A stretch of 64,000 bases of DNA from Luteibacter sp. 9135 (GTDB taxonomy: Bacteria; Pseudomonadota; Gammaproteobacteria; Xanthomonadales; Rhodanobacteraceae): contig NZ_JQNB01000001.1 in assembly GCF_000745005.1 (NCBI RefSeq), positions 2,101,501 to 2,165,500 on the forward strand. Reading direction: 5' to 3'. The position numbers and the translations under genes are program-made. Position 1 is the stretch's first letter. Every line of letters starts with the position of its first letter. Shown here in pieces: positions 1 to 64,000 of the stretch. Under the pieces are notes generated by a model. The model was not told the origin of the DNA. It made no database searches and saw nothing but the letters and a program-made list of their open reading frames with translations.

Positions 1-394
1 CTCGCTCGATCTGCGCATCGGATACCTCGCCGTTCTTGTGGCGCGCGGCACGCACGGTGTTCACACCGATCACCAGCAGGTCGTCGCTGGCGTGCACCGG
101 CTCGAGGTCGTGTCCGAACGCGCGACGGTAGCCACCGAACGGATCGAACGCACGCGCGAACACGTTCAGCAGCGGCACGTCGTGGTTGCCCGGAATGACC
201 AGGGATGGGCGGCCGCAGGCATCGATGAAGCGCCGCGCCGCGTCGAACTGGCTGCGCCGTGCGCGCTGCGTCACATCGCCGGAGAGGATGACGAGGTCGG
301 GTCGCAACGAGGCGATCAGTTCGCCCAGGGCGGCGACCACGGGCGGGCGCTCGGTGCCGAAATGGGTATCGGAAATCTGTACCAGCAGGCTCAA
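1..394 (-). CDS. Metallophosphoesterase, 3' part missing at window edge
   Basis: The N-terminal 131 residues of a calcineurin-like phosphoesterase are visible; the rest runs off the left edge. The family's metal-binding signatures appear in order: a D-x-H motif (ISDTHFG, near residue 9), GD with downstream R (LSGDVTQRAR) and GNHD (VIPGNHDVPL). These coordinate the two metal ions used to hydrolyse phosphoesters. The likely start is a TTG whose bases overlap the TGA stop of the upstream lipid kinase gene, which implies translational coupling. The substrate cannot be read from the sequence. Linkage to a lipid kinase and a PAP2 phosphatase suggests, as inference only, phospholipid or cell-envelope phosphate metabolism. 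Confidence 0.85.
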   Translation of the reverse strand, partial: MSLLVQISDTHFGTERPPVVAALGELIASLRPDLVILSGDVTQRARRSQFDAARRFIDACGRPSLVIPGNHDVPLLNVFARAFDPFGGYRRAFGHDLEPVHASDDLLVIGVNTVRAARHKNGEVSDAQIER

Positions 395-1338
395 CCCGGA
401 TCCTCCCCGGGCTGGCGCTCACCGTCGGTGAGAAGCACGAGGGGACGCGGCGCGGCGCGGAACACGATGGGTGGGGCGAGCCAGACGATTTCGCCATCGA
501 TCGCCACCTTGATCTTCGTGTGCCGGCGCCGCGGCGTCACTGTGATCTCGCGGAACGGAAAGCTCACCACATGCTCGGCTTCGCCCAGCTTGCCCAGCGC
601 ACCGCTGAGGATCAGCCGCAGCATGGTCAGCTTGCCGATCGGCTTGAGGACCAGCCCGGCCAGCGTGCCGTCGTTGCGATGCACGTCGGCAGCCTCGTCC
701 AGGCCGATCTTTTCCAGCTGCAGGGCGTTGTTGCCGACGAACAACGTGGGCGTGCGCAGCTGGCGCGCCTGCGATCCGTCGGTGACCGCGATACGCAGTG
801 GCCGGTAGTCGCGCATCAGCGTGGCCAGGCCCGACCACAATGCCACGATGCGGTGACGGCCGAAGCGCTGCTTCCAGGTTTCGCGATCCTCCAGCACCTG
901 CGGGTAGAGACCCAGGCTGGCGTTGACCATGAACATCCGGTCGTTGACCATGCCGATCTGCGCGTCGATCGGCGTCGACCGCACCAGGGCCTCGGCGGCG
1001 CCACGCGTGTCGGTGGGAATGCCGTGCGTGCGCCCGGTGAAGTTGAACGTGCCCTGCGGCAGGATGCCCATGGTCAGTTGCTCGCGCCAGGCGGTCTGCG
1101 CGACGCAGTTGATGGTGCCGTCGCCTCCCGCCGCCACGATGGCGCCCTCGTGCTCTTTTGCATAGGCGGCCGCCTCGCGGACCGCTTGCTCGATCGGATG
1201 CCCGTCGTCGATCAGGAAAAACGCATGGGGGCGACCGGCGGCCTCCAGGATCGAGGCGATCTCGTCGCGCGCGGCGTCCGCGTCCTGGCGGCCGGAGCCG
1301 GCGTTCATGACGATGGCAAAAGCGAGTGGGGTGGGCAT
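391..1338 (-). CDS. Diacylglycerol kinase-family lipid kinase
   Basis: A 315-residue protein with the DAGK catalytic domain. It has an N-terminal nucleotide-binding strand (FAIVMNAGSG) and the signature loop AAGGDGTIN near residue 70. A PQGTFNF motif follows and replaces the PLGTANDF of classical family members. The C-terminal half matches the beta-rich YegS/LCB5-like domain (VAIDGEIV). The family phosphorylates diacylglycerol, sphingoid bases or related lipids with ATP; the substrate here is unknown. An ATG at 1338 was chosen; a GTG 30 bases upstream would also leave room after the PAP2 gene. It is probably co-transcribed with the PAP2 phosphatase upstream and the phosphoesterase downstream. 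Confidence 0.88.
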   Translation of the reverse strand: MPTPLAFAIVMNAGSGRQDADAARDEIASILEAAGRPHAFFLIDDGHPIEQAVREAAAYAKEHEGAIVAAGGDGTINCVAQTAWREQLTMGILPQGTFNFTGRTHGIPTDTRGAAEALVRSTPIDAQIGMVNDRMFMVNASLGLYPQVLEDRETWKQRFGRHRIVALWSGLATLMRDYRPLRIAVTDGSQARQLRTPTLFVGNNALQLEKIGLDEAADVHRNDGTLAGLVLKPIGKLTMLRLILSGALGKLGEAEHVVSFPFREITVTPRRRHTKIKVAIDGEIVWLAPPIVFRAAPRPLVLLTDGERQPGEDPG

Positions 1339-1380
1339 GGGCGAGGATCGAAGCACTCGTCTCGTCACGGTCGCATGAAT

Positions 1381-2196
1381 TTACGTGGTGGCACGGCGGC
1401 CTTCGCGGAGGCGCAGGTATTCGGCGCTGCCCACGCAGAGGGTCACCCAGGCCAGGCCCGTGGCGTAGCCGGCCATCACGTCGCTGAAATAATGCACCTG
1501 GAGCAGGATGCGACTGATGCCGACGACGGTGATCATGGTGACCGCGCCGATCACGATGGCGCGATGCCAGCGTGGCGGGCACAGCACTAGCAACACGTAG
1601 GCCAGCATGCCGTAGAAGACCATCGAGCCGGAGGCATGCCCGCTGGGAAAGCTGTAGCTGCGCTCGACGATGAAGCCGTGGTCGTGCAGGGGGCGCTCGC
1701 GATGGAACCACGCCTTGAGGGCGCTGTTGATCAGGGCGGTGCCTACCAGCGTAACGATCCAGGTCGCGGCGAGGCGGAAGTGGCGGCGCAGCAGCAGGGC
1801 CACGAAGACCACGCCGGTGGCCGCGCCCACGACCACGGGGTCGCCGCTGTGCGTTACCCAGGCGATGACCCGCAGCACGGGCAGGGGCAGGTTGGCCCGC
1901 AGGTCGGCCGCCAGTCCGGCGTCGAATACCGTCAGCCCAGCCTGCTCGCGCACCTCCACCGCGATCACCGTGGCGACCAGCAGCATGGTCACCACCACGA
2001 CCAGCGCGGTCGTCGGCCGAAGGAAGGCGCGTGCGGCCGGGTCGAGGCCTTCACGTCGGCGCACGGCGCGTCGCCAGGCCACGTCCGAGCCGACCAGGGC
2101 CACCGCCAGCAGCAGGGCCCAGATCGACAAGGCGTGTGTGCTGATCCAATCCAATGGCACTCGGTTCACCTCGCGTATCGTGGCAGGATCGGCCAT
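1381..2196 (-). CDS. PAP2-family membrane phosphatase
   Basis: A multi-spanning membrane protein of 271 residues with all three phosphatase motifs of the PAP2/acid phosphatase superfamily: KAWFHRERP, SFPSGHAS and SRILLQVHYFSD. The central and last His residues are the catalytic pair. Family members dephosphorylate phosphatidic acid, undecaprenyl pyrophosphate or similar lipids at the membrane. Several hydrophobic stretches before and between the motifs support membrane insertion. The ATG at 2196 was preferred over a GTG at 2235, because the GTG abuts the start and ribosome-binding site of the divergent esterase gene. Pairing with a lipid kinase suggests lipid phosphate turnover. Confidence 0.88.
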   Translation of the reverse strand: MADPATIREVNRVPLDWISTHALSIWALLLAVALVGSDVAWRRAVRRREGLDPAARAFLRPTTALVVVVTMLLVATVIAVEVREQAGLTVFDAGLAADLRANLPLPVLRVIAWVTHSGDPVVVGAATGVVFVALLLRRHFRLAATWIVTLVGTALINSALKAWFHRERPLHDHGFIVERSYSFPSGHASGSMVFYGMLAYVLLVLCPPRWHRAIVIGAVTMITVVGISRILLQVHYFSDVMAGYATGLAWVTLCVGSAEYLRLREGRRATT

Positions 2197-2235
2197 GTTG
2201 CCACGCCGCGCATCGCGGCCGATAAGGGGAAACAC

Positions 2236-3834
2236 ATGTCCATCGCTTCACCGTTCCGCGCGGTTCTCGCGCTGGCCCTCCTCGCGGGTGGCTTCGATGC
2301 CGTCCATGCGGACGCGGCGCCAGCGGTCCATCGCATCGTCCGGGTGGGCTTGCCCGCCGCCAGCCCGGGCACGTCGGGCCGCCTGCTCCTGTTCGCCATG
2401 CCGGCCTCGGCCGCGAAGGACGGCAAACCCGAGGCCGTAGACACCAACCCGTTCCGGCCGACCGCGGTCTCCGTGGCCGCCCGCGACGTGACCTGGATCG
2501 GCGGCGGCCAGACGGTCGACATCGATACCGACGGCGAAGCGTTCCCCGCCGGGTTCTCCGCACTGCCGCCGGGCGATTACCTGGTCCAGGCCGTGCTGGA
2601 TGTCGGCCACGACTACAACTACCACGGCCGTGGCGCGGGCGATCTGCTCAGCGCGGTGACGGCGGTGAAGCTGGCCCCGGGCGGCACCGTGCCCACCCTG
2701 GTGCTGGACAAGACCGTTCCGGCGAAAGATCCCTGGTTGCTGTCGCCGCGGGTACCGCAGGCGGTCCGCGATGCATTGCCCGAGGCGCGCAAGCACGCGC
2801 ACGCCGAGATCATGCCCAGCGCCGCGCTGACCGCCTTCGCCGGGCGCCCGCTGGCGATCCGCGCCTGGGTGCTGACGCCGCCGGGCTACGACGCCAAGGC
2901 GAGTACGCGCTATCCCACCGTCTACGTGACCCACGGCTTCGGCGGCGGTTTCGACGAGTACGCGGGCACGATCGCCTCGCTGTGGTCGGCCATGGCCAAC
3001 CGGCAGATGCCGCCGATGATCTGGGTGCTGCTGGACGAGTCCGGCCCCACCGGCACGCATGAGTTTGCCGACTCGGTGAACAACGGGCCCTGGGGCCAGG
3101 CCCTGACCACCGAGTACATCCCCTGGCTGGAAGGCCGCTACCGGATGGACGCGAAGGTGGGCGGCCGGTTCCTCAACGGGCATTCCTCCGGCGGCTGGGC
3201 CACGCTGTGGCTGCAGACGCGTTACCCGAAGGTGTTCGGCGGCACGTGGTCCACCTCGCCCGACCCGAGCGACTTCCACAACTTCACCAACATCGACCTC
3301 TATGCGCCGCACGCCAACGCCTACAAGGCGCCCGACGGCACGGCCTATCCCCTGGTGCGCGACGACGGCAAGGTGATCGCCACGTTCGAGACCTTCGCCC
3401 GCCTGGAGCGGGTGCTGGGTGCCTACGGCGGTCAGCTGGCCTCGTTCGACTGGGTGTTCTCGCCGCGGGGCAAGGATGGGCGTCCGCAGCCGATGTTCAA
3501 CCGCGACACCGGCGTGATCGATCCCGAGGTGGTGGCCTACTGGCGCGACCATTACGACATCGCCCAGCGCCTGCGCACGCAATGGCCCACGCTCAAGCCC
3601 GACCTCGACGGCAAGATCCACCTGATCGTGGGCACCGCGGATACGTTCTACCTCGATGGCTCTGCGAAATTGCTCAAGGAAACGCTGGATGGCCTGCACG
3701 CCCGCAGCGATATCCGCTTCCTGCCCGGCAAGACCCACTTCGACCTCTATGTCGAGGGCGACGATCGCCAGGCGCTGATGAAGAAGATCGCCTGGGAGAT
3801 GTATGGGGTGGCGCGCCCGGGGCAGGGGAGGTAA
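2236..3834 (+). CDS. Secreted alpha/beta-hydrolase, esterase-D/enterochelin-esterase-like
   Basis: A 532-residue protein with an N-terminal signal peptide (hydrophobic core ALALLAGG, cleavage near AVHADA). After a beta-rich N-terminal region comes a putative-esterase (PF00756-like) hydrolase domain. It carries the nucleophile elbow NGHSSGGW, a likely acidic residue in VGTADTFY and a final catalytic His in PGKTHFDL. It probably acts in the periplasm or outside the cell on an ester; the substrate is unknown. The start is set by an AAGGGGA ribosome-binding site about six bases before the ATG and by the signal peptide. The reading frame stays open far upstream, but that part is antisense to the PAP2 gene. 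Confidence 0.85.
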   Translation: MSIASPFRAVLALALLAGGFDAVHADAAPAVHRIVRVGLPAASPGTSGRLLLFAMPASAAKDGKPEAVDTNPFRPTAVSVAARDVTWIGGGQTVDIDTDGEAFPAGFSALPPGDYLVQAVLDVGHDYNYHGRGAGDLLSAVTAVKLAPGGTVPTLVLDKTVPAKDPWLLSPRVPQAVRDALPEARKHAHAEIMPSAALTAFAGRPLAIRAWVLTPPGYDAKASTRYPTVYVTHGFGGGFDEYAGTIASLWSAMANRQMPPMIWVLLDESGPTGTHEFADSVNNGPWGQALTTEYIPWLEGRYRMDAKVGGRFLNGHSSGGWATLWLQTRYPKVFGGTWSTSPDPSDFHNFTNIDLYAPHANAYKAPDGTAYPLVRDDGKVIATFETFARLERVLGAYGGQLASFDWVFSPRGKDGRPQPMFNRDTGVIDPEVVAYWRDHYDIAQRLRTQWPTLKPDLDGKIHLIVGTADTFYLDGSAKLLKETLDGLHARSDIRFLPGKTHFDLYVEGDDRQALMKKIAWEMYGVARPGQGR

Positions 3835-3920
3835 CCCCCGGGTAAGACGCGTACGCCGCGGCGCAGCAAGGCCTCTTCACGCAGCTGCGCTAAAATGCGC
3901 GTCTTTACCCGGAGCATTCC

Positions 3921-4808
3921 ATGGCGCAGCCTTCCTCGGCCGGTGGCCATTTCCGTGCCGCACTCGCGGCCGAACGGCCCCTGCAGGTCATCGGCGCGAT
4001 CAACGCCAACCATGCGCTGCTCGCGAAGCGGGCCGGATTCCAGGCCATCTACCTGTCCGGCGGCGGCGTGGCCGCCGGGTCGCTGGGCCTGCCCGACCTG
4101 GGCATCAACACGCTGGACGACGTGCTCGTGGACGTGCGCCGCATTACCGATGTCTGCGACCTGCCGTTGATGGTCGATATCGATACCGGCTTCGGGCCCA
4201 GTGCCTTCAACATCGCCCGCACCGTCAAGAGCCTGATCAAGGCCGGCGCCGCGGCGTGCCACATCGAGGACCAGGTGGGCGCGAAGCGCTGCGGTCATCG
4301 TCCCGGCAAGGAAATCGTCACCACGGGCGAGATGGCCGACCGGGTCAAGGCCGCGGCCGACGCGAAGACCGATCCCGACTTCTTCCTCATCGCTCGCACC
4401 GACGCCATCGCGGTGCTTGGCGTGGACGCCGCCATCGAGCGGGCGATCGCCTGTGTCGAGGCGGGTGCCGATGCGATCTTCGCCGAGGCGGCTTACGACC
4501 TGCCGACCTACCAGCGTTTCGTCGACGCGGTGAAGGTGCCGGTGCTGGCCAACATCACCGAGTTCGGCCAGACCCCGTTGTTCAGCACCGAGGAACTGGG
4601 CAGCGTCGGCGTCGGCATCGTGCTGTATCCCCTTTCCGCGTTCCGCGCCATGAACAAGGCGGCGGAAAACGTCTACACCAGCATTCGCCGCGACGGTCAC
4701 CAGCGCAATGTCATCGACACGATGCAGACGCGCGAGGAACTCTACGACCGCATCGGCTATCACGAATTCGAGCGTCACCTCGACGCGCTTTTCTCTAAGC
4801 AGGGTTAA
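3921..4808 (+). CDS. prpB: Methylisocitrate lyase
   Basis: A 295-residue protein of the isocitrate lyase/PEP mutase superfamily. It has the lyase signature [10 protein letters not shown] with the catalytic Cys at about residue 124. The metal-binding DIDTGFG and the YLSGGGVA loop near the N-terminus are also present. It cleaves 2-methylisocitrate to pyruvate and succinate, the last step of the methylcitrate cycle that disposes of propionyl-CoA. The KRCGH form separates PrpB from oxaloacetate decarboxylases of the same fold. The gene lies 12 bases upstream of prpC in one operon. A TAAAAT box at about 3891-3896, roughly 25 bases before the ATG, could be the -10 element. Confidence 0.95.
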
Positions 4809-4820
4809 GGAGAGTCACGC

Positions 4821-5975
4821 ATGAGCGACACCGCAACCACGACCGGCCCGAAGCCGAAGAAATCCGTCGCGTTATCCGGCATCGCCGCCGGCAACACGGC
4901 GCTGTGCACGGTCGGCCGCAGCGGCAACGACCTGCATTACCGTGGCTACGACATCCACGACCTGGCCGCGAAGGGCTCGTTCGAGGAAGTGGCCTACCTG
5001 CTCGTGCACGGCGTGCTGCCGAACTGGATGGAGCTGAACGCCTATCGTGCCAAGCTGAAGCGCCTGCGCGGCCTGCCGGCACCGGTCAAGGCGTCGCTGG
5101 AGCTGCTGCCGGCCGCCACTCATCCGATGGACGTGATGCGCACCGGCGCCTCGGTGCTGGGCACGGTGCTGCCGGAGAAGGACGACCACAACGTCACCGG
5201 CGCACGCGACATCGCCGACCGGCTCATGGCCAGCTTCGGTTCCATCCTGCTGTACTGGTACCACTTCAGCCACAACGGCAAGCGCATCGAGACCGAGACC
5301 GACGACGAGTCGATCGCCGGCCATTTCCTGCATCTGCTGCATGGCCGCAAGCCCAGCGAGCTGCATTCGCATGCGCTGGATCGTTCGCTGGTGCTGTACG
5401 CCGAGCACGAGTTCAACGCCAGCACCTTCGCCGCGCGTGTCATCGCCGGTACCGGCTCGGACATGTACTCGGCTATCACCGGTGCCATCGGCGCACTGCG
5501 TGGCCCGAAGCACGGCGGTGCCAACGAGGTGGCGATGGAAATCATCGCGCGCTATCGCGACGCCGCCGAGGCGGAAGCGGATATCCGCGCACGCGTCGAG
5601 CGCAAGGAGATCATCATCGGCTTCGGGCATCCGGTGTACACGGTGTCCGATCCGCGCAACGAGATCATCAAGGAAATCGCGCGCAAGCTGTGCACCGACG
5701 GCGGCAACCCGCGCCTGTTCGAGGTGTCGGAAAAGATCGAGAAGCTTATGTGGGAACTGAAGAAGATGTTCCCCAACCTCGACTGGTACTCGGCGTCGGC
5801 GTACCACATGATGGGCGTTCCCACTGCCATGTTCACGCCGCTGTTCGTCATTGCGCGGACGTCGGGCTGGAGCGCCCACGTGATCGAACAGCGCCAGGAC
5901 GGCAAGATCATCCGCCCGAGCGCGAACTACACCGGGCCGGAAGACCAGACGTATACGCCGATCGAGAAGCGTTGA
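4821..5975 (+). CDS. prpC: 2-methylcitrate synthase
   Basis: A 384-residue citrate-synthase-fold enzyme. It shows the conserved [16 protein letters not shown] helix, the GPKHGGANE loop, the catalytic GFGHPVY His loop and a downstream [10 protein letters not shown] segment. The length and the PrpC-type N-terminus ([20 protein letters not shown]) fit methylcitrate synthase rather than the longer GltA. It condenses propionyl-CoA with oxaloacetate to 2-methylcitrate. An AAGGAGAG ribosome-binding site precedes the ATG, and prpB ends 12 bases upstream. No prpE, prpF, acnD or prpR gene is adjacent. Confidence 0.94.
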
Positions 5976-5981
5976 TGTAGT

Positions 5982-6144
5982 GAGGCGGCTTCGCCGCGGT
6001 GTCTCGATTCGCGCACATCGTGCGTCGTAGAGGCGGCTACACCGCGGTGTTTTTCATTCGCGCACATCGTGCGCTCCTACGATGCGGCTGTCGTAGGAGC
6101 GCACGATGTGCGCGAATGAAGATAATGCGGCGTAGCCGCCTCCG
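5982..6144. repeat. REP cluster with long inverted repeat (BIME-like)
   Basis: Three REP units fill the prpC-fadH gap. Two face each other as a perfect inverted pair at 6056-6080 (minus) and 6093-6117 (plus), separated by 12 bases. Each is a GTAG head followed by GAGCGCAC-GAT-GTGCGC and GAAT. A third, degenerate minus-strand unit lies at about 6007-6030. Each minus-strand unit is preceded by a second small hairpin (GAGGCGGC...CCGCGGTG at 5982 and 6030), matched in inverted form at 6132-6144. The transcript could fold into a long cruciform and may serve as terminator or 3' stabiliser between the two convergent genes. Confidence 0.85.
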
Positions 6145-6193
6145 CTAAGGCTCGACGCGCGAAACCTGCGGCGCGTCGACGCCGAAACGTGAT

Positions 6194-8386
<2,193 letters not shown>

Positions 8387-8545
8387 TCAGGGGCGGAATA
8401 GTCCCTGAAGGCGGCTCGCATTGCTGTTTTCGCCGATGTTTCAAACGCTGGAGAGTTCCCCTGCACAAAACGCACACACTTGCGTTTGTTAAAATTTCAA
8501 ACGGGGGTACTAACAACTTTGAAACATTTCCAGGGAGTTTTGTTC

Positions 8546-9403
8546 ATGCGCACAGGTCAATTCCGTTACGGCAAGCTCACTGCAGGCCTTGCCATCGCTT
8601 CGCTCGCCGCCTTCGGCGCGGCCGCGCATGCGCAGGACAGCAGCGAGAAGAAGTCGCAGTCTCCCGCCCTCGACAACGTCAGCATCTGGTTGGGCGGTTA
8701 CTACACCAACAACGACACGACGATCGGCGCGAAGACCGGCATCCTCAATACCAGCGGCGACGTCAACCTGGAAGACGACCTCGACTTCAAGAAGCACAAG
8801 ACCGTGCCGCGCGCACGTCTGGACTTCCTGATCGGCGAGCACCAGGGCTTCACCTTCGACTACTACGAAGTGAACCGCTCGCACGCCAAGAGCCTCGATA
8901 CCTCGATCAACTTCCTCGGCAACCCGATCGACGCCACGGCGCGGGTCAAGGGTGACCTGAAGTTCACCTTCGGCAGCGCTGCCTACAAGTGGTGGTTCGG
9001 CACGGGCAACGACGTGTTCGGCGTCGGCCTGGGTGCGGCGTATTACAAGGTCCAGGCCAGCATCAGCGGCACGGCGTCCGGCTTTGGTCAGACCGTCTCG
9101 GACCGCGCTTCCAGCGACGTCAACGCCTGGGCACCCAACCTGCAGCTCGGCTGGCGGCACGCGTTCAACGACCAGTGGCGCATGTACTTCAACGCCTCGG
9201 GCGTGAAGAAGAACGGCGGCAGCGTCTACGGCCACATCTGGGACGCGGCGCTCGGCGTCGAGTGGTTCCCGTGGCAGAACGTGGGCTTCGGTGCGGAATA
9301 CGCCTACACCCGCATCAAGCTCAACCAGGATAAGCGTCGCTACGACCTGGATCTCGACATGAAGCTCGACGGACCGGCTGCCTACGTCCGCTTCCGCTTC
9401 TGA
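8546..9403 (+). CDS. Outer-membrane beta-barrel protein, OmpW/porin-like
   Basis: A 285-residue protein with a signal peptide (LTAGLAIASLAAFGAAAHAQ, cleavage after AHA). Alternating hydrophobic strands follow throughout, and the protein ends in the C-terminal aromatic signature YVRFRF recognised by the BAM complex. No catalytic motif is seen. I cannot assign it to a named porin; it resembles small uncharacterised barrels of this order. The ATG at 8546 has an AGGGAG ribosome-binding site eight bases before it and is followed directly by the signal peptide. A strong terminator closes the gene. Function: probably a channel or structural protein of the outer membrane. Confidence 0.78.
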   Translation: MRTGQFRYGKLTAGLAIASLAAFGAAAHAQDSSEKKSQSPALDNVSIWLGGYYTNNDTTIGAKTGILNTSGDVNLEDDLDFKKHKTVPRARLDFLIGEHQGFTFDYYEVNRSHAKSLDTSINFLGNPIDATARVKGDLKFTFGSAAYKWWFGTGNDVFGVGLGAAYYKVQASISGTASGFGQTVSDRASSDVNAWAPNLQLGWRHAFNDQWRMYFNASGVKKNGGSVYGHIWDAALGVEWFPWQNVGFGAEYAYTRIKLNQDKRRYDLDLDMKLDGPAAYVRFRF

Positions 9404-9455
9404 CCAACCGGTTGGCGGTCGGCTCGCGCCGTCCGCCTCGCCGGGGGGAATCCTG

Positions 9456-9480
9456 GGCCGCCTTCGGGCGGCCTTTTTTG
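9456..9480 (+). terminator. Rho-independent terminator of the beta-barrel gene
   Basis: GGCCGCC-TTCG-GGCGGCC followed by a T6 tract, beginning about 50 bases after the barrel gene's stop codon. The stable UUCG-type loop and T run are textbook features. Confidence 0.9.
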
Positions 9481-9542
9481 TTTGTGGTTTTTGGATGGTG
9501 ATGGGCTCGCCTCGGCATCGCGTTGGCCTTGGGCCTTGGGGC

Positions 9543-9783
9543 AAGAGCCGGCGGGTGCCACCCTCGTGGCCACGCCTGCGGCGACCCGTCAATGAAGGGC
9601 CGCGTGCGCGGCCGTTTATTGATTGCCCTTCGGGCCGGGTCGGGCTTCGAACGGGGGTTTCCGATTCGCCCTCCGTGGCTCAGCGGAAACGGCCGGCCGT
9701 CCTGGCCGGCCCCCTTCAGGCCTTGTCCGTTCGAACCCCTCGCCTGCGGCTACCGGCCCCGAAGGTGGCACCCGCCGGCTCTT
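9543..9783 (+). repeat. MITE-like 241-bp element, copy 1
   Basis: The ends are an imperfect inverted repeat of about 29 bases. The left end starts AAGAGCCGGCGGGTGCCACC and the right end is its complement with two to three changes. The interior has several GC-rich hairpins, including GGCCGGCCGTCCTGGCCGGCC, and no credible gene. Near-identical copies lie at 11331-11568, 50302-50567 and 50854-51096. Confidence 0.8.
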
Positions 9784-9915
9784 TCGACGACTGAGGTTGC
9801 GTGTGGGAAAGGCTAAGAGCTGGGTTTCGCTTCGTTGCTGGGAACGCTCGCCTTGAGCTTGCCCGGATTTGATGGACACCCATCGTGAGCCGTAAGGTTC
9901 GTCCAGAGGTGTCCC

Positions 9916-10221
9916 ATGTCAAAAAGAATTCGTCGTCAGTTCACACCTGATTTCAAGGCCGGCGCGGTTGCCCTAGTCCTTGAGCGAGGTCAGCCGGTGT
10001 CTCGGGTATGCCGTGACCTGGATCTGGTCGAGAGTGTCTTCAGGCGCTGGATCGAGAAGGCTCAAGCCGGTTCTGGAGCGCCTTCGCGATCGCCCCCCGC
10101 CGTTCCGCTGACGGCCGAGCAGGCCGAGATACAGCAGCTTCGACGCGAGAACGAGATCCTGCGGATGGAGCGTGACATCCTAAAAAAAGCGACGGCGTTC
10201 TTCGCCAAGGAATCGAGCTGA
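9916..10221 (+). CDS. IS3-family transposase OrfA
   Basis: A 101-residue protein with the transposase_8 helix-turn-helix (RRQFTPDFKAGAVALVLERG, then VSRVCRDLDLVESVFRRWI). A leucine-zipper-like stretch (EIQQLRRENEILRMERDILKKA) ends in the typical AFFAKES. It binds the IS ends. An A7 run at 10182-10188, within the LKK codons, is the expected slippery site for a -1 shift into the orfB phase, giving the OrfAB transposase. Confidence 0.92.
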   Translation: MSKRIRRQFTPDFKAGAVALVLERGQPVSRVCRDLDLVESVFRRWIEKAQAGSGAPSRSPPAVPLTAEQAEIQQLRRENEILRMERDILKKATAFFAKESS

Positions 10222-10262
10222 GATGCCGGTTTATCGAAGCGGAGAGCGCGTCGTACTCCATC

Positions 10263-11081
10263 GTGGTCCTCTGCCGGCTGCTCGAGGTGGGTCGCAACAG
10301 CTTCTATGCCTGGCGGCATCGCCAAAAGCATCCGAGCCCCCGCGTGCTTCGTGACCGCCAGCACCTGGCGCAGCTGAAGCAGTTGCATGAGCGCAGCCGA
10401 GGGCTTTACGGCAGTCCCCGGCTATGGCATCTGGCTCGTGAGCAGGGGCTGAGCCTGGGGCGCCATGCGACCGCCCGCTTGATGCGCCAGGGCGGTCTCG
10501 TCGGGCGCGGCTCGCGTACAAGCAAGGCATCACGACGGGCCGCCACGGTGTCCGCGGTGGCCGATAACCATGTTGATCGATGCTTCACCACGGCCGCCCC
10601 TGATCAGGTCTGGGTAACGGACATGACCCAGTTCGCCACGCAACAGGGTCCAATGTATCTGGCCGTCGTGATCGATCTGTACGCCCGGCGAGTGATTGGC
10701 CACGCAACGGCTGCGACGATGCATACCGACTTGCCCTTGCAGGCTTTGCGCATGGCCGTAGGCCAGCGCGGTTCGGCGCAGGGAGTGCTCCATCACTCCG
10801 ACCAGGGCAGTCAGTACACGAGCGCGGCCTATCAGGCCGAACTCGCTCGACTGGGTATGCGGGTAAGCATGAGCCGGCGCGGCGAGTGTTGGGACAACGC
10901 GGTGGCTGAGAGCTTCTTCAGTACGTTGAAGTGCGAGATCGCAGCCCCACGCCGCTACGCCTCGATCGAGGAGGCACGCCACGTGGTTTTTGAATACATC
11001 GAAGTGTTTTATAACCGGCAGCGCTTACACTCGACCAACGGCTATCGATCGCCTGCGGCGACCGAAGCTGCTATCCCATAA
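10263..11081 (+). CDS. IS3-family transposase OrfB (DDE integrase domain)
   Basis: From the GTG at 10263 it reads 272 residues. The same phase is open upstream through the A7 slippery site, so most product is probably made by -1 frameshifting from orfA rather than from this start. The rve/DDE catalytic residues are all present: first Asp in VWVTDMTQF, second in LHHSDQGSQYTS, and Glu in DNAVAESFFSTLK. The HTH_21 segment LYGSPRLWHL precedes them. The frame is unbroken, so the element may still be active. It ends just before the right inverted repeat. Confidence 0.93.
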   Translation: MVLCRLLEVGRNSFYAWRHRQKHPSPRVLRDRQHLAQLKQLHERSRGLYGSPRLWHLAREQGLSLGRHATARLMRQGGLVGRGSRTSKASRRAATVSAVADNHVDRCFTTAAPDQVWVTDMTQFATQQGPMYLAVVIDLYARRVIGHATAATMHTDLPLQALRMAVGQRGSAQGVLHHSDQGSQYTSAAYQAELARLGMRVSMSRRGECWDNAVAESFFSTLKCEIAAPRRYASIEEARHVVFEYIEVFYNRQRLHSTNGYRSPAATEAAIP

Positions 11082-11156
11082 CTTGAGTGTCCATTAAACC
11101 GGGGCGAGCTCACCTGCCTGTTGCGCACGGCATCGGTCGCCTTAGATACGTCGAGG

Positions 11157-11182
11157 GTTCGCGCACGTGCGTGCGCTCCGAC
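11157..11182 (-). repeat. REP unit, degenerate
   Basis: GTTCGCGCACGTGCGTGCGCTCCGAC: a minus-strand REP whose GTAG head has decayed to GTCG. Its counterpart in the second composite locus is at 50717-50742. Confidence 0.65.
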
Positions 11183-11233
11183 CCATGCGGCGGATCAGGC
11201 GTTGGATATGCCACAACCTGTCCTATCCCTGGG

Positions 11234-11257
11234 GTAGGAACCCACGATGTGGGCGAA
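11234..11257 (+). repeat. REP unit, GCCCAC/GTGGGC-class stem
   Basis: GTAG head, stem CCCAC-GAT-GTGGG, tail CGAA. It mirrors the copy at 50642-50665. Confidence 0.8.
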
Positions 11258-11330
11258 AAGCCAACAAAGCGACGACGCCATACCCCGCACCTCTGCGACC
11301 GCTCGCGTAACAACCCACCTCAGTCTTGGA

Positions 11331-11568
11331 AAGAGCCGGCGGGTAGCCCCCTCGGTGCCGGTAGCCGCAGGCGAGGGATTCGCACAGATCAGGCCCGAAG
11401 GGGGCCGGCCAGGACGGCCGGCCGTTCTCGCGAGACAGGATGTCGAGTCGAGAACCCCTGTGCGAAGCCCGACCCGGCCCGAAGGGCAATAGATAGACGG
11501 CCGCGGAGCGGCCTTTCCTCAGCGGGTCGCCGCAGGCGTGGCACCGAGGGAGCTACCCGCCGGCTCTT
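11331..11568 (-). repeat. MITE-like element, copy 2 (inverted)
   Basis: A 238-bp copy in the opposite orientation to copy 1, with AAGAGCCGGCGGGTAGCC at one end and GGCTACCCGCCGGCTCTT-like sequence at the other. The internal CCGGCCAGGACGGCCGGCC hairpin and AGCCCGACCCGGCCC segment are shared with the other copies. Confidence 0.8.
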
Positions 11569-11622
11569 GCCCCAAGGCGCCAAGGCCAACGCGATGCCGA
11601 AGGCGAGCCACGCTCACCCTGA

Positions 11623-12291
11623 TCATCCCCGCGCCCGACGCCCCCAAAGCCACCCACCGCCGCAAATGCCCAGCACGAGCACCGCGTCCAGCACCCAAGG
11701 CGCCCACGGCCGTGCATCGAACCAGGGCGCCACCAGGCCGTCATGGGCGATCATGCGCGCCGCGGTCCAGGCGATGGCCGCGGCACCGATGTAGACGACC
11801 GCAGGGAACCGCTCGATCAGTTTCAGGATGAGGGTGGAGCCCCACACCACCAATGGCACGCTGATCGCCAGCCCGAGGACCACCAAGCCCATGTGGCCCT
11901 TGGCCGCGCCGGCGATTGCCAACACGTTGTCCAGGCCCATCAGCGCATCGGCCACCACGATGGTGCGGATCGCCGGCCAGAAGCCCGACGCGGCGTCGAT
12001 GTTCGGGTCATGGTCGTCGTGCTTGAGCAGTTTCCAGGCGATGGGGATGAGCAGGGCGCCGCCGACCAGCATGAGGCCGGGCAGCTTGAGCAGCCAGATC
12101 ACGGCGAAGGTCAACACGATGCGCAGGGCGATCGCCCCGAACGTGCCCCAGAACACTGCTTTTTTCTGCAATTCCCGGGGCAGGTTGCGTGCGGCCAGTG
12201 CGATCACGATCGCGTTGTCACCCGCCAGGACCAGGTCCAGCAGGACGATGGCGGCAAGGCCGGAGAAGAATTCGGGAGTGAGGAAATCCAT
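11623..12291 (-). CDS. TerC-family membrane protein (Alx/YkoY-like Mn exporter)
   Basis: A 222-residue membrane protein starting MDFLTPEFFSG, the family's usual N-terminus. It has about seven hydrophobic helices and the two TerC acidic signatures LVLAGDNAIVIA and DALMGLDNVLAIAG, thought to line the metal path. Family members Alx and MntP-linked YkoY export manganese or help load it into secreted proteins. The start is the ATG at 12291; the upstream open frame instead covers a structured leader that looks like a yybP-ykoY riboswitch. Manganese control is therefore likely. The C-terminal end abuts repeat-rich DNA. Confidence 0.88.
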   Translation of the reverse strand: MDFLTPEFFSGLAAIVLLDLVLAGDNAIVIALAARNLPRELQKKAVFWGTFGAIALRIVLTFAVIWLLKLPGLMLVGGALLIPIAWKLLKHDDHDPNIDAASGFWPAIRTIVVADALMGLDNVLAIAGAAKGHMGLVVLGLAISVPLVVWGSTLILKLIERFPAVVYIGAAAIAWTAARMIAHDGLVAPWFDARPWAPWVLDAVLVLGICGGGWLWGRRARG

Positions 12292-12360
12292 GGGTGGCGG
12301 CCTTTGCGCGTGGTGAGATCGAATGCGGCGGCCACGGGCACGCGCACTCGTGGCCACCAC

Positions 12361-12488
12361 AAAAGTCTCGTTCCTGGCGCAGGCCACCGCGACGACCGGG
12401 ATGCATGGGGCATCCGTATTGACGACCGTCGCGCACGAAACCCCGGAGGGACTTCGCGGAACTACTCCCCTTCGGGTTGGTAGTGGGG
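12361..12488 (-). promoter_or_regulatory. yybP-ykoY manganese riboswitch
   Basis: On the minus strand, about 70 bases before the TerC start, the leader reads in order: GGGGAGTAG (from 12470), GGTCGTCAATACGGATGCCC (from 12427) and CCAGGAACGAGACTTTT (from 12377), with paired GC-rich segments between them. The GGGGAGUAG box and the UCAAUACGG loop are hallmarks of the yybP-ykoY class, which binds Mn2+ and often precedes terC-like genes such as E. coli alx. The call rests on recognised consensus segments and gene context, not on a covariance search. Confidence 0.8.
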
Positions 12489-12582
12489 TGCATTGTGCGC
12501 GGTTGGGATGCACCGCGGCAAGACATTGCCCCGGGGTCACCGGTTAAAATCGCCGGCTATCCCAACCCCGCGAGTGACATCC

Positions 12583-14034
12583 ATGAGCGCACACGACATC
12601 CGTTCCGCCACGCGTCCCGATCCGGACCAGCCGCTGGTGGACATCGCCAACTACGTCGCCGACTACCGGATCGACTCGCAGGAGGCCTACGACACCGCGC
12701 GTTACATGCTCCTGGATTCGCTGGCGTGCTCGGCCCTGGCGATGAAATTCCCCGATTGCGTCAAGCACCTGGGGCCGCTGGTGCCGGGCGCGGTGATGCC
12801 CGGTGGCTCCCGCGTGCCGTTCACCGCGCACGAACTGGACCCGGTGCAGGCCGCCTTCGCCATCGGCACGCAGATCCGCTACCTGGATTTCAACGACACC
12901 TGGCTGGCGGCCGAGTGGGGTCACCCCTCGGACAACCTGGGCGCCATCCTCTCCGTGGCCGATTACCTCTCGCGCAAGGCGGTGAAGGAAGGCGGCGCGC
13001 CGCTGACGGTGCGCGACGTGCTGGGCTATGCGATCAAGGCCCATGAAATCCAGGGCTGCTATGCCCTGAAGAACAGTTTCAACCGCGTCGGCCAGGATCA
13101 CGTGATCCTGGTCCGGCTGGCGTCCACGGCGGTCACCACGGCCATGCTCGGTGGCGACAAGGAGCAGATCACGACGGCGGTCTCGCACAGCTGGATCGAC
13201 AACGGCGCCCTGCGCACCTATCGCCATGCCCCGAACACCGGTCCCCGTAAGAGTTGGGCCGCGGGCGACGCCTGCCGCCGTGCCGTCACCCACGCCATCA
13301 ACGCTGTCTACCGCAACGTGGTGGGTTATCCGTCGGCGCTGACCGCCAAGACCTGGGGCTTCTACGACGTGGCCTTCAAGGGCAACGCGTTCGAGTTCGA
13401 GCGCCCGTTCGGCAGCTACGTCATGGAAAACGTGCTGTTCAAGATCAGCTTCCCGGCCGAATTCCACGCCCAGACCGCGGTGGAATGCGCCATGGCGCTG
13501 CACGAGCAGGTCGCCTCCCGCGTGGACGAGGTCGAGAAAATCGTGATCGAGACGCAGGAAGCCGGTGTCCGCATCATCGACAAGACCGGCCCGCTGGCGA
13601 ACTACGCCGACCGCGACCACTGCATCCAGTACATGGTGGCCGTGCCGCTGATCTTCGGCCGCCTCACCGCCGACGACTACAACGACGCCGTGGCGGCCGA
13701 TCCGCGCATCGACGCCCTCCGGGACAAGATGACGGTGGTGGAGAACCCCCAGTTCACCCGCGACTACTTCGACCCGGAGAAGCGCTACATCGGCAATTCG
13801 GTGCAGGTTTTCTTCAAAGATGGTTCAAAAACCGAAAAGATTTCGATCGACTTTCCCATCGGTCATCGCAATCGCCGCGCCGAAGGCATCCCGGTCCTGC
13901 TCCGCAAGTTCGAGGCCGCCCTGCGAGCAGAGTGGCCTGCAGAGCGGGTCGAGAAGGTTCTGGAGGTCACTTCGTCGGCCGAAAAACTCGACGCGATGCC
14001 CATTCACGAGTTCATGACGCTCTTCACGGCTTGA
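12583..14034 (+). CDS. prpD: 2-methylcitrate dehydratase
   Basis: A 483-residue MmgE/PrpD-family protein, the same length as E. coli PrpD. Conserved features include YMLLDSLACSALAM near residue 45, the long central KNSFNRVGQDHVILVRLAS segment and KTGPLANYADRDHCIQYM near residue 330. It dehydrates 2-methylcitrate to 2-methylaconitate in the methylcitrate cycle, linking PrpC to PrpB. The ATG was chosen to give the family N-terminus. A TTAAAAT box about 35 bases upstream could be its -10 element, so it is probably transcribed separately from prpBC, which lies 6.6 kb away. Confidence 0.94.
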   Translation: MSAHDIRSATRPDPDQPLVDIANYVADYRIDSQEAYDTARYMLLDSLACSALAMKFPDCVKHLGPLVPGAVMPGGSRVPFTAHELDPVQAAFAIGTQIRYLDFNDTWLAAEWGHPSDNLGAILSVADYLSRKAVKEGGAPLTVRDVLGYAIKAHEIQGCYALKNSFNRVGQDHVILVRLASTAVTTAMLGGDKEQITTAVSHSWIDNGALRTYRHAPNTGPRKSWAAGDACRRAVTHAINAVYRNVVGYPSALTAKTWGFYDVAFKGNAFEFERPFGSYVMENVLFKISFPAEFHAQTAVECAMALHEQVASRVDEVEKIVIETQEAGVRIIDKTGPLANYADRDHCIQYMVAVPLIFGRLTADDYNDAVAADPRIDALRDKMTVVENPQFTRDYFDPEKRYIGNSVQVFFKDGSKTEKISIDFPIGHRNRRAEGIPVLLRKFEAALRAEWPAERVEKVLEVTSSAEKLDAMPIHEFMTLFTA

Positions 14035-14229
14035 TAATAGCCGTGACTCAAGTATGAACGGCGGTTTTTAGCACGTGTTCAATTGTTTGATTTTTGCTAA
14101 ACTGCCGCCGCCCGTTGAAGGGATATAAAAGCGAGGGACGGCTGAAGTCCCCGGATTAGATTTTAGATTTACGCGCGATTCCGTTTGGGGTGGAGCGCGG
14201 AAGCGAATACCAATAATGAGGAGACACCG

Positions 14230-15330
14230 ATGAAACGTAAGGGCTTGTTTTTGCTGATCGGCTTGGCCCTGGGCGGCGTGGGTGCCGTTCATGCGCAGGA
14301 ATCCGCTGCTGACACCGCGGGTAACGGCTATGACGGCCGCTGGTACATCGCACCGACGGTGGGCGGTTACTACAACGACACCGACCGCAACACCAACAGC
14401 CGTCAGGTTTACTACGGCCTGGGCTTCGGTAAGTTCATTTCGAACAACGCGTCGATCGACATCTTTGCCGATCGCACCAAGCGCGACAACGACGGTAACG
14501 GCCACTGGTCGAACAACAGCTACGGCGTGGCAGCTCGCTTCTACGCTGGTGCCTGGGACAGCTGGCGTCCGTACCTGCTGGCTGGCGTGATGGGTTCGTA
14601 CCACCACAACCCGTCCGACAACGGCTGGTCCCCGGCTGCCGAGCTCGGCGTCGGCGTGTCGAAGACCATCACCGACAGCTCCGACTTCCGCGTCGAAGCC
14701 GGCTACCGCTACGACTGGGACGACAAGACCGTCGAGAGCGAGAATGGCTACGGTGACTGGTTCCTCGGCTTCTCGATCGTCTCGCGCTTCGGCGAGCCGC
14801 CGGCAGCTCCGGCTCCGGTCGCTGCTGTCGCTCCGGCCGCTCCGGATTGCTCGACGCTCGACAGCGACGGCGACGGCGTGAACGATTGCGACGACAAGTG
14901 CCCGGCCACCCCGGCTGGCACGATCGTCGGCCCGGATGGTTGCCCGCAGAAGGTCGTCATCGACCTGCGTGGTGTCAACTTCAAGTTCGACCGCCCGAAG
15001 AAGGGTGAGACGAACATCGGACCGACCCTGCAGGAGCCGACCAGCGACTCGCTGGGCGTTCTCGACCAGGCTGTCGACACCCTGCAGCGTTACCCGGCCG
15101 TCAAGGTCACGGTTGCTGGTTACACGGATAGCGTCGGTAAGGACGCTTACAACCAGGGCCTGTCCGAGCGTCGCGCCAAGATCGTGTTCGACTACCTGAC
15201 CTCGCACGGTATCGGTGCGGATCGTCTGGAAGGTCCGATCGGTCACGGCGAAAGCAACCCGATCGACACGAACGACACGGCCGAAGGCCGCGCTCGTAAC
15301 CGTCGCACGGAACTGCAGGTTCAGCAGTAA
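14230..15330 (+). CDS. OmpA-family outer-membrane protein
   Basis: A 366-residue protein with a signal peptide ([17 protein letters not shown], cleavage before QES). An eight-strand-type barrel spans about residues 35-195, followed by a Pro/Ala hinge. A calcium-binding thrombospondin-3-like loop ([20 protein letters not shown]) leads into a C-terminal OmpA domain with the peptidoglycan-binding VAGYTDSVG...NQGLSERRA signature. It anchors the outer membrane to peptidoglycan. Codon choice looks like that of a highly expressed gene. A leader of nearly 200 bases precedes the ATG and a strong terminator follows, so it is a single-gene unit. Confidence 0.93.
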
Positions 15331-15359
15331 TCGTTGCAAGATCGGTAAGTGCAGCATGA

Positions 15360-15391
15360 AAGAGCCCGGCGAAAGCCGGGCTCTTTTTTTG
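15360..15391 (+). terminator. Rho-independent terminator of the OmpA-family gene
   Basis: AGAGCCCGGC-GAAA-GCCGGGCTCT followed by a T7 tract, 30 bases after the stop codon. The A residues on the left also allow weak function for transcripts from the right. Confidence 0.93.
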
Positions 15392-15442
15392 TGCAGGCCA
15401 TAGGGTCGGCCAACGTTCCAAGGGTCCAGCAGCCCTGCGGTT

Positions 15443-15467
15443 GTAGGAGCGGACGATGTCCGCGAAC
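15443..15467 (+). repeat. REP unit, GCGGAC/GTCCGC stem
   Basis: GTAG head, stem GCGGAC-GAT-GTCCGC, tail GAAC. It forms an inverted pair with 15632-15656 around about 165 bases holding no recognisable gene. Confidence 0.85.
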
Positions 15468-15631
15468 CCTCGACGTGTCGTTTCGCGAATGATGCGTTAC
15501 CTCGGCACGAGCGGAGGTTCTACCCACGTGCCCGCGTGGCATTCCGCGCCATGTGAGACCGCTTTGTTCGGTAGTTGGAAACGCCCGGCGTTAGGCGGGG
15601 CGCGGCATCGTTCGTTTTAGCGGTGTTGAGG

Positions 15632-15656
15632 GTTCGCGGACATCGTCCGCTCCTAC
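15632..15656 (-). repeat. REP unit, GCGGAC/GTCCGC stem
   Basis: Inverted partner of 15443-15467 with the same stem class. The 15331-15746 gap between the OmpA-type gene and the receptor gene therefore holds a terminator, this REP pair and a short tandem repeat. Confidence 0.85.
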
Positions 15657-15666
15657 ATTGGCCTGT

Positions 15667-15702
15667 ACCGTAACCGTAACCGCGACCGCGACCGCGACCG
15701 GG
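15667..15702. repeat. Hexanucleotide tandem repeat (ACCGTA/ACCGCG)
   Basis: Six tandem 6-base units: ACCGTA twice, ACCGCG three times, then ACCGGG. They lie between a REP unit and the 3' end of the TonB-dependent receptor gene. It is a candidate slippage site; no coding role is seen. Confidence 0.75.
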
Positions 15703-15746
15703 GCTACCTTGGCGGCGGACGCAACGCACCGCCGGGTTTGGCGGGG

Positions 15747-18179
15747 TTACCAGGCGTAGCGGAGCCGCCCGTACCAGTACGCGCCGTTCGAGCCGATCGG
15801 GGAGATCACGTCGTAGGGGAAGTTGCCGGCGTAGGCGATGTCGGGGATCGAGCGATCGGGGTATTGGTCGGTGATGTTCTGCCCGCCCAGCGCGAGGGAG
15901 AGGCGATCGGTGGCGTGCCATTCGGCTTCCGCATCCAGCTGCCAGCGCGCCGCATAGGTCTGCTTCGGCACGAAGCCACCACCGAAATCGAACACCCGCG
16001 TAGTGCTGCCCTGTCGTGTAGCGCGGCCCAGTAACGACCAGCGCGAGTTGTCCCAGCGTGCGGTGAACGCGCCACGCTGGCGTGGGGCGGCATCGGTGAG
16101 CGTGTTGCGTTCTTCCAGCCCGAACAGCACCGCATCCGCGCCGAGCGCGGCCAGTTCCGGTGGCGTGTCGCGGACGTGGCGGATCGACGTGCGGTTGTAA
16201 CTGTAGGTGGCGGTGAGCGTGAGGTTGCCGCCGAAGGCCGGTTGCCGATAGTTGGTGACCAGCTCCGCGCCGCGGGTGCGCGTGTCCACGGCGTTGGTGA
16301 AGAACGCCACGCTTTGGACACCCGGTACGCCGAAGCGTGCGTCGATGTAATTCTCCAGGCCGTCCGGCGCGATGGTTTCGGACAACGTGACACGGTGGTC
16401 GACATCGATGCGGTACACATCCAGCGAGGCGTCGAAGCGCTCGCCCAGGCGGGCGGTGAGCCCGAGACTGTAGTTGCGGGATTTCTCGGCCTTGAGGTCG
16501 CGTGCGCCCAGCCCGCGCGCGATGGGATTGTTGACCGAGAGCACACGGCCCTGCACCAGGGTGCCGTCGGCACCGTAGCCCGTGGAGGTCGATTCGAAGC
16601 CGACCTGGCTGAGCGAGGGTGCGCGCAGGTTGTTCGATGCCGCGCCGCGAATGGCGAAGGCATCGGTGAGCGCGTACCGGGCACTGAGCTTGCCCGTCCA
16701 CGCGGAGCCGAAGTCGTCGTAGTGCTCGTAGCGCCCCGCGGCATCGGCGAAGAAGCGTTCCGTGACGTCGCCGGAGAGATCGACATAGGCGGCGCCGACG
16801 TTGCGATGCAGGTCCGCCGTGTCCTGGGGTGTCAGGCCGCCGCCGGCCTGCGCGCCGGTCGGTGCGCCCACGATCGGCCCCACCGCATAGGAGGCCGGAT
16901 CGCCCGCGTAGGTCCGGAAGCCCTCGTGGCGGAACTCCGCACCGGTTGCCAGCGTGAACAGCTTCGAGCCCCATTCCACGGATCGGCTTAAGTCGAGGTT
17001 GGCGGTGCCCTGCGTGCTGTCGTACTTGCCGATGTCGAAGCGCGTGGGGCTTTGCTCGCCCAGGGACACGTTGACGGTGTCGCGCAGGTCGTAGTCGAAG
17101 GTGTTGCGACCCCAGGTCAGGCTGCCGTCGATATCCCATTCGCCGGCGCGGCCGCGCGCGCCGGCGGTCAGGTTGACGTCGCGGTTGTAGCCGAGCGATT
17201 CGGGCCGATAGCCTTGCGGATAGAGCGCCGGCACGTTCGCGTCGCTGTCGGGATAGCGGAAATAGTTGTCGCCGACGGTGCGGCGCTGGGTATACATGCC
17301 GAAGGCATAGCCGCGCACGGTGTCGCCGAACGGCAGTTCGGCGTTGAACCAGCCGCTGTAGTTCTCGTTGCGCGGGTCGCCGGCGGCGTAGTTGCGCTTG
17401 CCGCGCAAGGCCAGGTTTTCCGGCGAGGGGTTCTCCCAGGAGGGGATGTCGTCCCGGCCGGCCCGGTTGGTCGGCTGGCGGTTGTTGCCCTCGATGCCGG
17501 CACGGACGAAGCCACCGTCGCCCCCGAGTTTGGCGCCCGCCTTGGCGCTGACGTAGCCGCTCTGGCCATCGGTGATCTCTCGGTTCCCGGGGCGGAAATT
17601 CGTGTGGTAAGCCCCATAGGTGGCGTCCACCTCGCCGCCCTCCGGGGCATCGTCGAGGATGATGTTGACCACGCCCGCGATGGCGTCGGATCCGTATTGC
17701 GCGCCGGCACCGTCGCGCAGCACCTCGATGCGCTTGATCGCGCTGATCGGAATGGCGTTGAAATCCACCGGCGTGGTGCCGCGGCCGATCTTGCTGTCGC
17801 TGTTGACCAGGGCGGAGGTGTGGAAGCGCTTGCCGTTGACCAGCACCAGCACCTGGTCTGGGCTCATGCCTCGAAGCTGGGCGGCGCGCACGTGGTCGGA
17901 GCCGCCCGAGTTGGACTGGCGGGGAAAATTGAAGGAAGGCAGCAGCGTGGCCAGGGCCTGGCCGAGCTCGCCGTTGACGGCGCCGGCCGAGCGGAGGTCC
18001 TCCGGCGTGAGCACATCGATCGGCACCGGCGAATCCAGTACCGTGCGGTCTTTGGCGTGGGTGCCCGTGACCACGATCTGGTCGAGCGTGGAGGCGGTGT
18101 TGCGGTCGGCCTCCTGAGCGGCGGCGGGAAGGGCGGCAAGACCGAGCAGGACGGCGGAAGCGAGGCGGGACGGGTGCAT
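15747..18179 (-). CDS. TonB-dependent outer-membrane receptor
   Basis: An 810-residue protein with signal peptide (LASAVLLGLAALPAAAQ). A TonB-box-like segment DQIVVTGTH lies near residue 35. The plug domain follows (IDVLTPEDLRSAG, then RGMSPDQVLVLVNGKR and IEVLRDGAGAQYGSDAIAGV). A long 22-strand-type barrel ends in an aromatic residue (GRLRYAW). It takes up a ligand across the outer membrane using TonB energy. The ligand is unknown; the plug is not of the siderophore-receptor subtype seen at 25.4 kb. It is divergent from a lipoprotein gene and an NCS2-type permease gene, which may hint at nucleobase uptake. Confidence 0.9.
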   Translation of the reverse strand: MHPSRLASAVLLGLAALPAAAQEADRNTASTLDQIVVTGTHAKDRTVLDSPVPIDVLTPEDLRSAGAVNGELGQALATLLPSFNFPRQSNSGGSDHVRAAQLRGMSPDQVLVLVNGKRFHTSALVNSDSKIGRGTTPVDFNAIPISAIKRIEVLRDGAGAQYGSDAIAGVVNIILDDAPEGGEVDATYGAYHTNFRPGNREITDGQSGYVSAKAGAKLGGDGGFVRAGIEGNNRQPTNRAGRDDIPSWENPSPENLALRGKRNYAAGDPRNENYSGWFNAELPFGDTVRGYAFGMYTQRRTVGDNYFRYPDSDANVPALYPQGYRPESLGYNRDVNLTAGARGRAGEWDIDGSLTWGRNTFDYDLRDTVNVSLGEQSPTRFDIGKYDSTQGTANLDLSRSVEWGSKLFTLATGAEFRHEGFRTYAGDPASYAVGPIVGAPTGAQAGGGLTPQDTADLHRNVGAAYVDLSGDVTERFFADAAGRYEHYDDFGSAWTGKLSARYALTDAFAIRGAASNNLRAPSLSQVGFESTSTGYGADGTLVQGRVLSVNNPIARGLGARDLKAEKSRNYSLGLTARLGERFDASLDVYRIDVDHRVTLSETIAPDGLENYIDARFGVPGVQSVAFFTNAVDTRTRGAELVTNYRQPAFGGNLTLTATYSYNRTSIRHVRDTPPELAALGADAVLFGLEERNTLTDAAPRQRGAFTARWDNSRWSLLGRATRQGSTTRVFDFGGGFVPKQTYAARWQLDAEAEWHATDRLSLALGGQNITDQYPDRSIPDIAYAGNFPYDVISPIGSNGAYWYGRLRYAW

Positions 18180-18372
18180 GGATGATCCTGGCGGGCACGC
18201 GGGGAGGTCACCGCGGCGACACGGGCGACGATGGCGGAGCACGATGGTTCCGGTGGCCGCAGTAACGTGCGAACCTTGCACTATTTGTTGCATTGCAGTG
18301 TACGCTGTGTCAATAGGTCGGACGCCTAGCCGTATGGACGTCCGTTTCGAAATACTCGTGCAAGGGGTTTCC

Positions 18373-18831
18373 ATGAAGGTGTTCGCTGGTCTTTTCCTCG
18401 CCGTCTCGCTCGTGACGGCCGCCTGTGCCGGCCCCGCGCAGCGCGGCCCGGCCGCACCTGTCGCGGCAACGCTGCAAGGCGATACGGCCCATCCGGATGC
18501 CACCCGTGGATGGGTCCGCACGGAGCTCTACTTCGGGCTGGGCCGCGCGGATGCGCACGACGGCGTGGACGAAGCGGCGTGGCGCGGTTTCCTCGACAAG
18601 GACGTGACGCCGCGCTTTCCCAGCGGCCTCACCGTGGTCGACGCTTACGGCCAGTGGCAGGGCAAGCAACAGGCACAGCCCGAGCGCCTCCGCTCGAAGA
18701 TCGTGGTGCTGCTGTATCCCGATACGCCGGCGGCGCGGGCGTCGGTCGACGCCATCCGCGCGGCATGGAAGGCGAAGACGGGCGACCAGTCCGTGCTGCG
18801 CGTGACCCAGCCCGCGGACGTGTCCTTCTGA
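18373..18831 (+). CDS. DUF3574-type lipoprotein
   Basis: A 152-residue protein with a lipoprotein-style signal (FLAVSLVTAAC, Cys at about residue 18). A small alpha/beta domain follows with TELYFGLGRA near residue 50 and GLTVVDAYGQWQ near residue 85, matching the DUF3574 family of unknown role. Its stop codon overlaps the start of the permease gene (TGATG), so the two are translationally coupled and possibly work together. The ATG follows a purine-rich AAGGGG and gives a good signal peptide. It is divergent from the TonB-dependent receptor across about 190 bases. Confidence 0.75.
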   Translation: MKVFAGLFLAVSLVTAACAGPAQRGPAAPVAATLQGDTAHPDATRGWVRTELYFGLGRADAHDGVDEAAWRGFLDKDVTPRFPSGLTVVDAYGQWQGKQQAQPERLRSKIVVLLYPDTPAARASVDAIRAAWKAKTGDQSVLRVTQPADVSF

Positions 18832-20438
18832 TGGCGGCCGTCCCCGCACCGCGTCCTCGCTTCGGCGGCGGCGACCTCAACGGCGTCCTCGGCCTGGTGG
18901 TCGACAACCTGTCGCTACTGGCCTTCCTGGCGACGGCGCTCATCGGCATCTTCGGCATGCCGGCCGACCTGGTGTTCCGGCGCATGTTCCCCGGCACGGC
19001 ACTCGGCGTGCTACTGGGCAATCTCGCCTATACCTGGATGGCCCGCCGCCTGGCCGCACGCACCGGCCGCGACGACGTCACGGCCATGCCGCTGGGGATC
19101 GACGCGCCGACCACCATCGGCATGGCGCTGCTGGTGCTGGGCCCGGCGTTCGCGGGCTACCGGCAAGCCGGTATGGATGTCGCCGCCGCCGGAGAGGCCA
19201 CCTGGCACCTGGGCATGGCGTCGCTGGTGGTCATGGGCGTGCTCAAGTTCGTGCTGTCGTTCTTCGGGGCGTGGGTACAGCGTTCGGTACCGCGGGCGGG
19301 CCTGCTGGGATCGATCGCCGGCATCGCGCTGGTACTGATGGGGCTGCTGCCGCTGGTCGAGATCCTGCGTGTGCCGGTGGTGGGCTTTGCCGGGCTGGGT
19401 ATCGTGCTGTACGCACTGATCGCCCGGCGCCGCCTGCCGTTCGGCATCCCAGGCGTGCTGGGCGCCTTCGTCGTCGGCGTCGCGCTTTATTACGGGCTGG
19501 GTCCGGTCGGGTTGCTGGGCAGCGGCTACCACGCGCCCGCAGGCTGGACATGGCGATTGGGCCTGCCCCTGCCCAACCTCGGTTTCCTCGATGCCTTGCC
19601 GGCCACGCTGCCCTACCTTCCCCTCATCCTGCCGTTCGGCCTGCTGATGGTGGTGGGCGGCATCAACGTGACCGAAAGCGCGCGCGCGGCGGGGGATGAT
19701 TACTCGACCCGCGACATCCTGCTGGTGGAGGCACTGGCGACGCTGGTGGCGGGCATCTGCGGGGGCGTGGCGCAGACCACGCCATACATCGGGCAGCCGG
19801 CCTACAAGGCCATGGGCGCACGCACGGGCTATACCCTGGTCACGGGTCTGGTCATCGGCCTGGGCGGCGTGTTCGGTTACCTGTCCAACCTGGTGGAATT
19901 GCTGCCCGTGGCGGTGCTCGCGCCGATTCTGGTCTTCGTGTCGGTCAGTATCACCACCCAGGCGTTCGAGGCCACGCCGCTACGCTATGCGGGCGCCGTG
20001 GTCTTCAGTTTCTTCCCGGCCATCGCGCGGCTGCTGGCCATCAAGCTGGGTGATCCGACCATCGTGGACCCGGCGCATTTCGCGGCGCTGTACGCCGACA
20101 ACGCCCACGGTATCTCGGCCATGGCGGTCATCGTGATCCTCGGCAACGGCTTCATCATCACCTCGATGGTCTGGGCCAGTTTCGTGGTGGCGATGATCGA
20201 CGGGCAGGTGCGCAAGGCCGCGGGTATCGTGGCGCTGGGGGGCGTGCTAACCGCGTTCGGGGTGATTCATTCGGTGGCGCCGATCGGTTCGGTGTACCTG
20301 CCCTGGTTGCTGGATGCGGCGGCGCGGGCGGTGGTGTGGCAGTTCGTGGCGGCGTATGGGGTGTTGGCGGGGGTGTTGATGGTGCTTTCCGTGGGGGAGG
20401 CTTCGGAGCGGTGGGGGCGGTCGGAGCGGCGGGTTTAG
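18831..20438 (+). CDS. NCS2-like permease (xanthine/uracil permease superfamily)
   Basis: A 535-residue integral membrane protein with about 12-14 hydrophobic segments. The pattern MPLGIDAPTTIGMALL near residue 85 and the broken-helix region GGVAQTTPYIGQPAYKAMGARTG near residue 310 resemble the NCS2/AzgA fold. NCS2 carriers import purines, pyrimidines or related compounds with protons; this branch is uncharacterised to my knowledge, so the substrate is open. Start and coupling are set by the TGATG overlap with the upstream lipoprotein gene. The last stretch of the gene is very G-rich, with a charged tail. Confidence 0.78.
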   Translation: MAAVPAPRPRFGGGDLNGVLGLVVDNLSLLAFLATALIGIFGMPADLVFRRMFPGTALGVLLGNLAYTWMARRLAARTGRDDVTAMPLGIDAPTTIGMALLVLGPAFAGYRQAGMDVAAAGEATWHLGMASLVVMGVLKFVLSFFGAWVQRSVPRAGLLGSIAGIALVLMGLLPLVEILRVPVVGFAGLGIVLYALIARRRLPFGIPGVLGAFVVGVALYYGLGPVGLLGSGYHAPAGWTWRLGLPLPNLGFLDALPATLPYLPLILPFGLLMVVGGINVTESARAAGDDYSTRDILLVEALATLVAGICGGVAQTTPYIGQPAYKAMGARTGYTLVTGLVIGLGGVFGYLSNLVELLPVAVLAPILVFVSVSITTQAFEATPLRYAGAVVFSFFPAIARLLAIKLGDPTIVDPAHFAALYADNAHGISAMAVIVILGNGFIITSMVWASFVVAMIDGQVRKAAGIVALGGVLTAFGVIHSVAPIGSVYLPWLLDAAARAVVWQFVAAYGVLAGVLMVLSVGEASERWGRSERRV

Positions 20439-20485
20439 GAGGGCCAGGGGTAGGGTGAGGTGCGGCCTTGCCGCTGCGTTGGCTT

Positions 20486-20509
20486 TTCGCTCACATCGTG
20501 AGCTCCTAC
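20486..20509 (-). repeat. REP unit, GCTCAC/GTGAGC stem
   Basis: On the minus strand: GTAG head, stem GAGCTCAC-GAT-GTGAGC, tail GAA. It lies in the gap after the permease gene. Confidence 0.85.
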
Positions 20510-20618
20510 CCGCGTTGTTGGGTGGGTAGTAACGGGTTTTAGGTGCGTTGCGTGGGGTGGTGCTTGAATTGCTTGGGGTGGGAGGCCACCCTTGGGCATT
20601 GTCCCGAGGAAATTCCCC

Positions 20619-21149
20619 ATGTCTCTTTCCGACCTGACATCACTGCCGGGCGTGACCGCCGCGCCGGATGCTGTGACCCAAGGCTACGTGTTCAACCATA
20701 CGATGATCCGGGTGCGCGACCTAGACGCGTCGCTGGACTTCTATACGCGGGTGCTGGGCTTTACGCCGGTGTACCGGCAGGTGCACGAAGAGGCGGCCTT
20801 CACCATCGTTTACCTGGTGCTGGTGGGCGATCGTGCGCTCATTCCGGATGACGACGCGGAGCGCAAGCGCTGGGTGCTGTCGCAGCCGGGCGTGCTGGAG
20901 CTGACGCACAACCACGGCACGGAGAAGGATGCCGCCTTCGCCTACCACAACGGCAACAGCGAGCCGCGCGGCTTCGGCCACCTATGCGTGAGCGTGCCAG
21001 ACGTCAACGCCGCCTGTGCGCGTTTCGAGGCGATGGGCGTGGCGTTCCAGAAGCGCTTGAGCGATGGCCGCATGCGCCATATCGCCTTCATCCGCGACCC
21101 GGACCAGTACTGGATCGAGATCCTCCAGCCCACGCCGTTCACCGCCTAA
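20619..21149 (+). CDS. gloA: Lactoylglutathione lyase (glyoxalase I)
   Basis: A 176-residue glyoxalase I of the longer, eukaryote-like class. The metal ligands are all visible: His in FNHTMIRVRD (about residue 27), Glu in LELTHNHGTE, His in GFGHLCVSV and Glu in YWIEILQP. It isomerises the methylglyoxal-glutathione hemithioacetal to S-lactoylglutathione. The ATG at 20619 has GAGGA upstream; an in-frame TTG 27 bases earlier is less likely. The rhomboid gene follows after 13 bases and may be co-transcribed. Confidence 0.93.
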   Translation: MSLSDLTSLPGVTAAPDAVTQGYVFNHTMIRVRDLDASLDFYTRVLGFTPVYRQVHEEAAFTIVYLVLVGDRALIPDDDAERKRWVLSQPGVLELTHNHGTEKDAAFAYHNGNSEPRGFGHLCVSVPDVNAACARFEAMGVAFQKRLSDGRMRHIAFIRDPDQYWIEILQPTPFTA

Positions 21150-21162
21150 CGCGCCCGCCACC

Positions 21163-21819
21163 ATGCCGACGAACCTGCCCCCGGTCACCCGTAACCTCCT
21201 GATCGCCAACGTGCTGGTCTTCATCGCGCAAACGCTGCTAGGCGACGAGCAGACGCTGGCGGTGAGCCGCTGGTTCGCCCTGTGGCCGATCGGCCACGAT
21301 CTTGCCGTGGACCTGGGCGGCGGCGATATTGCCGGCATCGGATTCCGCGTGTGGCAGCTGGTGACCTACGGCTTCATGCATGGAAGCATCATGCACATCG
21401 TGCTGAACATGTACGCGTTGTACATGTTCGGTGGGCTGATCGAGCGCGTGATGGGCCAGCGGCGCTTCGTCATCTACTACTTCACCTGCCTCGTAGCGGC
21501 CGCCGTGGCACAGCTGGCGGTGGTGTACTTCTTCGAGCCGGGCCGCATGTACCCGACGGTGGGTGCGTCCGGTGCGGTGTTCGGCCTGCTCGGCGCTTTC
21601 GCCATGCTGTTCCCGCGCGAGAAGCTGATGCTGATCCCGATTCCCATCGGTATCCCGGCGTGGTTGTTCGTCACGCTCTATGGCGCCGCCGAACTGATCT
21701 TCGGTGTTACCGGCACGGTGTCCGGCGTGGCGCACTTCGCCCACCTGGGCGGGTTGTTCGCCGGGCTGGCGCTGCTGTGGGCGTGGGGCGTCAGGCCGCC
21801 GCCACGCCCCTCGTTCTGA
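21163..21819 (+). CDS. Rhomboid-family intramembrane serine protease
   Basis: A 218-residue, six-helix membrane protein. The catalytic Ser is in GASGAVFGLLGAF (about residue 138) and the catalytic His in VAHFAHLGGLFAG near the C-terminus. The oxyanion-region helix HGSIMHIVLNMYALYMFG supplies the conserved His and Asn. Rhomboids cleave transmembrane segments inside the bilayer; the substrate is unknown. The gene sits directly behind gloA and converges on rapA with six bases between stop codons. Confidence 0.9.
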   Translation: MPTNLPPVTRNLLIANVLVFIAQTLLGDEQTLAVSRWFALWPIGHDLAVDLGGGDIAGIGFRVWQLVTYGFMHGSIMHIVLNMYALYMFGGLIERVMGQRRFVIYYFTCLVAAAVAQLAVVYFFEPGRMYPTVGASGAVFGLLGAFAMLFPREKLMLIPIPIGIPAWLFVTLYGAAELIFGVTGTVSGVAHFAHLGGLFAGLALLWAWGVRPPPRPSF

Positions 21820-21825
21820 AGCGAC

Positions 21826-24657
21826 TCAGCGCAGCGCGAGGAAGTCCGGGCTGACCACGAAGCGCACCGCGTCCAGGCGGAAACGCGCTTCGGGGATGGC
21901 CGCCAATAGGGCATCGCGTTCGTTTTCCACCGCCTCCAGTTCCGCATCCGTGATCGACGGATTGACCGCGTGCAGGGCGACCAGCCGCGCGTATTCCGTA
22001 TCGAGTTCGCGCCGTGCGGTTTCCATCGCCTCCACCTTGATCACTTCGGCACGAGCCTCGGCGAGGTCCTGCGCGCGTTCCAGCATGGGCGGCACCAGCT
22101 TGGAGAGGAACTTGCGATAGCGCGGCACCTCGATATTGCGATCAGGGGCGCGGCGCATGGCGACGTCGCTGGGGCGGAAGCCCGGGCGTTCGCTGAGCTT
22201 GGTGTCTACCGTCAGGGCCAGCGGTGTCGTGGGCAGGAAGCGGCCCGGATCGAGTGTGCGGTCGGCAATGATTTCCAGCACGAACACTGCCTGCAACAGG
22301 GCCGTGCGCACGGGCAGGGCATCGTCGACGAGGAAGGCGGCATTGCCGTTCTCCCCCGAGACCAGCAGGTCCACCGCGGCCAGCACCATCGGGTGGTCGA
22401 GACGCAGCAGCGGCAGGTCTTCGCGCGCTAGGGCGAGGTCGCGCGAGAACGTGACCGACAATGGACCATCGGCGAAACCGGTGAGGCCGTCGGTGGACAG
22501 GTATTGTGGATCCAGCAGTACGATGTCCTTGGCCAGTTCTTCCGCGTGCACGCCGAAGGTCTCGAACAGGCGCTGGATGAAGGCATCCCGCGCTTCGTCG
22601 GCGTCTTCGGCGGCGAAGCTGCCGGCGAGGTCGTCCGCATGCGGGTCGCGGCTGGCGGCCAGTTCGAGCAGGTGGTCGCGGCCGGCGTGGATCAGGGCGG
22701 CCAGTTCCTCGTGCGCGCCGCGGGTCTCGGCGATGAGCGCATCCAGTTCCTGATCGCGGGCATCGTCCTCGCGGGCGTGCTCGTCGGCGAGCGTGGACAG
22801 CAGTTCACCGAAACGACGCAGCAGTTCGCGACCGTCGGCGGGGCTGGAACGGAATGCATCCATGCCTTCGTCGTACCAGCGCGCCAGGATGTGCTGCGCG
22901 CTTTGCTCGACCACCGGCACGTGGATGCTGATGTCGTGTTTCTGGCCGATGCGGTCCAGGCGACCGATGCGTTGTTCGAGGAGGTCCGGATCGAGGGGGA
23001 GATCCCACATCACCAGGCGGTGGGCGAACTGGAAGTTGCGGCCCTCCGAACCGATCTCGGAGCACAGCAACAGGCGCGCGCCGTCGGGCTGGGCAAAGAA
23101 CGCGGCGTTGCGGTCGCGCTGCACGATGCCCAGGCCTTCGTGGAAACGGGCCACGCCCACGCCGCTCTTCGTGCGCAGGGCTTCCTCGATCGCCAGCACC
23201 TTGGCCTGGCTGCGGCACAGCAGCAGGAACTTGTCCGCCGGATGCGCGTCGAGCAGGCTCAGCAGCGCGGCCAGGCGAGGGTCGTCGTGGTAGTCGAACT
23301 CCAGTGGGGCCGGTGGCTGTTGCAGGTCGGAACGGAACTCGGCCAGCAGGGCGTCGCGGCGGCCGGGCTCGAGCGCATCGGCATCCAGCACGCGGATGTG
23401 CGGCACACGGTGCGGGAAGCCGCCGATGCCGGCACGACGGTTGCGGAACATGGCGCGGCCAGTGCCGTGGCGATCGATGAGGGCGGCCAGCAGGGCATCG
23501 TTGGCGTCGTCGCGCTCGACCAGGCCGAGCAACTCGCGGTCCCCGGTGAAGCGAGCCTTCAGCAAATCCCGATGCGCCGTGCCGAGTGTCTCGCCCGCGG
23601 CCAGCACGCTGGCCACTTCGGACAAGGCGCCATAGCCTTCCGCCTCGCCGAGGTAGGTGTCCAGGTCGCTGTAGCGTTGCGGGTCGAGCAGGCGCAGGCG
23701 GGCGAAATGCCCGGCGCGGCCCAGTTGCTCGGGCGTGGCGGTGAGCAGGATGACGCCCGGCGTGGCGGCGGCGAGGGTCTCGACCAGGCGGTAGCGGGGG
23801 CTGGCCTCGTCCGGGGTCCAGGCCAGGTGGTGGGCTTCGTCCACCACGATCAGGTCCCAGCCGGCCTCGGTCAGCTGCGCAGCGCGCTTCGGCGAGCCTT
23901 CGAGGAAGGCGAAATCGGCGATGACCAGTTGTTCGTCTTCGAATGGGTTGCGGCCGTCGCTGGCCTGTTCGATGGCCTCGCAGCGTTCCTCGTCGAAGAT
24001 CGAGAAGGACAGGTTGAAACGGCGCAGCAGCTCGACGAACCACTGGTAGACCAGGGTTTCCGGCAGCAGCACCAGCACGCGACCCGCGCGCCCGGCCGCC
24101 AGCTGGCGCGAGAGGATCATGCCGGCCTCGATCGTCTTGCCCAGGCCGACCTCGTCCGCCAGCAGCACACGGGGCGGGCGACGCGCGGCGGCGATGCCGG
24201 CCACACGCAGTTGGTGCGGCACCAGGCCGATCCGCGCCGATTCCAGGCCCCAGGCGGCCGAGCGACGGGCATCGGCACGTCGGCGCAGGGCTTCCAGGCG
24301 CAGGTCGAAGCGGTCGTTGGTGTCGGTACGGCCACCGATCAGGCGGTCGTCCGCCTGCGACAGCGCCTGCTCGTCGTCCAGCTGGCCTTCTTCCAGTTCG
24401 CGGCCTTCGCCACGGTAGACATAAAGGCCTTCGCGTTCCTCGATGCGCTCGACCAGGAAGGCAATGCCCTTGCCCGATACGCGCTGGCCGGCGCGGAATT
24501 CCGCACGGATCAGCGGGGCGCTATCCGCCGCATAGGGGCGCAGCACGCCCGCCTTGGCGAACAGCACCTGCACGCTACGTCCCTCGACGCGAAGAACGGT
24601 GCCGAGACCGAGCTCGGGCTCGGCGGTAGAGATCCAGCGTTGACCGGGTTGGAACAT
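21826..24657 (-). CDS. rapA: RNA polymerase-associated ATPase RapA
   Basis: A 943-residue SWI2/SNF2 ATPase, close to the 968 of E. coli RapA. The N-terminal Tudor-like domain (FQPGQRWISTAEPELGLGTVL) is typical. Helicase motifs include Walker A LADEVGLGKT (residues 167-175), DEAH at 273-276, the TATPEQLGR motif and the C-terminal QRIGRLDRIGQK. The RapA-specific C-terminal domain is present. It binds core RNA polymerase and recycles it from stalled post-termination complexes. The start MFQPGQRWIS matches the family, with the gene alone on its strand. Confidence 0.95.
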   Translation of the reverse strand: MFQPGQRWISTAEPELGLGTVLRVEGRSVQVLFAKAGVLRPYAADSAPLIRAEFRAGQRVSGKGIAFLVERIEEREGLYVYRGEGRELEEGQLDDEQALSQADDRLIGGRTDTNDRFDLRLEALRRRADARRSAAWGLESARIGLVPHQLRVAGIAAARRPPRVLLADEVGLGKTIEAGMILSRQLAAGRAGRVLVLLPETLVYQWFVELLRRFNLSFSIFDEERCEAIEQASDGRNPFEDEQLVIADFAFLEGSPKRAAQLTEAGWDLIVVDEAHHLAWTPDEASPRYRLVETLAAATPGVILLTATPEQLGRAGHFARLRLLDPQRYSDLDTYLGEAEGYGALSEVASVLAAGETLGTAHRDLLKARFTGDRELLGLVERDDANDALLAALIDRHGTGRAMFRNRRAGIGGFPHRVPHIRVLDADALEPGRRDALLAEFRSDLQQPPAPLEFDYHDDPRLAALLSLLDAHPADKFLLLCRSQAKVLAIEEALRTKSGVGVARFHEGLGIVQRDRNAAFFAQPDGARLLLCSEIGSEGRNFQFAHRLVMWDLPLDPDLLEQRIGRLDRIGQKHDISIHVPVVEQSAQHILARWYDEGMDAFRSSPADGRELLRRFGELLSTLADEHAREDDARDQELDALIAETRGAHEELAALIHAGRDHLLELAASRDPHADDLAGSFAAEDADEARDAFIQRLFETFGVHAEELAKDIVLLDPQYLSTDGLTGFADGPLSVTFSRDLALAREDLPLLRLDHPMVLAAVDLLVSGENGNAAFLVDDALPVRTALLQAVFVLEIIADRTLDPGRFLPTTPLALTVDTKLSERPGFRPSDVAMRRAPDRNIEVPRYRKFLSKLVPPMLERAQDLAEARAEVIKVEAMETARRELDTEYARLVALHAVNPSITDAELEAVENERDALLAAIPEARFRLDAVRFVVSPDFLALR

Positions 24658-24729
24658 GCGAGGGGAGCCAGGACTGCAAGGGGGCGTTGATTATCCGCCG
24701 CCGGGCCCCGGATGCCTACCTTTGTGAGA

Positions 24730-25410
24730 TCAGGTCTCGGCCCAGCGCCGCAGGAGGTTGTGGTAGACGCCCGTCAACCGCAGGATCGCCGGCTGATCCG
24801 CGCCCGCCGCCGACAGTTCGCGGATGGACGTATCGAGCTCCAGCAGCAACCGCCGTGCGCCATCGTCGCGGACGAGGCTCTGCACCCAGAAGAACGCGGC
24901 GATACGGGCGCCACGCGTCACCGGCGTTACCCGGTGCAGGCTGGACGAGGGATAGACGATGGCGTGGCCGGCCGGCAGCTTGACCTCGTGCTCGCCGTAG
25001 GTGTCGCTGACGATCAGCTCGCCGCCGTCGTACTCGTCCGGCTCGGCCAGGAACAGCGTGCATGAGATATCGCTGCGAACCTGTTCGTCGCCGTGGCCGG
25101 TGGACATCACCGCGCCATCGATATGGAAACCGTATTCGCCGCCGCCTTCGTAGCGGTTGAAGCGCGGCGAGATCGTGCGCAGCGGCAGCGCCGCCGCGTG
25201 GTAGAGCGGATGGCGGGTGAGCGCCGCGACCACCTGTTCACCCAGCTGTCTCCGCAGGGGTGACGCGTCGGGCAGTTGCAGGTTGCGCTTCACCTTCGCA
25301 CCCTGCGGACCGACGGTCTGCCGACCGTCGGTCCAGTCGGCATCCACCATGGCGGCACGCATTCCCGCGACCTGCTCGGTGGTCAGTACATCGGGGATAT
25401 GCAGCAACAT
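24730..25410 (-). CDS. piuC: PKHD-type Fe(II)/2-oxoglutarate hydroxylase PiuC
   Basis: A 226-residue protein, the usual length for the PiuC/YbiX family. The prolyl-4-hydroxylase-type iron triad is His96 and Asp98 (GFHIDGAV) with His159 ([10 protein letters not shown]), and a downstream Arg in GARIAAFFW should bind 2-oxoglutarate. It lies 19 bases downstream of a Fiu/PiuA-type receptor gene on the same strand, the usual pairing, and so is probably iron-regulated with it. The substrate of PiuC is not established; it is suspected to act on siderophores or their breakdown products. Confidence 0.92.
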
Positions 25411-25429
25411 GGTGGATTCCTCCGGTGGA

Positions 25430-27745
25430 TCAGAAACGGACGTTGGCGGTGAGCATCGCCGAGCGCGGCGTCCCTGGAGTGTAGCGGTAGCCGCTCTTGT
25501 TGATCGCCGCCACGTAGCGCTTGTCGAACAGGTTGTACACGTTGAGCTGGAGGTCGATGTTGCGGTTGATCGGGTAGCTGGCCATCGCGTCGAACACCCA
25601 GTACGCCTTGGTGTACTGCGGCGTGCCCACTGCGCCGTCCGTGCCGCGCAGCAGTTCACCGGAATAGCGCGCGCCGCCGCCAAGGGTCAGGTCGAACGGC
25701 AGGTGATACGTGGTCCAGGATGTGAAGGCCTTCTTCGGCGTATAGGCCAGGTCGTCCGAGCCGTTCTGCGTGACGTTGGTGCCCTTTTCGACGGTGGCGT
25801 CCATGGTGGTGAAGCCGGCGCTGATCGCCCAGTCTTCCGTCAGCTTGCCCAGGGCCGATACCTCGATGCCCTGCACGCGCTTCTTGCCGATCTGGTAATA
25901 GAGCAGGTCGGTCGGGTCCTGCACCAGTTCGTTGGTCACCGTGGTGCGGTACAGCGCGCCGGTCAGCAGCAACCGCGAGTCGAGCAGATCCCACTTGGTG
26001 CCGATCTCGGCGGTACGTGCCTTCTGCGGGTCGAAGTTGGGGTTGTCGGCGCTGTTGCCGGATGCGGACAGCGTGAGCGTGTTGCCGCCCGGCGGCTCCT
26101 GCGACTGGGCCACGTTGATGTAGATGCTGCCGTTGGCGGCCGGCTTGTACAGCACGCCCACCTTGTAGTTGATCAGGTTGTCGCTCTTGGTGGTGTCCAC
26201 GCCGGGCAGGATGCTGCCGGCCGGCAGGCGACCGCACGCGGGGCCATTGCGCGCACCGCAGACCACGAGGCTGCTGAAGTCGGTCTTGTAGTGGTCGAAG
26301 CGCACACCGGCGTTGACCTGCCAGTTCTCGCCGAACTTCAACGTGTCGAACAGGTAGGCCGCGGCGGTGTTGGTCTTGCCGCTCGATACCGCGCCGGTCT
26401 CGTGGTAACGCAGGCCACCCACATCGGAGTACGGCTTGTACAGATTGGCGGCCGGCAAGGTGCTGCCGGTAACGGGACCGAGGCCGATGGTGCGCGCCTG
26501 CTCGTTGGTCAGCTCGATACCGGCGCTGATGTTCTGCGTGACCGCGCCCGATTCGATCGTCGCCGTGAGGTTGGTCTGGTTGGTGGCGATGCGGTTGGAC
26601 TGGTGCTTGAACGTCGGCAGGCTGCGTGCCAGCGTCCAGGTCGACGGATCGGCCGGGTTGGGCGTGAGCAGGTTGGCGGTGGTGCCCATGAACGCGGTCA
26701 GCAGGTAATCCTGCGTGGTGCGGGCCCAGCGCGAGGTGTTGTGCAGCGCCACGGTGTCGTTGACATCGTGCTCGACGATGACGGTGAACATGTCCTGCGT
26801 GACATGGTCGTGGTCCTGGTTGGTGCCGTAGTAGTTGTCTTCGTCGACCTTGCCCGCGCCGGTGAGGAACGCACGGCGATCGGGCGAGGTGTAACCCGGC
26901 AGGCCGATGGTCGGCACGCCGCCGTCGGGCACGTTGTTCTGTTTGATGTGCAGGTAGTCGAGGTAGACACGGGTCGGTGTGCCGAGCCCGAACGCCAGCG
27001 ACGGGGCCACGCCCCAGCGGTTGTTCTCGATACGGTCGCGTCCGGCCACCTGGCTGTCCTGGCCCATGACATTGAGGCGGAACGCCGCGTCGTTGCCAAG
27101 GGCCTGGTTCCAGTCGGCGGTGCCGCGGCGGCGCTGGCCGCTGCCGCCCTGCACCGAGCCGGACACGCCGTTGCCGAGCACCGGCTGCTTGGTCACGAGG
27201 TTGACCGCACCGGTAGGCGCAGTGCGGCCGTACTCCGTGCCGTCCGGGCCCTTGGTGACTTCCACCTGCTCGATGTTGAAGACATCGCGCGACACGGTGC
27301 CCAGGTCGCGCACACCGTCGACGAAGATGCTGCCCGAGGTATCGAACCCGCGCATGTAGATCGAGTCGCCGGTGTTGGTCGAGCCGTTCTCGCCGACGAA
27401 GAACGTGCCCACGCCCGGGCTGTTGCGCAGCGCCTCCGTCAGCGTGGTGGCGCCCTGTTGCTGCATCAGCGCGCGGTTGATCACCTGGATGGTCTGCGTG
27501 GTGTCCAGCAGCGACTGGGTGAACTTGGGCGATGACACCTTGTCCACGCGGTAATCGCTGGAGCGATCGGCCTGCACCTGCATGCCGGGGAGGGCCTGCG
27601 CATCGTTGACCTTGGCCTGCTGGGGCGGCACGACGTCGACAGGCGCGTCGCCGGCGACGACGCCATGGGCGAGCGAAAGTAGGACGGCGGCACCGACGGT
27701 GCGTACCGCGGGTGCGGCGTGCTTGCGGCTGGTGATGAAGGCCAT
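25430..27745 (-). CDS. TonB-dependent catecholate siderophore receptor (Fiu/PiuA-like)
   Basis: A 771-residue outer-membrane receptor. It has a signal peptide ending near GVVAGDA, a plug domain with the siderophore-receptor features [40 protein letters not shown] and [14 protein letters not shown], and a barrel ending in the aromatic MLTANVRF. Plug residues and coupling to piuC fit the Fiu/PiuA group that imports iron-catecholates and siderophore-like antibiotics. A Fur-box-like site lies about 160 bases upstream, so iron repression is likely. Ligand identity is inferred from family only. Confidence 0.9.
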
Positions 27746-27905
27746 GGGGATCCTTGCAAAGACGATGGACGAAAAAGGCTGGGCCGGGTCACGCGCACGG
27801 CACCGCCCCTCGATAGCCGATGGCTCCCGCGGAAGTTGGATACGTGCCCTGACGATGCTGTGGCGCGGGTCTGTGTTAACCCGGCGTGATGCACATCGTA
27901 AGCTT

Positions 27906-27924
27906 AATGAGAACGATTCGCAAT
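27906..27924 (-). promoter_or_regulatory. Candidate Fur box upstream of the siderophore receptor
   Basis: AATGAGAACGATTCGCAAT resembles the 19-base Fur consensus GATAATGATAATCATTATC in its AATGA half and NATTNNCAT-like half. It is the AT-rich core of the 303-base divergent gap (27746-28048) between the receptor and an orphan response regulator. Nothing else was recognised in that gap. Confidence 0.6.
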
Positions 27925-28048
27925 ATTGTCGTAAGCCGTGCCTAAGCCCGGATTACGAATAATGCGTCCGTGGTGCCGTTTACGTAGCCCGGATTCCTCG
28001 CGGTAATGCGATACCAGAGGCCTGCGGGTGCGATCGAAGGAGTGGGCC

Positions 28049-28714
28049 GTGAATATCATCGTCGTCGAGGATGACGTCCGACTGGGCGCCGCCATCAAGC
28101 GTGCACTGGAGCATCTCGCCTACACGGTGACATGGTTGCGTACCGGAGCCGAGGGCCTCGAGGCATTGCGTAGCGAGTCGGTGGATCTGGTGCTGCTCGA
28201 CCTGGGTCTTCCGGAAATCGACGGCATCGAGGTGATCGCCGAGGCGCGCCGGCTCGATGTCAGGACCCCCATCATCGTCATGACGGCGCGGGACTGCGTC
28301 CAGTCGCGCGTGCGTGGCCTGGACGCCGGGGCGGATGATTACATGACCAAGCCCTTCCATCTGGACGAACTCGCCGCGCGTATCCGCTCGCTGGCCCGGC
28401 GCGCCCGCGGTCTTGCCGACAATCAACTGGACGCGGGAGGCCTGTCGCTCAACCTCAGCACGCTGGAGGTCACTTTCCAGGAGAGGCCCGTCGAACTGAC
28501 CCGCCGCGAGTTCGCCCTGCTGCGGATACTGATGGAGCGCCACGGGAAGATCGTTCGCCGCGACTCGATCGAGAGTTCGGTGTACGGCATGGACTCGGAC
28601 GTGGGCCGGAACGCGCTGGAAGTCCTGGTCCATTCCCTGCGCCGCAAGCTTTGTCCCGAGGCCATCCGCACCGTTCGCGGTTTCGGTTATATGGTGCCCA
28701 GTGACCTGGTCTGA
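28049..28714 (+). CDS. OmpR/PhoB-family response regulator, no adjacent kinase
   Basis: A 221-residue regulator. The receiver domain has the acidic pocket VEDD (residues 6-9), phosphoacceptor Asp51 (LVLLDLGLP) and Lys in MTKPFHLDE. It is joined to a winged-helix DNA-binding domain (ELTRREFALLRILM ... HSLRRKL ... TVRGFGYMV). The GTG start follows GAAGGAG at the right distance. No histidine kinase gene is beside it. It is closely similar along its whole length to the regulator at 41.0 kb, including the FHLDELAARIRSLARR linker, so it may be a duplicate that shares that system's kinase. It is divergent from the siderophore receptor. Confidence 0.93.
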   Translation: MNIIVVEDDVRLGAAIKRALEHLAYTVTWLRTGAEGLEALRSESVDLVLLDLGLPEIDGIEVIAEARRLDVRTPIIVMTARDCVQSRVRGLDAGADDYMTKPFHLDELAARIRSLARRARGLADNQLDAGGLSLNLSTLEVTFQERPVELTRREFALLRILMERHGKIVRRDSIESSVYGMDSDVGRNALEVLVHSLRRKLCPEAIRTVRGFGYMVPSDLV

Positions 28715-28811
28715 ACGGCCTCGGCTGAGGACATCGAATCGTCATCCTGCCGACAGCAATATCTAAGGTAAGTGCGGCATCGTGGGCGGTAGCCCTCCCG
28801 AGAGCCCGCCC

Positions 28812-29927
28812 ATGCGTCCTTTGGCATCGTTTTCCCCCGCCACGTCAGCCGAACCCGCCCGCACGCCGATGCACGGCAAGGCGGCTGCATGGCGCCGTCA
28901 CCTCGCCGCCTGGCTGGCGCGCCACCTGATCGCCCCGTCCAGGAATCTCGTCGGTGCGGGTGGGCTGCCCACCTCGGGCATCCAGCGCATCCTGGTCTGC
29001 CGGCCCAATCACCGGCTGGGCAACACGCTGCTGCTGACGCCGCTGCTGGTCGAGATCGAGCGCCGCTTCCCCGGCGCGGAGGTTGACCTGCTCTCGGCCG
29101 GTCCGGCCGCCCATGCGGTGTTTCGCGGGTTCGACATCGTCGGCGACTGCACGACCCTCGATCGTCATGCCGTCCGACGCCCGCTCGCCACGCTGGGTGC
29201 GTTGCGCAAACTGCGCTCGCGTCGCTATGACCTGGTGATCGACGCGGCGGCGGGTTCCTCGTCGGGCCGCATCGCCAGCGCCATGGCAAAGGCGCGCTAC
29301 CAGCTTCGTACAGAAGCCATGCCGACCGACGGCGGCACGACGCATCTTGCCGCACGCCCGGTGCAAGCCCTGCGCTGGGCGCTCGGCGTGACAAGCGACG
29401 CCCAGGTGCCGCCCCTCGACGTACGGTTGTCGGACGCCGAGCGGCAAGGCGGTCGCGAGGCCCTGGCTCGCGTATTACGCGAGGTCGACGGACGGCACCT
29501 GCCGGTGCTGGCCATCTTTCCCAATGCCACCGGGTCCAAGCGACTTCCCGCCGACTGGTGGGGCAGCTTCATGCAGGCGTTGCTGGATCGCCTCGGCGAG
29601 AGCTGCGTGGTCGAACTCGTCTCCGCCGACGGCCAGTCGCGCCTGGGTGGCGGCTATCCCACCTATTACACCAGCGATCCGCGCAAGCTGGCCGCCTTCA
29701 TCGAGGCGTCGGGCACGTATATCAGCGCGGATTGCGGCGTGATGCACCTCGCCGCGGCAACGGGGGCGACCACCGTCGGGCTGTTCGGCCCGACCGATCC
29801 GGAACGCTACGCACCGTATGGTCGCGACAATACCGCCGTGGCCTGCGACGACGGCTGCCCGCGGCAGGCGGCGGCACGTGTGGCTATGCATCTGCTGCGC
29901 CTAAGGCTTCAAGCACGAAGCACGTAG
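28812..29927 (+). CDS. Glycosyltransferase family 9 (heptosyltransferase-like)
   Basis: A 371-residue protein of the ADP-heptose:LPS heptosyltransferase superfamily. The N-terminal Rossmann half starts ILVCRPNHRLGNTLLLTPLL. The C-terminal half has the donor-site segment SADCGVMHLAAATGATTVGLFGPTDPERYAPYG typical of GT9 (quoted as the motif region around residues 305-337). It probably transfers a heptose or other sugar to lipopolysaccharide core or a related glycan on the cytosolic face. The ATG at 28812 was chosen over a GTG 30 bases upstream. No other LPS genes are adjacent. Its 3' end overlaps the convergent methyltransferase gene by 19 bases. Confidence 0.82.
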   Translation: MRPLASFSPATSAEPARTPMHGKAAAWRRHLAAWLARHLIAPSRNLVGAGGLPTSGIQRILVCRPNHRLGNTLLLTPLLVEIERRFPGAEVDLLSAGPAAHAVFRGFDIVGDCTTLDRHAVRRPLATLGALRKLRSRRYDLVIDAAAGSSSGRIASAMAKARYQLRTEAMPTDGGTTHLAARPVQALRWALGVTSDAQVPPLDVRLSDAERQGGREALARVLREVDGRHLPVLAIFPNATGSKRLPADWWGSFMQALLDRLGESCVVELVSADGQSRLGGGYPTYYTSDPRKLAAFIEASGTYISADCGVMHLAAATGATTVGLFGPTDPERYAPYGRDNTAVACDDGCPRQAAARVAMHLLRLRLQARST

Positions 29928-30781
29928 TAGGGAACGATGCCGTCGGTGCCGGTAGGCGCGACGCTGCGCTGTATCCGTAAACCATGGCGTGCCGCGCCTT
30001 GGTGGACGTCGACCAGCACCGGCGTATGGCCGAACAGGACGACAAGCCCTCCGCGTCGCACACTCGGTACCAGCCGGTCGAACAGGGCGTCAGCCTGCGC
30101 CCGCGTCACCACTTCCGCATTGAGAAAGCGGAGGATCAGGGCGTCGCAGGAGGCCGGCGGTACGAGTGCGGCATCGGCGAGGGAGAAGGTGACCGGCCCA
30201 TCGGGGTGACGGGTACGCGCGGTCCGGATCATGTCCGCCGCCCGATCCGATCCCTCGAAGTGGAGCCGTGGACAGGCATGCGCCATGGCCACTACGAAAT
30301 CCCCGGTGGAACAGGCCGGATCGCGTACCAGCGCGCCGTCGGGCAGCTCCGTACGCAGTGTGGCGGCACACAGCGCACGCATGTGGCGCTCGCCGGCTGC
30401 CAGGTCCTCGGCGCGTTCGGCCATGCGCGCCCAGAACGCCGGCGGACAGACGAACTCATGGCCCCATGTGCGCATCGGCGCGATGGGGAAGTGGATCACG
30501 GCGAGCGGATCGCGGCGCACGAGCGCCATGAAAGCCTTGGCCTCCTGACGGCGACGATGGGTCGCGCTCACCTCGATCGCGTCCGCATGCTCGTACAGCA
30601 CGCCATCCGAGCCCAGCAGATGGTGCGGCCGGATCACGTTGCAGGCGTGCCGAGGCTCGTCACGCGTCGCCGGCGCGACATGACCGATCCAGCGATAAGC
30701 GCCGGCGCGCAGCAGAAAGTAACCGTGCGCGGATCGTGGGTCGTCGATCCGCCAGTGCCGCCGGCTCGTCGCCTCATTCAT
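29909..30781 (-). CDS. SAM-dependent methyltransferase of the YcaO cassette
   Basis: A 290-residue protein with a class I SAM-binding fold in its C-terminal half. Motif I is VRDPACSTGDFV (about 152-163), followed by the acidic FEGSDRAADM (about 175-184) and a GGLVVLFGHTPVL strand. The N-terminal 140 residues (WRIDDPRSAHGYFLLRAGAY onward) match no domain I know and may bind the substrate. The ATG overlaps the end of the YcaO gene by eight bases, so the two proteins are made together. It is probably the tailoring enzyme of the peptide cassette, methylating the peptide or a modified residue. Its target is inference. Confidence 0.78.
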   Translation of the reverse strand: MNEATSRRHWRIDDPRSAHGYFLLRAGAYRWIGHVAPATRDEPRHACNVIRPHHLLGSDGVLYEHADAIEVSATHRRRQEAKAFMALVRRDPLAVIHFPIAPMRTWGHEFVCPPAFWARMAERAEDLAAGERHMRALCAATLRTELPDGALVRDPACSTGDFVVAMAHACPRLHFEGSDRAADMIRTARTRHPDGPVTFSLADAALVPPASCDALILRFLNAEVVTRAQADALFDRLVPSVRRGGLVVLFGHTPVLVDVHQGAARHGLRIQRSVAPTGTDGIVPYYVLRA

Positions 30782-32000
30782 GGCCGGCGATCCGCGCGGC
30801 CGGAAAACCCGGAACGATGGGGTTGCCGTGGGCGACCAGGAAATAGCGATCGAAACCCGGCACGAGCACCTGGCAGACCACGACACCCCGGCAGGCCGCG
30901 TGGATCACGTGCAGCAAGGGGCGATAGCCTTCTTTCGCCAGACGATGTAACGCACGCGTGAGCAAGGCGCGCGGCGAGGTGTGTCGAAGGCGAGTGGGCA
31001 AGGGCACGGCGACCGTGCGTCGCTTGCGTAGCAGTGCAGGCAGGTCGGCCACGCAGGCGCGATGGGCACGCGGCCACGGACGCAACCGAAGCTCGGCGCG
31101 CTCGAGCTGATGAAGAACGCTTTCCTCGGCGCGGGCGAGCAGCTCGAGTTTTACCAGTTCGTGCAGGGCGCGCGACAGGGCGTGCCCAGGGCAGCCGGAT
31201 GCGCCCGCGCCGTAGAGCTGCACCGGATGGGCGGCATGCTGCGTGAAGGCGAGGTAGCTGTAAGCGGCGCGATGCGTACCGATGTCCAGTACGGTGACGG
31301 TATAGCCCAGCATGTCTTCCGTGCCGTTCCACAGTCGGGTGGACACGGGGTCCAGCGTACTGCGATCGATCACGCGCACCGGTGCAATGGCATCGGCGTC
31401 ATGGAAATGCACGCGAAGGAAGTGGGAGACGTCGTCGCGCTCGATGCACTCGTTGAGCGCATGCAGCGCGGCCTCCGTGAAGGTCGAACCGATGGCCGTT
31501 CCGCTGTTGCCGGCATAGCGGCGCAGGCCTGAATAGTCGAAGGTGTCGGCCTGCATGCGCCGGTCGATATACGTGGGACGAAACAAGGCGAGGGGATGCT
31601 CCTGTGCGCTCCCGTCGTGGAAGCTGGTAAATCGGCGGACGGCGAGCCGTGCCTCCGGCTGTGCATCCAGCAGCGCATCAATGGGCGCACCGAGGCCCCG
31701 CGTGACGTCGCGGGCGGTCGCGACCACCGACGTGAGCGAGCAGTCATCGTGCAGGGAGATGAAATGCTCGAAGGCCTCGAAGAGCCCGCCGACCAGCGCG
31801 CTGTCGCGGTCGCCCTTGCCGACGCCACGACACACCGGGCGACCGGCGTCGTCGCTCAACTGAACGACGGTCGCAAAGGGGCCGGACCCATGTTCCGTCG
31901 CGTGCCAGCGCAGCCCTCGCGCGGCCAGTTCGTTGTCGATGCGTCGCCGCGCGGCTCCCAGGGGAACGTCGCGTTCGAATGGCAGGGTGGCGTTGGCCAT
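30774..32000 (-). CDS. YcaO-domain peptide-modifying enzyme
   Basis: A 408-residue protein with the YcaO ATP-binding signatures: GKGDRDSALVGGLFEAFEHF (61-80) and GSTFTEAALHALNECIERDD (171-190), the Ser/Glu and E-x-x-E-R-D patterns that hold ATP and Mg. YcaO enzymes activate peptide-backbone amides with ATP to make azolines, thioamides or amidines. It is shorter than the housekeeping YcaO of E. coli (586) and carries no fused ThiF/E1-like or TfuA domain; none is encoded nearby. GGAGGAAC precedes the ATG. Upstream lies a 41-codon peptide gene and a terminator; downstream an overlapping methyltransferase. The reaction catalysed here is unknown. Confidence 0.88.
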   Translation of the reverse strand: MANATLPFERDVPLGAARRRIDNELAARGLRWHATEHGSGPFATVVQLSDDAGRPVCRGVGKGDRDSALVGGLFEAFEHFISLHDDCSLTSVVATARDVTRGLGAPIDALLDAQPEARLAVRRFTSFHDGSAQEHPLALFRPTYIDRRMQADTFDYSGLRRYAGNSGTAIGSTFTEAALHALNECIERDDVSHFLRVHFHDADAIAPVRVIDRSTLDPVSTRLWNGTEDMLGYTVTVLDIGTHRAAYSYLAFTQHAAHPVQLYGAGASGCPGHALSRALHELVKLELLARAEESVLHQLERAELRLRPWPRAHRACVADLPALLRKRRTVAVPLPTRLRHTSPRALLTRALHRLAKEGYRPLLHVIHAACRGVVVCQVLVPGFDRYFLVAHGNPIVPGFPAARIAGHE

Positions 32001-32017
32001 CGGGTGGTTCCTCCATG

Positions 32018-32045
32018 AAAAAAGGCGAGGCCTCCTGGCCTCGCC
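32018..32045 (-). terminator. Attenuator-like terminator between precursor and YcaO genes
   Basis: On the minus strand, GGCGAGGCC-AGGA-GGCCTCGCC followed by T6: a perfect 9-bp stem, starting eight bases after the peptide gene's stop codon and ending just before the YcaO ribosome-binding site. Partial read-through would give more precursor than enzyme mRNA, as is common in RiPP operons. Confidence 0.9.
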
Positions 32046-32053
32046 CGGGTGGA

Positions 32054-32179
32054 TCAGTCGTCGCTGGTGAGCGCCGCGGCTTCCAGTGGGGTGAGGTGTT
32101 CCACCGTCTCCGTGGCCGGCATTCCGGTGGTGTCTTCGTTGACATCGACGTAGGCGATGCCGCTCATCATGTAGCCCAT
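32054..32179 (-). CDS. Candidate RiPP precursor peptide, 41 residues
   Basis: A short gene directly upstream of the YcaO gene on the same strand. The ATG has AAGGAA about nine to fourteen bases before it. The peptide begins MGYMMSGIAYVDVNEDTTG, continues MPATETVEHLTP and ends LEAAALTSDD. It is acidic, has no Cys, two Ser, seven Thr and two C-terminal Asp. It resembles no known protein to me. Position, size, own terminator and the two tailoring enzymes behind it make it the likely substrate. Where leader ends and core begins is not apparent. Lack of Cys rules out thiazole chemistry and leaves Ser/Thr cyclodehydration, thioamide or amidine formation. Confidence 0.75.
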   Translation of the reverse strand: MGYMMSGIAYVDVNEDTTGMPATETVEHLTPLEAAALTSDD

Positions 32180-32210
32180 GGTGGTGTTCCTTGTGAGTGG
32201 GAAAGGACGT

Positions 32211-32233
32211 GCCGGTGCGGTTATCGCACCGGC
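32211..32233. other. Perfect 9-bp hairpin in the precursor leader region
   Basis: GCCGGTGCG-GTTAT-CGCACCGGC, about 30 bases upstream of the precursor ATG. There is no T tract on either side, so it is not a classical terminator. If transcribed with the precursor it would lie just ahead of the ribosome-binding site. Confidence 0.6.
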
Positions 32234-32350
32234 GCGCTCAGATTCGCGCACACGCACCGACATGGGCATCGGGCTTTTCGCTGAGATTCTGTAGGGGAAT
32301 GCCGGGGGTGAGCAAAAGCATCCCGTACTTGCGATCGAAAGCGCTTGCCC

Positions 32351-32389
32351 GATCTTCACCTGTTTGTCGCCCGAGCGAAGCATCTCCGC
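32351..32389 (-). pseudogene. Remnant or duplicate of the M13 peptidase gene 3' end
   Basis: These 39 bases match 33373-33411, the last codons of the M13 peptidase gene, with three mismatches and in the same orientation. On the minus strand the frame reads EMLRSGDKQVKIG against KMVRSGDKQVKIW at the real C-terminus; the Trp and stop codon are lost here. It may be a decayed second peptidase gene or one of a pair of insertion-site repeats. The DNA between the two copies carries the NTF2-like gene. Confidence 0.7.
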
Positions 32390-32702
32390 GCAATGATTCA
32401 ACCCCTGGGCGAAAGTAGATATAAGTCGTGGGATGGGTATGCGCCGATTCGGCCTGCGTCGTTCAACGCCATGAATCCGCACAGGTGTATAGCCGTGTGT
32501 CGAAAGCCGCGCAGTGGACGCGGCGAGTTGTGCCTGGAGTGAGCCGGCGATGTGTTCGGTTTAACGCCATTGGCCCCGGCGTGAGAATATATACCCAGCC
32601 TTCTGGCGCACAGGGCGGGCTCACATATGCGTGACATGGGTTGGAGCAACTTAAATGTTGCAAGGAGAGCCCTTGCCCGTGCTCATATGGAAGAGATGCA
32701 CC

Positions 32703-33125
32703 ATGTCATTCAACGCAGATAGCGCGTACTTCAATCCGGTATTTGATGACATCGCACAAGCATTCGTGGGAGAGTTTTACAGGCGGTTATGTGATCAGCC
32801 TGCTGATAGTTTGAAGTCGCTCTTCAACGTCGAGCTTTCTGTGCTGTCAATCGATGGGAAAGTCGGCAGAGGCAAGGAGGGGATTGACTTGCTAGAGGCA
32901 CGTTCCGCCGTGGTTTCGGGTGGCGGAGGCAGCTTCGGATTCAGTGGGCCCGTAACTGCTCTGCCGACGAGAGATGGCGGCGTGCTCGTCGTTGCTAGAG
33001 GGCGGTTTTCCCATGGATACGACGGCTCAGTTTTTACTGACGTATTCATCCTTTCGCCCAAGGGAACAGGCTTCTTTATCGCTAACTACATCAGCGTAAA
33101 GACATTGATGGATCCGTCGGCGTAA
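32703..33125 (+). CDS. NTF2-fold domain protein
   Basis: A 140-residue protein that by motif order resembles the nuclear-transport-factor-2 domain of eukaryotic NTF2/G3BP proteins: AQAFVGEFYRRLCDQPADSL at the N-terminus, LSVLSIDG with a following GKEGIDLL, then GVLVVARGRFSH, FTDVFILSPKG and FFIANYISVKTL. The fold often binds small ligands or mediates dimerisation; no catalytic residues are evident. Base and codon use is clearly more AT-rich than neighbouring genes, suggesting transfer. GGAAGAG precedes the ATG. It stands alone, divergent from the peptide cassette, and its role is unknown. Confidence 0.65.
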   Translation: MSFNADSAYFNPVFDDIAQAFVGEFYRRLCDQPADSLKSLFNVELSVLSIDGKVGRGKEGIDLLEARSAVVSGGGGSFGFSGPVTALPTRDGGVLVVARGRFSHGYDGSVFTDVFILSPKGTGFFIANYISVKTLMDPSA

Positions 33126-33308
33126 CAGAGGACGTTGCAGCCGAGTTTTACGTGTATCCGTTTGGGGCTCTAGGCCGATAAATTCGGTCACAAGTCATCG
33201 CAAACGGCGCTGGCGACCGGTTGTCCAGTCGAGTCGATATGTTGTCTGGCTTGCGGTCCCATTAGTGTGGCCGTCGACTTATAGCGGAGATCGTGTTGCC
33301 CTATAAAA

Positions 33309-33340
33309 CGAAAATGCCGCGCGACAGCGCGGCATTTTCG
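33309..33340 (-). terminator. Bidirectional terminator after the M13 peptidase gene
   Basis: CGAAAATGCCGCGC-GACA-GCGCGGCATTTTCG: a perfect 14-bp stem with A/T runs on both sides, 26 bases beyond the peptidase stop. It can stop transcripts from both directions, including any from the NTF2-like gene. The remainder of the 33126-33366 gap shows nothing else. Confidence 0.9.
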
Positions 33341-33366
33341 TCACCGAGCCCTTGGGCGAGCGGCGA

Positions 33367-35505
33367 TTACCAGATCTTCACCTGCTTGTCGCCCGAGCGA
33401 ACCATCTTCGCATCCGGCTTGCACTGGAACGCGGTAGCGAAGGCTTCCATGTTCGACGGTGCACCGATGGCGCGCAGCGATGCCGGGGCGTGCGGGTCGG
33501 TGTTGAGGTAGAGCATGGCCTGCTTCTCACGCACGCTGCCGCGCCACACGCGGGCCCAGTTGAGGAAGAAACGCTGGTCCTGGGTGTAGCCGTCGATCTT
33601 CGACTCCGCTTCCTTCGGGTTTTTCTTCAACGCTTCCTGCAGGGCGTCGTATGCCACGGCCGTGCCGCCCAGGTCGGCGATGTTCTCGCCCAGGGTCAGC
33701 TTGCCGTTGACGTGCAGGTCCGGCTTGTCTTTCAGCGGGGTGTATTCGTCGAATTGCTTCACCAGCTTGGCGGTGCGCTCGTCGAACTTGGCGCGGTCGG
33801 CCTTGGTCCACCAGTTGCTGTTGTTGCCTTCGCCGTCGAACTGGCTGCCCTGGTCGTCGAAGCCGTGGCTGGCCTCGTGGCCGATCACCGCGCCGATACC
33901 GCCGTAGTTGATCGCGTCGTCGCCGTTGGCGTCGAAGAACGGCGGCTGCAGGATGGCGGCCGGGAAGTTGATCGTGTTGTCGGTCGGGTTGTAGTACGCG
34001 TTGACCGTCTGCGGCGTCATGCCCCATTCCATGCGGTCGGTCGGCTTGCCGATCTTGGCGATGTCGTAGTGGTAGTTGAACTTGCCGGCGGCTTCGACGT
34101 TGCCGTAGTAGTTCTCGCCATTGATGTCCAGGCCCGACCAGTCACGCCACTTGTCCGGATAGCCGATCTTGGGCAGGAAGGTGTTCCACTTGGCGATGGC
34201 CTTCTGCTTGGTCTCGTCGCTCATCCAGTCGAGCTTTTCCAGGCGTGCCTTGAGCGCGGTGCGCACGTTGTCGACCAGCTCGCTGGCACGTTGCTTGGCT
34301 TCTGGCTTGAACACCTTGGCCACGTACAGCTGGCCCAGGCCTTCGCCCATGGACGTATTGACGGTGCCGAGCACGCGCTTCCAGCGCGGCTTCTGCTGCG
34401 GCTGGCCGGCGAGGGTCTTGCCGTAGAAGTCGAACTTGTTGTCCTGGAAGGTCTTGGACAGGTACGGCGAGGCACTGTCGATGGCGTGGAAGCGCAGGTA
34501 GGCCTGCCAGGTGGAGACCGGCGTGGTCGCCAGCATCTTGTCGAATTCCTTGAAGAACTTCGGCTGCGACAGCGAGAAGCCCTTGTCGACGGTGACGCCC
34601 TGGGCGGCAAAGAACTTCTCCCAGTTGAAATGCGGGGTGACCTTGTCCGCTTCCGCCACGCTGACGAAGTGGTACTGGTTTTCCGGTGCGCGCAGTTCCA
34701 CCGGCGAGAGCGAGGCCGCGGCGAGCTGGGTCTCGAATTTCATGATGGCGTCGGCCTGCGTCTTCGCATCCGCGTCGGACACGCCGGCCAGGGTCAGCGT
34801 CTTGACGATGTAGTCGACATACGCCTTGCGGTTGTCGGCCTGCTTGGGATCGGTGTAGTAATCCTTGGTCGGCAGGCCCAGGCCGTCCTGCTGGGTGAAG
34901 CCGATCTGCATCTTGGCATTCTTGAAGTCGGCGCCGGCGCCGAAGCCGAACACGTAGCCGTTGCCGTCGTTGAAGCTGCTGTCGAGGAAATCCACGATGT
35001 CCTGCGGCGACTTCAGCGCATCGATCTTCGCCAGCTCCGGCTTCAGCGGTTCGATGCCGGCCTTTTCGATGGCGTCCTCGTTCATGCCGGAGCGGTAGAG
35101 CAGGCCGATCTTCTGTTCGATCGAGCCGGCCTTGGCGCTGGCCGCGCCCTTGTCCATGGCGTCAACGATGTCGTGCTGCGTGTTGAGGCTGGTTTCCGCC
35201 AGCTGGTCGAAGGCACCCCAGCGGGTGCGGTCGTCGGGAATCGGGTTGGCGGCCACCCACTTGGCATTGACGAAGCCGTTGAAGTCGTCGCACGCGTCGA
35301 TGCCGGTGTCCAGGTCGGCCACGTTGAACGTGGGGCCGGCGGGCGCGGCGGCGGCCGTGGTGGCCGGGGCGGGCGCGCTGCCCGTCGCGGCCGGGGCGTT
35401 GGCGGCCGGCGCGGCGGTGTCGGCATCGTTGTGCTGGCTGCACGCGGTGCCGGCGAGCGCGATGCTCAAGGCCAGCGCGAGCGGCTTCAGGTACTGCTTG
35501 GTCAT
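33367..35505 (-). CDS. M13-family (neprilysin/PepO-like) zinc metallopeptidase
   Basis: A 712-residue protein with a lipoprotein-type signal (LSIALAGTAC, Cys at about 22) and an Ala/Pro-rich linker. The mature M13 domain starts IDACDDFNGFVNAKWV. The zinc site HEASH is at 543-547, the third ligand Glu in ENIADLGG near 607, and NAYYNPTDNTINFPA supplies the substrate-binding Asn-Ala-Tyr segment. The C-terminus is the standard VKIW. It probably degrades peptides in the periplasm or at the cell surface. The ATG at 35505 gives the signal peptide. A strong terminator follows. Confidence 0.94.
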   Translation of the reverse strand: MTKQYLKPLALALSIALAGTACSQHNDADTAAPAANAPAATGSAPAPATTAAAAPAGPTFNVADLDTGIDACDDFNGFVNAKWVAANPIPDDRTRWGAFDQLAETSLNTQHDIVDAMDKGAASAKAGSIEQKIGLLYRSGMNEDAIEKAGIEPLKPELAKIDALKSPQDIVDFLDSSFNDGNGYVFGFGAGADFKNAKMQIGFTQQDGLGLPTKDYYTDPKQADNRKAYVDYIVKTLTLAGVSDADAKTQADAIMKFETQLAAASLSPVELRAPENQYHFVSVAEADKVTPHFNWEKFFAAQGVTVDKGFSLSQPKFFKEFDKMLATTPVSTWQAYLRFHAIDSASPYLSKTFQDNKFDFYGKTLAGQPQQKPRWKRVLGTVNTSMGEGLGQLYVAKVFKPEAKQRASELVDNVRTALKARLEKLDWMSDETKQKAIAKWNTFLPKIGYPDKWRDWSGLDINGENYYGNVEAAGKFNYHYDIAKIGKPTDRMEWGMTPQTVNAYYNPTDNTINFPAAILQPPFFDANGDDAINYGGIGAVIGHEASHGFDDQGSQFDGEGNNSNWWTKADRAKFDERTAKLVKQFDEYTPLKDKPDLHVNGKLTLGENIADLGGTAVAYDALQEALKKNPKEAESKIDGYTQDQRFFLNWARVWRGSVREKQAMLYLNTDPHAPASLRAIGAPSNMEAFATAFQCKPDAKMVRSGDKQVKIW

Positions 35506-35747
35506 GGATGTCCCTCGATGGAAGTGACGTACATCGGCACCCCCCGGGCGCCGCACTTCCCGAGGATAACGGCTGGCGGGCCAGCGCAGGGCCAACCGTG
35601 ACGAAAGTCATGGATCGGCACATTCCGCAAGTAATCGCGGCGAAGTGACGCCGGGCTGTCATACGCGTTTCGCAAACTGGAGGGCAATCGCGTCGCAGGG
35701 GGCGCGGTCCCCAGGCAGTGCGATCGTCATACCGAGGAATCATCGTC

Positions 35748-37463
35748 ATGCGCAAGCTACTGGCTGCAGGCATCGCCTGTGTGCTCACCCTGTCCGCCGC
35801 GTCCATCGTCGTGGCCCAGCAGACCGCTCCCGCCGAAGCCACCTCGGTCGAGGACGCCCTCGGCTTCGGCTACGGTCATGGCCATGGCAGGGGTCCACAC
35901 ACGGCCACGCCGATCCGGCACCTCGTGGTGATCTTCCAGGAAAACGTGTCCTTCGATCACTATTTCGGTACCTATCCCTTTGCGGCCAACCCGGCCGGCG
36001 AACCCGCGTTCTATGCCCGGCCGTTCACGCCGCCGGTGAACGGGCTCACGCATCGGCTGCTTACCGCCAACCCCAATGCCGCCAACACCGGCAATGCCGA
36101 CGCCGCGATCAACCCGTTCCGGTTGAGTCGCGCGCAGGCCGCCACGGCCGACCAGGATCACGGCTACACATCGGAGCAGCGCGCCTTCGACGGCGGCCGC
36201 ATGGATGCCTTCCCGCGCTACACCGGTCGCGGCGAGACGCTGCCCGGCGGCGACCCCACGGAAGAAGGCAAGGGCCAGGTGATGGGCTATTACGACGGCA
36301 ACACCGTCACGGCCTACTGGAACTACGCCCAGCACTACGCCCTGAGCGACAACCACTACGGCACCGGCTTCGGCCCCTCCACCCCCGGCGCCGTGAACCT
36401 GATTGCCGGACAGACCGCCGGCGTGATCGACACGCTCAACGGTACCGGCGCGGAAACCGACGACGGTCACGGCGGCCTGACGATGATCGGCGACCCCGAT
36501 CCGCTGGGCGACGTCTGTTCCTCGCCGACCGCCAACCAGGTGACCATGGGCGGGCGCAACATCGGCGACCTGCTCAACGAGCAACAGGTGACCTGGGGCT
36601 GGTTCCAGGGCGGTTTCGACCTGGGCGTGACCAACCCGGACGGCAGCACGGGATGCGGCCGGCATACCCTGTCCGAGGTGACCAAGGTCACCTCCAACGA
36701 CTACAGCCAGCACCACCAGCCGTTCCAGTACTATCCCTCCACCGCCAACCCGACACACGCGCGGCCCACGTCGTTGGCGATGATCGGCCGGACCGATGCG
36801 GCCAACCACCAGTACGACATCCACGACTTCTACGACGCGCTGGACACCGGGCACCTGCCGGCGGTGAGTTTTCTCAAGGCGCCCGCGTACCAGGACGGTC
36901 ACGCCGGTTACTCCGATCCGCTGGACGAGCAGGCCTTCGTCGTCCACGTCATGAACGCTCTGCAGCAAAGCGACGAGTGGAAGGACACGGCCGTCATCAT
37001 CGCGTATGACGACTCCGACGGCTGGTACGACCACCAGACGCCGCCGCGCGTCAACGGCTCGATCGGCAGCACCGATGCCCTCGATGGCGACGGTGTGTGC
37101 AAGGGTCACGGCACGTTGCCCGGGCTGGACGGCAAGACGCTGGCGCAGGGCCGCTGCGGCTTCGGTCCGCGCCTGCCGCTGCTGGTGGTGTCGCCGTGGG
37201 CCCGCGAGAACATGGTCGATCACAGCATCACCGACCAGAGTTCGATCACGCGCTTCATCGAGGACAACTGGCTGTCCGGCAAGCGTATCGGTGGCGGTTC
37301 CAGCGACGCACAGGCCGGTCGCATCGACGGCATGTTCGACTTCTTCCTGCCGCGTCTGTTCGACCGCAAGCTGATCCTGGACGAAACCACCGGCCAGCCG
37401 AAACAGGCCGGCGGCTGGCCCGGCTGGCCGCAGTGGCCGAACGGGAAAGGTGGGCATGGTTGA
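35748..37463 (+). CDS. Phospholipase C/acid phosphatase-family phosphoesterase
   Basis: A 571-residue secreted protein of the PF04185 phosphoesterase family. After a signal peptide (LLAAGIACVLTLSAASIVVAQ) come the N-terminal active-site segment VVIFQENVSFDHYFGTYP (about 62-80), the central GTGFGPSTPGAVNLIAG with the nucleophile region, and the C-terminal YDDSDGWYDH metal-binding motif. Relatives are phospholipases C and AcpA-type acid phosphatases. The substrate is uncertain, but the length and lack of extra C-terminal repeats favour the AcpA-like group. Its stop overlaps the start of the multicopper oxidase gene by eight bases. Confidence 0.88.
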   Translation: MRKLLAAGIACVLTLSAASIVVAQQTAPAEATSVEDALGFGYGHGHGRGPHTATPIRHLVVIFQENVSFDHYFGTYPFAANPAGEPAFYARPFTPPVNGLTHRLLTANPNAANTGNADAAINPFRLSRAQAATADQDHGYTSEQRAFDGGRMDAFPRYTGRGETLPGGDPTEEGKGQVMGYYDGNTVTAYWNYAQHYALSDNHYGTGFGPSTPGAVNLIAGQTAGVIDTLNGTGAETDDGHGGLTMIGDPDPLGDVCSSPTANQVTMGGRNIGDLLNEQQVTWGWFQGGFDLGVTNPDGSTGCGRHTLSEVTKVTSNDYSQHHQPFQYYPSTANPTHARPTSLAMIGRTDAANHQYDIHDFYDALDTGHLPAVSFLKAPAYQDGHAGYSDPLDEQAFVVHVMNALQQSDEWKDTAVIIAYDDSDGWYDHQTPPRVNGSIGSTDALDGDGVCKGHGTLPGLDGKTLAQGRCGFGPRLPLLVVSPWARENMVDHSITDQSSITRFIEDNWLSGKRIGGGSSDAQAGRIDGMFDFFLPRLFDRKLILDETTGQPKQAGGWPGWPQWPNGKGGHG

Positions 37464-39078
37464 TCGCCGTCGGTTCCTGACGACGGCGGGTTGGGCGGCC
37501 GCGGCGGGATGGATGCCGTCACGGCTGCTCGCGCACGACATGCACGACATGCACGGGGCGCCCGCCGGCAAGGTGGGCAACACGTTGTGCATGCATCCCA
37601 TGGGTGACACCAGCCGCATGCCCGGCCTGGTCGATCCGGCACGCCTGGCACCGTTCGTGGATACCTTGCCGTTGCCGCCCGTGCTGCACGCCGTACACGG
37701 CAAGCCGCTGCACGTGCGCATGGCGCAGACCGCGCAGAAGCTGCACCGTGACCTGCCGCCCACGACCTTGTGGACCTACGGCGGGCACTATCCCGGTCCC
37801 ACTATCGAGGCACGCACCGGGCAGCCGATCGATGTGATCTGGGAAAACGCGCTCCCGCGCAAGCATTTCCTCCCCGTCGACCACGCGATCTGCGGTGCCG
37901 AGGCGGACAAGCCCGAGGTCCGCGCCATCGTGCACCTGCACGGGGCCAAGGTGCCGCACGCGGATGACGGTTATCCCGAAGATTGGTACGTGCCCGGTGT
38001 CTCGCGCCGTCACCACTATGCCAACGTGCAGGACGCGACGGCGCTGTGGTACCACGACCATGCCATGGGCATCAATCGGCTGAACATGTACGCCGGGCTG
38101 ATGGGTATGTACCTGCTGCGCGACGAGCATGAGTTGTCGCTCGGCCTGCCTGCGGGCGAGCAGGAGCTGCCGCTGGTACTGGCCGATCGGCTGCTGCATA
38201 CGGACGGCCGTTTGTATTATCCCGATTCCGGTGACGCCAAGGCCCCATGGGTGCCGGAAGTGTTCGGCAACCTGACCCTGGTCAACGGTGTGGTGCTGCC
38301 ACGAGCGGATGTGCAGCCACGTCGTTACCGTCTGCGCGTGCTCAACGCCGCGAACGGGCGTTTCTATCACCTGCGCTTCCGCGACGGCCGGCCTTTCCAT
38401 GTGATCGGTTCGGACCAGGGCCTGCTGGCGTCGCCATCGGCGATGAAGTCGATCTTCCTGGCGCCGGGCGAGCGTGCGGACATCGTGGTCGATTTCGCCG
38501 CGTTGCGCGGTGGCACGGTCGAGCTGATGAACGATGCGTTGCCGCTCATGCGTTTCGCAGTGGGGCAGGGCACGGTTCGCGACGACAGTCGCGTGCCCGA
38601 CGTGCTGCGCGACCTGCCGCGCGTGACGGCATCCACCGCGTCGAAGACCCGCGAGCTGACCCTCGACGAATACAGCGACTGCGTCGCCACGCCCATGCTC
38701 ATGCTGCTCAACGGAAAGCGCTGGCACGACCCGGTAACCGAGTCGGTGAAGCTCGGAAGCACGGAAATGTGGAGCCTGGTGAACCTTACCGAGGACACCC
38801 ATCCGATCCACCTGCACCTCGTCCGTTTCCAGATCCTCGACCGTCGTCCGTACGACGTGGACGAATACATGGAGAAGAAGACGATCCGCTATGTGGGCCC
38901 GGCACAGGAACCGCCGCTGCACGAGCGTGGCTGGAAGGATGTGGTGCAGGCGTATCCGGGCATGGTCACGCGCATCGTCGCCACGTTCGACGGCTTCCCC
39001 GGACGCTACGCGTGGCACTGCCATCTGGCCGAGCACGAGGCGAACGAGATGATGCGTCCGTTCGAGGTGGTGGCCTGA
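37456..39078 (+). CDS. Multicopper oxidase, Tat-exported (CotA/bilirubin-oxidase-like)
   Basis: A 540-residue protein starting MVDRRRFLTTAG, a twin-arginine signal, followed by a His/Met-rich stretch (HDMHDMHG). Copper-ligand motifs appear in order: HLHGAKVPH, LWYHDHAMG, HPIHLHLV and the C-terminal HCHLAEHE, together giving types 1, 2 and 3 copper sites. It oxidises phenols, metals or bilirubin-like compounds with reduction of O2 to water. The spacing is closer to CotA than to CueO. The ATG at 37456 was preferred to a GTG six bases upstream. It overlaps the phosphoesterase gene by eight bases. Confidence 0.92.
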   Translation: MVDRRRFLTTAGWAAAAGWMPSRLLAHDMHDMHGAPAGKVGNTLCMHPMGDTSRMPGLVDPARLAPFVDTLPLPPVLHAVHGKPLHVRMAQTAQKLHRDLPPTTLWTYGGHYPGPTIEARTGQPIDVIWENALPRKHFLPVDHAICGAEADKPEVRAIVHLHGAKVPHADDGYPEDWYVPGVSRRHHYANVQDATALWYHDHAMGINRLNMYAGLMGMYLLRDEHELSLGLPAGEQELPLVLADRLLHTDGRLYYPDSGDAKAPWVPEVFGNLTLVNGVVLPRADVQPRRYRLRVLNAANGRFYHLRFRDGRPFHVIGSDQGLLASPSAMKSIFLAPGERADIVVDFAALRGGTVELMNDALPLMRFAVGQGTVRDDSRVPDVLRDLPRVTASTASKTRELTLDEYSDCVATPMLMLLNGKRWHDPVTESVKLGSTEMWSLVNLTEDTHPIHLHLVRFQILDRRPYDVDEYMEKKTIRYVGPAQEPPLHERGWKDVVQAYPGMVTRIVATFDGFPGRYAWHCHLAEHEANEMMRPFEVVA

Positions 39079-39116
39079 GCCGCTGTATCTGGTAAGTCAG
39101 GCAACGGGCGCCGCGG

Positions 39117-40910
39117 TCAGCGCGGCGCCAGCGTTTGCAGCGCCGTGTTGTCCAGCCGCAGTACGGGGTAGGCGCCGACCTTCTGCACCGTGTACCACGG
39201 GCTGCGTTCGTAAAAGAAGGCTAGCCGGGCGCGCGGGCTGGCCGCGAACGTCGCATCGTCCCGCAGCTTCTGGTCGAATTCGGTTTTCAGCGCAGGGTCG
39301 TCGGTGAGCATCTTCCGGGCGAGTGCTTCCAGTACGCGGGGCTCGCCGTATTCCTTCTGTTCGAAGATGCCATTGAGGTAGCCCCAGCGCAGCAGGGAAT
39401 CCGGCGCACGTGCATCGAGCAGGTTCAGCGCGAGCACGGCATCGGCGTTGTCGGCGCGGACGATGACCGTGCCGGCAGGCAACATCACGTTCTCCCGGTT
39501 GGATGCAATCGTCGCGTCCTTGAGCATATGGTGGCCTTCGAACGGCTTGTCCGCCCAGACCGGCCGGGTGAGCGTGTCGCGCGTGGCTTCGACCTTCATC
39601 GGCGCTGTCGTGCGCGTGTAGGGAATGCCATGCGCGTCGAGCCGCGCGACGATCTCCGTCCACTGCGGCGGAATGGCCCACGCCGCGGGCAGCGGTGCGG
39701 CGACATCGGGCAGCAGGTCGTTCCAGCTCTGGATAGCGTAGGTCTTCCTGACCGACGGATCGTAGCGGACCCAGGTGTCGCCGGAGATCTCGCTTTTGGT
39801 CTGCATGAAGGCAAAGCCCTTGAGCTGGAACGGCTTGGGCGTCGGGTCCTGCCTGAACGTCACCGGTAGCGAGGCGTCCGGCTGTGCGGCGCGTGACGCC
39901 GCCCAGGCATCCGCCGCACGCGACGCGGCAAGCAGGGCGGCGGGATCGTCGTTCACCACCGCGAGCACGCTGCGCACCACATCGTACGTGGCGCGCACGC
40001 GCACCTCGTACGACTTCAGCATGTGTGTCTCGATCAGCAGCCCCGCACGGTTGCGGATGGCCGCATAGCCCGTGGAAAAGCGCGGGCCGGAGCCGAAGTT
40101 CTCGATGCCCTTGGTGATATCGCGTCCGTCGCGGAATTCCAGGTAGGGCGAGGCCAGATGACCGAGGGCTTCGTAGCGCGGCATCGTCTGGCCGGCGAAC
40201 GCGCGGGCCTGCCAGGCGGCGATCGACGGCGGCAACTTGTGTGCGTCCTCGGCATACCAGGTGAGGTCGTACTGGTAGTCCGCGCCGTCCGTCGTATGGA
40301 TGTCCACCAGCAGGTCGGGCTTCCACGTGTTCCACAGCCCCAGCCAGGCTCGGGTTTCCGGTGCATCGGCTTTTACGTAGTCGCGGTTGAGGTTGAGGTA
40401 CTGCGACTGGCCGCGGAAGCCCATCTCCGCCGGGCCGTTCTGGTTGATCCGGAAGTAGGGCCCCGAGTTTTCATGGCCGTCCACGCTGTAGACGGGAATG
40501 TAGACCAGCACCGCGTGATCGAGCAGGTGCGGCAAGCGGTGCGACGTGGCGACATCGCGCAGCAGCATCAGTCCCGCGTCCTTGCCCTCGATCTCGCCCG
40601 GATGGATGCCCGCCTGCACCAGCACGATCGGCTTGCCGGCGGCCCGGGCACGTTCGGGCGTGAGGTCGCCGTCGGTGGCAGCGATCACCACCGTCATGGG
40701 CCGGCCTTCCGGCGTCGTGCCGAAGGTTTCCAGCCGAATCGTCTCCGGCGCCGCCTGGGCCAGACGGCGCAGGAAGGCCAGGGTTTCCGCATACGAGGGC
40801 GTGGTGCGGAAGGCGGAGGCTTCCGCCGGCGTGGTCCAGGTGTCTCTCGCGTGGATCGTCGTCGGCAGTACCGCGATCAGGGCGAGGAGGGATCGTGCGG
40901 GCAGGGTCAC
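39117..40910 (-). CDS. Secreted M14-family zinc carboxypeptidase
   Basis: A 597-residue protein with a short signal peptide (SLLALIAVLPTTIHA). Zinc ligands His103 and Glu106 (GIHPGEIEGKD) and His205 (VDIHTTDGADYQY) are all present, with the substrate-binding NLNRDYVKAD between them. A likely catalytic Glu is in LLIETHMLKSYEVR. This matches the bacterial M14 subgroup with long C-terminal extensions. It should trim C-terminal residues from peptides outside the cytoplasm. It converges with the oxidase gene 38 bases away; a GC hairpin at 39107-39129 has no T tract. Confidence 0.9.
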   Translation of the reverse strand: MTLPARSLLALIAVLPTTIHARDTWTTPAEASAFRTTPSYAETLAFLRRLAQAAPETIRLETFGTTPEGRPMTVVIAATDGDLTPERARAAGKPIVLVQAGIHPGEIEGKDAGLMLLRDVATSHRLPHLLDHAVLVYIPVYSVDGHENSGPYFRINQNGPAEMGFRGQSQYLNLNRDYVKADAPETRAWLGLWNTWKPDLLVDIHTTDGADYQYDLTWYAEDAHKLPPSIAAWQARAFAGQTMPRYEALGHLASPYLEFRDGRDITKGIENFGSGPRFSTGYAAIRNRAGLLIETHMLKSYEVRVRATYDVVRSVLAVVNDDPAALLAASRAADAWAASRAAQPDASLPVTFRQDPTPKPFQLKGFAFMQTKSEISGDTWVRYDPSVRKTYAIQSWNDLLPDVAAPLPAAWAIPPQWTEIVARLDAHGIPYTRTTAPMKVEATRDTLTRPVWADKPFEGHHMLKDATIASNRENVMLPAGTVIVRADNADAVLALNLLDARAPDSLLRWGYLNGIFEQKEYGEPRVLEALARKMLTDDPALKTEFDQKLRDDATFAASPRARLAFFYERSPWYTVQKVGAYPVLRLDNTALQTLAPR

Positions 40911-41038
40911 GGGTGGCCGGGCCTTGGAAGGGAGAATCGGGTCATTGTGGCGCGATGGCCACGGTCCGCAAAGCCCGGCCTAAGCTGGTACTAAGCGACT
41001 GATCGGGATAATTTGCCCTTAATCCGGAGGGCACCGCC

Positions 41039-41704
41039 TTGCACATCATTCTCGTCGAAGACGATGCCCGACTCGGCGATGCCATCCGTCGCGCTCTGGA
41101 ACGCCTGACGTACACGGTCAGCTGGTATCGCGACGGCAACGAGGCGCTGGTCGCGCTGCGCGACCACGATGCGGACCTGGTCCTGCTCGATCTGGGCCTG
41201 CCCGGTCGCGACGGCATGGAGGTGCTGAGCGAGGCCCGCCGGCTAAGGGTGACCACGCCGGTGATCGTGATGTCCGCGCGCGACGCCCTGGACTCGCGTA
41301 TCCGGGTGCTGGACGCGGGGGCGGACGACTACCTGGTCAAGCCCTTCCATCTGGATGAGTTGGCCGCGCGCATCCGTTCGCTGGCACGCCGCGTACGTGG
41401 CGCGGCAGTCAACAAGCTGGAGGCGGGCGCGCTCAGTCTCGACCTGGGCAGCTTCGACGTGCACTGGCGCGGCGAGAAAGTGGAACTGACACGGCGTGAA
41501 TTTTCGTTGTTGCAGGCCCTGATGGAGCGCGCGGGCCGGATCGTCCGTCGCGAATCGCTGGAAACCTCGCTGTACGGTCCCGACAGCGCGATGAGTACCA
41601 GCGCGCTCGAGGTGCTGGTGCACTCGCTGCGACGCAAGCTCAGTCCCGGCGCGATCCAGACCGTGCGTGGCTTCGGCTACATGGTGCCGCGGGAACCGAT
41701 GTGA
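41039..41704 (+). CDS. OmpR/PhoB-family response regulator (with kinase)
   Basis: A 221-residue regulator with receiver residues VEDD (6-9), Asp51 (LVLLDLGLP) and Lys in LVKPFHLDE, and a winged-helix output domain ending VRGFGYMV. It starts with TTG after a CCGGAGGG ribosome-binding site. Its TGA overlaps the kinase gene's GTG, so the pair is translationally coupled. The type is QseB/PmrA-like. It is a close paralogue of the orphan regulator at 28.0 kb. What the pair senses is not visible; it is divergent from the M14 carboxypeptidase gene across 128 bases. Confidence 0.94.
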   Translation: MHIILVEDDARLGDAIRRALERLTYTVSWYRDGNEALVALRDHDADLVLLDLGLPGRDGMEVLSEARRLRVTTPVIVMSARDALDSRIRVLDAGADDYLVKPFHLDELAARIRSLARRVRGAAVNKLEAGALSLDLGSFDVHWRGEKVELTRREFSLLQALMERAGRIVRRESLETSLYGPDSAMSTSALEVLVHSLRRKLSPGAIQTVRGFGYMVPREPM

Positions 41705-43095
41705 AGCCGCTGAGCCTGCGTTCCCGTTTGCTCGTCCTCATCGTATTCATGCTGGCGGTGGTGCTGCTACCGCTGGGCGTGCTCAGCGCGAAACGCACGC
41801 TGGAGGAAGTGGACGAGTTGTCGGACGGTCGCCTGGCGCAGGCTGCGCGCACGCTCGAGGTGCTGGTCGGGCGCATCGGCGTGGACCAGCTGCGCACTCA
41901 GCGCAACGCTCGCCTGCTGGTGCCCAGTGTGTCCAACCATCCGCAGGAACTGACCGTGCAGGGCCGCACCTTCGAATCCGAAGTGGGTTTCCAGGTGCGC
42001 GACAGCGATGGTCATCTGTTGCTGGGCACGGAGAACCTGGCCGGGCTGCCCGACACCCACGCCGCCGACGGGGCGTTCGAGGATGTGGTGAACGGTCGTT
42101 ACGAGTGGCGCGTGTTCACGCTCATCATGGAGCGCGACGGGATAACCATCCGGGCGGGCGAGCGCTACGACAGCCGTCACGAGATCACCCGCGCCCTGTG
42201 GATCGAGCACGGCCTGCCGACGCTGCTGGGGTTGCCGTTGCTGGCGATCCTGGTCGGCTGGGCGATCCATCGCGGCTTGCGTCCCCTGGAAGCCCTGGCC
42301 GATGCGCTCTCCCGTCGCGAGGCCGGCAGCCGTGAGCCGATCCATCTGGTCGACGCGCCCACCGAATTGCAGCCGGTGCTCATCGCCTTGAATGAGCAGA
42401 TCGAGCGGCTTGAAGGGGCGTTGGAGCGCGAACGTCGTTTCAGTGCCGATGTGGCCCACGAGCTGCGCACGCCGCTGGCCTCGACCATGATCAACCTGGA
42501 GGACGCGATGGCCTCGGCGGAGCCGGACGCGGCGACACGCGCCGCGCTGGAGGCGGCACGCGAATGCCTCGTCTCGCTGGCCCGGCGCACGGAGCAGTTG
42601 CTGGACCTGGCGCGGCTGGAAGCCGGCGCCGCCGCCGGGCCATGCAGTCGCGTGGACCTGGGCGAACTGGCGCTGCAGGTCATCGACGAGTTGTCGCCGC
42701 TGATCGGCAAGGGACAGGTCGAGCTGAGCGTGCGCGAGCTGCCGGACCACCTGTTCGTGGAGGGCTATGGCGTCGCGCTGGGAGCGTTGATGCGCAACCT
42801 GCTGGAGAACGCGTTCCGCCACGTGCCGCCGGGAGGGCATGTAGAGCTGTCCATCGACGTGGCCGACGGCGTGGCGCGCATCGTCGTGACGGACGACGGT
42901 CCCGGCATTGCGCCGGAGCGTCGCGCGGCCATGTTCACCCGTTTCCAGCGCGGGGCGGATACGCACGGTGAAGGCCATGGGCTGGGCCTGTCGATCGTGC
43001 AGCGTGCGGTCCAGCTGCACGGCGCCACCATCGACCTGCTGGACCGCGAGGGTGGTTCGGGGTTGCGGGTCGTGGTGGGGTTGCCGGTGGGGTGA
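41701..43095 (+). CDS. Two-component sensor histidine kinase (QseC-like)
   Basis: A 464-residue inner-membrane kinase with transmembrane helices at about 10-29 and 172-190 enclosing a periplasmic sensor of roughly 140 residues. A HAMP-like linker follows. The H-box FSADVAHELRTPL carries His253, and the N, G1 and G2 boxes are LLENAFRH, DDGPGIA and GHGLGLSIV. It autophosphorylates and passes phosphate to the regulator upstream. The GTG start overlaps the regulator stop (GTGA). The sensor has few metal-binding residues, so its signal is unclear. Confidence 0.93.
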   Translation: MKPLSLRSRLLVLIVFMLAVVLLPLGVLSAKRTLEEVDELSDGRLAQAARTLEVLVGRIGVDQLRTQRNARLLVPSVSNHPQELTVQGRTFESEVGFQVRDSDGHLLLGTENLAGLPDTHAADGAFEDVVNGRYEWRVFTLIMERDGITIRAGERYDSRHEITRALWIEHGLPTLLGLPLLAILVGWAIHRGLRPLEALADALSRREAGSREPIHLVDAPTELQPVLIALNEQIERLEGALERERRFSADVAHELRTPLASTMINLEDAMASAEPDAATRAALEAARECLVSLARRTEQLLDLARLEAGAAAGPCSRVDLGELALQVIDELSPLIGKGQVELSVRELPDHLFVEGYGVALGALMRNLLENAFRHVPPGGHVELSIDVADGVARIVVTDDGPGIAPERRAAMFTRFQRGADTHGEGHGLGLSIVQRAVQLHGATIDLLDREGGSGLRVVVGLPVG

Positions 43096-43115
43096 GCTAC
43101 GTGCCTGGGGGCTTT

Positions 43116-43139
43116 ATCGCGGACATCGTCCGCTCCTAC
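43116..43139 (-). repeat. REP unit, GCGGAC/GTCCGC stem
   Basis: On the minus strand: GTAG head, stem GCGGAC-GAT-GTCCGC, tail GAT. It lies between the convergent kinase and M61 peptidase genes. Confidence 0.85.
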
Positions 43140-43164
43140 GGGGCCCCATGGCATAGGGCGATTA

Positions 43165-45042
43165 TCAGGGGGTGGCGATGGCGCCGATCAGGTCCTTGCC
43201 GTCGCCGCGCACCAGGTGCGGGTATTGCAGGCCGCCGTGGTAATCGACCTTGATCGTCGCGTAGACGTCGGTGCTCTTGACCAGGAACTCGATGGGCGTC
43301 GATGTGCCCTTGGCCGCGGTTACCGCGTCCTTGAGCACCTGTGGGGAATAATCCTTGCCGTTGACGGCGACCAGCTGCACGCCCGGCACGAGGCCCGCCT
43401 TTGCGGCGATACCGTCCCACTGCGCGTCAGTGACGATGCCCTTTTCGTTCACCTGGATGCCGAGCGAATAGGTGAAGTTGGCCGACTTGCGGATCTTTTC
43501 CCCGGTGATGACGAAGGGCGAGGGCTTGTCGTCGTACACCAGTTTCCAACCGCCGCCTTCGATGCCGTGCTCGGGCAGGGTGTCGCCGGTGTAGTCGAGG
43601 CGCTGGCGCAGGAAACCCGCCCAGTCGAACGGCTGGATGCGGTTGAGGGTGGCGACGACATCCTCGAAGGTGTAGGTCTTGGGGGTATAGCTGCCGTTGT
43701 CCATGCCGTAGAAGGCCTTGGCGAACTCGTCCAGCGTATGCTTGCCGCCGGAGAGCGTGCGCATCTTGGTATCGACGTCCAGCCAGAGCAACTGGCCTTC
43801 GGGGTAATAGTCGTAGCTGCGACGCAGGTTGTCCCAGCCCGGGCTGCTGCCCCGCGACGAGAGCGGAATGCCATCCGCCGTGTCCTGCAGCGATCGCCAC
43901 GACCGCCCGGTGCGCGCCGACATGCTGGCGGCGATGCCCGCCAGCGAGTCGCGCCATTGCTCCGTGGTCCAGATGCCCGAGCGCGCGGTGAGTACGCCGG
44001 CCCAGTAGTCGGTCAGGCCCTCGTACACCCACAGCAGGTCATCCTGCATCGGCTCCGCGAAGCTCGGGGTCCACAGGTCGGCCGGGCGACGGAACTTGCC
44101 GTTCCAGGAGTGGATGTACTCGTGCGGCAACAGCGTGCCCGCGGCCACGTTGACGTCGGCGTCGGTGAGGAAGTTGGCGAACAGGCGGTCGTCGCTGGAC
44201 TGGTGGTGCTCCAGACCAAAATGACCGGTGTGGTCGGACGTCACCAGCAGGAAGTCGTAGTGCGCGTAGTGATGCGCGCCGAACAGCTTGTTGGCCTGCA
44301 CGATCAGGTTGCGCTGCACCTGGATCTGCTTGTCGGTGGCCTTGACCCCCGCGGCGGTGTCGCCGGTGATGTTCAGGTGCACTGGCGTGGGCTGGCCGGG
44401 CGCCAGGTCGATGCGATTGAAATACTTGCCGCTCATGACCGGCGAATCCACCAGGTTCTCGTAGCTCACGGTCTTGAATTGCACGGTGTTGCCGCTCTGC
44501 GAAGCGGTATCCAGCGCCGAGGCGTAGCGCCATCCGGCCGGCAGCGTGACGCTCGGGTCCACCTTGATCTGGCTGGTGTAGTAGCCGGCGGGGTAGAACG
44601 ACACCTCGTTGAACGACAGCGGCACGTAGTTGGGCGTGGCCGGCGCGAGGTAGACGAAGGATAGTTCCAGCGTGCTGGCGCCCTCGGGCACGTCGACGTG
44701 GAAGGCATACATCTCCTTCGTGTCGCGGCGCCAGGGAATCTTCTTGCCGTTGGCCGTGATCTGGATGCCGGCGACATTCGACAGGGGACCTGCCGGGCCA
44801 TGCACCCCCGGGATCCACTCGGGATAGTTGAGCACCACGTGGCCGGGCGTTACCGGAATCGTCTCCCTGACGCGGAAGATGTTCTTCGCGGCGTCGGACA
44901 GGTCCACGTCGAGGGTGAGGTTGCCGGGGTAGGGTGTGTCCGCCGCGACCGGGATGTCGGCGGCGCGCGTGGCCGTGGCGGAGAAGGTCGTCGCGGCGGC
45001 GATGGCGGCGGCGAGGATGGCACGACGGAGCGGCAGGCGCAT
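43165..45042 (-). CDS. M61-family glycyl aminopeptidase-like peptidase
   Basis: A 625-residue secreted protein with a signal peptide (AILAAAIAAATTFSATATRAA). It has the M61 N-terminal beta domain, the zinc motif HEYIH at 307-311 (LLPHEYIHSWNGK) and the third ligand Glu in WVYEGLTDYWA. A C-terminal PDZ domain (GIAAKAGLVPGVQLVAVNGK) follows. M61 enzymes remove N-terminal Gly or Ala from peptides. The ATG at 45042 starts the signal peptide directly; the open frame upstream has no signal character. Likely periplasmic. Confidence 0.92.
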   Translation of the reverse strand: MRLPLRRAILAAAIAAATTFSATATRAADIPVAADTPYPGNLTLDVDLSDAAKNIFRVRETIPVTPGHVVLNYPEWIPGVHGPAGPLSNVAGIQITANGKKIPWRRDTKEMYAFHVDVPEGASTLELSFVYLAPATPNYVPLSFNEVSFYPAGYYTSQIKVDPSVTLPAGWRYASALDTASQSGNTVQFKTVSYENLVDSPVMSGKYFNRIDLAPGQPTPVHLNITGDTAAGVKATDKQIQVQRNLIVQANKLFGAHHYAHYDFLLVTSDHTGHFGLEHHQSSDDRLFANFLTDADVNVAAGTLLPHEYIHSWNGKFRRPADLWTPSFAEPMQDDLLWVYEGLTDYWAGVLTARSGIWTTEQWRDSLAGIAASMSARTGRSWRSLQDTADGIPLSSRGSSPGWDNLRRSYDYYPEGQLLWLDVDTKMRTLSGGKHTLDEFAKAFYGMDNGSYTPKTYTFEDVVATLNRIQPFDWAGFLRQRLDYTGDTLPEHGIEGGGWKLVYDDKPSPFVITGEKIRKSANFTYSLGIQVNEKGIVTDAQWDGIAAKAGLVPGVQLVAVNGKDYSPQVLKDAVTAAKGTSTPIEFLVKSTDVYATIKVDYHGGLQYPHLVRGDGKDLIGAIATP

Positions 45043-45218
45043 GGCGGCAGGTTTCCCCTTGGCGGACAGTAGCGTCCGATAGTCGGCAGCCTGCCGCCGG
45101 GCGGCGTGTGCCAAAGGTAACGGCGCCCGACGATACGGCGCATGTTTTAAACGGGCGGTTTCGCCCCGGGGCCGGTGGCGGCTAGCATGTCGGCTCGTGC
45201 ATCCCAGGTATCCCGGCC

Positions 45219-45662
45219 ATGAAAGCCTCTACGCTCCGTCGCATCCTCAATGCCTGGCCACCCTTCCTGTTCACCGGCATCCGCGTGGTGACGATGGACG
45301 ATTACCGCTATGCGCGGGTCCGGCTGAAGCTGGCCTGGTACAACCGCAACTACATGCGGACGCAATTCGGCGGCAACCTGTTCTCGATGACCGATCCATT
45401 CTGGATGATCATGGTGCTGAAGTCGCTGGGCGACGATTACGTCGTATGGGACCAGGCCGGCGAGATCCGCTTCATCGCCCCGGGCCGCGAGGATGTCTTC
45501 GCCGAGTTCCGCCTGGACGACGCGCTTCTGGATGAAGTGCGCGAGGCTACCGCTGGCGGCGAAAAGTGCCTGCGCTGGTTCGAAACCGACATCCGCAGCG
45601 CGTCGGGCGAACGGGTGGCCAGCGTGCGCAAGCAGCTGTACGTCCGCCGCAAGCGCCGCTGA
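45219..45662 (+). CDS. DUF4442 hotdog-fold protein, thioesterase-like
   Basis: A 147-residue protein with the DUF4442 pattern: [15 protein letters not shown] at the N-terminus, [32 protein letters not shown]-type helix region (about 35-68) and a closing strand [12 protein letters not shown]. The family has the hotdog fold of acyl-CoA thioesterases, but no substrate is established and the catalytic residues are uncertain. It stands alone between the M61 peptidase and the thioredoxin-like gene, converging on the latter. Confidence 0.78.
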   Translation: [147 protein letters not shown]

Positions 45663-45675
45663 GCCACCGGGGTCT

Positions 45676-46548
45676 TCAAAAAACCAGCGACGCCATCTTC
45701 CGGCGGTAGGCACTGATCAGTGCCGGGTCTTCGAGGGTTGCGAATGCGGCGAGCAGGCGCCTTTTGGCCTGGCCTTCCTGCCAGTCGCGCTGGCGCTTGA
45801 GGATGTCCAGGAACTGGTCCAGCCCGGCGGCGGCGTCGCCCTCGATCAGCAGGCGCACGCCGAGCAGGTCGCGGGCCTCCCAGTCGGTATCGTCGGTCTC
45901 CACCCGCTCGCGCAGCTCGGCCATGGACGGCGCACCGTCCAGCGCGCTGGCCAGTTCCAGCTGCTTGGCCAGGCGGACGGCGCGGGCATCGGTGGCCAGG
46001 TTGGCGGGCAGGGCGTCCAGTTCGGCCTGGGCCGACTTCACCTGTCCGGCACGCATCAGGGCCAGCGCGAGGTCGAGCTTGAGCTCGGCGCGGTCCGGCT
46101 CGGCGGCGATGGCCTGCTGCAGGCGGTTGATCGCTTCGGCCGCGGTTTCGGGTGCGGCATCCTCGGCCGGTTCCTCGACCACGGCTTCGGCGGGCGCCAC
46201 GCCGTGCTTGGTCAGGAATTCGCGGATCTGGCCCTCGGGCAATGCCCCGGCGAAGCCATCCACCACTTGGCCCCCGCTGATCAGGATGACCGTGGGAATG
46301 CTGCGCACGCCGAACATCGCGGCCAGCTCCTGTTCGGCGTCCACGTCGATCTTGGCGAGGCGGAAGGCGCCGTTGTATTCGCCGGCCAGCTTCTCGAGGA
46401 TCGGGCCCAGCGACTTGCACGGGCCGCACCATTCGGCCCAGAGGTCGACGAGCACCGGTGTTTCGAGCGAGGCCTGGATGACGTCGGTCTCGAAGCCGGC
46501 GGTGGTCGCGTCGAAGACGTGTTCACTGCGGATCGGGGCGTTGTTCAC
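45676..46548 (-). CDS. cnoX: Thioredoxin-TPR co-chaperone CnoX/YbbN
   Basis: A 290-residue protein, about the 284 of E. coli CnoX. The N-terminal thioredoxin domain has WAEWCGPCKSLGP near residue 45, and FGVRSIPTVILISGG carries the cis-Pro. The C-terminal half is helical TPR-like repeats. It retains the full CGPC site, whereas the E. coli protein has an altered motif. CnoX guards oxidised proteins and hands them to GroEL or DnaK. The GTG start at 46548 has AGGAGTCC upstream; an earlier in-frame ATG would add a poorly conserved, Pro-rich tail. Confidence 0.88.
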   Translation of the reverse strand: MNNAPIRSEHVFDATTAGFETDVIQASLETPVLVDLWAEWCGPCKSLGPILEKLAGEYNGAFRLAKIDVDAEQELAAMFGVRSIPTVILISGGQVVDGFAGALPEGQIREFLTKHGVAPAEAVVEEPAEDAAPETAAEAINRLQQAIAAEPDRAELKLDLALALMRAGQVKSAQAELDALPANLATDARAVRLAKQLELASALDGAPSMAELRERVETDDTDWEARDLLGVRLLIEGDAAAGLDQFLDILKRQRDWQEGQAKRRLLAAFATLEDPALISAYRRKMASLVF

Positions 46549-46695
46549 GGAGGACTCCTGGGGCGTTGGTCGATGGCCCCTTACGTCGGGGAAGGGCGGG
46601 AGCATATCAAGGTGTCCCATGCATTTAGCCCGGGCACCGCTTTTAGGCCGGCGCCTAGGTTTTTCATCATGCGCCGTCTACGCGGATTTGCGATC

Positions 46696-47349
46696 ATGGG
46701 CGACGAGGGCCAGCCGGCCCGGAGCCGCCGGGTTGGCATGCGTAAAGGTCAGGACCTGATTATCTGCGAGCATTGCGACTCCGTTTACCGGAGGCGCAGC
46801 CTTGCGCGTGGGGAGGTCGCCGACTGCGTGGTGTGCGGCGCGGTGCTGGAGCGCCACCAGTGGCTAGGGGTGGACAGCCAGTTCGCCCTGATCGTCGCCG
46901 CGCTCATCGTCTTCGTCATCGCCAACGTGTCGCCCATCGTCACCCTGGGCCTGTCGGGCATGACCGCCGCCACCACGCTCTGGGGCGCTGTGATCGCCAT
47001 GTGGCAGGACGGCGCCCAGATCGTGGCCGTGCTCACAGCCCTCACGCTGTTCTTCTTTCCGCTGGCGCAGATCCTCATGTTCGGCTGGGTGCTGCTGTTC
47101 GCGCGGAAGGGGCAGCGGGCGCCGGGCTTTGCCTGGGCCATGTCCGCGCTGGTCCGGGTGAAGCCGTGGAGCATGATCGAGGTATTCATGCTCGGCACCT
47201 TGGTCGCCGTGGTCAAGGCGCATACCTATTTCGACGTGGTGCCCGGTGCCGGTATCTGGGCTTTCGGCTTCCTCACGCTGCTGATCACCGTCTTCTCGGC
47301 CCACGACCCGCGCAACCTGTGGGACACGACCGGGGGCGCCAGGGCATGA
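46696..47349 (+). CDS. pqiA: PqiA-family membrane protein, first half
   Basis: A 217-residue protein with a rubredoxin-like Cys pair set (ICEHCDSVY then DCVVCGAVL) followed by four transmembrane helices (VIANVSPIVTLGLSG and others), matching the N-terminal half of E. coli PqiA (417 residues). PqiA is the inner-membrane part of the PqiABC lipid transporter. Here it is encoded as two genes, the next starting inside this one's stop (ATGA). The start is uncertain: ATG at 46669, 46696 or 46738. Confidence 0.85.
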   Translation: MGDEGQPARSRRVGMRKGQDLIICEHCDSVYRRRSLARGEVADCVVCGAVLERHQWLGVDSQFALIVAALIVFVIANVSPIVTLGLSGMTAATTLWGAVIAMWQDGAQIVAVLTALTLFFFPLAQILMFGWVLLFARKGQRAPGFAWAMSALVRVKPWSMIEVFMLGTLVAVVKAHTYFDVVPGAGIWAFGFLTLLITVFSAHDPRNLWDTTGGARA

Positions 47350-47966
47350 ATACGCCGCCCCGCGCCGTGGACATGGGCATCATGTCCTGCCACGTTTGCC
47401 AGCTGGTCACCGCGTATACGGACGATCCCCACGCGCACTGCCCGCGTTGCGGCAACCCGCTGCACGGGCGCAAGCACGGCAGCATCTCGCGCGCCTGGGC
47501 GCTGCTGCTGGCCGCGGCGATGTTCTACATCCCGGCCAACATCTTCCCGATCATGCGCACCGAGAGCCTGTCCTCGAAGGACGACAACACCATCCTCAGC
47601 GGCATCGTCGAGTTGTGGCAGGCCGGCTCCCCCGGCCTGGCCGCTATCGTGTTCACGGCGAGCATCGTCGTGCCCATGCTCAAGTTCATCATCATGGGCT
47701 ACCTGCTGGTGTCCGTGCAGCGGTCCAGCGACCTGGGTCCGCGCCAGCGCTCCAAGTTGTACCGTTTCGTGGAACTGATCGGCTACTGGTCGATGCTCGA
47801 CGTGTTCGTCGTGGCGATCCTGTCCGCGTTGGTGCATTTCAAGATACTGAGCCGCGTCGAGCCCCTGCCTGGCGTGGTGTATTTCGGCATCGTCGTCGTG
47901 CTGACGATGCTGGCGGCCATGAGTTTCGATCCCAGGTTGATCTGGGACAAAAGGAAATCGCAATGA
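47346..47966 (+). CDS. pqiA: PqiA-family membrane protein, second half
   Basis: A 206-residue protein with the Cys motif SCHVCQLV ... HCPRCGNPLHGRK and transmembrane helices including AAAMFYIPANIFPIMRTES. It matches the second half of E. coli PqiA and is a diverged repeat of the gene just upstream. Together they should form the complete inner-membrane component. Its ATG overlaps the previous stop and its own stop overlaps the pqiB start, both as ATGA, giving strict coupling. Confidence 0.88.
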   Translation: MNTPPRAVDMGIMSCHVCQLVTAYTDDPHAHCPRCGNPLHGRKHGSISRAWALLLAAAMFYIPANIFPIMRTESLSSKDDNTILSGIVELWQAGSPGLAAIVFTASIVVPMLKFIIMGYLLVSVQRSSDLGPRQRSKLYRFVELIGYWSMLDVFVVAILSALVHFKILSRVEPLPGVVYFGIVVVLTMLAAMSFDPRLIWDKRKSQ

Positions 47967-49642
47967 GCGACACCCACGACGGAAAAACGCCGGCCCCTGA
48001 CGAGTTGCCGCAGCCGGAGGTGCGCAAGTCCAAGCTCGGCTTTTCGCTCATCTGGCTGGTGCCGATCGTGGCGGCGCTGGTCGGCATCTCGCTGATGGTC
48101 AGCCATGCACTGTCGGCCGGTCCGCAGATCTCGGTCACCTTCCTCACCGCCGAAGGCATCGAGGCCGGCAAGACCCAGGTCAAGTACAAGAACGTGGTGA
48201 TCGGCAAGGTCACTACCATGCGTTTGTCCAAGGACCGCACGCACATCTCCGTGGTGATCGACCTGGAGAAGGACGCCCGCGCGTTCGCGACCAAGGGCAC
48301 GCGCTACTGGGTGGTGCGGCCGCGCATCGGCGCCAGCGGCGTGTCCGGCATCGATACGCTGCTGTCCGGTGCCTTCATCGGCGCGGACGCGGGCGATTCC
48401 GAAGACGAAAAATCCGACTTCACGGGGCTGGAAACACCGCCGGCGGTTACCCATGGCGCCCCGGGGCGACGCTTCGTGCTGCACTCCAGCGACCTGGGTT
48501 CCCTGGATATCGGCTCGCCCGTCTACTACCGCCGCATCCAGGTAGGCCGTATCGTTTCCTATGAGCTGGACAAGGACGGCAAGGGCGTGTCGTTGCAGCT
48601 GTTCATCGACGGCCCCAACGACCGCTTCGTCACCAGGGACGCGCGCTTCTGGAACGCCAGCGGCGTGGACGTATCGCTGGGCGCGGATGGCCTGAAACTC
48701 AACACGCAGTCCATCGCCACGGTGATCGCCGGTGGCGTGGCCTTCCAGTCCGCCCCGGGCCCGCACGATGAAACTCCCGCCTCGGAAATGGCCGACTTCA
48801 CGCTGTTCAACGACCAGCAGACCGCACTGGCGCCGCCCGATGGCAAGCCGCACTACATCCGCATGCGTTTCGAGCATTCGCTGCGCGGCCTGGCTCCGGA
48901 CGCGCCCGTGGAGTTCCTCGGCGTGAAGGTCGGCCGGGTGGTGTCGGTCAATCTCGACTACGACCCGGTCAGCAAGACCTTCCCCGTGATCGTCGGCGCT
49001 GTGGTCTATCCGCAGCGCCTCGGCAAGGCGGACGAGAAACTCCGCGCGGCCGTCGGCGGCAACGAGGAAGAACAGCTGCCGCGCATCCTGCATGGCATGG
49101 TCGACCACGGCCTGCGCGCGCAGGCACGCACCGGCAACCTGCTGACCGGTCAGCTCTACGTCGCGATCGACTTCGACAAGAAGGCGCCGAAGGTGACCTT
49201 CAACGAGAAGGCGTCGCCGCTGGAAGTGCCCACCACGGCGGGCGACTTCGATCACCTGCAGGAGCAGATTTCCAGCATCGTCGACAAGGTCGAGAAGATT
49301 CCCTTCGACTCCATCGGCAAGAACCTGGACGGCAGCCTGCAGGAGCTGCATGGCACGCTCAAGCAGGTCAACACCGAACTCCTGCCGGAAGCGAAGAAGA
49401 CGTTGCAAGGCGTCAACAAGACAGTGGGCACGGCCAACGATGCGCTGTCCGCGGATTCGCCGCTACAGCAGAACATCACGGTGACTCTGGAGGAACTGCA
49501 GCGCACGGTGCGTTCGGTGCGCGCCTTCACCGACTACCTCGGTCGCCACCCCGAGTCGCTGCTGCGTGGTCGCGGTGCCGACGCGCCGCCCAAGATCATC
49601 ACCCCGCCGCCGTCTCCGCAGGCCAAGGAAGCAAAGCCATGA
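47963..49642 (+). CDS. pqiB: MCE-domain lipid-transport protein PqiB
   Basis: A 559-residue protein, near the 546 of E. coli PqiB. It has one N-terminal transmembrane helix (LIWLVPIVAALVGISLMV) and three MlaD/MCE domains beginning at about residues 50 (VTFLTAEGIEAGKTQVKYKNVVIGKV), 165 and 290. A long C-terminal helix from about 430 should form the needle that crosses the periplasm. It carries lipids between inner and outer membranes. The start and stop overlap neighbours by four bases each. The C-terminal tail is Pro-rich. Confidence 0.93.
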   Translation: MSDTHDGKTPAPDELPQPEVRKSKLGFSLIWLVPIVAALVGISLMVSHALSAGPQISVTFLTAEGIEAGKTQVKYKNVVIGKVTTMRLSKDRTHISVVIDLEKDARAFATKGTRYWVVRPRIGASGVSGIDTLLSGAFIGADAGDSEDEKSDFTGLETPPAVTHGAPGRRFVLHSSDLGSLDIGSPVYYRRIQVGRIVSYELDKDGKGVSLQLFIDGPNDRFVTRDARFWNASGVDVSLGADGLKLNTQSIATVIAGGVAFQSAPGPHDETPASEMADFTLFNDQQTALAPPDGKPHYIRMRFEHSLRGLAPDAPVEFLGVKVGRVVSVNLDYDPVSKTFPVIVGAVVYPQRLGKADEKLRAAVGGNEEEQLPRILHGMVDHGLRAQARTGNLLTGQLYVAIDFDKKAPKVTFNEKASPLEVPTTAGDFDHLQEQISSIVDKVEKIPFDSIGKNLDGSLQELHGTLKQVNTELLPEAKKTLQGVNKTVGTANDALSADSPLQQNITVTLEELQRTVRSVRAFTDYLGRHPESLLRGRGADAPPKIITPPPSPQAKEAKP

Positions 49643-50229
49643 TCCAGACACTTCGCCTCGCGGCCGCCGTTACGTTGCTGGGCACGCTTGCCGCTTGCTC
49701 CTCGGCGCCCACCCATTTCCACACGCTGATCCCGCCCTCGGCGGGTCTGCCACCCGCCGCCGCGCCGTTCCTGATCGACGTCCAGGCCGTCGGTGTGCCT
49801 CCGCAGGTCGACCAGCCCGCGCTGGTACTGCGCCAGGGCGCCAGCGGCATCGCCGTGCTGGACGGCGAGCGCTGGGCCTCGCCGCTAGGCGACGAGATCC
49901 GCGGCGCACTGGCGGCTGACCTTTCCACGCGCCTGGGCACGCACGACGTGCACGGCCTGCCGCGTGGCAAGGATGCCAAGGTGGTGTTCGTGCAGTTCGA
50001 CGTACGTCGCTTCGACTCCGAAGTGGGCGGTAACGCCACCCTGGAAGCCAGCTGGTCCGTGCGTAGCGGCGACACCGCCAGCACCTGCGCCTCGCGGGTG
50101 AGCGAGCCCGCGGGAAGCAGCTACGACAGCCTGGTCGATGCGCATCAGCGTGCGCTGGGGAAGGCCGCAGATCAGGTCGCCGGGGCGGTTCGCGCGGTGG
50201 CGGGGGGGCAGGTGGCTACCTGCCGCTGA
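49639..50229 (+). CDS. pqiC: PqiC-type outer-membrane lipoprotein
   Basis: A 196-residue lipoprotein with the lipobox TLAAC (Cys at about 20). The ABC-type transport auxiliary domain (PF03886) begins THFHTLIPPS, with VGVPPQVDQPALVLRQG and WASPLGDEIRGAL in its middle. It docks the tip of the PqiB tunnel at the outer membrane. It is the last gene of the operon, ATGA-coupled to pqiB, and is followed by repeat-rich DNA rather than a clear terminator. Confidence 0.9.
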   Translation: MIQTLRLAAAVTLLGTLAACSSAPTHFHTLIPPSAGLPPAAAPFLIDVQAVGVPPQVDQPALVLRQGASGIAVLDGERWASPLGDEIRGALAADLSTRLGTHDVHGLPRGKDAKVVFVQFDVRRFDSEVGGNATLEASWSVRSGDTASTCASRVSEPAGSSYDSLVDAHQRALGKAADQVAGAVRAVAGGQVATCR

Positions 50230-50242
50230 GCGGGGTGGTCGG

Positions 50243-50266
50243 GTAGGAGCGCACGATGTGCGCGAA
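50243..50266 (+). repeat. REP unit, GCGCAC/GTGCGC stem
   Basis: GTAG head, stem GCGCAC-GAT-GTGCGC, tail GAA, then AAGCCAACAAAGCG. The same tail follows the REP at 11234. Confidence 0.85.
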
Positions 50267-50301
50267 AAGCCAACAAAGCGGTGAAGCGGCACCCCTCGAA
50301 C

Positions 50302-50567
50302 AAGAGCCGGCGGGTAGCCCCCTCGGGGCCACGCCTGCGGCGACCCGCTAAGGAAGGGCCGCTCCGCGGCCGTGTACCTGATTCGCGCACATCGTGCGCT
50401 CCTACCCGCGCCACATCCGGGTCGGGCTTCGCCCGGGGATTTTCGATTCGCCATCCATGGCTCAGCGAAAATGGCCGGCCGTCCTGGCCGGCCCCGCTTC
50501 GCGGCCTTTTCCGTTCGAAGCCCTCGCCTTCGGCTACCGGCCCCGAGGGGGCTACCCGCCGGCTCTT
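50302..50567 (+). repeat. MITE-like element, copy 3, with internal REP
   Basis: A 266-bp copy with AAGAGCCGGCGGGTAGCC and complementary ends. It is about 25 bases longer than the others because a REP unit (50381-50405) sits in the segment that reads GTTTATTGATTGCCC in copy 1. Confidence 0.8.
50381..50405 (-). repeat. REP unit inside MITE-like copy 3
   Basis: ATTCGCGCACATCGTGCGCTCCTAC, identical to 6056-6080. It lies within a larger repeat, showing that REP units insert into existing repeats. Confidence 0.88.
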
Positions 50568-50641
50568 TCCCAAGACTGAGGCAGGTTGTTACGCGAGCGA
50601 CCGCAGACGTGAAGGGTAGGGCGTCGCCGCTTTGCTGGCTT

Positions 50642-50665
50642 TTCGCCCACATCGTGGGCTCCTAC
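50642..50665 (-). repeat. REP unit, GCCCAC/GTGGGC stem
   Basis: TTCGCCCACATCGTGGGCTCCTAC; the intact relative of 11234-11257. Confidence 0.85.
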
Positions 50666-50716
50666 CCCAGGGGTAGGGCAGCCCGTGGCATATCCAATGC
50701 GTGATCCGCCAGCTGG

Positions 50717-50742
50717 GTAGGAGCGCACGCACGTGCGCGAAC
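50717..50742 (+). repeat. REP unit with lengthened stem
   Basis: GTAG head, then GCGCACGCACGTGCGC in place of the usual GAT-loop stem, tail GAAC. It is the intact relative of 11157-11182. Confidence 0.8.
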
Positions 50743-50853
50743 CCTCGACACGCCTAAGGCGACTGATGCCATGCAAAGCAGACAAGCGAGCGTTCCCAGC
50801 TACGAAGCGAAGCCTGGCTCTGCGCTCTTCCCACACGCACCCTCAGTCGTCGA

Positions 50854-51096
50854 AAGAGCCGGCGGGTGCCACCCTCGTGGCCGGTAGCCGCAGGCGAGGG
50901 ATTCGAACGGACAAGGCCGCGCAGCGGAGCCGGCCAGGACGGCCGGCCGTTTCCGCTGAGCCATGGATGGCGAATCGGAAACCCCCGTGCGAAGCCCGAC
51001 CCGCCCCGTAGGGGAATAGATACACGGCCGCGCCAGCGGCCCTTCCTTGACGGGTCGCCGCAGGCGTGGCCCCGAGGGTGGCACCCGCCGGCTCTT
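50854..51096 (-). repeat. MITE-like element, copy 4 (inverted)
   Basis: A 243-bp copy closest in sequence to copy 1 (shared GTGCCACCCTCGTGGCC end and GATTCGAACGGACAAGGCC interior), in the opposite orientation. Confidence 0.8.
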
Positions 51097-51140
51097 GCTC
51101 CAAGCCCAGCTTTTTGCCTTCAAACCCCGCATTAAGCTAG

Positions 51141-53954
<2,814 letters not shown>

Positions 53955-53956
53955 CC

Positions 53957-54538
53957 ATGAGCCCGACCCCGCTCCGTTCGCTCCGTGTCGCCGCCCTCGT
54001 TGCCGTCGTGGGGCTGGTCAGCGCCTGTGGCTTCCATCTGCGCCAGTCCGCGGCGCTGCCGCCGGGCATGCAGAAGATCCACCTGACCGTCGCCGGGGGT
54101 GGCCGCCTCGAGCGTGAGCTGTCGCGCGCGCTGACCAACGCCGATGTGACGGTGGTAGACCACGCTTCCGTGGATGCCGCCGAACTGGCGATCACCTCGA
54201 ACAACTTCCGTACGGATTCGCTGACCGTCAGCGGCACCGCGCGCGTCACTGAATACGCCGTGCGCTACCACGTCGATTTCAACGCGAAGGCCGGCGACGG
54301 CAGCCTCATCATCGCGCCGCAGAGCGTCGATATGTCGCGCGAGTTCAGTTACGACGCCCAGAACACGATCGGCACCGCCAGCCAGACCGAAGAGCTGCAG
54401 CGCAGCCTGGTCGGCGACATGGTGCAGGCCATCCTGTTCCGCCTCGAAGCAGCGACGGTGCACCCGGCCGCGGCGGCTGCGGCGGCCGCTGCCGCCACGC
54501 CGTCCGCGCCCGCGCCCGCCTCGTCGACCGCGCACTGA
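53957..54538 (+). CDS. lptE: LPS-assembly lipoprotein LptE
   Basis: A 193-residue protein with lipobox GLVSAC (Cys at about 24) followed by the LptE hallmark GFHLRQSAALPPGM. It plugs the LptD barrel that inserts lipopolysaccharide into the outer membrane. The C-terminus is a low-complexity run of about 12 Ala then Pro/Ala/Ser, not seen in E. coli LptE; the GC-rich triplets make this tail prone to length change. It lies directly between leuS and holA, the usual gene order. Confidence 0.93.
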   Translation: MSPTPLRSLRVAALVAVVGLVSACGFHLRQSAALPPGMQKIHLTVAGGGRLERELSRALTNADVTVVDHASVDAAELAITSNNFRTDSLTVSGTARVTEYAVRYHVDFNAKAGDGSLIIAPQSVDMSREFSYDAQNTIGTASQTEELQRSLVGDMVQAILFRLEAATVHPAAAAAAAAAATPSAPAPASSTAH

Positions 54539-54550
54539 GCGGATAACGCC

Positions 54551-55561
54551 GTGCCGTTCAATCCGGGCCAGTGGCAGAAGCACCTCGCGGGCGACCGCAT
54601 GGCGCCGGTGTACCTGCTGGCCGGCGAGGAACTGCTGGTGCTGGAAGCCGCCGATGCCGTACGGGCCATGGCCCGGCGGCTGGGTTTCAGCGAGCGCGAG
54701 GTGCTGGAAGCGGACAGCCGTTTCGACTGGGACGACCTGGCGCGATCCTCGGCCGGCCTGTCGCTGTTCGCCACGCAGCGCCTGCTCGACCTGCGCCTGG
54801 CGGGCGGGCGTGCCGGCAAGGACGGCAGCGCGGCGATCACCGAGTTCGTCGGCAACCCGCCGCCGGATACCACGCTGCTGATCACCGCCACCGAGTGGAG
54901 CACCAAGCACGAGGCGGTCTGGACCAAGGCAGTGGATCGCGGCGGTATCCAGGTGGTCTTCAACGCGCCGCGCCCGCACGAATGGACGCAGTGGGTCGGC
55001 CAGAGGCTGGCGTCCCGCGGGGTCAAGACCAGTCCCGATGCCGTGGCGATGCTGGCCGAGCGGGTCGAGGGCAACCTGCTGGCGGCCGCCCAGGAAATCG
55101 ACAAGCTGGTGGTCCTCGCGGGCGACCAGCGTCTGGATGCCGCGACGCTGGAAGGCCTGGTCGCCGACAGCGCCCGCTTCGACGCCTTCAAGCTGACCGA
55201 CGCCGCGTTCGCGGGCGAGGGCGGCCGTGCCCTGCGCATACTGGCCGGCTTGCATGCCGAGGGCGACGAGCTGATCGCCCTGATGGGCTGGCTGGTCAAC
55301 CAGCTGCAGCTGGCACTGCGCCTGGCCAACGCGCGCGATTTCGCGGCGCAGGCGAAGGTGGAGCGGCTATGGCCCGCGCGCGAACAACTCTTCCGCAAGG
55401 CCCTGCGCCGCGCGCCGCGCGAGCACTGGATGGCCTGCCTGGCCCGGGCCGCCCGCATCGACCGCATGGCCAAGGGCCGCGAGCAGGGCAATCCGTGGCT
55501 GGAGGCCGAGCGGCTGATCGCCGCCATCGCCGAGCCCCGCGCGGCGGCTGCCTTCGCGTGA
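54551..55561 (+). CDS. holA: DNA polymerase III delta subunit
   Basis: A 336-residue protein with the HolA pattern: PVYLLAGEELLVLEAADAVR at the N-terminus, an AAA+-like fold lacking a Walker A site, and the C-terminal collar helix ALMGWLVNQLQLALRLA. Delta opens the sliding beta clamp in the clamp loader. The GTG start follows lptE by 12 bases. Its stop overlaps or nearly touches the nadD start, so the genes are co-translated. Confidence 0.93.
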   Translation: MPFNPGQWQKHLAGDRMAPVYLLAGEELLVLEAADAVRAMARRLGFSEREVLEADSRFDWDDLARSSAGLSLFATQRLLDLRLAGGRAGKDGSAAITEFVGNPPPDTTLLITATEWSTKHEAVWTKAVDRGGIQVVFNAPRPHEWTQWVGQRLASRGVKTSPDAVAMLAERVEGNLLAAAQEIDKLVVLAGDQRLDAATLEGLVADSARFDAFKLTDAAFAGEGGRALRILAGLHAEGDELIALMGWLVNQLQLALRLANARDFAAQAKVERLWPAREQLFRKALRRAPREHWMACLARAARIDRMAKGREQGNPWLEAERLIAAIAEPRAAAAFA

Positions 55562-55566
55562 GCGAC

Positions 55567-56226
55567 ATGCGTCCGCTCGCCATCCTCGGCGGCACCTTCG
55601 ACCCGATCCACCACGGCCACCTGCGTGCCGCGTGGGAAGCCGCCGAAGCCCTCGACGCCGAGGTCCGGCTGGTGCCCGCGCGTACGCCGCCGCACCGGCC
55701 GCCGCCGGTGGCCGATGCGGCCGGCCGGGTCGCCCTGCTGCGCGCCGCGCTGGCCGGGCAGGACCGGCTCCGGATCGACACCCGCGAACTGGACCGCGAC
55801 GGCCCTTCGTACAGCATCGACACACTGGCGTCGCTGCGTGCCGAGATCGGCCCCGCGCGTCCGCTGGTGCTGCTGGTGGGGGCGGACGCCTTCGCCGGGC
55901 TGGCGTCCTGGCAGCGCTGGCGCGACCTGTTCACGCTGGCCCACGTGGGCGTGCTGAACCGCCCCGGGGTCAGCCACGCCCCCTCGGCGGAGCTGGCCGA
56001 CTTCATCGCCGGGCGCCGCGGTACCCGTCCGCAGGGGCCGGCCGGCGGCGTGCTGGACATCGCCATCACCCCGCTGGACATCGCTGCCACGGCCATCCGC
56101 GAGGTCTTTGCCGCCGGCCACGAGCCACGCTTCCTGATGCCCGCGACCTGCTTCGATCCTCCGGAGCTGCTGGCGCCGTACCGTGCGCTGGCGGACGCCG
56201 CGTCCCCGCCCCGGGCCGCCCGCTGA
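55567..56226 (+). CDS. nadD: Nicotinate-nucleotide adenylyltransferase
   Basis: A 219-residue nucleotidyltransferase with the GGTFDPIHHGHLRAA ATP-binding motif at residues 8-22. The substrate loop PARTPPHRPPP and the C-terminal ISTxxR-equivalent IAATAIREVFAAG are present. It joins nicotinate mononucleotide to AMP in NAD synthesis. ATG at 55567 was chosen; a GTG at 55558 overlapping the holA stop is also possible. The C-terminal tail is Pro/Ala-rich and slightly long. Confidence 0.93.
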   Translation: MRPLAILGGTFDPIHHGHLRAAWEAAEALDAEVRLVPARTPPHRPPPVADAAGRVALLRAALAGQDRLRIDTRELDRDGPSYSIDTLASLRAEIGPARPLVLLVGADAFAGLASWQRWRDLFTLAHVGVLNRPGVSHAPSAELADFIAGRRGTRPQGPAGGVLDIAITPLDIAATAIREVFAAGHEPRFLMPATCFDPPELLAPYRALADAASPPRAAR

Positions 56227-56314
56227 AAGCTGCCGAGGCATTTGACGCGTCCCCGGGCGGGCGGGGGTATACTTCGCCCAACGCCGGCATTCCGCCGTAC
56301 GAGGTTTTCGTATC

Positions 56315-56701
56315 TTGAGTTCGTCCGCATCCCGCAAGGCCAAGCCCGCCATCAGCAACGAGCACCTCCGCCAGCGCGTGGTCGCGGCCCTCGAAGACCT
56401 CAAGGCCAAAGACGTTCGCGAAATCGACGTTCGCGGCAAGACCTCCATCGCCGATATCCTCTTCATCGCGTCGGGCACCTCCGCCCGGCACGTCAAGTCC
56501 ATTGCCGACGAAGTCATCAAGTTCGCCAAGGAAGCGGGCGTGATGCCGCTGGGCGTCGAAGGCCAGACCGAAGCCGAATGGGTGCTGGTCGACCTGGGTG
56601 ACATCATCGTCCACGTCATGATGCCGCGCATCCGCGAGTTCTACGGCCTGGAGCGCCTGTGGACGGTCGGCGACGACGGCTTCGAAGCCGCCCACGCCTG
56701 A
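56315..56701 (+). CDS. rsfS: Ribosomal silencing factor RsfS
   Basis: A 128-residue protein with the family core DVREIDVRGKTSIADILFIASGTSARHVKSIAD and EAEWVLVDLGDIIVHVMMPRIREFY (both given as regions, about 35-68 and 85-110). It binds ribosomal protein L14 and blocks subunit joining when nutrients are scarce. The start is a TTG, which gives a short basic N-terminal extension. The order nadD-rsfS-rlmH is widespread in proteobacteria. Confidence 0.94.
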   Translation: MSSSASRKAKPAISNEHLRQRVVAALEDLKAKDVREIDVRGKTSIADILFIASGTSARHVKSIADEVIKFAKEAGVMPLGVEGQTEAEWVLVDLGDIIVHVMMPRIREFYGLERLWTVGDDGFEAAHA

Positions 56702-56708
56702 TCCGCCC

Positions 56709-57179
56709 ATGCGGGCGCGCCTCATCGCCGTCGGCGAGCGCATGCCGGCCTGGGTGGCGGAAGGTTTTGCCGAATACCGCAAGCGGCTGTCCCACGAGCT
56801 GCCCCTTGAACTGATCGAGATCAAGCCCGGCACGCGCGGCAAGGGCCGCGACGACGTGCGCGCGACCCTCGACGAAGGCGCCGCCATCCTCGCCGCCTTG
56901 CCGCGCGACATCCACGTCGTGGCGCTGGACGGGCGCGGCAAGGCGTGGTCCAGCGAAGACCTGGGCCAGCAACTGGAACAATGGCGCATGGGCGGGCGCG
57001 ATCTCGCCTTCCTGATCGGCGGCCCCGACGGCCATGCGCCGGACGTGCTGGCGCGCGCGGACCAACGCTGGTCGCTCGGCCCGCTCACGCTGCCGCACAT
57101 GCTGGTGCGCCTCGTGCTCGCGGAGCAGCTCTACCGCGCCACCACGCTGGTGGCCGGGCATCCCTACCATCGCGCCTGA
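56709..57179 (+). CDS. rlmH: 23S rRNA pseudouridine-1915 N3-methyltransferase
   Basis: A 156-residue SPOUT methyltransferase, like the 155 of E. coli RlmH. The C-terminal knot carries [13 protein letters not shown] and the [23 protein letters not shown] region (about 100-150), the usual SAM site. It methylates pseudouridine 1915 in helix 69 of 23S rRNA. It sits seven bases after rsfS and ten before maf. Confidence 0.95.
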
Positions 57180-57189
57180 AGGAACCGCC

Positions 57190-57747
57190 GTGCTCTACCT
57201 GGCCTCGCAATCGCCGCGCCGTCGCGAACTCCTCGGCCAGATCGGCGAGGCGCACCGCACCCTCGATGTGGATGTCGAGGAGATCCGCGCCGCCGGCGAA
57301 TCGCCCGACGAGTATGTCTCGCGCGTGGCGCGGGACAAGGCGCATGCCGGGTTTGCGCTGGTCGCGGCCGAACCGGATGCGCGCGTGCTCGGCGCCGATA
57401 CCGAAGTGGTGCAGGGCGACGAGGTGTTCGGCAAGCCGCGGGATGCCGTCGACGCGGTGGCCATGCTGAGGCGTCTTTCGGGAAACGAGCACCGCGTGAT
57501 CTCCGCCGTATGGCTCGTGGAGGCAGGCGAGCAACGCAGGGTGGTGTCGGTATCGACCGTGCGCTTCGCGTCGCTCTCCGATCACGACATAGCGTCCTAC
57601 ATCGATACCGGCGAGTGCTTCGGCAAGGCCGGCGCGTATGCGATCCAGGGCCGCGCCGCGGCCTTCGTCGCGCACCTTTCCGGTAGTTACACCGGCGTGA
57701 TGGGACTGCCCCTGTTCGAAACCTCCCGGCTTCTTCGCGGTCCGTGA
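57190..57747 (+). CDS. maf: Maf-family nucleotide pyrophosphatase
   Basis: A 185-residue protein with [18 protein letters not shown] at the start, the catalytic GADTEVV near residue 75 and the [17 protein letters not shown] motif near residue 145. Maf proteins hydrolyse dTTP, UTP or modified nucleotides, keeping them out of nucleic acids. The GADTEVV and KAGAYAIQG features fit the dTTP/UTP subgroup (YhdE). The GTG start follows a GAAGGA site that overlaps the rlmH stop. Confidence 0.92.
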
Positions 57748-57802
57748 CAGTCGCGGGACGCGCGGGATATAAAGCGGGATGACTCATGGAAAAGGGCACG
57801 CA

Positions 57803-59287
57803 GTGAGCGAGGAAATCCTGATTAATGTCACGCCGCGTGAGACGCGCGTGGCCGTCGTCGAGAACGGCATGTTGCAGGAAGTCCACGTTGAGCGTGCCAG
57901 CCGGCGCGGTTACGTGGGCAACGTGTACAAGGGCCGCGTGCAACGCGTCATGCCGGGCATGCAGGCCGTGTTCGTCGAGATCGGTCTCGATCGCGCAGCG
58001 TTCCTGCACGCGTCGGACATCGTTCGCCCGGCGCTTCCGCCCACCGATGCCCCCGACGGCAAGTCCGGCGGCCACGGCCCTGTCCCGCCCATCAGCGAAC
58101 TGGTCCACGAGGGCCAGGAAATCGTCGTGCAGGTGGTCAAGGACCCGATCGGCAGCAAGGGTGCGCGACTGTCCACGCACTTGTCCATCCCGTCGCGTTA
58201 CCTCGTGCTGCTGCCGCACTCGCGCACCCTGGGGGTGTCCGTGCGCATCGAGGAGGAAAGCGAGCGCCAGCGCCTGAAGGACATCATCCTGCCGCTGATC
58301 GGCGAGAACCACCTCGGCTACATCGTGCGCACCAACGCCGAGGGCCAGTCCGAGGAATCCCTGGCCTTCGACGTCACCTACCTGAGCAAGGTGTGGCGGG
58401 TGGTGCAGGAAAACATCCAGAAGGCCCGCGTGGGCGAGCGGGTCTATGAGGAACTGTCACTGCCGCTGCGGTCGCTGCGCGATTCGCTCAACGACGGCAT
58501 CGAGAAAGTTCGCGTCGATTCACGCGAGACCTACGAGAAAACGGTCAAATTCGTGGCCAAGTTCATGCCGGTGCTGTCCGACCGCATCGAGCACTACGCG
58601 GGCGAACGGCCGATCTTCGATCTCTACGGCGTGGAGGACGAGATCCAGCGCGCCCTGCGCAAGGAGGTACCGTTGAAATCCGGCGGCTACCTGATCGTCG
58701 ACCAGACCGAAGCCATGACCACGATCGATGTGAACACCGGTGGCTACCTCGGCAGCCGCAACCTCGAGGAAACCGTGTACCGCACCAACCTCGAGGCGGC
58801 ACAGGCCGCGTCGCGCCAGCTGCGCCTGCGCAACCTCGGCGGCATCATCATCATCGACTTCATCGACATGATCGACGACGAGCACAAGCGGCAGGTGTTG
58901 CGCATGCTCGAGAAGGGCCTGCTGAAGGACCACGCGAAAACCACGGTCTATCCGATGTCCGCGCTGGGCCTGGTGGAAATGACGCGCAAGCGCACCACCG
59001 AAAGCCTGGAGCGCCAGCTGTGTGAGCCGTGCCCGTCGTGCAGCGGTCGCGGCACGCTGAAAACCGCCGAGACGGTGATCTACGAGATCTTCCGTGAAAT
59101 CACCCGTGCCGTGCGCCAGTTCAACGCGCAGAAGCTGCTGGTGATGGCCAGCCCGAAGGTGGTCGGCCGCATCCTCGAGGAAGAATCCACGGCGGTGGCC
59201 GAGCTGGAAGAATTCATCGCCAAGAGCATCCGCTTCCAGGCGGAAGAACACTATTCGCAGGAACAGTTCGATGTCGTTCTCCTCTAA
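57803..59287 (+). CDS. rng: Ribonuclease G
   Basis: A 494-residue endoribonuclease, close to the 489 of E. coli. An S1 domain (GNVYKGRVQRVMPGMQAVFVEIG-type, about 38-60) is followed by catalytic Asp residues in TTIDVNTGG and IIIIDFIDM. The zinc-link Cys pair CEPCPSCSGRG comes after them. It lacks the long C-terminal scaffold of RNase E. It processes 16S rRNA and degrades mRNA. The GTG start at 57803 was preferred; an ATG at 57779 would add eight residues. Confidence 0.94.
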   Translation: MSEEILINVTPRETRVAVVENGMLQEVHVERASRRGYVGNVYKGRVQRVMPGMQAVFVEIGLDRAAFLHASDIVRPALPPTDAPDGKSGGHGPVPPISELVHEGQEIVVQVVKDPIGSKGARLSTHLSIPSRYLVLLPHSRTLGVSVRIEEESERQRLKDIILPLIGENHLGYIVRTNAEGQSEESLAFDVTYLSKVWRVVQENIQKARVGERVYEELSLPLRSLRDSLNDGIEKVRVDSRETYEKTVKFVAKFMPVLSDRIEHYAGERPIFDLYGVEDEIQRALRKEVPLKSGGYLIVDQTEAMTTIDVNTGGYLGSRNLEETVYRTNLEAAQAASRQLRLRNLGGIIIIDFIDMIDDEHKRQVLRMLEKGLLKDHAKTTVYPMSALGLVEMTRKRTTESLERQLCEPCPSCSGRGTLKTAETVIYEIFREITRAVRQFNAQKLLVMASPKVVGRILEEESTAVAELEEFIAKSIRFQAEEHYSQEQFDVVLL

Positions 59288-59317
59288 GCCCGGCGTGCGT
59301 CGCCGGCACGTCGGCCG

Positions 59318-62300
59318 GTGAGTTCCGGCTGGCGCCATCGCCTGAGACGCCTGCGGTTCTTCCTCATCGGTCTGGTCGCGAGCGTGCTCATCGCGCTCGC
59401 GTTGCTCATGGCGCTGGGGCAGTTGCTGCTGCCACTGGCTGCCCGATACCCCGATCGCGTGGCGTCGTTGCTGAGCGACGCCCTGCACCGGCCCGTGCGT
59501 TTCGCCTCGCTGGAAGGATTCTGGCAGCCGTCCGGGCCGTTGTTCGTGATGCGCGACGTCACGGTGGTGCCCACCGAGGGCGGTCAGCCCGTGCACCTGC
59601 CGCAGGCGGCGGTGAAGCTGGACTTCGGTGCGCTGGTGCTGCCCTCGCGACACCTGCTCAACCTCCGCCTGAGCGACCTTCGCCTGGGCCTGCGCCGCGC
59701 ACCCGACGGCCGCTGGAGCATCGACGGCCTTCCCGGCGACGGCGGTCGGCGCACGGTGTCGCTCGGCAACCTGGCGGCCGATCTGTGGGTGACCAACCTG
59801 CGCCTGGATATCGACGACGAGACCACCCAGCGGCACTACGGCCTGGTGGTGGATCGGCTGCGCGCCAGCCTGCAGGACAACGCGATACGCCTGGGCGGCA
59901 ACCTCCGCCGCGAAAACGTCCCCACGGTGCTTACCGCGGCGGGCCGCTTCGCGCTGGACGGTTCCAGCGGCCGTGTCTACGTGCACGGCGCCGCTGTCGA
60001 TTTCGCCGCGCTCACCGGCGATTTCACGGCCGGCGGCTATGCACTGGCCTCCGGCAAGGGCGCGTTCGAAACCTGGCTGGACTGGAGCGATGCCCGCGTG
60101 GTGCGGATGACCTCGCGGCTGGATCTCGACGGCCTGGGGGTGCGCGGTCCGGAGCGCACCGTGAAAACGGCCGGCCTGCACGGGATCGCCCGTCTCCGGC
60201 GTACCGCCGAGGGCCAGCGGATCGATTGGGCCGCCCGCGACGGCGGCGATATCGCCCTGCTGCTGCGCGCGGTGGGCGACACCACCGACGGCACGCTGGT
60301 GGGACGCCAGGTCGATCTGGCGCCCCTGTTGCCCTGGGCCGGCCTGCTCCCGCGGATGTCGCCGGCCCTGTCGCGCTGGCTCGCCGAAGGCCACCCGCGT
60401 GGCCGCTTCGACGACCTGCGCGCCGACTGGAACTCAGCCACCGGCATGGCGTTAGTGCGTGCGGACTTCTCCGGCCTTGGCATCGACGCCAGCGGCACGC
60501 TGCCGGGCCTGTCGTCGCTCAAGGGCGAGGTGCTGGGCGATGCGGAGGCGCTGTCGCTCAGCCTGCCCACGCAGGCGACGACGATCGATGCGACGGGAAT
60601 GTTCCGCAAGCCGTTCGTGCTGTCGTCGCTGAGTGGCGACATCGTCGTCTACCCGCAGGACGGCGACTGGCACATCGGCGTCGATCCGCTCGATGTGCGC
60701 GGCGAGGACTTCACCGGCCAGGTGCGTGGCGAGTACGTCCTGCCTGCGGCCGACACCGGCCCGTTCCTGGACATGTACGTGGCGATGGGCGGGGGCGACA
60801 TCTCGGCGGCCAAGCTGTTCTGGCCGATCCACGGCATGTCCGAGGGCTCGCAGAACTGGCTGAATCGCGCCATCGTCTCGGGTCACATCCAGAGCGGTGC
60901 AGCGCTGGTGCGCGGTAATTTGCGCGATTTTCCGTTCCGTAACCACGAGGGCCGTTTCGAGGGCCGCGCGGTCATCGACGACACGGTGCTCGATTACGGC
61001 ACGGGCTGGCCGCGCGCGGAAGGTATCGCCGCCGTCGCCAGCTTCGTCGACAACAGCATGTCGATCGAGGCCAGCGAGGGCCATTCGCTGGGCAACGCCG
61101 TCAGCTCCGCGTCCGCGACCATCGACGACTTCGCCGAGGGTGTGCTTAACCTGAAGGTGAACGGTGCGGGCACCGGTGCCAGCTACCTGGACCTGGTCAA
61201 GAACAGCCCGGTCGGCACGAGCAGTCGCGACACGCTGGATAAGATCAAACTGGGCGGCACGGGTGAGTTCGGTTTCAGCCTGATGCTGCCGTTGAAGGAC
61301 ACGAAAAGTTTCACGCTGGACGGTACGGCCACACTGAAGGACGCCGACCTGGTGGCCGACGACTGGAAGCTGCGCCTGGATGGCATCACCGGGCCGATGC
61401 GTTTCGATGGCAAGGGGTTCACCGCCAGGGGCCTGACTACCCGGTTCCAGGGGCAACCGGCCAGCCTCGACCTGGCCATCGCCGGGGGCACGGGCGATCC
61501 TGCAAAGATCGTCACGGCATCGGTCACGGGTGCGTTCACGCTGGACGAGATGTTGCGGCCGTACGACACCCTCAAGTGGCTGGCCGACATCGGCAAGGGG
61601 CGCGGCACGTTCCGCATCGGTTTCGACCTGAGCCGCACGGGGCAGGGCGACGCGACGGCGCAGGCGCTCACCGTGGATTCGGACCTGCGCGGCGTCGAGC
61701 TGCTGCTGCCGACGCCGGTGAAGAAGCCGGCCGCCTTGGCGCAGCCGCTGTCTGTCCGTGTGGGCCTGCCGGTCGACGGCGCACGCCTGGACTTGGCGCT
61801 GGGTGACATCGTCCGCGGCCGCCTGCGGCTACCGACGAACACGGTGCCCCTTGCGGCTGCCTTCAACCTGGGCAGCGTCGCGCCCGCTGCGCTGCCCGCG
61901 CAGGGTTACCTCATCGGCGGTCATGCCGCCAGGCTGGACGTCTCCGGCTGGGTGCAATACGTGGTCGGCCTGTCCACGGGAGGCGGCAGCGGGCCGGGCC
62001 TGAGCGCGCTCGACCTCGTGGCGGACGATGCGGAGGTGTTCGGCCAGCATTTCGCCGGTCTGCACATCATGGCCAACCCCGGCCCGCAGGCGCTGTCGCT
62101 AAAGGTGGACGGCGAAGGTCTTGCCGGCGAGCTCACCGTGCCCAACGACGAGATGCGCCGCCGCGGCATCACCGCGCGCATGGACCGGATCTGGTGGCCA
62201 TCGGCCGACGATGCCGCCGACGCAGCGAAGAAAGGCAAGACCGCGGCGGGCGCCGCGACGACGGTGGCCTCCACCGCCGCCAAGGCGCAGGACGCGAAGG

Positions 62301-63175
62301 ACGGCGCCGCTGCCGGCGGCAAACCCGCCAACACGAACGAGGCGGGCGTGGCGCCGGCCAGCCTGCCGCCGATGCACCTGCAGGTCAGCGACATGCGGCT
62401 GGGCAAGGCGAAGCTGGGCGAGGCGCGGCTGGAAACCTGGCCGACCGACGACGGCATGCACATCGACCAGTTGCGCGCGCAGTCCAAGAACGTGCAGATT
62501 ACCGCGTCGGGCGACTGGACCGGCGACGAGACGCGCAGCCGCACCCACCTCGCCATGGATTTCGCCTCGGAAGACGTGGCGCGCATGTTCGACGCCCTGG
62601 GCTTTGCCGGCATCCTGCAGGGTGGGCGCACGTCGGCCCGGCTCGATGCCACGTGGCCCGGCGGCCCGTCGGCCCTCGCACTGGCGAATATGGACGGTAC
62701 CCTGAAGGTGGACGTCGCCAAGGGCCGCATCCTCGAGGTGCAGCCTGGCGTGGGCCGCCTGTTCGGCCTGGTCTCGGTGACCGACCTGCCGCGACGCATG
62801 GCGCTGGACTTCGGCGACGTGCTCGGCAAGGGCTTCGCCTTCGACTCCATTACCGGCGATTTCCGTTTCGCCGATGGCAACGCCAGCACCGACAACCTCG
62901 CCATCCGCGGCCCGGCCGCCGATATCACCATCACCGGCCGCGCCGGACTCAAGGCCCGCGACTACGACCAGGAAGTGCTCGTGGTACCGCATCTCGGCAA
63001 CAGCCTGCCGGTGGTCGGCGCCCTGGCCGGCGGCCCGGTCGGCGCCGCCGCCGGGCTGGCGGTGCAGGGCCTGCTCGGCCGCGGCCTCAACCAGGCCGCG
63101 CGCAAGCGTTACCACGTCACCGGCAGCTGGGACAAACCCGTGTTCACCCCCATCGAAAAGGGCGAAACCCCCTGA
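59318..63175 (+). CDS. yhdP: YhdP-family AsmA-like lipid-transport protein
   Basis: A 1285-residue protein, near the 1266 of E. coli YhdP. One N-terminal transmembrane helix (FFLIGLVASVLIALALLMALGQLLL region) anchors a very long beta-strand-rich DUF3971/AsmA repeat domain. The C-terminal YhdP signature region includes GRLFGLVSVTDLPRRMALDF. YhdP, TamB and YdbH form bridge-like channels that move phospholipids to the outer membrane. An Ala/Lys-rich, low-complexity insert at about residues 967-1010 looks like a linker. The start is a GTG, 31 bases after rng, with no strong ribosome-binding site. Confidence 0.9.
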   Translation: MSSGWRHRLRRLRFFLIGLVASVLIALALLMALGQLLLPLAARYPDRVASLLSDALHRPVRFASLEGFWQPSGPLFVMRDVTVVPTEGGQPVHLPQAAVKLDFGALVLPSRHLLNLRLSDLRLGLRRAPDGRWSIDGLPGDGGRRTVSLGNLAADLWVTNLRLDIDDETTQRHYGLVVDRLRASLQDNAIRLGGNLRRENVPTVLTAAGRFALDGSSGRVYVHGAAVDFAALTGDFTAGGYALASGKGAFETWLDWSDARVVRMTSRLDLDGLGVRGPERTVKTAGLHGIARLRRTAEGQRIDWAARDGGDIALLLRAVGDTTDGTLVGRQVDLAPLLPWAGLLPRMSPALSRWLAEGHPRGRFDDLRADWNSATGMALVRADFSGLGIDASGTLPGLSSLKGEVLGDAEALSLSLPTQATTIDATGMFRKPFVLSSLSGDIVVYPQDGDWHIGVDPLDVRGEDFTGQVRGEYVLPAADTGPFLDMYVAMGGGDISAAKLFWPIHGMSEGSQNWLNRAIVSGHIQSGAALVRGNLRDFPFRNHEGRFEGRAVIDDTVLDYGTGWPRAEGIAAVASFVDNSMSIEASEGHSLGNAVSSASATIDDFAEGVLNLKVNGAGTGASYLDLVKNSPVGTSSRDTLDKIKLGGTGEFGFSLMLPLKDTKSFTLDGTATLKDADLVADDWKLRLDGITGPMRFDGKGFTARGLTTRFQGQPASLDLAIAGGTGDPAKIVTASVTGAFTLDEMLRPYDTLKWLADIGKGRGTFRIGFDLSRTGQGDATAQALTVDSDLRGVELLLPTPVKKPAALAQPLSVRVGLPVDGARLDLALGDIVRGRLRLPTNTVPLAAAFNLGSVAPAALPAQGYLIGGHAARLDVSGWVQYVVGLSTGGGSGPGLSALDLVADDAEVFGQHFAGLHIMANPGPQALSLKVDGEGLAGELTVPNDEMRRRGITARMDRIWWPSADDAADAAKKGKTAAGAATTVASTAAKAQDAKDGAAAGGKPANTNEAGVAPASLPPMHLQVSDMRLGKAKLGEARLETWPTDDGMHIDQLRAQSKNVQITASGDWTGDETRSRTHLAMDFASEDVARMFDALGFAGILQGGRTSARLDATWPGGPSALALANMDGTLKVDVAKGRILEVQPGVGRLFGLVSVTDLPRRMALDFGDVLGKGFAFDSITGDFRFADGNASTDNLAIRGPAADITITGRAGLKARDYDQEVLVVPHLGNSLPVVGALAGGPVGAAAGLAVQGLLGRGLNQAARKRYHVTGSWDKPVFTPIEKGETP

Positions 63176-63193
63176 CCTACATCAACAGCCCCC

Positions 63194-63217
63194 GTAGGAG
63201 CGCACGATGTGCGCGAT
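63194..63217 (+). repeat. REP unit, GCGCAC/GTGCGC stem
   Basis: GTAG head, stem GCGCAC-GAT-GTGCGC, tail GATA. It is a solitary unit between the convergent yhdP and hydroxylase genes. Confidence 0.85.
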
Positions 63218-63263
63218 ACGCATGGGCGCGACACAGGTGCGCGCGCCACACGCGGCCCCATTC

Positions 63264-64000
63264 CTAAGGCTTCTGCCGCCGAAACGGAAACATCTGCTGC
63301 CGCACGAACCCTTCCGGCATGTAATCGCCCACCACGCCGTACTTCTCGGGAAACCGCTTCGTCGACTTCACCGCGGTGCCGAACAGATAATCGATGAACG
63401 CGTAGTGCGCCGCGTAGTTCCTGTCGATCGCCTCGTCGTCGGAAGCGTGGTGCCAGTGGTGGAAGTCGGGCGTCACGATCACGTACTTCAACGGCCCCCA
63501 CGGCAGGTGCACGTTGGCATGGTTGAACACGGCCTGGAAGCCGACGACGAGGATGTACGCGTTCATCACCGCCTCGCTGAATCCCAGCACGTAGAGCGGC
63601 GCCAGTACGCAGACGCGAGTGAACAGCAACTCCAGCATGTGCTGGCGAGATCCGGCCAGCCAGTCCATCGTCTTCACGCTGTGGTGCACCGCGTGGAAAC
63701 GCCAGAGGAACGGCACCTCGTGGTAAGCGCGATGCGTGGCGTACTGGGCCAGGTCGGCCACCAGCACACACAGCAGCAGCTGCGGCACAAAGTGGATGCC
63801 GGCCACCATGCGCTGGAAGTCGCTTCCCGTCAGCCAGCCGAACCCGTGGTGGATCAGGAAGTTCACCACCAGCAGCGCCAGACCCACCAGGAAGTGGTTC
63901 ACGGCGAAGTGCTTCATGTCGGTCTGCCACTCGAAGCGGAACACCGACTGCCCGCGATACAGCGGAAACAGCTTCTCGATCACCACGAACAGCAGCGTGG
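63264..64000 (-). CDS. Sterol desaturase/fatty-acid hydroxylase family protein, 5' end off window
   Basis: About 245 residues are visible, open to the right edge, so the true start lies outside. Membrane helices alternate with the di-iron His boxes of the superfamily: HRAYHE, FHAVHHSVK, NHANVH and DFHHWHHASDDE. The enzymes use a di-iron centre and O2 to hydroxylate or desaturate lipids, sterols or carotenoids at the membrane. The substrate here is unknown. It ends 88 bases from yhdP, on the opposite strand. Confidence 0.88.
   Translation of the reverse strand, partial: TLLFVVIEKLFPLYRGQSVFRFEWQTDMKHFAVNHFLVGLALLVVNFLIHHGFGWLTGSDFQRMVAGIHFVPQLLLCVLVADLAQYATHRAYHEVPFLWRFHAVHHSVKTMDWLAGSRQHMLELLFTRVCVLAPLYVLGFSEAVMNAYILVVGFQAVFNHANVHLPWGPLKYVIVTPDFHHWHHASDDEAIDRNYAAHYAFIDYLFGTAVKSTKRFPEKYGVVGDYMPEGFVRQQMFPFRRQKP

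Follow-up and report, generated by a model that had tools for sequence, protein, structure and literature searches.

Within a 64,000-nucleotide stretch of the Luteibacter sp. 9135 genome (the window), a compact minus-strand cassette encodes a 41-residue peptide, a terminator, a stand-alone YcaO protein and a SAM-dependent enzyme. The cassette is real and part of a wider family. We put at about even the proposal that its three genes make a small RiPP, in which the YcaO would form an N-terminal amidine after removal of the start Met, and the SAM enzyme would place a 3-amino-3-carboxypropyl (ACP) group on a tyrosine. More tentatively, such a product, with an amidine at its N terminus and a SAM-derived 3-amino-3-carboxypropyl Tyr ether, both installed by two enzymes only, may represent a new RiPP class. 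The features of the cassette are as follows.

32054..32179, minus strand: precursor peptide gene, 41 codons, MGYMMSGIAYVDVNEDTTGMPATETVEHLTPLEAAALTSDD, ATG start, core predicted N-terminal from Gly2
32171..32179, minus strand: Met-Gly-Tyr start of the precursor; Gly2 in most of the family, Tyr3 in every examined peptide beside the ACP-transferase-like gene
32023..32046, minus strand: intrinsic terminator separating the peptide gene from ycaO, 10 pairs, 4-base loop, T-run
30774..32000, minus strand: stand-alone YcaO, 408 residues (Pfam PF02624, E 3e-26), predicted amidine former on the N-terminal core
29909..30781, minus strand: SAM enzyme resembling isonocardicin synthase, predicted to transfer 3-amino-3-carboxypropyl, 290 residues, ATG at 30781

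The first-pass annotation had described this one-strand arrangement, in which the start of the SAM-enzyme gene overlaps ycaO by eight bases, and all of its elements are present; the mechanical list of open reading frames also holds a longer, 325-residue version of the SAM enzyme with a GTG start. The order of peptide, YcaO and SAM enzyme recurs in a second Luteibacter, Pantoea, Yersinia nurmii and Pseudomonas. Among 249 Pseudomonas genomes, the SAM enzyme has a strong homologue (E 1.5e-36 or better) in 15, and each of the 15 directly follows a YcaO of the same family as the window's; the search matched 55 genomes, 40 of them weakly (E above 1e-6, partial), and these were set aside. The pairing of SAM enzyme and YcaO is not universal, since one Streptomyces homologue (G824) has no YcaO match within the 17 kb fetched. 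In this genus 212 of 246 genomes matched the SAM enzyme; the listed matches besides G824, at E 5e-10 or weaker and covering mostly the SAM-binding part, were not used.

The peptide gene is preceded by a Shine-Dalgarno-like AAGGA, and its third-position GC of 0.83 is coding-like. This composition and the recurrence of the gene order across genera argue that the cassette does not arise by chance; together with the Gly2, Tyr3 and follower patterns described below, that recurrence makes it extremely improbable that the genes are chance neighbours rather than a biosynthetic cassette. Hairpins like that of the terminator were found by script in 9 of 63 peptide-ycaO spacers and in none of 63 shuffled spacers, in a scan that included the window and three Pantoea copies (for 5 of the 68 rows there was no DNA available). 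The terminator probably lets the peptide be produced in excess over the enzymes.

When the short upstream reading frame was picked blind to its sequence, Gly directly followed Met at 49 of 62 loci, the window included, compared with 94 of 1478 control frames; a further 11 of the 73 loci gave no qualifying frame. Eight of the 13 picks lacking Gly2 have a Gly2 peptide or start in the same region. No Gly2 peptide was accepted at five loci (L009, L055, L059, L062 and L065), of which L065 and L059 encode peptides of the same general type, with Val and Ile. The earlier suggestion that the peptide is the likely substrate of a compact RiPP-type cassette is supported by this count. It also withstood the survey proposed in the first-pass annotation, for YcaO homologues consistently lacking the peptide gene, with a Gly2 peptide at those 49 of 62 loci.

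As previously reported, the window peptide contains no Cys and ends in DD; its calculated mass once Met is removed is 4214.886 Da. The family peptides have in common a C-terminal motif, L[TS]xxExxxL, which is present too in the bottromycin follower and reads HLTPLEAAAL in the window. This pattern of conservation suggests a bottromycin-like layout, with an N-terminal core beginning at Gly and a C-terminal follower. The bottromycin precursor, read from a Streptomyces genome, starts MGPVVVFDC; its score against the family peptide profile is a weak 10.2 bits, which beats 1997 of 1998 scored shuffles that kept Met-Gly. The window peptide matches neither the bottromycin precursor family NF033414 nor any other family at E up to 1, and together with seven relatives it gave no family match at E up to 10.

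The YcaO family profile scores the bottromycin macroamidine-type YcaO at 189 bits and the thiazoline type at 38 bits, and all 75 family YcaOs are nearer the macroamidine type, the BtmE and BtmF assignments of the bottromycin reading frames having been made from gene order. In the tree, BtmF lies on a long branch outside the window's YcaO family. Six solved YcaOs were matched by the profile: MJ1094 (59 bits), MusD (46 bits; 7u58, whose PDB title reports ATP-dependent peptide cleavage), TruD (42 bits), LynD (37 bits), E. coli YcaO (23 bits) and M. kandleri YcaO (19 bits). The window YcaO is the single YcaO match in its genome at E 0.001. Its position 284 is Lys, where relatives nearly always have Gln, and this copy may therefore be impaired.

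MJ1094 (6pe3), the best sequence match among solved structures, is presumably the YcaO that thioamidates a glycine of McrA. Furthermore, archaeal YcaOs rank highest for the window YcaO by fold, a weak, sub-threshold match to the McrA-glycine thioamidation family was obtained, and the Gly is largely invariant, all of which would suit ring-free thioamidation of the Gly1 carbonyl, with sulfur supplied by an outside donor, as archaeal YcaOs act on the McrA glycine. However, a thioamide does not need Gly to be fixed directly after Met, the macroamidine-type YcaO scores about three times as many bits as MJ1094, and the family match, at 18 bits, lies far under the cut-off of 365; we thus regard thioamidation as improbable. 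No TfuA was found among the 15 distinct reading frames scanned (21826 to 43020).

Slightly less improbable, though still doubtful, is that the YcaO performs some other chemistry, either forming azolines at Ser/Thr or cleaving the peptide in an ATP-dependent manner, as in MusD. Position 6 is Ser in many Pseudomonas peptides, many actinomycete relatives have in common a Ser within an [EA]SLD stretch, and MusD is among both the sequence and the fold matches. Yet no Ser/Thr/Cys position is common to the whole peptide family, and the Ser at position 6 is missing from some peptides encoded next to the SAM enzyme (L072 and L086). Likewise, MusD scores 46 bits against 189 for the macroamidine type, and the features of azoline/azole-forming TOMM/LAP systems are absent: the YcaO C terminus, VPGFPAARIAGHE, is not PxPxP, the core is not rich in Cys/Ser/Thr, and the cassette contains no E1-like/ocin-ThiF partner, in agreement with the original observation that it lacks a partner protein.

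The amidine reading places the cassette closest to bottromycin, with which it has in common a Met-Gly precursor, an N-terminal core, a C-terminal follower bearing L[TS]xxExxxL, and a stand-alone YcaO without an E1-like partner, whose nearest counterpart is the reading frame taken as macroamidine type (BtmF). There are nonetheless several differences: bottromycin has two YcaOs where one is present here, the window peptide has no Cys and no NF033414 match, and an ACP-transferase-like enzyme has been added. In addition, the cassette has no radical SAM methyltransferase, P450 or amidohydrolase, and none was detected by Pfam in the 15 reading frames between 21826 and 43020, 12 of which lie outside the cassette. 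Bottromycin macroamidine formation also uses the amidohydrolase BtmI, according to the portion of PMC5103208 consulted, and the absence of such an enzyme from this cassette counts against the amidine reading.

In streptamidine, as outlined in the available part of PMC8442711, a YcaO gives an N-terminal amidine on a core not rich in Ser/Thr/Cys, and the system is widely distributed; the predicted N-terminal amidine, the core composition and the wide distribution are similar here. The same text describes a leader with a central core, a need for AmiB (E1/RRE-like), a hydrolase and a dehydrogenase, and adjoining FecBCDE-like genes, whereas all of these are absent from the window cassette. Membership of the ami family, first suggested by the Met-Gly peptides, was dropped given its central core, AmiB partner and Fec genes, as that portion presents them.

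The third gene had been called a methyltransferase, with N-terminal residues that could not be placed. Those residues match the N-terminal part of isonocardicin synthase: searched against the PDB, the SAM-enzyme profile matches this protein at 195 bits over positions 38-316 of 319, while the other 34 PDB matches, the best of them at 37 bits, cover only the C-terminal SAM-binding part. The predicted fold (pLDDT 91) has TM scores of 0.78-0.81 to 8zhu/8zhv, compared with 0.31-0.47 to the other 46 chains listed. By sequence and predicted fold, then, the SAM enzyme is a full-length homologue of isonocardicin synthase, an ACP transferase, and may attach ACP, an amino-acid-like arm, to tyrosine rather than a methyl group. 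Methylation is probably the wrong assignment, and the mass shift expected for the peptide from this homology becomes about +101 Da, not +14.

An ordinary methyltransferase that keeps an isonocardicin-synthase-like N-terminal domain, and methylates the Tyr oxygen or another site, is what Pfam and several database names would imply, and to our knowledge only one member of the isonocardicin synthase family has been characterised. We nevertheless consider it unlikely in view of the full-length match, the stretches common to both proteins (DPACSTG/DAACSTG, RFLNAEV/RHLNAFV and GHTPVL), and the conservation of Tyr, a phenol, beside the SAM-enzyme gene.

The Met-Gly-Tyr start occurs in 24 of 24 distinct peptides beside the SAM-enzyme gene and in 3 of 43 without it, a pattern that indirectly supports the predicted ACP transfer onto a phenol. 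When the 67 peptides are thinned to 11 greedy representatives at 45% identity, Tyr3 is found in four of four with the gene and in none of seven without. The underlying table was hand-curated and required Gly2, and is hence uninformative on Gly2. It omits L008, L009, L010, L014, L040, L055, L056, L059, L062, L065, L066, L067, L070 and L071, for want of a clear peptide, for a non-Gly2 peptide or for a distant YcaO, as well as L001 (the window), L079, L082, L088, L090, L091 (already represented) and L093 (contig ends). Omitting L008, L010 and L071 weakened the association, as their Gly2 peptides lack Tyr3 and the SAM-enzyme gene has no match there. At the two-peptide actinomycete loci L047 and L060, the peptide nearer ycaO was kept, which is the Tyr3 one; both genomes lack a match to the gene, and each locus also has a second, non-Tyr3 peptide. 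Luteibacter genome G010, in which the SAM-enzyme gene has no match at E 1e-15, contains two cassettes, both without Tyr3.

Tyr3 and the SAM enzyme are concentrated in a single proteobacterial clade (support 94/78), and the association is therefore inflated by shared ancestry. Four YcaO rows within this clade lack the gene: L003 and L010 are without Tyr3, L022 keeps it, and L014 has a degenerate peptide still with Tyr3.

NAT, as isonocardicin synthase is also called, acts on a small non-ribosomal product, whereas its homologue here, alike over its full length and in predicted fold, is encoded in a RiPP-type cassette, next to a peptide that contains Tyr. Microcin C is of ribosomal-peptide origin, and the acceptor of its enzyme MccD is a phosphoramidate, in place of the Tyr phenol predicted here. 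As stated in the part of PMC10491745 at hand, and in the PDB titles of 8zhu/8zhv, NAT is the ACP transferase of nocardicin biosynthesis; that part also describes ACP/aminopropyl transfer by MccD, to which the isonocardicin enzyme is seemingly not homologous. The likeness to MccD, on that account, would be one of ACP/aminopropyl transfer onto a compound derived from a ribosomal peptide.

In the proposed pathway, the start Met would be removed as in bottromycin, exposing Gly1 of Gly-Tyr-Met-Met, and the acidic C-terminal part with L[TS]xxExxxL, given the family-wide anatomy of the peptides, would be the follower recognised by the enzymes. By homology, the YcaO would activate a backbone amide close to the N terminus at the expense of ATP, and attack by the free Gly1 amine would give an amidine ring (-18 Da), which could be a macroamidine of four residues, like that of bottromycin, or six-membered, like that of streptamidine. 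The SAM enzyme would place ACP on Tyr, and the follower may be cut off by a protease outside the cassette. Ten Pseudomonas and Yersinia loci contain an alpha/beta-hydrolase gene, whose product could serve some step of this kind; part of the L015 hydrolase (122 residues) is matched at 43% elsewhere in the Luteibacter sp. 9135 genome.

Contrary to the earlier statement that no protease is nearby, an M13 protease gene lies at 33367-35595. It is not part of the cassette, since homologues occur in all 23 Luteibacter genomes searched, most without the cassette (22 at 82% identity or more, G006 only 41%). A Fiu-type receptor gene is located at 25430-27745, the corresponding receptor gene directly follows ycaO in Luteibacter G010, and a TonB receptor gene follows ycaO at Pseudomonas L014. 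The M13 peptidase gene and fiu bound the Luteibacter cassette site, which is variable: at 7 of 22 loci fetched around a close M13 homologue, a close fiu homologue (at least 80% identity) starts within the fetched flank and no YcaO match intervenes, a distant TonB receptor is present at two others, and one has a partial 74% match. Given this variable site, we take the neighbourhood as position and regard a functional tie to iron uptake by way of the Fiu-type receptor as less likely.

If the proposal is correct, one stand-alone YcaO and a short peptide would suffice for amidine chemistry, which would make it far easier than with the bottromycin cluster, a much less simple system, to study how partnerless YcaOs read a follower and choose an amide; we know of no amidine pathway smaller than the two-enzyme one proposed. 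Tyrosine amino-carboxypropylation would join RiPP chemistry as a modification new for such peptides, and we are aware of no earlier case in which an enzyme of the isonocardicin synthase type acts on a ribosomal peptide. This also suggests that the usual label of this gene family, 'methyltransferase', does not apply here. The cassettes occur in Pseudomonas and Luteibacter, hosts in which deleting the genes should be feasible, and an amino-carboxylate arm together with an amidine could give a metal-binding or signalling molecule.

The first-pass annotation described a peptide gene, a terminator, a YcaO gene and an overlapping gene for a SAM-dependent enzyme, and this description is accurate, with all four elements present on one strand of the window:

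Elements of the cassette.
32054-32179, minus strand: peptide gene, 41 codons
32046-32023, minus strand: terminator, 10 pairs
30774-32000, minus strand: YcaO gene, 408 residues
ATG at 30781, minus strand: gene for the SAM-dependent enzyme, overlapping ycaO by 8 bases

Neither a protease gene nor one for an exporter was found within the Luteibacter cassette. Upstream of it lies an NTF2-like ORF (32655-33125) of low GC content (0.53, versus 0.67 in the window), which is possibly of foreign origin. The Luteibacter site between the M13 peptidase and fiu-type receptor genes (25430-35595 in the window) is variable: three genomes carry this cassette there, some carry nothing, and others have a gene beside M13 that matches either the heptosyltransferase-like or the 217-residue gene of the window.

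Scanned with a profile, the genome collection yielded 64 ycaO loci, from Pseudomonas, Pantoea, Yersinia nurmii, Stenotrophomonas, Lysobacter, many actinomycetes and a few others. In 13 of the 64, ycaO is followed by a homologue of the SAM enzyme, an arrangement also present in a second Luteibacter genome and on a plasmid of Pantoea. Strong homologues of this enzyme occur in 15 of 249 Pseudomonas genomes, in every case (15/15) directly behind a family YcaO. Among 23 Luteibacter genomes the YcaO is present in three and the SAM enzyme in two. A class-wide draw of 369 genomes, searched at E 1e-20, gave no match beyond the genome of the window itself and a single partial one. The distribution of the cassette is sporadic.

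The neighbours of ycaO vary. An alpha/beta hydrolase gene is added in 10 loci (nine Pseudomonas, one Yersinia), and the two products scanned match Pfam Abhydrolase_1 and, more weakly, an S33 aminopeptidase family. In 22 of the 64 loci, all actinomycete (e.g. L036:7376-9517), a homologous gene follows the YcaO gene; in the one representative scanned, Pfam identifies a NACHT NTPase domain (E 5e-12), which is unexpected next to a RiPP cassette. The cassette on the Pantoea plasmid is closely followed by a gene for a FeeM-like N-acyl amino acid synthase (L005:12247-13035, Pfam E 3e-26).

The question raised by the first-pass annotation, whether a short peptide lies upstream of homologous YcaO genes, was answered in the affirmative for most loci. 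In a set of 73 loci, which added the window and eight more to the 64, the best small ORF preceded by a Shine-Dalgarno sequence upstream of ycaO was picked irrespective of its sequence. A qualifying ORF was found in 62, and 49 of these encode glycine directly after the start methionine (Gly2), as compared to 94 of 1478 control ORFs that this rule selected from other parts of the same loci. For eight of the 13 picks lacking Gly2, a Gly2 peptide or start occurs in the same region, ranked lower or missed by the rule; five loci have none in either pick or region, of which L065 and L059 encode the same general peptide type with Val or Ile. The family peptides otherwise diverge widely, although most end in an acidic tail that carries a common L[TS]xxExxxL motif, and no NCBIfam family was found for eight of them, including the window's. 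Another Met-Gly type, MGNKRSEIN.../MGRRRSEIN..., occurs on a Vibrio plasmid (L008:7843-7965), where an ABC transporter gene follows the YcaO gene, and in Atopobacter (L069). A Pseudomonas locus encodes a shortened relative, MSYMLSWLANAVANRNERELEQSAG (L014:5877-5954), without the follower; the SAM enzyme is absent from that genome and a TonB receptor gene lies behind ycaO, so that this is perhaps a decaying cassette.

The fixed glycine and the conserved, recognition-like C-terminal segment give these peptides the layout of the bottromycin precursor, which in a Streptomyces genome begins MGPVVVFDC. Of 1998 scored shuffles in which its Met-Gly was retained, 1997 fit the family peptide profile less well than the precursor itself, which nevertheless reaches only 10.2 bits.

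The ten-member YcaO family profile scores 189 bits against one bottromycin YcaO and 38 against the other, and all 75 family YcaOs tested are closer to the former. Its matches among solved YcaOs are MJ1094 (59 bits), MusD (46), TruD (42), LynD (37), E. coli (23) and M. kandleri (19), and the predicted structure (pLDDT 93) matches YcaO structures. Gene order suggests that the 189-bit protein is BtmF and the 38-bit one BtmE; one study ties BtmF to the macroamidine by gene deletions and implies BtmE as the thiazoline former (PMC5103208). BtmF falls outside the family in the tree, at the end of a long branch, and is therefore a relative rather than a member. Azoline formation by the family YcaO is possible; no E1-like partner was found in the cassette, and the C terminus of the window YcaO lacks PxPxP. 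It might also thioamidate the glycine or cleave the peptide. Residue 284 of the window YcaO is Lys, where nearly all relatives, including an 84% identical homologue (P0005), have Gln in a conserved ExxQ stretch. In Legionella quinlivanii, two YcaO genes stand in tandem (L056:4325-7242) with an acidic 57-residue ORF upstream, and one of their products scores 148 bits against the bottromycin macroamidine-type YcaO, the highest of 75 sequences.

The second enzyme had been called a methyltransferase with unplaceable N-terminal residues. These residues belong to the isonocardicin synthase family, and the protein is a full-length homologue of a 3-amino-3-carboxypropyl (ACP) transferase. When 16 homologues were combined into a profile, the best of 35 matches in the PDB was isonocardicin synthase (8zhu), with 195 bits across almost its entire length; the runner-up scores 37 bits, and the other 34 are confined to the SAM-binding C-terminal part. 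The predicted structure (pLDDT 91) aligns to 8zhu and 8zhv, titled as the 3-amino-3-carboxyltransferase of nocardicin biosynthesis, with TM 0.78-0.81, versus 0.31-0.47 for the other 46 chains listed. Methylation by this enzyme is nevertheless possible.

The acceptor of isonocardicin synthase is a phenol, which agrees with the title of 8zhv, a complex with nocardicin G. Should the SAM enzyme have kept this phenol chemistry, a fixed tyrosine would be expected in its peptide, and a tyrosine at residue 3 (Tyr3) is indeed seen: all 24 distinct peptides encoded next to the SAM-enzyme gene begin Met-Gly-Tyr, versus 3 of 43 without the gene, a statistic inflated by common descent. Among representatives at 45% identity, Tyr3 is present in 4/4 with the gene versus 0/7 without. 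The same contrast is seen within Luteibacter, where genome G010 has two cassettes, both without Tyr3, and the SAM-enzyme gene is unmatched at E 1e-15. Four YcaO rows within the proteobacterial clade are without the gene; Tyr3 is missing from two and retained in two, of which one has a degenerate peptide.

Beyond the identity, order and relationships of the genes, we infer the mechanism that appears most economical: the start methionine would be removed from the peptide, a nearby amide would be activated by the YcaO so that the glycine amine could close an amidine, and the second enzyme would put an aminocarboxypropyl arm on the tyrosine.

In the open-access literature, no paper describing such a cassette was found, by title or abstract, among the matches listed for ACP transfer or nocardicin in combination with YcaO, RiPP or tyrosine, nor among those for YcaO together with Luteibacter, Nonomuraea, NACHT or follower peptide; 'isonocardicin synthase' was not found in the open-access literature searched. 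The actinomycete relatives may be contained in the supplement of a 2021 survey of actinobacterial YcaO proteins (PMC8442711). The cassette joins a bottromycin-like YcaO logic to an isonocardicin-synthase-like enzyme.
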